A stretch of 33,376 nt of DNA, from positions 1 to 33,376 of the forward strand of contig JAUSIT010000035.1 in assembly GCA_030647965.1 (NCBI GenBank). Direction: 5' to 3'. Below, piece after piece: positions 1 to 33,376 of this stretch (position 1 is the first letter of the stretch; every line of letters starts with the position of its first letter). Source of the DNA: Nanobdellota archaeon. Lineage in GTDB: Archaea; Nanobdellota; Nanobdellia; Pacearchaeales; GW2011-AR1. A program made the position numbers and the translations under genes. The notes beneath the pieces are model-generated. The model saw only the letters and a program-made list of their open reading frames with translations, did not search any database and was not told the DNA's origin.

Positions 1-120
1 AAATCTACAATATTTAGGTTGTAGTAATTATTTGTTTGTGTAGATTTTTCCGGTTCTCACAAAACCACGAACAAACCTCGACTTTTAAGTGGGGGTAAAA
101 ACCCCTCAGGGTTTTGTGAT
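1..120 (-). repeat. Two-hairpin intergenic element, family F copy 1 (may be truncated by window edge)
   Basis: On the + strand AAATCTACA...TGTAGATTT stem, linker TTCCGGTTC, then TCACAAAACC...GGTTTTGTGA stem with an inner GGGG-TAAAAA-CCCC hairpin. 30-nt core (39-68) TGTAGATTTTTCCGGTTCTCACAAAACCAC is identical to 21474-21503. Confidence 0.75.
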
Positions 121-173
121 TTATTAGCTATTGGCTTATCTAGAAGTTTATTTAGAATAATTTAATTTCTAAA

Positions 174-710
174 TTAAGGTCTATATTTTCTAAGATCTAA
201 TTTTTGTTGTGATGGTCTTGAGTCTGGCTCTTTTAATTGATTTACTTTATATTTTTGAACATCATCTTCAGATTCATTAGGATTATGCATTCTTTGCATG
301 CCTATTGTCCTTAAATCTTCTTTTCTGCCAATATCTATTAAAGGCTGAACATTTCTTCGAAATACTTCTTGGTCTATTTGCATAATATCTCTTTGCCCTC
401 TTTTTTCTCTTTCTATGTCTTGTTCTTTTGATTCATAAAAATTATGCTCTTCTTTTTCTTGTTTTCTTTTTTCTTCTGGAGTTTGTGTATTTCTTATTGT
501 GCTTTCTAAATCTTCTGTAAAAACAGGCTGTTGAAAATTGTTTGAAAAGCCAGTTGGTGTTGAGAATAACTCTCCTAAATCAACTTTTGGAAACTCTTCA
601 CTAAAACCAAATTTATCTTCAAAGAAACCACCTTCTGGATTTTCAGTGTTTTCACTAATTTTAACATCTAGATTTTCATCTTCATCATCAAAATCTTCAT
701 CATCTGCCAT
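174..710 (-). CDS. Hypothetical acidic/charged protein
   Basis: 178-aa ORF, ATG start; no family recognised. Confidence 0.6.
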   Translation of the reverse strand: MADDEDFDDEDENLDVKISENTENPEGGFFEDKFGFSEEFPKVDLGELFSTPTGFSNNFQQPVFTEDLESTIRNTQTPEEKRKQEKEEHNFYESKEQDIEREKRGQRDIMQIDQEVFRRNVQPLIDIGRKEDLRTIGMQRMHNPNESEDDVQKYKVNQLKEPDSRPSQQKLDLRKYRP

Positions 711-736
711 TAAAATACCAAGAATAACTTATTTAT

Positions 737-1315
737 TTAGTTTGTGATTTGGGAATTGTAAACTTCTAAGAATTTTTTTGCAAGAATTTTATAATTTTTA
801 ATCCAAATATCTACATTTTCTTCTTCAGTGGATTCTGAAAAAGTTTTTTCTGAACCTCTTAATTTTAGGACTTTATCCCAATTTCCTTGTTCGCCTTTTA
901 TTTCCTTAGAAATTTCCAAAGAAACTCTATACACAGACTCAAAAGTTTCATGACCAGGGATGGTTAAGCTTGCCCCTAATTCCATTTCTGCATTTCTATT
1001 TTCAAAATTTTGTAGTATTTTGAGAAGTACTTTTACTTCCATATTTTTATCAAAAAAAGCAGTAAAAGGTCCTGGGAAATATTGCAACGCTTCTATGTAA
1101 AGGCTATGATCTTCTCTTAAAACTGCAACATTAAATTCTTTGGAAGCAGCTTCTGTTGAGAATTTAGCAATTTTTAAACTAGATGATTCTTGTATTTCTG
1201 GAAATTCTTTTTCTATTGATCCAATTTCTATGCCAAATTCTTCAAATATCTTTTTGGCAGCTAAAAGCTTTCCTTTATTTTTAGTTAATAAATAAATTTT
1301 CTTTTCCATAATCAA
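737..1315 (-). CDS. HAM1/RdgB-like non-canonical purine NTP pyrophosphatase
   Basis: N-terminal YLLTKNKGKLLAAKKIFEEFGIEI, AVLREDHSLYIEALQYFPGPFTAFF typical of the ITPase/HAM1 family. Confidence 0.8.
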   Translation of the reverse strand: MIMEKKIYLLTKNKGKLLAAKKIFEEFGIEIGSIEKEFPEIQESSSLKIAKFSTEAASKEFNVAVLREDHSLYIEALQYFPGPFTAFFDKNMEVKVLLKILQNFENRNAEMELGASLTIPGHETFESVYRVSLEISKEIKGEQGNWDKVLKLRGSEKTFSESTEEENVDIWIKNYKILAKKFLEVYNSQITN

Positions 1316-1341
1316 TTTTAGAAGGCAGCTTTTTTAAATCT

Positions 1342-2736
1342 TTAAAAATCAAAATCTTCTGGAGCAGATACCATTCCGTGTGCTTTTTTGTAAACATCAT
1401 ATATAGCATATAAGCCTTTTTTTGCATCTGTTGTTGCGAGTTTTCTTACTTCTTTTTCTACAAAATTTTCTTTTCTTATTTCTTTTTTATCTGTAATTTC
1501 TTTTTTCTTTGCTTGTTCAGATTTTTTCATTACAAACAAGCTTAATAGTGCTGAAAATGGATTTGTTTCGTCTTGTGTTTTCTTTTTTTCTTCTTTTACT
1601 TTATCTTCTGTTAAAAAATGTTCAATATCATTTTTCAAATCTTCTAGGGTTTGTTCTGTTGATTGTTGCATAAAATTAAATGAACTTGCTATATCTTCTT
1701 TTTCCATTTCTTTTTGTACAAGTTTTAATTCATCTTCATTTAATACATAGCAATCAAATTTCATTTCTATTTTTCCGCCAAATCCATAATTTTGCTGGGT
1801 TACTTTTTGAGGAAATCCTGTAAATACTAAACTTAAAAAATAACAAGAATAGTATTTTCTTTTTAATTTATGTTTTATAAAACTTGGAGGAAGTCTTTTT
1901 GTTTTAACTGCGTCTTCAAATTTAAAACCTGTTTTTCCGAAGAGAACTAGCTCAAACATTGCAGTATTAAATGCATTTACTAATGCAGGATTTTTTTCAA
2001 AGCCTTTCATTCTTAAATCTTCTGCGGCTTTTAAATAAGGTTTAATCCAAGAAGTATATAATTTCAAACTTGCTACTTCTGTTTTTAAATAGGATTTTTC
2101 TATTTGATATCTTTTTCTTATTTCTACTTCTGATTGTTCTTTCCATTTTAAAAATTCAGAAAGTCTTGGTATTAAAATTCTTTTTACCTGGTCATTTACA
2201 ATTTCATTTTTTTCAATTTCTTTTAGTGTATTTGAAATCATAAAAGCATCTCTTAGTGTTGAAAATCCCATTTCATAGGTCATTTGATTTATGCTTCCTC
2301 TTCCTTTTTTTATATCAACATTATCCATCCAGATTTGCTTCAGGGCAAGCATTCCTGCTTCTTTTTCTCTGGGGTCTTTGGATTCTGCATCTTCATAATA
2401 TTTTGTTCTTATTTCAAATTCTTTTAAGTCATAAATTAAATTTAAAATTGTTCTGACTAAATTATTTATCAAGCCCATTATTTTCATTCCTTCTTCTTGC
2501 ATTCTTGTTGCTCTTGCGCCTAATTCTGCAAAATGTCCGCTTCCTGGCGACGATGTAAAGTTATCTACTACTTTTTCAACACCATCTCTTGCTATTCCTT
2601 GCATAAAATCTAAAAGCCAAAAATAAGTTGGTTCTAACTGCGTTGTTGGAGAATCATAATCTAAAGAAAAAGATGCTAATGATTTTCCTTTGTTATAGGA
2701 AACTACTTTTTTAATTGCCTCTCTTATATCACCCAT
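1342..2736 (-). CDS. Hypothetical helical protein
   Basis: 464-aa ORF, ATG start, no recognised domain. Confidence 0.6.
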   Translation of the reverse strand: MGDIREAIKKVVSYNKGKSLASFSLDYDSPTTQLEPTYFWLLDFMQGIARDGVEKVVDNFTSSPGSGHFAELGARATRMQEEGMKIMGLINNLVRTILNLIYDLKEFEIRTKYYEDAESKDPREKEAGMLALKQIWMDNVDIKKGRGSINQMTYEMGFSTLRDAFMISNTLKEIEKNEIVNDQVKRILIPRLSEFLKWKEQSEVEIRKRYQIEKSYLKTEVASLKLYTSWIKPYLKAAEDLRMKGFEKNPALVNAFNTAMFELVLFGKTGFKFEDAVKTKRLPPSFIKHKLKRKYYSCYFLSLVFTGFPQKVTQQNYGFGGKIEMKFDCYVLNEDELKLVQKEMEKEDIASSFNFMQQSTEQTLEDLKNDIEHFLTEDKVKEEKKKTQDETNPFSALLSLFVMKKSEQAKKKEITDKKEIRKENFVEKEVRKLATTDAKKGLYAIYDVYKKAHGMVSAPEDFDF

Positions 2737-2801
2737 ATAAATTCAATGTTTAAGATATTTTTAAAGGTAATGTTGGTGTTAAATTTTCGGATTTATATTT
2801 A

Positions 2802-2913
2802 TTAATTATTGCACTTCGTGGGATACTAGGTTGATTGGCACCTCCTAACAATTTGTTAATTAATAGTTTATTGTCGCTAGACAATTCCATCAATCTTTGC
2901 TATTAAAGCAAAC
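2802..2913 (+). repeat. Dispersed structured repeat family E, copy E1
   Basis: Shares TAATTATTGCACTTCGT at its left end and the 21-mer ATCTTTGCTATTAAAGCAAAC at its right end with the inverted copy at 3524-3633; TTGTCGCTAGACAA hairpin. Confidence 0.75.
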
Positions 2914-2974
2914 AAATTTAATAGAGTTATAAGTTTATTTAATAGTTAAAATTATTTTTAAGAAAAATGTTAGT

Positions 2975-3445
2975 TTATTTTTTTGCTTTTTTTATAGTTG
3001 AATTAATTCCTGTAGAACCAAATCCTTTATCATTTCTTTTTGTTTCTGGCAATTCTTTTATTTCTGTTACTTTTACTTTGGATACTGGAATAATTACCAT
3101 TTGGGCTATTCTCATTCCTTTTTCAATTTCAACTGTTTCATCTCCAAAATTAACTAAAACAATTGAAACTTCCCCCCTATATCCTGGGTCAAATGTTCCT
3201 GCTGCAGTATGAACACTCATTTTAGTTACAATTCCTGCTCTGTCTCTAATTAAACCAACATGATTATCTGGAATTTGAATTGCAATGCCTGTTTTAATTG
3301 TTTTTTGTTCCATTGGGGCAAGAACTGCATTTTCATTTGCTCTTATATCTAAACCAACATCACTTTCAATTACATATTCAGGCAGTTCAGCATCTTTGGA
3401 AAGTTTTTTTACTTTTAGAACTTCGTCAAAATCACCTGTTTTCAT
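2975..3445 (-). CDS. dut: dUTP diphosphatase (trimeric dUTPase)
   Basis: Motifs VGLDI, RDRAGI, GTFDPGYRGEV, KGMRIAQ and C-terminal KGFGSTG. Confidence 0.85.
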   Translation of the reverse strand: MKTGDFDEVLKVKKLSKDAELPEYVIESDVGLDIRANENAVLAPMEQKTIKTGIAIQIPDNHVGLIRDRAGIVTKMSVHTAAGTFDPGYRGEVSIVLVNFGDETVEIEKGMRIAQMVIIPVSKVKVTEIKELPETKRNDKGFGSTGINSTIKKAKK

Positions 3446-3523
3446 ATTTTTAATAAAGTTTTATTGTTTATAAATTTTGTGAGTTTTTGCTTAGAAAACT
3501 TAATATGCAACTGCGTTGTAATA

Positions 3524-3633
3524 GTTTGCTTTAATAGCAAAGATAAAATAGCTATCTGGCGATAGCTTCGAGTAATTAATAAATTATTGGGAGCCGCTAG
3601 GCGACTTAGTATAAGAACGAAGTGCAATAATTA
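3524..3633 (-). repeat. Dispersed structured repeat family E, copy E2 (inverted relative to E1)
   Basis: Reverse complement reads TAATTATTGCACTTCGTTCTTATACTAAGTCGCCTAGCGGCTCC...ATCTTTGCTATTAAAGCAAAC. Confidence 0.75.
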
Positions 3634-3704
3634 GTACATGTTAATGTTAGAAAATTATTTAACATTTTAGAAAACTTTTTAAAGAATTATTTAGTATTTG
3701 GGCA

Positions 3705-4208
3705 ATGGTAAATGAAACAGATTTTCAGAGAGCAAGAAGAGAGCCTGATTTTAGGGAGAAGTTTATTGATCGAATTAGTTTAGGTGATGCTGAAAAATAT
3801 ACTATGTGGAATTATATTAATAAAGATTTTAGTGTTTCTGAGTTTGGAATTAAGGGGTGGCCAGTAATGGCAACTTTAGATGCAAAAGAAATATCTGGCC
3901 CATTTAAACCAAGTAATATTCAATTAGTACTCTGTGTTTTTCCAAAAGCTTTTGATTATTCTTGTGAAAACCTTAATGATTTTTTAAGTACCTTTTTAGA
4001 TCATGAATTAAATCACATAAAAAGACGTTATATTAATGGTTTTCCAAAAGATAAAATTAGTTTATGTCAAGATGAAATTGAAACTTATGAATCCCAGATT
4101 AAAAAAAATAGATTCAAAAGATGTTCTCGCCAGTATAAAGAAGGAGTTTATTTTAATTATTTACATTATCTAGATGAATATTCAAAGATGAAATCTAAAA
4201 CAGATTAA
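3705..4208 (+). CDS. Hypothetical small protein with HELNH (HExxH-like) motif
   Basis: LDHELNHIKRRYIN in a 167-aa ORF. Confidence 0.55.
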   Translation: MVNETDFQRARREPDFREKFIDRISLGDAEKYTMWNYINKDFSVSEFGIKGWPVMATLDAKEISGPFKPSNIQLVLCVFPKAFDYSCENLNDFLSTFLDHELNHIKRRYINGFPKDKISLCQDEIETYESQIKKNRFKRCSRQYKEGVYFNYLHYLDEYSKMKSKTD

Positions 4209-4242
4209 AAGTCGTTAGATTTAAATAAACAATTTTCTTTGA

Positions 4243-4680
4243 ATGTTTATGTTTTGGAACAAAAATAAAAAGCTGGTTGATATAAGAGCTGCTGAAAGGA
4301 TGGGGATGGTAAGAACTCCTCAGACAAGAGAGGTTAATCTTAAAACAGACAGAGAGGGATTTGTAGACAGCTCACAGAGTTTAAATTCAAATACTAATAT
4401 AAGTTCATCTGGTGTTTCAAGTCCTGCTCGTTCAAGTCCTGCTTCTAATGGCTCTCAATCTAATTCAACAGATTCTAAAAGCGGTTTTTTTAGTTTTTTT
4501 GATAGTACTCCAACTTCTTCTGTACAAACAAGTTCTAATCAGAGATTTTCAACAGAAAAAGAAGGATATTCAAAAGTAGAAGTTGATATTAAAATGGAAG
4601 AATTAGACAATAAGATTTACAAATTAGAACAAAGAATTGAACTTATTGAGAGGAAAGTTGGCGTTGGAACTGGATGGTAA
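4243..4680 (+). CDS. Hypothetical Ser-rich protein with C-terminal coiled coil
   Basis: Ser/Asn-rich linker, C-terminal EELDNKIYKLEQRIELIERKVG. Confidence 0.55.
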   Translation: MFMFWNKNKKLVDIRAAERMGMVRTPQTREVNLKTDREGFVDSSQSLNSNTNISSSGVSSPARSSPASNGSQSNSTDSKSGFFSFFDSTPTSSVQTSSNQRFSTEKEGYSKVEVDIKMEELDNKIYKLEQRIELIERKVGVGTGW

Positions 4681-4683
4681 AAT

Positions 4684-6375
4684 TTGAAAATGGGAATTAA
4701 TAGAGATATTATAAAAGCATATGCACTTGAAAATGCTATTGGCCATGATGGAAAAGCAAATCAGAATTCTGTATTAAATTCTTTGTTTATGGAAGGTTTG
4801 AAAAAAGAAGAAATTAAAGAAACAATGCCCATAATTCAAGATGTTTTAAAAGAAATTCATTCTTATACTCTTGAAAAGCAAGAAAAAGAGTTTGAAGAAT
4901 TAAAAGAATTAGTAAAAAAAAGAGAAAAACGAGAAGGATTAGCAGAACTTGAAAATGCTGAAAAAGGAAAAGTTGTTATGAGAATTGCACCATTTCCCTC
5001 TGGACCCTTGCATATTGGAAATACAAGGCAAATAATTCTTAATGATGAGTATACTAAAATGTATTCTGGAAAATTATTATTGGTTTTAGATGATACTATT
5101 GGAAGCGTGGAAAAGCCAATAGAACCAGAAGCATATAAAATGATTGAAGAAGGGGTTAAATGGCTTGGAGTTAGTTATGATAAAAAAATTATCTATAAGT
5201 CAGACAGACTTGAAATTTATTATGAATATGCAGAGGAATTAATTAAAAAAGGATATATGTATGTTTGTTCTTGCGACCAAGAAAAATTAAGAGAAAATAG
5301 AGAAAGGGGAATAGAATGTGATTGCAGAAATCTTTCTGAAACAGATAATTTAGATAGATGGAAAAAAATGTTTAGTGCAAAAGAAGGAGAGTATGCTGTT
5401 AGATTAAAAACAGATATGCAAGATAAAAATCCTGCATTTAGAGATAGAATTATGTTTAGAATTTCTGAAAGAACTCATCCAAGAGTTAAAAATAAATATA
5501 AAGTATGGCCCTTGCTTGAATTTTCTTGGGCAATTGATGATCATTTGCTTGGAATTACTCATATAATTAGGGGAGTTGAATTAATAATGGAAACACAAGT
5601 TGAAGGATTTATTTGGGATATATTTAAATGGAAAAAGCCAGTTACAATGCATACTGGATTATTTTCAATTGAAGGTGTTAAAATAAGTAAAAGTAAAGGT
5701 GCTAAAGAAGTTCGTTCTGGATCTTATATTGGATGGAATGACCCTAGAACCTGGTCTTTGCAGAGTTTAAGAGATAGGGGAATTTTTCCAGAAACAATAA
5801 GAGAGTTTATTTTAGCAATGGGTATGACAAAAAATAATTCAACTGTTGCAATTGATATTCTTTATTCACTAAATAAAAAATTCTTAGAAAAAGTTCCAAG
5901 ATACTTTTTTGTTCCAGATCAAATTAAAGTAGAAATTTCAGGAAGCCCTGAATTAAAAGCTGTTCTGCCATTACATCCTTCTGAAAATTTAGGGGCAAGA
6001 ATTTACAAAACTTCACAGGAATTTTATATTGCAAAAAAAGATTATGATAATTTTAAAACAGGGGATTATAGATTAATTCATCTTCTTAATTTTAAAGTTG
6101 ATAGAACAATTAAAGGAGCTGACTTGCATTTTATTTCAACAGAGCATGATGAAAAATTAGATGTAAAGTTTTTGCAATGGCTTGCGGTTAGTGAAGATAA
6201 TATTAAAGTTGATGTAAGAATGGAAGATAATTCAATTATTTCTGGTTTAGGAGAGCCAGAGTTATTAAATTTAAAAGAAGGAACTCAAATACAATTTGAG
6301 AGATTTGGATTTGTTAAGTTGCATAAGCTTGATGTAAAGGCAAAAAAAGCAGAGTTTTGGTTTACGCATAGATAA
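4684..6375 (+). CDS. gltX: Glutamyl-tRNA synthetase, archaeal type
   Basis: APFPSGPLHIGNTRQ (HIGH-type), KISKSKGAKE (KMSKS-type), EGVKWLGVSYDK. ATG at 4690 may be the true start. Confidence 0.9.
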   Translation: MKMGINRDIIKAYALENAIGHDGKANQNSVLNSLFMEGLKKEEIKETMPIIQDVLKEIHSYTLEKQEKEFEELKELVKKREKREGLAELENAEKGKVVMRIAPFPSGPLHIGNTRQIILNDEYTKMYSGKLLLVLDDTIGSVEKPIEPEAYKMIEEGVKWLGVSYDKKIIYKSDRLEIYYEYAEELIKKGYMYVCSCDQEKLRENRERGIECDCRNLSETDNLDRWKKMFSAKEGEYAVRLKTDMQDKNPAFRDRIMFRISERTHPRVKNKYKVWPLLEFSWAIDDHLLGITHIIRGVELIMETQVEGFIWDIFKWKKPVTMHTGLFSIEGVKISKSKGAKEVRSGSYIGWNDPRTWSLQSLRDRGIFPETIREFILAMGMTKNNSTVAIDILYSLNKKFLEKVPRYFFVPDQIKVEISGSPELKAVLPLHPSENLGARIYKTSQEFYIAKKDYDNFKTGDYRLIHLLNFKVDRTIKGADLHFISTEHDEKLDVKFLQWLAVSEDNIKVDVRMEDNSIISGLGEPELLNLKEGTQIQFERFGFVKLHKLDVKAKKAEFWFTHR

Positions 6376-6376
6376 A

Positions 6377-7198
6377 ATGGTTAAAAAAAAGAAGTTATCC
6401 CCAACAGAGTTTATAGAATCTCTACCACAAGGAAGAGAACATGTACTAGCTAAACTTCCTAGAAAAGAAATAGTTAATATTAGTAAAGAAGGGTCTTCTA
6501 AAAGAAATTCAGTAATTCAAGATGATTATAAACGATGGGAAGTAGCTCATTATGGATCTTATGCTAATATCCATACTCATCCGACTGAGCGAAAAGGATT
6601 TTTTGGGAGAATTATTTCTGAAATATTAGTTGACGAACCCGATATTCTTCCGAGCAGTACTGATTTGGATGGATTTATAAGAACTATCCGAGAAAAAACT
6701 GCATTTATTGGTGTGAGAGATTCTGAAACAGGAGAAGTTAGAGGATATCAAGTAATTAAAAAAACAGATAAAACACCATCTATTACTCCTGCTTATTCTG
6801 AATGGAAAGAATTTAATACTAACTTGGAAAAAGATCTTGCTGTATATCATAAAATCTTAAAAAAATCAACATTAAATGAAAATCCTAAAGAAGCAGCAAA
6901 AGCATTTGATGATTTTGCTAAAAAATATCACCTCCAGCATAGAGTTATATCTGCAGAAGGATATGAACCTTCTAGTGATAGAACAACTTTTGTAAGAAAA
7001 AATTATGGAGGAAATCTTGAAAAAACTGCCCTTGCTGTTTCAATGATAGGAATTCTTGGTGGGATATTTTTTTTATCTTCAAATATAACTGGAAATGCAA
7101 TTGGTAATTTAACAATTTCAACTTCTAATATTTTTGGAGCAGTCTTGTTTGTTATTGGATTAGTTAGTGGTTTCTTTTGTTTGAGAGGTAAGAGATGA
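6377..7198 (+). CDS. JAMM/MPN-like domain protein with C-terminal transmembrane segments
   Basis: NIHTHPTER...ILPSSTDLDGF fits H-x-H-P...S-x-x-D; C-terminal hydrophobic segments. Confidence 0.5.
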   Translation: MVKKKKLSPTEFIESLPQGREHVLAKLPRKEIVNISKEGSSKRNSVIQDDYKRWEVAHYGSYANIHTHPTERKGFFGRIISEILVDEPDILPSSTDLDGFIRTIREKTAFIGVRDSETGEVRGYQVIKKTDKTPSITPAYSEWKEFNTNLEKDLAVYHKILKKSTLNENPKEAAKAFDDFAKKYHLQHRVISAEGYEPSSDRTTFVRKNYGGNLEKTALAVSMIGILGGIFFLSSNITGNAIGNLTISTSNIFGAVLFVIGLVSGFFCLRGKR

Positions 7199-7557
7199 AA
7201 AGAATTAATTCTAAGATTGTTAGTGAGAAAGAGGAAGTTGATGAACTTTGGAAGATAACGAGTAAAGTGCGTTTTACAGCTATTATAATTGGTTCTATTT
7301 GGGCAGTAATAATGTACCTTCTTAAAACAAATTTGTTTGTTAAATGGGAATGGTTGATGTATGTTCTTGTATATGCATTATTTCCAATATCTTCTGTATT
7401 TTTTTTGGTTTACTGCATTAAGTTCATAAAAATTAAAAATCTTAAACCTAAGTTTTTTATTTGGAGTATTTTTACATTAATTGTTGCAATTGCTATTAAT
7501 TTGTTATGGGTGGTTGCTATGTATTCATTTTTGCATTTAAAATTTATTAATGGCTAA
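7195..7557 (+). CDS. Small membrane protein
   Basis: Several hydrophobic segments; overlaps the upstream stop by 4 nt. Confidence 0.5.
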   Translation: MKRINSKIVSEKEEVDELWKITSKVRFTAIIIGSIWAVIMYLLKTNLFVKWEWLMYVLVYALFPISSVFFLVYCIKFIKIKNLKPKFFIWSIFTLIVAIAINLLWVVAMYSFLHLKFING

Positions 7558-7623
7558 TTTTTCTGATTCTGTCATTTTAATTTGGTTCTATAAGTTTTTA
7601 AATTTGCAAAATTTACTTAGAAA

Positions 7624-9354
7624 ATGAATCAGCAGTTTTTCAAATTTATAAAAGAGAATAATCTTTCACCATTTAGCAATTCAAAAGCGATTATTAGGGG
7701 TGAAACAGATAGTATATTTAAGACTAGGGATGCAAAAGCAATAAATCAAAAAGTTTTATCTAAGATAGCATCTAATTTTTGCTTTTATGACACTTCTGCT
7801 TTGTTTCAGTGCTTTTCTTTTACACTAGATGCTGATGAGATTAAAAAAAGGCAGGATTTTTTTAAGAGCATACAAACTAAAGATAGAAGTTATCTTAAGA
7901 AAATTGCTGTTCCTAAAAAATGCTGGAGACCAAAATATGATTTAATTGCTGTAACTGAAAACGAAGAGACTTTTATTAGATTAAATGAGCTTGGATGCTT
8001 AGCTAAACTTCTTATTTCTGAAAATGATTTAAATGAACTTGAAAAATATGATTTAGTGCAAGTTATTGACTGTGATGAGTTTTCAAGATTTTTAGAAAGA
8101 CTTCCTCAAACTGTTTTTATTGATTCTGCAAGTGATGCTTACCTTGAAAGATATTTAGAAGTTCTTTCTGCATGGTTGGAAAATATTGAATTGCTTGAAA
8201 AATATGATTTAGAAGATGAATTAAAAGAAATTATTGCTGAACTAAAACCTTTATTTTTACTAATGGAAAAAAAGAAATCTTCTATTCTTTCTAGAGAGCA
8301 TGTTTTTAATAAACTTGAAGAAATTAATGATAATATTTCTAAAAAAATAAAAGAAATGACTATTTCAGGTGATTCTTTGTTAAAAATAGTTAATGAAGGA
8401 AAGCTTCCCCCTGAATTTAAAAAAATAGTTGATGATTCTGTAAAAGAAGCAGGACTTCCTTTTTCTATAATTAATATTAATATTCCTGTAACTATTGATG
8501 AAAAAGAGCTTGATAGTTTAATTAAAAAACAAGATGCAAATGAATTTACAAATATTGCAGAATTAATTAAAAGTTATTCAAAGCAATTAAAAGCTGTTCC
8601 TGAAAAACTTGAAAAAATTTCTAGTTTGCTTTTAATTTTTGATTTTTTTTCAGGGATTTTAAAATTTAAGTCTGAATTTGAATCTTATCCAGAAGTATGT
8701 GATTTAATTGAAATAAATAATTCAAAAAATATTTTTCTTGAAAATGCTCAGCCAATTTCTTTTGGAATTGATATAAATAATAGATGTTCAATACTTACTG
8801 GTGCAAATAGTGGAGGAAAAACAACTCTTATTGAGCATATTATTCAGCTTATTTCTTTAACTCAATTAGGTTTGTCTGCAAGTGGAAAGATAAAAATGCC
8901 TTTGTTTTCAGAAGTATATTATTTTGCAAAAAATAAGGGCTCTATGAATAAAGGTGCTTTTGAAACTCTTTTAACTCAAATGTCAAAAATTAAGCCAGGA
9001 AGAAAAACTTTGATTTTAGCAGATGAAATAGAATCTGTTACAGAGCCAGGAGTTGCAGGAAAAATAATTTGTGCAACATCTGATTATTTTATTAAAAAAG
9101 AGTGCTTCTTAGTTATAGCAACTCATTTAGGGCAAGAGATAATAAAGAATTTGCCTAAATATGCAAGAGTAGATGGTATTGAAGCAAAAGGACTTGATGA
9201 GAATTTTGAATTAATTGTAGATCATAATCCTGTTATAGGGAGGCTTGCTCATTCTACTCCTGAACTTATTGTAGAAAGACTTGCAAGTTCAGATAGCTGT
9301 GAGTATTTTAGTTATGTGTATGAGTTTTTGAAGAATAACTTTGAAAAAAAATAA
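7624..9354 (+). CDS. MutS-family ATPase (MutS2/MutS5-like)
   Basis: LTGANSGGKTTLIEHIIQL Walker A, LILADEIESVTEPG Walker B, VIATHLGQEI. Confidence 0.8.
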   Translation: MNQQFFKFIKENNLSPFSNSKAIIRGETDSIFKTRDAKAINQKVLSKIASNFCFYDTSALFQCFSFTLDADEIKKRQDFFKSIQTKDRSYLKKIAVPKKCWRPKYDLIAVTENEETFIRLNELGCLAKLLISENDLNELEKYDLVQVIDCDEFSRFLERLPQTVFIDSASDAYLERYLEVLSAWLENIELLEKYDLEDELKEIIAELKPLFLLMEKKKSSILSREHVFNKLEEINDNISKKIKEMTISGDSLLKIVNEGKLPPEFKKIVDDSVKEAGLPFSIININIPVTIDEKELDSLIKKQDANEFTNIAELIKSYSKQLKAVPEKLEKISSLLLIFDFFSGILKFKSEFESYPEVCDLIEINNSKNIFLENAQPISFGIDINNRCSILTGANSGGKTTLIEHIIQLISLTQLGLSASGKIKMPLFSEVYYFAKNKGSMNKGAFETLLTQMSKIKPGRKTLILADEIESVTEPGVAGKIICATSDYFIKKECFLVIATHLGQEIIKNLPKYARVDGIEAKGLDENFELIVDHNPVIGRLAHSTPELIVERLASSDSCEYFSYVYEFLKNNFEKK

Positions 9355-9369
9355 TATTGTTACTCAGAT

Positions 9370-9924
9370 TTAAATTAATTTATTAATCTCTTTTTTTAGA
9401 TTTTCAGAGTCTTTATAATGAATTGTTTGAATTCCTAATCTGCTTGCTTCTTTGGTGAACTCTTCTTTATTGTCAATAAACAATATTTCATTTGGTTTAA
9501 GTTTTAATTGTTCTATTATAAATTTAAAAGTTTTAGGTTCACTTTTTCTATGGCCAGTATAAGTCGACAAAAATGTTTTTTTACAATTTGAAAATAAATC
9601 TGGAAAATTTTTCTCTAAAAAATCTGTGTGTAGTGGGTTAGTATCTGATAAAATATAATTTGGAATCTTTGATTTCTTAAAAATCTCAAAAGAATTTTTT
9701 ATTAATTTAATTGAGAAATATGCTTTTTTATAATTCTCAAGAAATTTTTCTTCCGATACATCTAATAATTTAGATCCTTTTTTAATAAATTCTGTTGCAG
9801 ATAATTTGCCTGAACCAAATTCTTTTCTTAGTTCTTTTGAATCAGATTTATTCTTCCAAAAATCATCTACTTTTGGGTCTTCAACTAATACCCCTCCTAT
9901 ATCCCATACTATTGCTTTAATCAT
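9370..9924 (-). CDS. HAD-superfamily hydrolase
   Basis: MIKAIVWDIGGVLVED; YILSDTNPLH; HRKSEPKTFKFIIEQL; ILFIDNKEEF. Confidence 0.8.
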   Translation of the reverse strand: MIKAIVWDIGGVLVEDPKVDDFWKNKSDSKELRKEFGSGKLSATEFIKKGSKLLDVSEEKFLENYKKAYFSIKLIKNSFEIFKKSKIPNYILSDTNPLHTDFLEKNFPDLFSNCKKTFLSTYTGHRKSEPKTFKFIIEQLKLKPNEILFIDNKEEFTKEASRLGIQTIHYKDSENLKKEINKLI

Positions 9925-10096
9925 AATTGTAAGTAAGAAATTATATAATAAAAAGTTATCTATCTTTAATAAACGATTCTTGTAATTAAAACTCTTGAGG
10001 ATTAGGGGCTTTATGATAACATCTATTTTATTTACTACTCAATATCAATTCTTTTTTAGGCTATAACTTTAAAAAAATGAAAATGCTTGATTTTTT

Positions 10097-10363
10097 ATGC
10101 CTTATATAAAGCAAGAAAAGAGAAAAGAGTTAGATGCTCTTGTTGATGAAACAATAGCAAAAATAAATGCTCTTGATGATAAAGATAAAGACGGCTGTAT
10201 CAATTATATGTTTACTAGAATTTTGAAAAATACCTATTCTCAATCTTATTTTAATTATAATAGGATTATGGGTGTTTTAGAATGTGTAAAACAGGAATTT
10301 TACAGAAGAGTTATTGGACCTTATGAAGATTTGAAAATAAAAGAAAATGGGGATGTACAATGA
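10097..10363 (+). CDS. Hypothetical protein upstream of AAA ATPase
   Basis: 88-aa ORF overlapping the AAA ATPase start by 4 nt. Confidence 0.55.
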   Translation: MPYIKQEKRKELDALVDETIAKINALDDKDKDGCINYMFTRILKNTYSQSYFNYNRIMGVLECVKQEFYRRVIGPYEDLKIKENGDVQ

Positions 10364-11376
10364 CGACTGATGACCCTCTTAAACCTAATTCTCCAGGAAA
10401 ACCATTAGACCCTAATTTAAGAAAAGAGTTTGGAAGAAGATTAAAACCAAAAAATCCAAGAGCAAGAAGCGCTTCTGATGATGAAGATATGGTTGTTAAA
10501 ACTAAAAAAAATTCTGGCTATCCTGATACTTCTCTTCTTTGTGATTTAAGAGGAAATAATGAATTAAAAAAAGAAATAGATGATATTTATCTTCAAATGG
10601 CAAATAGAGATTTATACTGCCTTGGAGGAATTCAACCAGATAAATCTTATTTATTTTATGGGCCTGCTGGAACAGGAAAAACATTAGGTGTTAGGTGCCT
10701 TTATGGGGAATTGTTAAGTCATAAAAAATCTTTTGGTTTAATGGAATATAGTATTGGAAATTATGGAACTGCTTATATTAATATGGGAAGTAAAAATCTT
10801 CAGGAATTTTTTGATTCTGGACAAAGCGCAATAGAAAAAGGAGTTGAAGGAATGATTTATTTTTTTGATGAGTGTGATGTACTTTTAGGAAAAAGAGGAA
10901 GTGCTCAGGGCCATAAAGAAGATGACAAGCTTTTAGATACTTTAATGACTAATTTGCAGGAAATACATGATAGAGATACTTCTGAATTTGTATTTTTTGC
11001 TACTAATTTTAGAGATGCAATGGATAATGCAAGTATGAGGGCTCAGAGAATAGATAAGCAGGTTGAATTTAAACTTCCTGATTATAATGGGAGAGCTGAT
11101 TTATTTAAGCATGCAATTCTTATGACTCAGGTCAAAGCAGGCCGTTCTGTTGTTAGAGCATATAATTTAAATGAACTTGCAGAAAAATCAGATGGCTTGA
11201 ATTGTGCTGAATGTGTTGATTTAGTAAGAAGAGCAATAAAATCAAGAATAAATACTATGTTACATAGTGGGGATGATGTGTTTAAGGATTTTTTTGTAAA
11301 ACAATATCATATTTTAGATGAATTAGAAATTTTGAAAAAAACAAAAATTAAAGAAAAGAAAATTGGATTTAAATAA
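10360..11376 (+). CDS. AAA+ ATPase
   Basis: FYGPAGTGKTLGVR Walker A, MIYFFDECDVLLGKRG Walker B, FFATNFRDAMDNASMRAQRID. Confidence 0.85.
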   Translation: MTTDDPLKPNSPGKPLDPNLRKEFGRRLKPKNPRARSASDDEDMVVKTKKNSGYPDTSLLCDLRGNNELKKEIDDIYLQMANRDLYCLGGIQPDKSYLFYGPAGTGKTLGVRCLYGELLSHKKSFGLMEYSIGNYGTAYINMGSKNLQEFFDSGQSAIEKGVEGMIYFFDECDVLLGKRGSAQGHKEDDKLLDTLMTNLQEIHDRDTSEFVFFATNFRDAMDNASMRAQRIDKQVEFKLPDYNGRADLFKHAILMTQVKAGRSVVRAYNLNELAEKSDGLNCAECVDLVRRAIKSRINTMLHSGDDVFKDFFVKQYHILDELEILKKTKIKEKKIGFK

Positions 11377-11379
11377 AAA

Positions 11380-11823
11380 ATGAATAAGAAAAAAGAGGAA
11401 TACTATCTTGCACATCCATTTGATTCAAGAAAGCAAATAAGAGATTGGGAGCTTGGATTTGAAAAAAGAACTGGTATAAGTCTTCTTAATCCATTTTATG
11501 ATGATTCTAGAAGAACAGATGTGGAAAAAATAGATGCAGGAAGAAATGAAAGATATGAAAAACTTGATGAAAAAGAATTGGTTGAAAGAGATATAGGGCA
11601 TATTAAACAAAAAAGTGTAAAAGGGATTATTGCTTTTGTAAATGGTGATTTAAGTTATGGAACTATTCAAGAAATGGTATATGCAAAATCTTATAATAAA
11701 TTAGTTTATTCTGTTATTAGCAATGGGCATGAAAATCATCCTTGGTTAAAATATCATTCAACAAAGATTTTCAAAAGCAAAGACGAATTAGAAACGTTTT
11801 TGACTAGTGCTAGAAAAGATTGA
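11380..11823 (+). CDS. Nucleoside 2-deoxyribosyltransferase-like protein
   Basis: YYLAHPFDSRKQI...LVERDIGHIKQKSVKGIIAFVNGDLSYGTIQEMVYAK. Confidence 0.6.
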   Translation: MNKKKEEYYLAHPFDSRKQIRDWELGFEKRTGISLLNPFYDDSRRTDVEKIDAGRNERYEKLDEKELVERDIGHIKQKSVKGIIAFVNGDLSYGTIQEMVYAKSYNKLVYSVISNGHENHPWLKYHSTKIFKSKDELETFLTSARKD

Positions 11824-11856
11824 AAGATTTAAATATTCTCTATACTATTCCTAAAT

Positions 11857-12147
11857 ATGTATCAGATATACGGAAAATACTATAATGTTGGTAAAATAAA
11901 AAAAAGACTTTATTTGTTTTCTTTAATAACTTTTATTTGTTCTTTATTTGTTTTTTTTAGTGATAACTTAAGCCTTACTATTCTTGAGATTTTTATGTTA
12001 CTTTCTGTTATTTTTGCATGTGTTGTTTTGTTTTATAGTGTTGAATTGCTAATCAGGCATGAAAGACAAAAAGATATTTGGATTGGGATTTTATTTAGTT
12101 TAATTCCTTTGGCTGTATTTTGCTTTGTTGTGAGAATGATTATATAA
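11857..12147 (+). CDS. Small membrane protein
   Basis: Three hydrophobic segments. Confidence 0.45.
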   Translation: MYQIYGKYYNVGKIKKRLYLFSLITFICSLFVFFSDNLSLTILEIFMLLSVIFACVVLFYSVELLIRHERQKDIWIGILFSLIPLAVFCFVVRMII

Positions 12148-12160
12148 GTTACTTGAATAT

Positions 12161-12350
12161 TTGAGCTTCGCTTTATATTAAGTCGTCAAAAAGTTTTACT
12201 CTTTAACTTTTTATTATTGTTCTTTTGATATAAAAAGAGTAAAACTTTTTCTATCGGCTCCTAAACTTTTATTATTTGATAAATATTTTCTGAATATGTA
12301 TTATTAATAAATCGTAATTTGATGCAAGGCAAATCCATATATCTTTGCTT
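12161..12350 (+). repeat. Family E copy E4, carrying a 17-bp perfect inverted repeat
   Basis: GAGCTTCGC...AAGTCG...CGGCTCC framework; AAAAAGTTTTACTCTTT (12188-12204) / AAAGAGTAAAACTTTTT (12234-12250); right end GGCAAATCCATATATCTTTGCTTAAGCAA. Confidence 0.6.
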
Positions 12351-12373
12351 AAGCAATATTAATTCTTATAGTT

Positions 12374-14269
12374 TTATTTAAAAATCGTATCTAAAACTCT
12401 TGAATCAGGGCTTAGAAGAATTATATGGTCGTCTTTGAATCTTAATCCTCTGTAAATCTTTTGTAGAAGCTCTCTTTTTGCTTTGTCTAGATAAAAAGTC
12501 ATAAAATCATTTGGCCTTTCTTTTTTTAAAATCTGCCAGAATAAAGATTGTGTATTGGGATAGGGATATTTTGTAAGTATAATTGAATTGCATTTGTCTC
12601 CTGGAAAATCAATTCCTCTTGAGCATTTTGTTGTAAATAAAACATCTATTTCTCCTATTCTAAATTTTTCTATTTCTCTGTTATTTGTATCTCCTTCTTG
12701 CAAAGCTTTTAATCTTTCTTTTGTTATTACATTTGTTAAATTAAATTCTGCTTTTTCAAGTTCATTTGGCAAATCTTCAAATGAATTTACATGAACTAGT
12801 GCAGGAAGCTTTGCACTTGTAACACATGATGAAAGAGCTTTGAGATATTGCTCTCTTGTTACAATTTTATTTTTAAAATTTTCATATTTGCAGTTTTTTT
12901 CCATGCCTGTTCTGAATTTTGTTATTGTTCCTGGATTTTGCGTTTCCGCTTCTATTATTTTAAAATTTTTCAAACCAAAAATATCTTTTAAAATTATTTC
13001 TGAATGAAGTGTTCCTGACATTAAAACAAGAACTTCTGTTGAATTTACAAGATATTCAAATTTTTTTGCAAGATTTATTGTTACTAAATTTAAAATAACA
13101 TTATCTTCCCTATTTTCTTTTATGTATTTGCTAAATTCATAAGATTGGTCTGATTTTTTTGAAATTAAAACATATGTTTCATCAAGGAGTGTTTCAAATG
13201 CTTTTGCAATTTCAAAAACTTTATTATAATAATTATCTTCTTCATCTTCTGCAAGATATGGATTTTCTAAAATTTGTTCTATTAATGGTTCTATGCTGCT
13301 TTTTCCTAATCTTTCAATTTCATTTGAAGTTTGCTCATATAAAAGAGAGTTTACTTTTAGAGTCATTTTTTTAACTTCATTTTTTTGTTCTGATTTTTCA
13401 GGATTTAAATTTGAAAGAGCATATAATAATCTGTTTAGATTAATTGTTTTTTCATTTGAAAAATTATCTAAAAATTCATCACATTCATCAATTATATCAA
13501 TATCTGTTTTTGGTTTTCTTCCCATTATTAATTCAAGAAGATACTTTAAGCTGTTAAAAATCAAGACATCTGAATCAACATATGCTTCATACTGGTCATT
13601 GTAAGCACATCCTTTTTTTCTTTGAAATAAAGCATATTCTTCTCCTGAAACTGATTTATATTTTAATTTTTTTGCTTTTTCAACTGCTTTTGCAGAAACT
13701 CCTGAGGGTAATAATGGGCTCCAAAAAGGGCAAGCCGGGGCAACAGACATTCTTCTTACTTCACCCATTGCAGAAAAATCTGATTTATCTACATTTGAGT
13801 TTTGTTCTAAATATTTTTTTATTTGTTCTATGTTTTTTTCTCTTAGTTCAATTGTGCATGGCAAATCTCCTGCATCTGCTTTTCCTCCGCAAAATGGGCA
13901 ATTGAAATTATTTCTTCCTTTTATTACAGAAATTTTTAATTTTTGATTATCTTGCTTTAAAATAAATTTATTTTTAGTATAATCTTCTTCATATTGTTCT
14001 TGTAAAGATTTTATAGGAACTACTATTGAAGTTTTTTTAAAATGCCTTGCTAAATTTAAAGCAATTGCTGATTTTCCACTCCCACAAACTCCTTTTATGA
14101 AAATTATTTTATTTCCTTGTTCAATTGCATCAAGAATTTCTTTTACAATATCTGCCTGTGTTTTTCCATTTGAAAATTTTATTGGCTCTAATTTTTCTCC
14201 TGAAAAATCAAAAATCCCTGAAGAATTTTCAGAGTTTTCACTCACCTCTCTTTTAAACAATGACCACAT
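12374..14269 (-). CDS. XPD/DinG-like superfamily 2 helicase, probable Fe-S cluster
   Basis: FIKGVCGSGKSAIALN, DIIDECDEFLDNF, cysteines in FNCPFCGG...PCTIEL...APACPF...GCAYND, C-terminal QKIYRGLRFKDDH. Confidence 0.7.
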   Translation of the reverse strand: MWSLFKREVSENSENSSGIFDFSGEKLEPIKFSNGKTQADIVKEILDAIEQGNKIIFIKGVCGSGKSAIALNLARHFKKTSIVVPIKSLQEQYEEDYTKNKFILKQDNQKLKISVIKGRNNFNCPFCGGKADAGDLPCTIELREKNIEQIKKYLEQNSNVDKSDFSAMGEVRRMSVAPACPFWSPLLPSGVSAKAVEKAKKLKYKSVSGEEYALFQRKKGCAYNDQYEAYVDSDVLIFNSLKYLLELIMGRKPKTDIDIIDECDEFLDNFSNEKTINLNRLLYALSNLNPEKSEQKNEVKKMTLKVNSLLYEQTSNEIERLGKSSIEPLIEQILENPYLAEDEEDNYYNKVFEIAKAFETLLDETYVLISKKSDQSYEFSKYIKENREDNVILNLVTINLAKKFEYLVNSTEVLVLMSGTLHSEIILKDIFGLKNFKIIEAETQNPGTITKFRTGMEKNCKYENFKNKIVTREQYLKALSSCVTSAKLPALVHVNSFEDLPNELEKAEFNLTNVITKERLKALQEGDTNNREIEKFRIGEIDVLFTTKCSRGIDFPGDKCNSIILTKYPYPNTQSLFWQILKKERPNDFMTFYLDKAKRELLQKIYRGLRFKDDHIILLSPDSRVLDTIFK

Positions 14270-14309
14270 TAAATTTTATTTTAAACAGAATTTATAAGTA
14301 TTGCTGTAC

Positions 14310-15017
14310 TTATCTTATTATCTTCGGTAGAATTAAATCTATTTCGTCTTTTGAATCAAAATATCTTTGTGAAATTGTTTTTAATCCTTGTTCTGAATGA
14401 ACATCATGAGGCATTGAAAAAAGATAGTTTGCTCTTGTCATAATATTTTTTGCATTTGGGCTAGGAGATAGTATTCTTTTATTTGTTTTTTCAGTGAATA
14501 AAACAGCTTTTTCTATTTTATTTGCTAGTTGTTCTAAATTTGAATTTGCTTCTTCAAGAGTTTTGCATGGCATTGCATGATGTATAAATGAATCACACTG
14601 ATATATTGGGAAAAAATGTCCGCCCCTTGTTTCATCATCTAAAGTTCCATAAACAGGCCTTACATCTGTTCTAAAACCTATTCTTGGGATGTTTATTTCT
14701 TTTCCAAAGCATAATTCAATATCTACACCAGGATCTAAAGGTTCATCAAGATTTGCCAGGATTAAATCACTATTTAATTCCATTTTACCTAAATCATAAA
14801 GATATATTATTTTTTTAAGTGCAGAACTTGCCTCTTCTTGTGGCATGAATTTTACAAGCTCTTTATTTAAATTTCCAAATTCAAATCCTTCTCTTTGAGG
14901 TAAATTTATTTTTTCAAATCTTTTTTCTAAAAGTGCTGTAAGATGAGAATTAAAATAACTTTCTCTGCCATTAAATAGCGATGCTGCAAAATAAATTATA
15001 CTCTCTTTCGGATTCAT
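14310..15017 (-). CDS. Nucleoside 2-deoxyribosyltransferase-family protein
   Basis: IIYFAASLFNGRESYFNSHL, SDLILANLDEPLDPGVDIELCFGKEINIPRIGFRTDVR. Confidence 0.7.
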   Translation of the reverse strand: MNPKESIIYFAASLFNGRESYFNSHLTALLEKRFEKINLPQREGFEFGNLNKELVKFMPQEEASSALKKIIYLYDLGKMELNSDLILANLDEPLDPGVDIELCFGKEINIPRIGFRTDVRPVYGTLDDETRGGHFFPIYQCDSFIHHAMPCKTLEEANSNLEQLANKIEKAVLFTEKTNKRILSPSPNAKNIMTRANYLFSMPHDVHSEQGLKTISQRYFDSKDEIDLILPKIIR

Positions 15018-15068
15018 AAAATAAGAAAAATAATATTGTTTTTAAAGATTTGTTTGATTTGAAATATA

Positions 15069-15500
15069 TTATCTTGTAAAAGTCTTTTTGACTCTTTCAG
15101 ATTTTATAAAATAACAAATAATTATAGTTGAAATAATAAGGTCAATTGTAAAAGGCAAATAATCTATTTGATGATAAATAATATAATTTCCAATCACATA
15201 ATACCATAAATTAAAAATAATTGAAAATATTGCAGCAGTTATTGTTATATTTATTGCTTTTTTCCTTTTTCTAAATATAAGATAAATTGAATATACTAAA
15301 AATAAATTATAAAATGCAAGAATAAACATAGATACTCCTGCCCCCCATTGAATAGCAGAAGTATAAAATATTAGTATCCATAATCTTTGAATTAATAAAT
15401 AAGCTGCAGTTATTTCAGCAAGAATTAATACTATTAGTATTATTATAAACCATATGCTTAACTTGCTCTGAATTTTATTTGCTTTTTTTGTCTTTACCAT
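15069..15500 (-). CDS. Membrane protein
   Basis: Four hydrophobic segments. Confidence 0.5.
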   Translation of the reverse strand: MVKTKKANKIQSKLSIWFIIILIVLILAEITAAYLLIQRLWILIFYTSAIQWGAGVSMFILAFYNLFLVYSIYLIFRKRKKAINITITAAIFSIIFNLWYYVIGNYIIYHQIDYLPFTIDLIISTIIICYFIKSERVKKTFTR

Positions 15501-15843
15501 ATTGTCTTCTTGAAAACAAAGAGACTAGCATGTCGTCTAGTTTTTGCTCTTCTTTTTTTGTTTTCTTTGAATTTAAACAGCTTCTTCTTATAATGTCTTC
15601 AATTTGTTCTGAAATAGTAAACATATTCTTTTTTGCTCTTTTTTCAATCATTTTTAATAATTCATTGTCTAGAAAAAGTGAGATTTTATTTTTATATTTG
15701 TATTTTGGCTTTAATGAAGCAAAAGCATCTTCAATTTCATCTACTTTCCAACCTTCTTTTAATAAAGGTTCTTTTATTTGATAGTCATCAAATCCTCTTT
15801 TTCTTGCTTCTATAATAAATTTGATAAGTTCTTTATTTGGCAT
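15475..15843 (-). CDS. Small protein with ribbon-helix-helix-like C-terminus
   Basis: ISLFLDNELLKMIEKRAKKNMFTISEQIEDIIRRS. Confidence 0.5.
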   Translation of the reverse strand: MPNKELIKFIIEARKRGFDDYQIKEPLLKEGWKVDEIEDAFASLKPKYKYKNKISLFLDNELLKMIEKRAKKNMFTISEQIEDIIRRSCLNSKKTKKEEQKLDDMLVSLFSRRQYGKDKKSK

Positions 15844-15908
15844 TTTTTGATTTATATTTATTCGTTTATTTTATCATTTATTTTGAATTAAAAAATGACA
15901 CTAGCATT

Positions 15909-16193
15909 TTATTTTGATTTTTTTGAAGAAACATAAACTTTCTGCACTGCAAATGATTTGTAAATTCCTTCTATAATATCTGTTCCTGCATAACCTGCAA
16001 GCAAACTTAGCCTTGGATCAAAATTAAATATTATTCCTGTAAAAATTCCTATTATTAATGCAACTAAAACAGTTATTGCATAGTAATTCCATAAAATTTT
16101 TCTTCTTAAAGAAAGAGCTTTTAGTAATCCTACTACTCCCCTTGTTAAACCGCCAATTCCACCGAGAAGTCCTGCCAGGACAATTGTTTCCAT
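15909..16193 (-). CDS. Small membrane protein
   Basis: Hydrophobic segments; Gly-rich N-terminus. Confidence 0.45.
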   Translation of the reverse strand: METIVLAGLLGGIGGLTRGVVGLLKALSLRRKILWNYYAITVLVALIIGIFTGIIFNFDPRLSLLAGYAGTDIIEGIYKSFAVQKVYVSSKKSK

Positions 16194-16268
16194 AAAAATA
16201 TCACCTCTTTTAAATATCTTTTAGTTTAATAGAATAAATTGCTTTTTATATGTTTTGATTGAAAAAGA

Positions 16269-16288
16269 TTTCTGATTTCCATCAGAAA
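16269..16288. promoter_or_regulatory. Perfect inverted repeat TTTCTGAT-TTCC-ATCAGAAA just upstream of a TATA-like TTTATAAA
   Basis: Read directly; precedes the Fic-like ORF at 16315. Confidence 0.6.
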
Positions 16289-16314
16289 GATTTATAAATA
16301 CATTACTATTATCT

Positions 16315-16761
16315 ATGTGTATGAATGTTAGTAAAGAAGATTTGCTAAGAATCAATCAGGGGTTTGGGGGAAATTTAAGAAGTGATTCCAGCCTTGATTT
16401 TGCAATAGAAATGCAAAACAATGAAAAATTGGGGATTTATAAAAAATTAGCCCATTTGATGAGAGCAATACTTGTTGACCATCCATTTTCGGATGGAAAT
16501 CAGAAAAACTCTCCGGTTTATTTACGGAGTTTTTTGGATGCTCCAAAATCAAGACCAGCAAAATCACAAATAAATTCTAAGGAATTTGGTTTTGATTTTG
16601 GACACAAAAGAACTGCTGCATTTGTTGCTCTTGCTTTTGCAAATGAACATAAAAAACAGGTTAATAATGATCTGCTTTTGCATAACATTGTATCAATAGC
16701 CAAGCAAAATATTACTAATATCAGAAATATTGAATGGAGATTAAAAAATGCAATTATTTAA
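16315..16761 (+). CDS. Fic/Doc-family toxin, interrupted by inserted element D
   Basis: ILVDHPFSDGN + KRTAAFVALAFANEH is the Fic/Doc core motif split by 35 in-frame codons (16501-16605). Confidence 0.75.
   Translation: MCMNVSKEDLLRINQGFGGNLRSDSSLDFAIEMQNNEKLGIYKKLAHLMRAILVDHPFSDGNQKNSPVYLRSFLDAPKSRPAKSQINSKEFGFDFGHKRTAAFVALAFANEHKKQVNNDLLLHNIVSIAKQNITNIRNIEWRLKNAII
16501..16605 (-). mobile_element. Two-hairpin gene-embedded element, copy D (antisense to host gene)
   Basis: Minus strand: GTGTCCAAAATCAA...TTGATTTTGGAGCATCCAAAAAACTCCG...CGGAGAGTTTTTCTG; 10-bp stem 1, linker GAGCATCC, stem 2 AAAAACTCCG/CGGA(GA)GTTTTT. Confidence 0.75.
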
Positions 16762-16951
16762 ACAAAATGAAATTTTGAGAAAGCATAAATATATATTTGA
16801 TGCTCTTGAGCAATATGATTTGACAAGAGAATTGCCTTTTCAAAGGAAGAGAATAGATATTACTTTGTCAGTCAGGACTATAAATAAATTAAAGAAATTA
16901 AAAGAAAAAACAGGCAAGCCAATTTCACAGATAATAGAAGAAAAATTTTGA
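16748..16951 (+). CDS. Ribbon-helix-helix-like protein, possible antitoxin
   Basis: KRIDITLSVRTINKLKKLKEKTGKPISQIIEEKF; overlaps the Fic-like ORF. Confidence 0.65.
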   Translation: MQLFKQNEILRKHKYIFDALEQYDLTRELPFQRKRIDITLSVRTINKLKKLKEKTGKPISQIIEEKF

Positions 16952-16992
16952 AAATCAGAAAGATTTAAATTCAAAATTCTTAATTTAAAGGT

Positions 16993-18228
16993 ATGAACAT
17001 TTCAATAATTATTCTTGCAATAGTTTTTATTTTGATTATTTTTAGGAGAATTGGGAATTTAAAACTGCAAATCTGGCAGATTATGCTTTTTGGGGCGATT
17101 GCTGTTTTATTGACTGGTGAAATTAAATATTTAGATGCATTAAAAGCTGTAAATATTGATGTTATTCTTTTTCTTTTTGGAATGTTTGTTATTGGAAGAG
17201 CATTAGAAGAGAGCGGTTATCTTTCACATCTTTCTTATAAATATTTTAGAAAAGCAAAAAATATAGATTATTTATTTTTATTTATTTTATTTGGTGCTGG
17301 AATTGGCTCTGCATTTTTAATGAATGATACAATTGCAATTATTGGAACTCCTGTTGTTTTGCTTCTTTCACAAAAGCATAATATTCCTGCAAAACCTTTG
17401 CTTTTAACCTTGGCTTTTGCTGTTACAATTGGAAGTGTAATGAGCCCTATTGGAAATCCACAGAATTTATTAATCGCATTAAATGGAAATATTTCTAATT
17501 CTTTTGTAACTTTTGCAAAATATTTATTTATTCCTACAATAATTAATTTATTTCTTGCTTTTTTTGTAATTAAGTTTTTTTATAAAGAGCATTTTCATAA
17601 AATTTCTTTAGAACATTCACAAGAGCCAATAAAAGATAAGAAACTTGCGGTTTTATCTAAAATATCTATTATTCTTATTTTAGTTTTAATTGTTTTGAAG
17701 ATATTAATTGTTTCCTTTAATCCTGAATTTGAGTTTAAATTAACTTATATTGCTCTGATTTCTGCTATTCCAATTTTATTTAGTCCTAAAAGATTTGAAG
17801 TTATTAAGAAAATTGATTGGTCTACCTTAATATTTTTTGCTTCTATGTTTATTTTAATGCAAAGTGTATGGGATTCTGGATTTTTTCAGTCTGAATTAAA
17901 TAATTTAGATATAGACATAACTTCAATTCATTCTATTTTAGCCATAAGTGTTTTATTAAGTCAATTAATTTCAAATGTTCCTCTTGTTGCTTTGTATCTT
18001 CCTGTTTTAATGCATGCAGGAGTTTCTGCAAATGGATTAATTGCTTTGGCTGTGGGAAGTACTATTGCAGGAAATTTGCTTATTTTAGGGGCTGCAAGTA
18101 ATATAATAATTATTCAGAATGCAGAGAAAAAAGGAGAGACAATAAATTTCTTTGAATTTGCAAAAGTAGGAATTCCTTTAACAATAATTAATATTCTAGT
18201 GTATTATTTATTTTTAAGCTTACTCTAA
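16993..18228 (+). CDS. ArsB/CitT-superfamily anion transporter
   Basis: Polytopic; GSVMSPIGNPQNLLIAL and SNVPLVALYLPV-type sequences. Confidence 0.75.
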   Translation: MNISIIILAIVFILIIFRRIGNLKLQIWQIMLFGAIAVLLTGEIKYLDALKAVNIDVILFLFGMFVIGRALEESGYLSHLSYKYFRKAKNIDYLFLFILFGAGIGSAFLMNDTIAIIGTPVVLLLSQKHNIPAKPLLLTLAFAVTIGSVMSPIGNPQNLLIALNGNISNSFVTFAKYLFIPTIINLFLAFFVIKFFYKEHFHKISLEHSQEPIKDKKLAVLSKISIILILVLIVLKILIVSFNPEFEFKLTYIALISAIPILFSPKRFEVIKKIDWSTLIFFASMFILMQSVWDSGFFQSELNNLDIDITSIHSILAISVLLSQLISNVPLVALYLPVLMHAGVSANGLIALAVGSTIAGNLLILGAASNIIIIQNAEKKGETINFFEFAKVGIPLTIINILVYYLFLSLL

Positions 18229-18264
18229 TTAATTTTAAATAGCCTGCAATATGTTGTCAGATAT

Positions 18265-20172
18265 ATGGAAAAAGAGGCGATTTGTGATTTAGGTCCTGGA
18301 AAGGAAATGGATTATCTTAAGATTTTAAGAGCATTAAATGAAATAGAGTTTTCTGTTGGCAAAAATTTGCTTATTGACTTTTTATATGGAAGTATGAAAA
18401 ATGAATCTGTTAAAAAAAATGAACTTTTTCTTTTGCATAATTTTGGAGCTTTGAAAAAATATTCTTTAATTGAAATTAGAGAAATGGTTGATAATTTAAT
18501 TGCAAATTCAATGATTGAAGTTAGTTCTTTAATTGGTAATAAGTTTGCTCATGTTTTAGGAATTACTTCTAAGGGAAATTCAGAGTTAATTAATCCTTTA
18601 CTTAATAAAAAGAAGATGAATGGTTTAGATATTAAAAAAACTGAAATTAGTGATGAAGAAAGAGTTTTATTTAAGGAGCTTGATTTTTTTCTTTCTGAAT
18701 TTAATGATGGGCAAAAAAAATCTATTATTTCCCAGAAAAAAAATATTTTATGCATTGCAGGAGCAGGAAGCGGGAAAACAACTGTTTTGACAAAAAGAAT
18801 TGAGTTTTTAGTAAAATACAAATCAATTAATCCTTCAAAAATTCTTGCAATTACTTTTACAAGAAAAGCAAGGCAGGAAATGGAAAGGAGATTAGCTTCT
18901 TTAGGAGTTTCAGGAGTTAGTGTTGAAACTTTTAATTCATTTAGTGAGAAAATTCTGAAAAAATATGGAAATTTAATTTATGATATGCCTACTCGGGTGA
19001 TGTCTTATTCTGATAAGATTCTTGCAATAAGTCTTGCTCTTGAAAATATTGGATTAAATATGAATTCTGCAACAGGAAAGTATTTTTCTGAAAGCCAGAG
19101 AAATAATAAAGAACAACATCAGCTTTCTGCTATTTTTATGAATGATTGCTTTTCTATTTTAGAGTATTTTAAATCTAAAAATCAGCCTCTTTATGATTTT
19201 TCAATTGATGTTGATAATTCAAAAGATATTGAAACAGCAAAAGTTATTTCAAGCGTGTGTAGGGATTTAGAAAGTCATATGCAAATTCAGGGATTAAGAG
19301 ATTATACTGACCAGATTTTAGATACAATTAATTTTTTCAAGAAAAATAAAGATGCGATTCCTGAATTTGATTATATTTTAATTGATGAATACCAAGATGT
19401 TAATGCAATGCAAGTTGAATTGATTGATTTATTGGTTTCTAAAAACCCTCAAGTTAATTTATTTGCTGTTGGAGATCCAAGGCAATCTATTTTTGGTTGG
19501 AGAGGAAGTGATATTAAATATATTTTAAAATTTGAGGAAAAATATCCTGATTGTGAAATTATTCATTTAGTTAAAAATTATAGAAGCAGTAGAAAAATTG
19601 TTGAATTTATGAATCATTCTATTAAATCTATGAAAGTTCCTGATTTGGAATCTTCAAATTCAAAAGAAGCTGAAATAAAACTTCTTGATTTTGATTCTGA
19701 AGAAGCAGAACATTATTTTGTTTTAAAGAGAATTCAGGATTTGCTGAAAAATGTTGGCGGAGAAGAGATTTTTGTTTTAGCTAGAACAAACAGACAGTTA
19801 AATGAGCTTTCAAATAAATTAAAATCAGTAAATATTAGCCACGTTCTTAGAACAGATGAATTAAAAAAACCTGTTCTTGCAAATAAAGGAGATATTACTT
19901 TAGCTACAATTCATGCTATTAAAGGTCTTGAAGCAAAAATTGTTTTTGTTATTGGATGTAATGAATTAAATTTTCCATGCAAAGCTTCTGACCATCCTGT
20001 TATTGAGGTTGTTAAAATAGATATGCAAGAGTATGATAAAGAAGAAGAGGAAAAAAGATTGTTTTATGTTGCAATATCCAGAGCAAAAGAAAAGCTATTT
20101 CTTTCTTATTCTGGAAAAAAGCCAACTTATTTTATTAATTCAGAAATGATGGCGATGGTTAGAGGGTTTTAG
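18265..20172 (+). CDS. UvrD/Rep-like superfamily 1 helicase
   Basis: CIAGAGSGKTTVLTKRI, AITFTRKARQEM, ILIDEYQDVNAMQ, AVGDPRQSIFGWRGSD, ATIHAIKGLEAKIVFV, RLFYVAISRAKEKLFLSY. Confidence 0.9.
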   Translation: MEKEAICDLGPGKEMDYLKILRALNEIEFSVGKNLLIDFLYGSMKNESVKKNELFLLHNFGALKKYSLIEIREMVDNLIANSMIEVSSLIGNKFAHVLGITSKGNSELINPLLNKKKMNGLDIKKTEISDEERVLFKELDFFLSEFNDGQKKSIISQKKNILCIAGAGSGKTTVLTKRIEFLVKYKSINPSKILAITFTRKARQEMERRLASLGVSGVSVETFNSFSEKILKKYGNLIYDMPTRVMSYSDKILAISLALENIGLNMNSATGKYFSESQRNNKEQHQLSAIFMNDCFSILEYFKSKNQPLYDFSIDVDNSKDIETAKVISSVCRDLESHMQIQGLRDYTDQILDTINFFKKNKDAIPEFDYILIDEYQDVNAMQVELIDLLVSKNPQVNLFAVGDPRQSIFGWRGSDIKYILKFEEKYPDCEIIHLVKNYRSSRKIVEFMNHSIKSMKVPDLESSNSKEAEIKLLDFDSEEAEHYFVLKRIQDLLKNVGGEEIFVLARTNRQLNELSNKLKSVNISHVLRTDELKKPVLANKGDITLATIHAIKGLEAKIVFVIGCNELNFPCKASDHPVIEVVKIDMQEYDKEEEEKRLFYVAISRAKEKLFLSYSGKKPTYFINSEMMAMVRGF

Positions 20173-20226
20173 AGTTTTGTTGATATTTTAATATAAATTT
20201 AAATATATGAATAATTATAAACTTAT

Positions 20227-20713
20227 ATGCATGATGAAATAATTCATGTTTATGAAAAAGAAGAGGAGATTAAGCTATTTGTTAATAAATTGAAGCAATT
20301 TTCTTTTGAGGATTTGGAAAAAACAAATCATTTTGATTATGTCAGAAATGCGGTTAAAACCACACTTCCGCGGTGTTGCATTTCTGAACATCCCAAAAAC
20401 AAGGGACGTTCTTTTTGTTGATTTGATGTCTCATTGTTTTTCTGATTCTGTTGCTCAGAAAAATACAAATATTAAGTTTATAGAAAAGAATTTTTCAGAA
20501 TTTGAAAAAATAGAATTAATCCAAAAAAGAAAGCATAGAAATAATAAAATTAGTTATGATTTTTATTATAATCTTGATGATGGAACTTACATTATTTATT
20601 CAATTGCTTTTGAAGAAAAACCCTTGTTGATAAATGCATTTCATGTAAACAGAAATTTTATATCTTTTAAGAAAAAATTGCTTAAGGCATATCAAAGAAG
20701 AGTTATTGGCTAA
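20227..20713 (+). CDS. Toxin-like protein, reading frame interrupted by element A
   Basis: Upstream ORF (frame of 20227) ...EKTNHFDY; downstream ORF (frame of 20306) SVAQKNTNIKFIEKNFSEFEKIELIQKRKHRNNKISYDFYYNLDDGTYIIYSI; frames join on removal of 106 nt. Family assignment (RelE/BrnT/DUF4258-like) tentative. Confidence 0.55.
20339..20444 (+). mobile_element. Two-hairpin gene-embedded element, copy A
   Basis: ATGTCAGAAATGC...GCATTTCTGAACATCCCAAAAACAAGGGAC...GTCTCATTGTTTTTCTG; both stems readable directly. Confidence 0.8.
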
Positions 20714-21038
20714 TAAAAGGAACAACTAAGGGTATATTTTTAGATAAGGTAATATTATTTTCTAAAGATTCTATTTTTAATATTAAGAATATAGTATCTT
20801 TTTTTGGCAGGATGTTTAATTGAATATTTTTTATATTATTTAATATCTCTAAGTTAATATTGCAATTTTCTAGGAAAGAAGAAAATTCTCTTATTTCAAT
20901 ACTAACTATCTTACCTTTTCCTGTAAGGCTAAAAATAATATCTCCTGCTTCAAAATTCTCTTTAACTATCTCATTTTCTTGCTTATTAGAGACAATTAGA
21001 CTATCACTGTATTTATCATAAGAAAAGTTGTTGTTCAT
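20703..21038 (-). CDS. DUF2283-like protein, possible antitoxin
   Basis: FSYDKYSDSLIVSN...ENFEAGDIIFSLTGKGKIVSIEIREFS. Confidence 0.6.
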   Translation of the reverse strand: MNNNFSYDKYSDSLIVSNKQENEIVKENFEAGDIIFSLTGKGKIVSIEIREFSSFLENCNINLEILNNIKNIQLNILPKKDTIFLILKIESLENNITLSKNIPLVVPFISQ

Positions 21039-21239
21039 ATTAATATTAAAAGAAGATTATATTTAAAGTTTGCTATCGGTCAGCCTAAATTGGAAATATA
21101 GAAAATTTCTTAATTTAACACGCATCATGGGCTTTTTACACCGATTCCTAGTCCGCCTCCATCATATTAGTTAGGCAAGCTCGCTAGCATTGATGCGATA
21201 TTTTTTATAAGAATGTCTTATTTATAAAGATATCTAAAA

Positions 21240-21404
21240 TTAGTGACTAAAAAATTCTTTTTCAGTTACATAATTACCATTATTTATTCTGTCAAGAGAT
21301 TCTTTAAGCTTTTTTACAAGAGAATTATTTAAGCTTAAGGCTAGAGATCTTTTAAGAGATTCATTTTCTTTCATAAGCTCATTGCACATTTCCATGTTTT
21401 CCAT
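21240..21404 (-). CDS. Small ORF, antitoxin-like (54 aa), not in the supplied ORF track
   Basis: MENMEMCNELMKENESLKRSLALSLNNSLVKKLKESLDRINNGNYVTEKEFFSH, translated by eye; TATA-like AAGTTTATAAATAC on the minus strand upstream. Confidence 0.6.
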   Translation of the reverse strand: MENMEMCNELMKENESLKRSLALSLNNSLVKKLKESLDRINNGNYVTEKEFFSH

Positions 21405-21440
21405 AGTTTATTTAGTCATTAAAAGTTTATAAATACACGT

Positions 21441-21532
21441 AAAAATCTCCATAATTTATTTTGGAATCTAAAATGTAGATTTTTCCGGTTCTCACAAAAC
21501 CACTAGCAAAAAATTAATCAGAGTTTTGTGAT
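21441..21532 (-). repeat. Two-hairpin intergenic element, family F copy 2
   Basis: AAAAATCT...AGATTTTT stem, linker CCGGTTC, TCACAAAAC...GTTTTGTGA stem; 30-nt core identical to copy 1. Confidence 0.75.
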
Positions 21533-21545
21533 ATTATCTAAGAAG

Positions 21546-21818
21546 TTATTTTTTTATCGTATATTGAATATCCCAGTCAAGATGATAGGTCTTTATGTCT
21601 TCTGCTGCGCCTACAAATCCATTTCTGCCATCACTATCCATTGCTTGTCTTGCAGAAAATTTAATGATTTTTTCAGTATTATCTACTTCAATAGGAACAT
21701 TGTATTTTCTACCTAAATCAATAAGTTCTTTTACATAGTGTGGAAGAGATGTTTGAGATGGAAATGGATATTCATTTCCTAAATCTTCTATTCCTTTTTG
21801 TTTTGTATTTTTTACCAT
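21546..21818 (-). CDS. Hypothetical protein
   Basis: 90-aa ORF, ATG start. Confidence 0.5.
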   Translation of the reverse strand: MVKNTKQKGIEDLGNEYPFPSQTSLPHYVKELIDLGRKYNVPIEVDNTEKIIKFSARQAMDSDGRNGFVGAAEDIKTYHLDWDIQYTIKK

Positions 21819-21858
21819 GCTTATAACCTGAGATTACCCATGTTTTTAAATTTTATTA

Positions 21859-21987
21859 TTATTTTCCTGTTATAAAAGAGACATTGCCAGTTACAGAGCC
21901 ATTTGATACTAACCATAGTATTATGGCGCCAGTTATTCCTAGCAAAATCAAAAGCTCAATTATTGCAAGTTTCTTGTATGGGTTCAT
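21859..21987 (-). CDS. 42-aa single-pass membrane micro-ORF, not in the supplied ORF track
   Basis: MNPYKKLAIIELLILLGITGAIILWLVSNGSVTGNVSFITGK, translated by eye. Confidence 0.5.
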   Translation of the reverse strand: MNPYKKLAIIELLILLGITGAIILWLVSNGSVTGNVSFITGK

Positions 21988-21997
21988 TATATTTAAT

Positions 21998-22231
21998 TTA
22001 AATTACACAACACATATTATTGTTTAATTTTAAAATTGTTTCTTGAGTTAATTCTCCTGTTGTTTTTATGTTAAAATATGTATGCTCAAGATTCTCTTCT
22101 TGAATAACTGTAGAACTTTTATATATTTTATTTACTTCTTGTGCAGAATTAAGAACTTCTTCAATTGCAGATATTCTTGATTCTCTTGATATTGAATTAA
22201 CATTTCTAACTGCATCTAAAAAATAATTCAT
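21998..22231 (-). CDS. Hypothetical small protein
   Basis: 77-aa ORF, ATG start. Confidence 0.45.
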   Translation of the reverse strand: MNYFLDAVRNVNSISRESRISAIEEVLNSAQEVNKIYKSSTVIQEENLEHTYFNIKTTGELTQETILKLNNNMCCVI

Positions 22232-22372
22232 AAAAAGAATAATGGGTTTAATATTATAAATATTTGTGTGGCGGATTTTATAGGGGTTTTTAGAGGTTAT
22301 TACGGTAGTTTTTTGATTAAATTATATAATCTGAAAAAAAGAATTTAAATATATTAATTGTCTTGAATTATC

Positions 22373-23139
22373 ATGCAAGAAGAGATTTTATTTAAAGAAA
22401 CAAAATCTGGAACAAAATTGAATGATAAAGGAGAATTAATAAGTCAATATCAAAGGAAGGTAGAGAATCTTGTAGATATTAAAGATGTTGAAAATAATAA
22501 AATAGGTATAGATGCTAACATAATGACTTCTGCTATTTTGAACAAAGATTTTAAAGAAATAATTATTCAAAACATGGGCAAAGATTTTCCATATACTACT
22601 GAATCTTGCAAGAAAGAGACAATCGGCAATGTCAGAAATTAAACTGCATCATTTATGATGTAGACGTAACTTTACTGCGTTAATTTCTGATCATCCTAAA
22701 AACAAGGGGCTTTACAAACCACACCTTTTAAGGTGTGGTGCCCCATTGTTTTTTTGATATAATAAAAATATTAAAGGTGAATTGTGAAGAAGCAACAGAA
22801 AAATTTGAAGAATTAAAAAAGGATATCTCTTTGAATATCTTAGAATTTAAAGAAGAAGATTATATTGCTGGAAGAAATTTTTTTAATGAGGTTTTGTCTT
22901 CTGGGATGAAAATAAAAAAGATAAATACTTTTCTAATAGATTGTGTTAATATTTGCATATTATTAAGAAATAAAATACAGGTATTCTTTTCAAATGATGA
23001 AGACTTGAAAAAAGTATGCAAGAGATTTAATAAGAATATAGAAGTTATTTCAATAGCAGAATCTAATGAAAAAGTTATAAAAAATTTCTTTAGGCAGAAA
23101 CAGAAATACTGGAAGAAGGGTCAAAAATCAAAGAGATAG
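22373..23139 (+). CDS. PIN-domain-like (VapC-type) protein interrupted by element B
   Basis: Upstream IGIDANIMTSAILNKDFKEIII...CKKETIGN; downstream IIKILKVNCEEATEKF...FLIDCVNICILLRNKIQVFFSNDEDLKKVCKRFN; frames join on removal of 128 nt. Confidence 0.65.
22629..22756 (+). mobile_element. Two-hairpin gene-embedded element, copy B
   Basis: ATGTCAGAAATTAA...TTAATTTCTGATCATCCTAAAAACAAGGGGC..ACCACACC-TTTTAA-GGTGTGGT..GCCCCATTGTTTTTTTG. Confidence 0.8.
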
Positions 23140-23455
23140 CCTTTTCTGGATTTTCATTTGATTTCTTTAATGCTTCACTAAAAAGCTGTTCTTTAGTATT
23201 ATTTGTTAAATTCTTAATTTCTATAATCTGCTCTTTGGAGAATGAAAGATAATATCCTGATTCTAATTTATCAACTTTATTTCTAAACTGAATGAATTTT
23301 TGCATTTTCTGTACTTTTTGATTAAATCTATTATCAAATCCCACTTTTTCTATTTTTAATTCTTCTTTAAACTTGTTTAATAATAAATTATTTCTATTTT
23401 CTATATTTCTAAATACATTATCAATTTCCATTTTTTGATTAAAAGAAGATTCCAT
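23090..23455 (-). CDS. Hypothetical coiled-coil protein (ATG at 23455 preferred over TTG at 23530)
   Basis: MESSFNQKMEIDNVFRNIENRNNLLLNKF...; the 5' extension to 23530 runs through a strong hairpin. Confidence 0.5.
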   Translation of the reverse strand: MESSFNQKMEIDNVFRNIENRNNLLLNKFKEELKIEKVGFDNRFNQKVQKMQKFIQFRNKVDKLESGYYLSFSKEQIIEIKNLTNNTKEQLFSEALKKSNENPEKAISLIFDPSSSISVSA

Positions 23456-23479
23456 TTTTTGTGAATATATGTTAAGGAT

Positions 23480-23720
23480 TGGAGCGATTAAGCTCCCGAA
23501 GCTCGGCAAGGCTTTATCGCTTTCGCTCAAGCCAGATCACAAGTATCCTTATTAATTTATATATATGTATATATGTATATAAATTTTACTACATACTTCT
23601 TATAAAATTCATTAAGAAATACCAAGGAATACTACAAGAGTATTGCTCCCCTAGATTGTCTCTACGGACTTAAACCGTACAAACTCCCTAGCAGTTGGTA
23701 CATATATGATATGTACTTAA
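23480..23720. other. Structured non-coding region (several hairpins), possible ncRNA
   Basis: AGCGATTAAGC..CCGA-AGC-TCGG..GCTTTATCGCT; AATAC-TACAAGA-GTATT; TACGG-ACTTAAA-CCGTA; GTACATAT-ATG-ATATGTAC. Confidence 0.35.
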
Positions 23721-23853
23721 TATATATAAAGATTACTATTTTGTTACACTTGTTTCTATAATAATTTGGATTCTCTTTTTTTGGTTTTTCAGTATAAAAT
23801 TATCAAAGAAATAAAAACTATGCCTAGGATGGTTAGAAATGAGTTTAGAAGGT

Positions 23854-24576
23854 TTATTTTAACTCTTCTAAATAAGTAGTTAACTGTTTAATATAATCTT
23901 CTTTAATATTTTGATCTTTAGGGGGATTTAATCTTAGTCTATATGACTCATGAACTAGATGGTTTTTATCTTTTATTGAGTTGTCTAATTCTTTCCAGCT
24001 ATTTTTACATTTTTTCCCTTTTCTTTGCTCTTCTAATTCAATTAACCAAAATACTTGTTTGATTATTTCTTGGAAATCAAATTTTTTTTGATTGTATAAT
24101 GGGATAAATGATTTATAAAACGCATTTTTTAAATCTTTAAGTGATTCTTCTGAATTTCTAACTTTAAATTTGCTTGTGTCTAGTTGTTTGCCATAAATTA
24201 GTTTGTAACAACTAATTCTTATAACAAATCTATCTGGACTAGCCCTTAATTTGCTGTCTGTATAAAAATGTTTATTGTTTTCAAGTTCCCATAGTGAAAA
24301 TGAAGAAAATTCTAGTCTTGGGATTTCTTTGGATTTATATTCTTTATCTAGTTCCTCAATCTTTTTTCTATATTTGTTTGTTTTAAGTATAGTTACTGTA
24401 TCTATATCACTTTTTTCATTTAGTTCTCTTCTTACAAAACTTCCTTTAACATAAATTGCTATTAGTTCTTCTAGTGGAACATTTTTTAGAATTATTTGTC
24501 TTGCTTTTTTAAGTGCAACAATAGCCCTTTCTTCTATTTCAGTTTTGTTTTTCCAGTTATTCCAAAAGTCTTTCAT
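23854..24576 (-). CDS. Nucleotidyltransferase (MNT-like)
   Basis: IYVKGSFVRRELNEKSDIDTVTILK. Confidence 0.7.
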   Translation of the reverse strand: MKDFWNNWKNKTEIEERAIVALKKARQIILKNVPLEELIAIYVKGSFVRRELNEKSDIDTVTILKTNKYRKKIEELDKEYKSKEIPRLEFSSFSLWELENNKHFYTDSKLRASPDRFVIRISCYKLIYGKQLDTSKFKVRNSEESLKDLKNAFYKSFIPLYNQKKFDFQEIIKQVFWLIELEEQRKGKKCKNSWKELDNSIKDKNHLVHESYRLRLNPPKDQNIKEDYIKQLTTYLEELK

Positions 24577-24601
24577 GTTATACTCCTTTGTTCTTTAGAT
24601 T

Positions 24602-25840
24602 TTAATATCTTAACATCTTGTTTATTTTTTTTAAATTAAATAGGATTATTTTCTGAAGAGTCTGGTTTAAATTTTCATCTTCTCGTTTTTTTGATCCTTT
24701 AGTATTTGCTAGATACTCATCCAATAGGCCAAAAGGAATATCTAAAATTGGAATATCTTGTTGTTGAAAAATGTAGAAGGTAATTAGCCTAGTTGTTCTG
24801 CTGTTTCCATCTTCAAAGGGGTGTATATGCTGAAATTCATTATGAAAATAGACTGCAAAATTTAAAAGTTCTTTAATAGATAATTTATTTTTAATTAAAA
24901 GAATGTTGTATTCTTGAATTAGTTTTTCTAGCTCCTCTTTAATTTTAGAATGTTCTGTTGTTTTAAAATCTTGATTTCCTTTTATAAAAACAGGTATTTT
25001 TCGGATTGTTCCTGCTAGAGAAATGCGATGTTTCATTGCTATTTTATGATATTCTAGGATTGACTGAATATTTAGTAATTTTTTTTCATTTGCATCTTTT
25101 AACATCTGCCTTATTGCTTCCTGATAGTTTTTAATTTCTTCAATATCAATTGCTCTTAAATCCGCAGGAATTATCTCTTGTTTTAATATTTTTATTGTAT
25201 TTTGGAGGGTTATTGGATTTCCTTCCAGTGATAAACTATGATAAATAAATGATGCTTGAAAATCCTCTAAAATTGTTTTGTATTTCGTTTCGTTGTTTTT
25301 CCTTGATTTTTTAAAAAGAGCCAATTCTTTTTCTATTTCTTTTATGTAATTAATTGGTTTTTTGTTTAAATCTAATCTTTTGAAGTCGAAATAAACTAAA
25401 AGGTTGTTTAAAAGAGTGTTATAAAATATTTCTGCTTTTATTGGTTTTTCTGAAATTACAATTATCATCCCATATTTTTCTAATATTAATATATACTTTT
25501 TTAAAGTTCTTGGGTTGATCTTGATATTTTTAGAGGTAATCTCTTTTTTTCCCAAGGATTCTTTTATAAACCTTATAAAATTTTTATCCAATAATAAATT
25601 ATAGTTAATTTCATTTTTTATGCAATACTCTATTATGATGTGGAGAAGACTGGTTTTTTCTGAAATTTCTATTTGAAAACCTTGTGGGGTTTTTGCTAGT
25701 AATCTTTCTTTTACAAGTTCATTTAATTGTTTAAGAATTGTTGCATAGTTTTCTTTGTTAAAATTTCTCACTACTTCTATGGGTTTTAGGGAAGATTTAT
25801 TTTTATATATAAACTCAAAACAATCATATTTTGTTGCCAT
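24602..25840 (-). CDS. Fic-domain protein with N-terminal HTH-like regions
   Basis: FHNEFQHIHPFEDGNSRTTRLITFYIF. Confidence 0.85.
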   Translation of the reverse strand: MATKYDCFEFIYKNKSSLKPIEVVRNFNKENYATILKQLNELVKERLLAKTPQGFQIEISEKTSLLHIIIEYCIKNEINYNLLLDKNFIRFIKESLGKKEITSKNIKINPRTLKKYILILEKYGMIIVISEKPIKAEIFYNTLLNNLLVYFDFKRLDLNKKPINYIKEIEKELALFKKSRKNNETKYKTILEDFQASFIYHSLSLEGNPITLQNTIKILKQEIIPADLRAIDIEEIKNYQEAIRQMLKDANEKKLLNIQSILEYHKIAMKHRISLAGTIRKIPVFIKGNQDFKTTEHSKIKEELEKLIQEYNILLIKNKLSIKELLNFAVYFHNEFQHIHPFEDGNSRTTRLITFYIFQQQDIPILDIPFGLLDEYLANTKGSKKREDENLNQTLQKIILFNLKKINKMLRY

Positions 25841-26007
25841 GATTTATTTAAGCTTTTTAAGTTTATAAATGTTGTTATTTGGTATTTAAAGTTAGATATT
25901 ATATACTTTTATGTACAAAATACTAATTATTTATTTATATTTGGTATTTAAGGTTAATTATTTATGAACTATTTGTGCAAAATAGATATTAATTTGAGAG
26001 TTGAGGA

Positions 26008-26409
26008 TTAAAACCCTAAGCAATCTCTGTATTTTGTCATTGACTTGAATTTCCAGAGAAGTGAAGGGGTTGATAGGGATGTTTCAATTCCTAAGTCATT
26101 GTTTGCTTTTGCTTTTTTTATTATTGAGCAGAAGTTTGATGTTGTTAGTTCATTTAGATATTTTGAGCTAAGAAGTATAGTTATGTCTGGGTTTTCTACA
26201 TTGCCTTCTTTAACAGAGCCTTTTGTGATTGCATAGGTTTTTTCCCATTGTCTTTGGCCTGAGTTGAAATCAGAAAAATCCTCTTGATTATTCGTGGGAT
26301 TTTTGGGATGCTCAGAAATTAACGCAGTAGAATTTCTGACATTGTAGAATTTAAGTAAGAGGGCAGAGTTGTCTGGAAGAGCTTGAATCATGGAGTTCTT
26401 GGAAAGCAT
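26008..26409 (-). pseudogene. 5'-truncated duplicate of the 27655-28194 gene, carrying element C
   Basis: Near-identical to the downstream copy over most of its length; lacks the N-terminal membrane/signal region; 24 extra in-frame codons. Confidence 0.7.
26271..26342 (-). mobile_element. Two-hairpin gene-embedded element, copy C (72 nt)
   Basis: Minus strand ATGTCAGAAATTCTACTGCGTTAATTTCTGAGCATCCCAAAAATCC...GGATTTTTCTG; absent from the paralog. Confidence 0.85.
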
Positions 26410-26512
26410 ACTTGCAAAGTTTTCATATGTTATTTTTACAGGAGGAGTGGGGGATGCAGTTGTTGTTTGAGTTGAGGGGGAGTAGGATAGAAAGATTTAT
26501 ATACTAACTTGA

Positions 26513-26530
26513 AGTTATGATATCATAACT
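26513..26530. promoter_or_regulatory. 18-bp perfect palindrome AGTTATGATATCATAACT, probable operator
   Basis: Just downstream of TATA-like ATTTATATAC and immediately upstream of the HTH-MNT gene. Confidence 0.65.
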
Positions 26531-26547
26531 ACTAATTAGACTATACA

Positions 26548-27138
26548 ATGATAGAACTAACAAGGAAGGAACAGGAAGCATTGCTAATTATCTACAAAAG
26601 CGTTGCTAATTTTTACAATGCGAATTCTCTGAGTAAAGAGCTTGAAATAACTCAAGTTGGAACTATGAAACTTTTAAAGAGGTTTGAAAAAAATAACATA
26701 CTTTTGAGTAAAAAGATTGGAAAATCAATTATTTATAAGATTAATATAAAAGAAGAGTTTGTACAAAAACTAATTGCATTTGCTTTAATAAATGAGGCAG
26801 GTAAATATCAAAGATGGAAAGATGAATTTAAATCTTTATATAACAAAGACAGAATTTTATTGTTTTATGGATCTGCTTCTAGAAACTATTCTAATGCAAA
26901 GGATATAGATATATTTGTTGTGATTGATAAGAAAGAGTTTCGTGAAATAAATAAAAAGCTTGAAGAAATTCAGAAGATATTGCCAAAAAAACTTCATGCA
27001 ATTAAAGCAACAAAAGAAGATTTAGTAAAAAATATAAAAGAAGATAATAAAGCCATGGTAGAAATACTTAAAACAGCAATTGTTTTATATGGATATGATG
27101 AGTACATGGGGGTTATAAATGAATTCACAAGCTTCTAA
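26548..27138 (+). CDS. HTH + nucleotidyltransferase (MNT-type antitoxin-like)
   Basis: N-terminal wHTH-like region; LFYGSASRNYSNAKDIDIFVVIDKK. Confidence 0.75.
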   Translation: MIELTRKEQEALLIIYKSVANFYNANSLSKELEITQVGTMKLLKRFEKNNILLSKKIGKSIIYKINIKEEFVQKLIAFALINEAGKYQRWKDEFKSLYNKDRILLFYGSASRNYSNAKDIDIFVVIDKKEFREINKKLEEIQKILPKKLHAIKATKEDLVKNIKEDNKAMVEILKTAIVLYGYDEYMGVINEFTSF

Positions 27139-27652
27139 ACATCTTGATTGGTGCTTGAACAAGGCAAAAAAAGAGATAGAAGAGTGCAAAAAGCAAAAAA
27201 AGAATATTCGCCATAGGGGTTTATTTAAAATTGAACCAGATAAAAAACTTGCTTCTGAACATTTGCAGAAAGCAATACATAATTTAGAGGTATTAAGGCT
27301 TCTTAGAAAAAATAAATTCTCAGATTGGTCTATAACTGCTGGTTTCTATACTTTATATCATTGTTTTTTAGCAATTGCCGTAAAATATGGATATGAATCT
27401 AAAAATCAAACTTGCACTATTGCTTTAATGGAAAATTTACAAGAACAGAGCAAGATATCAATTAATCCAGATATTATTGAGTTTATGAAATATAATGAAG
27501 AAGAAAACCATCCTAAAGACAGCATTATTGAACTTAGAGAGAATTATACTTATGGGGTGGATCTTGAAGTTAAGGATAAAGAACAACTTGATAAAATAGA
27601 AAAATTATGTGTTGAATTTATTGATTCTGTTAAGGATATTATTTATACCTGA
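27119..27652 (+). CDS. HEPN-domain protein (toxin-like)
   Basis: LEVLRLLRKNKFSDWSITAGFYTLYHCFLAIAVKYGYESKN; overlaps the MNT gene. Confidence 0.7.
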   Translation: MNSQASKHLDWCLNKAKKEIEECKKQKKNIRHRGLFKIEPDKKLASEHLQKAIHNLEVLRLLRKNKFSDWSITAGFYTLYHCFLAIAVKYGYESKNQTCTIALMENLQEQSKISINPDIIEFMKYNEEENHPKDSIIELRENYTYGVDLEVKDKEQLDKIEKLCVEFIDSVKDIIYT

Positions 27653-27654
27653 AT

Positions 27655-28194
27655 CTAAAACCCCAGACAATCCTTATATTTTGTCATTGACTTGAATTTC
27701 CAGAGAAGTGAAGGGGTTGATAGGGATGTTTCAATTCCTAAGTCATTGTTTGCTTTTGCTTTTTTTATTATTGAGCAGAAGTTTGATGTTGTTAGTTCAT
27801 TTAGATATTTTGAACTGAGAAGTATAGTTATGTCTGGGTTTTCTACATTGCCTTCTTTAACAGAGCTTTTTGTGATTGCATAGGTTTTTTCCCATTGTCT
27901 TTGGCCTGAATTAAAGTTATAGAACTTAAGTAAGAGGGCAGAGTTGTCTGGAAGAGCTTGAATCATGGAGTTCTTGGAAAGCATACTCGCAAAGTTTTCA
28001 TATGTTATTTTTATTGGGGGAGCAGATGGGGTTGAGGGAGTTGTGGGGGTTGAAGTAGGGGGGGTGATTGCGTTGGCTGTGAATGTTGACTTAACAAAAG
28101 GGCTTATGTAAAAAGCTAATAAAATAATAAGTGATGTAATTATAATTAAAAGAACAAATTTATTGCTAAAAACTTTTTTAATTCGCTTGAACAT
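27655..28194 (-). CDS. Membrane-anchored protein (intact paralog without the element)
   Basis: N-terminal TM, Pro/Thr-rich linker, then LLLKFYNFNSGQRQWEKTYAITKSSVKEG; possibly SCP2-like, not certain. Confidence 0.65.
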   Translation of the reverse strand: MFKRIKKVFSNKFVLLIIITSLIILLAFYISPFVKSTFTANAITPPTSTPTTPSTPSAPPIKITYENFASMLSKNSMIQALPDNSALLLKFYNFNSGQRQWEKTYAITKSSVKEGNVENPDITILLSSKYLNELTTSNFCSIIKKAKANNDLGIETSLSTPSLLWKFKSMTKYKDCLGF

Positions 28195-28238
28195 CTTTTT
28201 AAAAATTTAATAAGATTTATATAGCTTTTTGTTTAATT

Positions 28239-28661
28239 ATGGCCATGGATAAAATTAGAAAAAAATGGATAAATGGAATATTTATCTCTGTTTTAATTTT
28301 AGTTTTAATTTCTGTTTCACTTGCAGTATTTACTCAATTAGGCTATCTTGAAAGTTTTAGAATAGTATTTGGAAGTGTTTATGTCTTGTTTTTGCCTGGC
28401 TTTATAATATCTTATATCTTTTTTCCAAAAACAATTGAGTTTGATGAAGGGAAAAAGGAAAAGGATGAAAAAAGTGATGGCATTGACTGGATTGAAAGAA
28501 TTGCATTAAGTTTTGCATTAAGTATTGCAATTGTTCCACTTGCAGTTTTTTATTTGAATTTAATAGGTTTAAAGATAAATTTGTTAAATAGTTCGTTGAC
28601 GATTGCAGGGATTGTGGTTATTTCTTTGATAATTTTGAGATTTAGAGTGAGGAAAAATTAA
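28239..28661 (+). CDS. Membrane protein, DUF1616-like
   Basis: VYVLFLPGFIISYIFFP...DWIERIALSFALSIAIVPL. Confidence 0.55.
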   Translation: MAMDKIRKKWINGIFISVLILVLISVSLAVFTQLGYLESFRIVFGSVYVLFLPGFIISYIFFPKTIEFDEGKKEKDEKSDGIDWIERIALSFALSIAIVPLAVFYLNLIGLKINLLNSSLTIAGIVVISLIILRFRVRKN

Positions 28662-28663
28662 CT

Positions 28664-28725
28664 ATTGCACTTCGTGCGATATAGCGCTTCGCGGGATATA
28701 TGGATTTGCCTAGCGGCAAATACTC
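28664..28725 (-). repeat. Family E partial copy E5
   Basis: Minus strand TTTGCCGCTAGGCAAATCCATATATCCCGCGAAGCGCTATATCGCACGAAGTGCAATAG. Confidence 0.55.
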
Positions 28726-28775
28726 TTTGTTAATATCTCACCCCCCCACATTTATAGAATTCTTCTAATAATTAC

Positions 28776-29177
28776 TTAATCTTTATCCCCATCTTCATCA
28801 TCTTCTTCTAAAACTAAGATAGATAAAAGAATTATAAGTATTCCTGCTATAATTGAAATCAACCAAGAAAGCCAACCTAATTCAATTGTTTTATATTTTA
28901 TTACTATAAATCCTAGAACTCCTAGAATTGAGATTAAGGAATAATCTTTCCAATTTGGCTTTTTGTATTTTTGTATTTCATGATAAGAAAAAACATCAAG
29001 AATTCCTGAAACTATAACTGCAATTAATAAATAATTTAGATTAACATAAAGACTTACTGTTGTTGGCCAGATTTGCTCTATTAAAAGAAGAATAAGATAT
29101 GCTACAAGAAGAGATTGAAAAAGATAGTTAACTATTTCAGCTGTTTTTCCTTTGAATTCAAATTTTAAAGAGGCCAT
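28776..29177 (-). CDS. Membrane protein
   Basis: Multiple hydrophobic segments, acidic C-terminus. Confidence 0.55.
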   Translation of the reverse strand: MASLKFEFKGKTAEIVNYLFQSLLVAYLILLLIEQIWPTTVSLYVNLNYLLIAVIVSGILDVFSYHEIQKYKKPNWKDYSLISILGVLGFIVIKYKTIELGWLSWLISIIAGILIILLSILVLEEDDEDGDKD

Positions 29178-31326
29178 TTTTGTACACGGTTATATTTACC
29201 CAATCTACTGGAATTGTGTTGTTTTGTGTTTCTTCTTTTCCAAGATGAGGTGTATTTATTAACATACTAAGTTTGCCATCTTTAATATATAAATCTTTTA
29301 CATTATAGCTTGCTTTTCCGATTATCCAGTCACCTTGTTTTTCAATAGGGTAGTAATCAGTTATTACATAGTCTACTTTTGATAAATCAGAAGGAATTGA
29401 AGTTATTGAATAATCAAAAGGCTCAAAATAAGAATCTTTTGAAAAAGATAAATAATTTGGAGATGAGATTATAATATCATTTATCTTAGATTCAATTGTA
29501 TATTCTTCTGAAGGGGTTTGATATTTTAAATCAGTTAGTGAATTTATTGAAAAGTAATCATTATTTATGCTTATATTTTGGAATGCACCTGAATGATAAG
29601 TTCTGAAAGTTATATCTGAGTTCTTGTTTGCCTTTGTATAAATTGAAGATGGTTTTTGACTTCCAGTTATATAACCTTCAAAGTCAGATAAGAATAGTTT
29701 ATTTGTTACAATTTTGTTTGTGTTTAATGACATTTCTCTGATTACGCCATCAAAGTCTGTAAATTGAAGTTTATAGATTCCTTCTGTTAAATTAGTTGCA
29801 ATTAATTGTCCATCTTGTATTTTTGCTGTTGATTTATCAACATTTGTTATTCCATCATCTAGAATTGTTGTGTTTGCAATTAAATTGTTATTTAAATCAT
29901 ATAAATTTATTATTAAATCATCTGAATTATTATACCAATTTATATCTTGTTTTTTAACTGTTAAATTTAAATTATCTTTTAGATAAATGTAAAATGTATG
30001 GCCTCCTCTTAAGCCAGTGTTTATTGTTAAAGGAGTTATATTATATTTTTGTGTTGTTATAGAAGATTGGATTTCAACATTTGAAGCAACTATTGAATTT
30101 TTTGGAATTTCTGAGATATTGCTAATTAAGGGCATATCTTTGTTTATTTGATAAATTCTTGTTTCATTTCCAGTATATTGATAATTGTTTAATTGATTTA
30201 AAATAGGATTGTAGATATTTTTATAAGAATAGTGCCATACTTGTTGGTCTTGTGCTCCTAGAGAAATATAAGAATTATTTGGGAAATTATCTTTGAATTT
30301 TATGCTTACATCTACTTTATCAGAGCCTTTTGGTATTTGAATATTAAAATAAACTAAACTAGAAGTTAGATTTCTTGAACTTGCATTAATATCTGCTTCT
30401 GAAATTCTATTTGTAGGAGATAAAAAAGATTTTTTTGCATCTTCATTTGAACCAATATCATAAAATGAATTGAAAGTGTGAGAAACTAAGAAATTTGCAT
30501 AAATTATATATCCTATAAGAATTAAGGGGATAATAATTATTAAAACTTTTAGTGTTTTAAATAAAATATCTTTTGTTTTGCCTGGTTCATGAGTTTTAAT
30601 AGGAGTTAAAGTTATTTTTGATTTTTGTTGAGGTTCTTCTGGCTGAGTTTTATTTACTCTACCTTTTAAGTAGGAAATTTGACCTTGAAGAGTATTTATT
30701 CTGTCTTCTTTTTCATTTAATTTTTCTAGAAGTTCATTGTTCTTTTTTGTTATTTCTTTTTTTAAATCAAAAATCTCTTTTTTTGTTTGTTCTAAGATTT
30801 CCTGCTTTTCTTTTTCAGATCTTTGAATTAAATCATTTCTTTCTTTTTCAAGATGTTTTATTGTTTCTTTATTTTCTTTATCTCTTTCTGTTTTATATGA
30901 AGAAAAGTCTTTGCTAAAACTAGATTTTAATTCTGAAAATTTATCTGTTATTTTTGTAATTTCTTCTGTTATTTTTTCATTAAGAGATTGAGTTATTTCT
31001 TCTTTTATTCCTGATTTTGAAATTTGTTTTTTTAAGGTTGTTATCTGACTGTCAAAATCTACTTTAATTTTTTCTAAATCTTCTTTTGAAGCTATTTTAT
31101 TGTTTAAGTTAGAAATTTGCTTGTTTACTTCATTAAATCTTGTGCTAATCTTTTCATTTATTTGCTTTAATTCATATTTTATCTCAGAATCAGAAGTTGG
31201 CTTGTCTAGTTTTTCTTTAATATAGCTTATATCTCCTCTTATGGACTTAAAAGTCAGCTTAAGTCTTTCTTCAATTTCATAGAACTTATTACCAATCTTT
31301 CTATTTAGTTCATCTTCGTAAGCCAT
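29158..31326 (-). CDS. Large coiled-coil plus single-TM protein with extracytoplasmic domain
   Basis: Long heptad-like N-terminus, TM VLIIIIPLILIGYIIYANFLV, Ser/Asn/Thr-rich C-terminal region. Confidence 0.6.
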   Translation of the reverse strand: MAYEDELNRKIGNKFYEIEERLKLTFKSIRGDISYIKEKLDKPTSDSEIKYELKQINEKISTRFNEVNKQISNLNNKIASKEDLEKIKVDFDSQITTLKKQISKSGIKEEITQSLNEKITEEITKITDKFSELKSSFSKDFSSYKTERDKENKETIKHLEKERNDLIQRSEKEKQEILEQTKKEIFDLKKEITKKNNELLEKLNEKEDRINTLQGQISYLKGRVNKTQPEEPQQKSKITLTPIKTHEPGKTKDILFKTLKVLIIIIPLILIGYIIYANFLVSHTFNSFYDIGSNEDAKKSFLSPTNRISEADINASSRNLTSSLVYFNIQIPKGSDKVDVSIKFKDNFPNNSYISLGAQDQQVWHYSYKNIYNPILNQLNNYQYTGNETRIYQINKDMPLISNISEIPKNSIVASNVEIQSSITTQKYNITPLTINTGLRGGHTFYIYLKDNLNLTVKKQDINWYNNSDDLIINLYDLNNNLIANTTILDDGITNVDKSTAKIQDGQLIATNLTEGIYKLQFTDFDGVIREMSLNTNKIVTNKLFLSDFEGYITGSQKPSSIYTKANKNSDITFRTYHSGAFQNISINNDYFSINSLTDLKYQTPSEEYTIESKINDIIISSPNYLSFSKDSYFEPFDYSITSIPSDLSKVDYVITDYYPIEKQGDWIIGKASYNVKDLYIKDGKLSMLINTPHLGKEETQNNTIPVDWVNITVYKNGLFKI

Positions 31327-31382
31327 AGTGTCACTTAGAAATTACACTATATAAAGATTATTAGTTCAGATTAAGACTATAA

Positions 31383-31665
31383 TTAGCACTTCGTGAGGAT
31401 ACGAAGTCGACTTGAATCTCTAATTTAATTCTATTCTAAGGGATATGTTTCGCACTTTGTGCGATTTAGCACTTCGTTCTTATACTAAGTCGCCTGGCGG
31501 CTCCTGACGTTTATTAATTCCTTAACTTATCTGTCTGCCTTTCATAATGTATTTATTAATTAATTATCTATCTTGCTTGAAAATTATTGAGTTGTAGTTA
31601 TTAATTATCCTAAATTGTCGCCAGACAATTCCATATATCCTTGCGAAGCAACTATATCTTAAATT
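31383..31665 (+). repeat. Family E copy E3 (expanded)
   Basis: GCACTTCGTTCTTATACTAAGTCGCCTGGCGGCTCC...TTGTCGCCAGACAATTCCATATATCCTTGCGAAGCAA. Confidence 0.6.
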
Positions 31666-31671
31666 ATAGAA

Positions 31672-33357
31672 CTAGCAATCATACCTATAAATTGTATTAT
31701 TGCTTATTGTATAATACGCTGAAAAGCATTCTTGGCCCCCCAGGTTATTTTTTTGCCTTTGGCCTATGAAAATATACAATGGTTTTTCATATTGATATAA
31801 AAATGATTTAAACTGCTCTGTTGAATTTGCAGTCCAGAAACTCATCCATCCAGTTTTATCATGCTTGTTATAATCAAACAAACCAGGAGCAATTGTTTTT
31901 CTACCTGAATAGCCTTGAATCCAGGGGGAATAATAAGAAGAGGTTGACATTACCCATGAATTTTGTTCTGTATTGTTTAAGAATGAAATTACTTTTAATT
32001 CATTATCATTAATTAATGGCTTTGAGTTTTTTGCTTCATTATAAGCAAGAATTCCTGCTGATAATAAAAGAACAATAAGAATCATTGTTCCTAATTTCTT
32101 TTTGCTATTAATTAAAACAGAAAAGCCAAAAGAAGCCATAATTATCAGAATTAAATCTAACATTATGATAAATCTATTAAAAAAGAAAAATTGAAAATAA
32201 ACAATTGCAAAATTAATTATTGCCCAGATTACCAAAATGTTAAAATCTTTTTTTCTTATAAAATAAAATATGCCTAAAAGTGCAAATGGAAGATAAAATA
32301 ATGATGAAAATTGATATGTAAAAAAGTTTATGAAAGTTCCTGCACCTTCTCCCGGTGCTAAAAATCCCTGCAAAACAGGAGAAAACATAATCAAGATTGC
32401 CTGGCTGAATTTTCCAAGATAAAACAATCCTGCAATTACTAAAATTAAGATTCCATAGATTATATTATTCTTTAATAAATTAAAATTATATTTTTTGTCT
32501 TTTATTGGACTGATAAATGCATAAAAGAAATATGAAAGGCCAAAAATGTAAAAGCTTGGCCTGTGGATTGCTCCAAGCAAACCCCCAAGAATTACAAATA
32601 ACCAGATAAACTTTTTCTTTTGAGTGGTTTCATATTTTTTAAGAAAATAAATTGAAAATAAAATTAAAGACATTCCAATTATATTTTTATAATACATAAA
32701 CCAGAAGGCTTTGAATTGAATTAGTGAGAATGCATAGAGAAATAATGCAATTAGTGCTGTTGTTTTATTGTTATCTGAGAATTCTTTAACAACAAAATAA
32801 ATTCCTAAGCCAAGTAAAACACAGAAGCCAATTAATAGCCATGTTAATATAAATTGTGAAGATAAAAAGGCCTTGAAAAAAGACATTAAATAAAGAAATC
32901 CTGGTTCCATTCCGCCCTGCAAAATCCATAAATCCAGATTTTGAAGACCTGATTCAATTCCATATTTATACATGCCAGGGTCATAACCTAAAGGAATTGA
33001 GTTTCCCATGTAAGGCATTACTCTAAAGAGAATAATTAGAAAGATTGCAAGAGCAAATAAGATATAATGAAGTTTTTTGTTAGGTTGCTTTTTAGGAAGT
33101 TCTTCTTTAGATATTATTGTAATTCCAAAAACAGCAAGAACAATTGCAAATATATGGAATTGCAGGGAGTATTTGAAAAATAGACCAAAAGTAATTGCTA
33201 ATATTAAAAGAGTATATACTGAAAGGAGTTGGTAAAATGTTTGCTTAAAGATATTTTTCATTTTTGATAGTTTTCTAAAACCAAAAGGTTTAAATTGTTT
33301 AAATTGTTTAACTAATAATATAGGGGAACAGGACCTGACGAACCCCATGCTTGACAT
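31672..33357 (-). CDS. Polytopic membrane protein, glycosyltransferase (GT39/STT3-like topology)
   Basis: Many TM segments; VMPYMGNSIPLGYDPGMYKYGIE. Likely starts at an internal MKNIFKQ near 33260 rather than at 33357. Confidence 0.55.
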   Translation of the reverse strand: MSSMGFVRSCSPILLVKQFKQFKPFGFRKLSKMKNIFKQTFYQLLSVYTLLILAITFGLFFKYSLQFHIFAIVLAVFGITIISKEELPKKQPNKKLHYILFALAIFLIILFRVMPYMGNSIPLGYDPGMYKYGIESGLQNLDLWILQGGMEPGFLYLMSFFKAFLSSQFILTWLLIGFCVLLGLGIYFVVKEFSDNNKTTALIALFLYAFSLIQFKAFWFMYYKNIIGMSLILFSIYFLKKYETTQKKKFIWLFVILGGLLGAIHRPSFYIFGLSYFFYAFISPIKDKKYNFNLLKNNIIYGILILVIAGLFYLGKFSQAILIMFSPVLQGFLAPGEGAGTFINFFTYQFSSLFYLPFALLGIFYFIRKKDFNILVIWAIINFAIVYFQFFFFNRFIIMLDLILIIMASFGFSVLINSKKKLGTMILIVLLLSAGILAYNEAKNSKPLINDNELKVISFLNNTEQNSWVMSTSSYYSPWIQGYSGRKTIAPGLFDYNKHDKTGWMSFWTANSTEQFKSFLYQYEKPLYIFIGQRQKNNLGGQECFSAYYTISNNTIYRYDC

Positions 33358-33376
33358 GGATAGTAGGATAGACGGA

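What the first reader, a model, noticed from the sequence alone, without database searches (positions are those of the whole stretch)
16501..16605. Element D splits the Fic/Doc catalytic motif between HPFSDGN and KRTAAF, in antisense orientation
The Fic family motif is HPFx(D/E)GN(K/G)R. Here it reads HPFSDGN-[35 codons]-KRTAAFVALAFANEH. The 105-nt insert is in frame and has no stop codons although its structured strand is antisense to the gene. Unless removed, the insert should disable the active-site loop. The orientation argues against a simple strand-specific intron and favours DNA-level mobility or toxin inactivation, but the preserved frame is notable.
Basis: partly seen in the sequence, partly recalled or inferred. 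Interest (0 to 1): 0.82.

Follow-up and report, generated by a model that had tools for sequence, protein, structure and literature searches.

The report
Mobile hairpin element inside archaeal Fic gene
A short selfish DNA hairpin element that has spread through a group of tiny archaea has landed, in frame, in the active-site motif of a Fic/Doc-type toxin gene, and sister copies lie in frame inside housekeeping genes such as leucyl-tRNA synthetase, so these archaea carry mobile DNA that is apparently translated inside their proteins.

Summary
The Fic ORF (16315-16761, +) carries a 105-nt, stop-free, in-frame insert between HPFSDGN and KRTAAF. Homologs in 24 related genomes lack it; 18 were aligned and all read HPF[ST]DGN-K[RK]T without a break.

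The insert belongs to a structured repeat family: about 55 copies in the own genome (A, B, C, D in this window) and 35 nearly identical ones in one relative. All 64 database stretches found are from Pacearchaeota/Nanoarchaeota/Woesearchaeota-type MAGs. The core is two hairpins around a conserved CATCC, with highly variable loops, no terminal inverted repeats and, at natural empty sites, no target duplication.

Copies kept inside open genes preserve the frame in either orientation, including leucyl-tRNA synthetase, an NMN adenylyltransferase-like gene, a YggS-type gene and diphthine synthase. Antisense copies rule out an intron. Dispensable genes are often broken.

Best explanation: a non-autonomous palindrome-associated transposable element, probably moved by an IS200/IS605-type Y1 transposase (inferred), tolerated in proteins as Rickettsia palindromic elements are. 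In Fic it very probably disables the catalytic loop, although the flanks show no decay. New variant of a known kind; bacterial precedents and one cited archaeal precedent exist.

The parts
16500..16604 (-). Element D: 105-nt member of the hairpin repeat family, antisense to and in frame with the Fic ORF (register +/-1 nt)
   Evidence: absent from homologs
16541..16603 (-). Hairpin 1 of D (basal arms about 16592-16603 and 16541-16552)
16536..16540 (-). Conserved junction CATCC (GGATG on the + strand)
   Evidence: invariant in the seed alignment
16502..16535 (-). Hairpin 2 of D (AAAAAACTC... / ...GAGTTTTT) followed by the 3' end CTGAT
16315..16761 (+). Fic/Doc-type ORF (148 codons) with catalytic motif split between HPFSDGN and KRTAAF
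16749..16951 (+). Downstream ribbon-helix-helix-like small gene overlapping the fic stop, intact (probable antitoxin)
   Evidence: sequence; homologous gene follows fic in 17 of 18 relatives
20340..20445 (+). Copy A (106 nt), probably interrupts a gene starting near 20229 with a frame shift
22630..22757 (+). Copy B (128 nt), interrupts a gene; weak PIN match in the second half
26270..26341 (-). Copy C (72 nt), sense and in frame in ORF 26008-26409
27655..28194 (-). Paralogous gene without copy C: natural empty site, flanks 94% identical, difference exactly 72 nt
   Evidence: D1 spacing 1647, D2 spacing 1575

Best explanation
Element D is one copy of a lineage-specific, non-autonomous mobile DNA element (54 to about 180 nt, two conserved hairpin bases around CATCC, no coding capacity of its own) that inserts into T-rich sites without duplicating the target. 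Shown: the family, its structure, its spread in related archaea, insertion into genes relative to natural empty sites, and the in-frame pattern. Inferred: movement as folded single-stranded DNA by a Y1 (HUH) transposase of IS200/IS605 type acting in trans; translation of in-frame copies as an extra loop of the host protein, as for Rickettsia palindromic elements. Copies that break needed genes are lost, so survivors in such genes are stop-free multiples of three in either orientation. In Fic the 35-residue insert lies inside the invariant catalytic-loop motif and most likely abolishes Fic activity while keeping the ORF, and its overlap with the downstream small gene, intact. I give about 0.8 to the element-plus-in-frame reading, about 0.55 to Y1 mobilisation, and about 0.75 to loss of Fic activity.
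For: Structure: 100% of cells paired, covariation 0.286 against 0.115 in shuffles and at most 0.06 when slid; same fold unaided. Copies: about 55 in the own genome, 18 of 57 relatives, 14 of 285 genomes of the class; an exact pattern over 85,488 species hits 64 stretches, all archaeal MAGs of Pacearchaeota/Nanoarchaeota/Woesearchaeota type or an uncultured archaeon. Recent movement: 35 full-length copies at 97-100% identity in G022, one of which interrupts a transposase gene whose uninterrupted relatives show a net insertion of exactly 115 nt and no duplication; empty site for C in this window; Fic homologs without D. In-frame pattern in both orientations, including leucyl-tRNA synthetase, NMN adenylyltransferase-like, YggS and diphthine synthase genes; in the own genome 9 of 13 genic copies are in frame and stop-free against about 8% expected from the other copies (rough p about 7e-8). 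IS200/IS605 link: the hairpin-1 tip in four genomes (GAAAACC..CTTTAG..GGATGAA) has the same 30-nt layout as hairpins at Y1 transposase loci in related genomes.
Against: No Y1 transposase in the own genome (85% complete) or in G041, G021, G026, which also carry copies; Y1 presence is only weakly associated with copy number. No autonomous copy with a transposase between the two ends in 0.95 Mb of loci. Hairpin tips, which Y1 transposases usually contact, are the most variable part, down to a few bases in G041. Loss of Fic activity is not shown: none of 27 invariant Fic positions is changed in the window protein.
Confidence: 0.8

Rival explanations
1. RNA intron: the element is removed from mRNA, by self-splicing or by the archaeal tRNA splicing endonuclease at a bulge-helix-bulge, so host proteins are unaffected.
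For: Conserved core with variable loops, and some copies with stops in long split genes (L030, L085, B), would fit an intron.
Against: The structured strand is antisense to the host gene in Fic, leucyl-tRNA synthetase (L086), NMN adenylyltransferase-like (L030b), diphthine synthase (L056) and an interrupted TrpD-like gene (L103). Many copies are intergenic. Splicing gives no reason for 9 of 13 genic copies being stop-free multiples of three. No Rfam match.
Confidence: 0.04
2. Mobile element of the same kind, but moved by an enzyme other than a Y1 transposase (for example a recombinase that recognises folded single strands, as integron integrases do, or a host replication/repair route acting on palindromes).
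For: No Y1 gene in several carriers; loops are free to vary while feet and junction are fixed; hairpin interiors flip (L180, L215).
Against: Hairpin tips in several genomes match hairpins of local IS200-type elements; most genomes with fresh, near-identical copies (G022, G029, JAUYDD, JABMQF) do hold Y1 genes; no target duplication and a one-sided T-rich target.
Confidence: 0.35
3. The insert has been taken into use: the 35 residues give the Fic protein a new, useful property (regulation or altered target), and the frame is kept for that reason.
For: Fic flanks show no decay and the frame is open.
Against: The insertion splits a motif that is invariant in 18 of 18 homologs; it occurs in one genome only; the general in-frame pattern needs no adaptation.
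Confidence: 0.07

Closest known systems
PATEs (palindrome-associated transposable elements) of Haloquadratum walsbyi (PMC3119063)
   Same: No terminal inverted repeats, near-terminal palindromes, no target duplication, too short to encode a transposase, multi-copy, versions down to about 50 nt, palindromes resembling IS605-type ends
   Different: Other archaeal lineage and sequence; loops far more variable; frequent in-frame presence in protein genes, not reported for PATEs in the passages read; parent transposon not identified
Rickettsia palindromic elements (RPE; described in PMC2229807 and PMC10969869)
   Same: About 100-150-nt palindromic repeats found both between genes and in frame inside conserved protein genes, with a recurrent encoded peptide
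   Different: Archaeal; two hairpins around CATCC instead of one long palindrome with inverted ends; both orientations relative to the gene; sequence unrelated as far as remembered, not compared here
Coding palindromic repeats of Methanocaldococcus jannaschii (Suyama et al. 2005, cited in PMC2229807; paper not held)
   Same: Archaeal repeats fused into protein genes, according to the citing review
   Different: Sequences could not be compared; other phylum; the model was not run on that genome
IS200/IS605 family transposons (PMC6006769)
   Same: Subterminal hairpins, no inverted ends, no duplication, TTA-type 5' target; hairpin-tip motif shared with local Y1 elements
   Different: No transposase gene in any copy; a single central CATC instead of two guides; variable hairpin tips
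REP/BIME repeats with TnpA-REP (PMC8266576)
   Same: Short hairpins with conserved foot sequence, many copies, mosaics of extra hairpins
   Different: No GTAG-type foot; not extragenic only; discrete ends and clear single insertions

Membership tests
PATE | No terminal inverted repeats | tested here: met
   Ends are ATGTC/ATGCC... and ...TGAT in nearly all copies, not inverse complements of each other
PATE | Palindromes close to the termini | tested here: met
   Two covarying hairpins start within a few bases of both ends
PATE | No target duplication | tested here: met
   Empty sites: 115 nt in a G022 transposase gene, 72 nt for copy C
PATE | Too short to encode a transposase | tested here: met
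   Insert lengths about 49-182 nt
PATE | Palindromes related to those of IS605-type transposons | tested here: inconclusive
   Hairpin-1 tip in four genomes matches hairpins at Y1 loci; not seen in D; parent element not found
Rickettsia palindromic element | Palindromic repeat inserted in frame in conserved protein genes | tested here: met
   Leucyl-tRNA synthetase, YggS, NMN adenylyltransferase-like, diphthine synthase, Fic
Rickettsia palindromic element | Found in Rickettsia, with RPE sequence | tested here: not met
   All pattern hits are archaeal; RPE sequences themselves were not compared. It works like an RPE but is not filed as one
IS200/IS605 | Encodes a Y1 HUH transposase between the ends | tested here: not met
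   No coding sequence in any copy; no end-gene-end arrangement in 0.95 Mb
IS200/IS605 | Guide tetranucleotide 5' to each hairpin foot pairing with the cleavage site | tested here: inconclusive
   Central CATC can pair with 3' GAT or 5' ATG (folds); only one such tract, and ATG/CAT to ACC/GGT covariation also fits a plain stem
REP/BIME | GTAG-type tetranucleotide at the hairpin foot | tested here: not met
   Foot sequences are ATGTC and CATCC
Intron (self-splicing or bulge-helix-bulge) | Sense orientation relative to the host transcript | tested here: not met
   Antisense in at least five host genes
Intron (self-splicing or bulge-helix-bulge) | Removal from RNA | not testable with these tools
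   No transcriptome available
Fic/Doc (host gene) | Contiguous HPFx[DE]GN[KG]R motif | tested here: not met
   Split by 35 codons here, contiguous in 18 of 18 aligned homologs; Pfam Fic 22.5 bits on the part before the split. Homology to the family is clear, activity is doubtful

The most novel reading that the evidence does not exclude
The insertion in Fic is a reversible switch. If the element leaves seamlessly as single-stranded DNA, as IS200/IS605 elements do, part of the population would carry an active Fic gene, so a mobile repeat would phase-vary a toxin while the in-frame insert keeps the operon translated.
Probability: 0.06. Interest if true: 0.75.

Novelty: new variant of a known kind. 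Interest (0 to 1): 0.52.

Why it matters
It is a family of miniature mobile elements in DPANN archaea that is repeatedly kept inside protein genes, in either orientation, including leucyl-tRNA synthetase and diphthine synthase. In-frame copies, broken-gene copies and natural empty sites occur side by side in one lineage, which gives a natural experiment on how much foreign peptide a minimal proteome tolerates and on how selfish DNA feeds new protein segments. They also interrupt accessory genes, apparently including toxins. The mobilising enzyme is a concrete open question that a simple in vitro assay could answer.

Tried and rejected
Rfam scan of the window: no match. RNA intron: rejected on orientation. 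Chance hairpin: rejected by the covariance model and shuffles. PDB sequence search with the interrupted Fic ORF gave only chance acetyltransferase matches. Y1 transposase in the own genome: none found. Search for an autonomous copy (left hairpin, gene, right hairpin) in all fetched loci: one unconvincing pair only. Partial copies of the G022 element next to its transposase genes: none; the one adjacent case is a transposase gene interrupted by the element, not its carrier. A first regular expression for the hairpin-tip motif was too strict and was replaced. Viral contigs and phages: no family members with the patterns used.

Full report
CHECK OF THE OBSERVATION. The window (contig C39 of a 0.98-Mb, 45-contig archaeal genome, 85% complete) contains a + strand ORF at 16315-16761 that reads HPFSDGN, 35 codons, KRTAAF. 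Pfam's Fic profile matches the part before the split (E 2e-4, 22.5 bits, just below the 24-bit cut-off). Of 136 genomes of the order searched, 24 besides the own one hold a homolog; 21 of them match the query as two pieces, residues ~1-64 and 96-147, with nothing in between. Eighteen homologs, taken as they stand and aligned, all read HPF[ST]DGN-K[RK]T, and in 17 of 18 a small homologous gene follows; in the window that gene overlaps the fic stop. The insert is therefore real and, among the genomes searched, unique to this one.

WHAT THE INSERT IS. Its minus strand belongs to a repeat family. A first nucleotide search showed related stretches elsewhere in the genome. Twelve hand-delimited copies share the frame ATGTC-n-GAAAT ... 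ATTTC-n-GA-n-CATCC-y-AAAA ... TTTTT-y-TGAT. Wherever both letters are present all consensus pairs form; six pairs show changes on both sides; covariation exceeds all 500 shuffles and all slid registers; RNAalifold finds the same two hairpins without being told. Loops vary from a few bases (G041, down to about 54-nt insertions) to whole sub-hairpins, some of them flipped (L180, L215), and a longer subfamily has extra hairpins at the junction. Invariant feet and free loops are shown directly; what recognises them is inference.

DISTRIBUTION. The covariance model finds about 55 copies in the own genome, copies in 18 of 57 relatives and in 14 of 285 genomes drawn from the class. An exact pattern run over 85,488 species representatives hit 64 stretches, all in archaeal MAGs labelled Pacearchaeota, Nanoarchaeota or Woesearchaeota or, in one case, an uncultured archaeon. 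One genome (JAUYDD) has dozens of near-identical copies, many at contig ends, and G022 has 35 full-length copies at 97-100% identity; both indicate recent movement. None was found in viral contigs or phages with the patterns used.

INSERTION SITES. In G022 one copy interrupts an IS200-type transposase gene; uninterrupted relatives of that gene show a net insertion of 115 nt and no target duplication. In the window, copy C (72 nt) sits in one of two 94% identical gene segments and is missing from the other. The base two positions before the element's ATG is T in 88 of 102 copies, and the 5' flank is T-rich. The exact ends are ambiguous by 1-2 nt because bases are shared.

THE IN-FRAME PATTERN. 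Copies inside open reading frames with at least 25 codons on either side, stop-free and with length divisible by three, include, in sense orientation, a radical-SAM gene (111 nt), a YggS-type gene (87), copy C (72) and two unknown genes (81, 63); and, antisense, Fic D (105), leucyl-tRNA synthetase (63), an NMN adenylyltransferase-like gene (156), an unknown ORF (102) and, in G021, diphthine synthase (129). Alignment to solved structures shows the extra residues as an insertion in leucyl-tRNA synthetase, and as the unmatched stretch between two matching halves in YggS and NMN adenylyltransferase; in diphthine synthase the strong match stops just before the element. Other copies break genes: a DraG-like gene (L030), a nucleotidyltransferase-like gene (L085), B and probably A in this window, and a TrpD-like gene in G022 (these names are by eye, not by a family search). 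In the own genome 9 of 13 genic copies are in frame and open; the other copies predict about 8%. The p value of about 7e-8 is rough, because broken genes were found by eye and may be undercounted. This is what purifying selection on a translated element would leave, and splicing cannot explain it because antisense copies behave the same way.

MECHANISM. The element encodes nothing, so it must be moved in trans. The lack of inverted repeats and duplications, the one-sided target and the hairpins resemble IS200/IS605 elements, whose transposases bind subterminal hairpins of single-stranded DNA (PMC6006769). The hairpin-1 tip of copies in G022, G029, G041 and JABMQF has the same 30-nt layout (GAAAxC, arm, TTTA loop, arm, ATGA[AG]) as hairpins at Y1 transposase loci in related genomes. 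Y1 genes occur in 21 of 57 relatives but not in the own assembly, and in 7 of 10 further carriers. No autonomous copy was found. I put Y1 mobilisation at about 0.55. A speculative point: the central CATC can pair with the 5' ATG or the 3' GAT and might serve as a shared guide, but in variants ATG/CAT becomes ACC/GGT on both sides together (L095, L097, L099), which also fits a plain stem foot.

EFFECT ON FIC. The insertion lies between the catalytic loop residues and the following K/R, a spot contiguous in all aligned homologs, so loss of activity is likely (inference from established knowledge of the Fic fold). Yet none of 27 invariant positions has changed in the window protein. Either the insertion is recent or the product still matters, for example by binding its partner or by keeping the overlapping downstream gene translated. 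The data do not decide.

COMPARISON. By defining features the element fits the PATE category of Haloquadratum (PMC3119063), except that the parent transposon is unknown. By behaviour in genes it works like Rickettsia palindromic elements (PMC2229807, PMC10969869) without being one. An archaeal precedent of coding repeats (Suyama 2005) is cited but could not be read. No description of this family was found in the searches made, which cover open-licence papers only.

Noticed in passing
window 3590-3625 and 31469-31504: A 36-nt inverted pair at 97% (GGAGCCGCTAGGCGACTTAGTATAAGAACGAAGTGC), outside the ORFs listed; probably another repeat family of this genome.
   Followed up: no
window 39-75 and 21474-21510; 2870-2900, 12318-12348, 31614-31644: Two further short repeat families (37 nt at 95%; 31 nt in 3 copies, ATTGTCGCTAGACAATTCCAT...).
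   Followed up: no
window 26548-27652: Two adjacent ORFs that look like a nucleotidyltransferase (GSASRNYSNAKDIDIFVV) and a helical partner, possibly an MNT-HEPN-type pair, lying between the duplicated genes that carry and lack copy C.
   Followed up: no
L180 and L215: Copies whose hairpin interior is inverted relative to sister copies while the feet are unchanged.
   Followed up: partly
L009, L010, L030:2517-2677, L188, L196, L202, L203, L210, L212, L219: A longer subfamily with two extra hairpins between GAGCA and GCATCC; L030:2517-2677 is a 156-nt in-frame antisense member in the NMN adenylyltransferase-like gene.
   Followed up: partly
L117 (G022): An IS200-type transposase gene interrupted by a family member, so the element also hits its possible helper.
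   Followed up: yes
homologs in 24 of 136 genomes searched: A short Fic protein with a small downstream ribbon-helix-helix-like partner is widespread and well conserved in these archaea, with invariant HPF[ST]DGNK[RK]T.
   Followed up: partly
sense in-frame copies L026, L032, L045, L047, L098: All five use the same reading phase (codon GTC/GTT of the element read as V) and give related peptides ending in [FY][SY]D, as RPE families do.
   Followed up: partly
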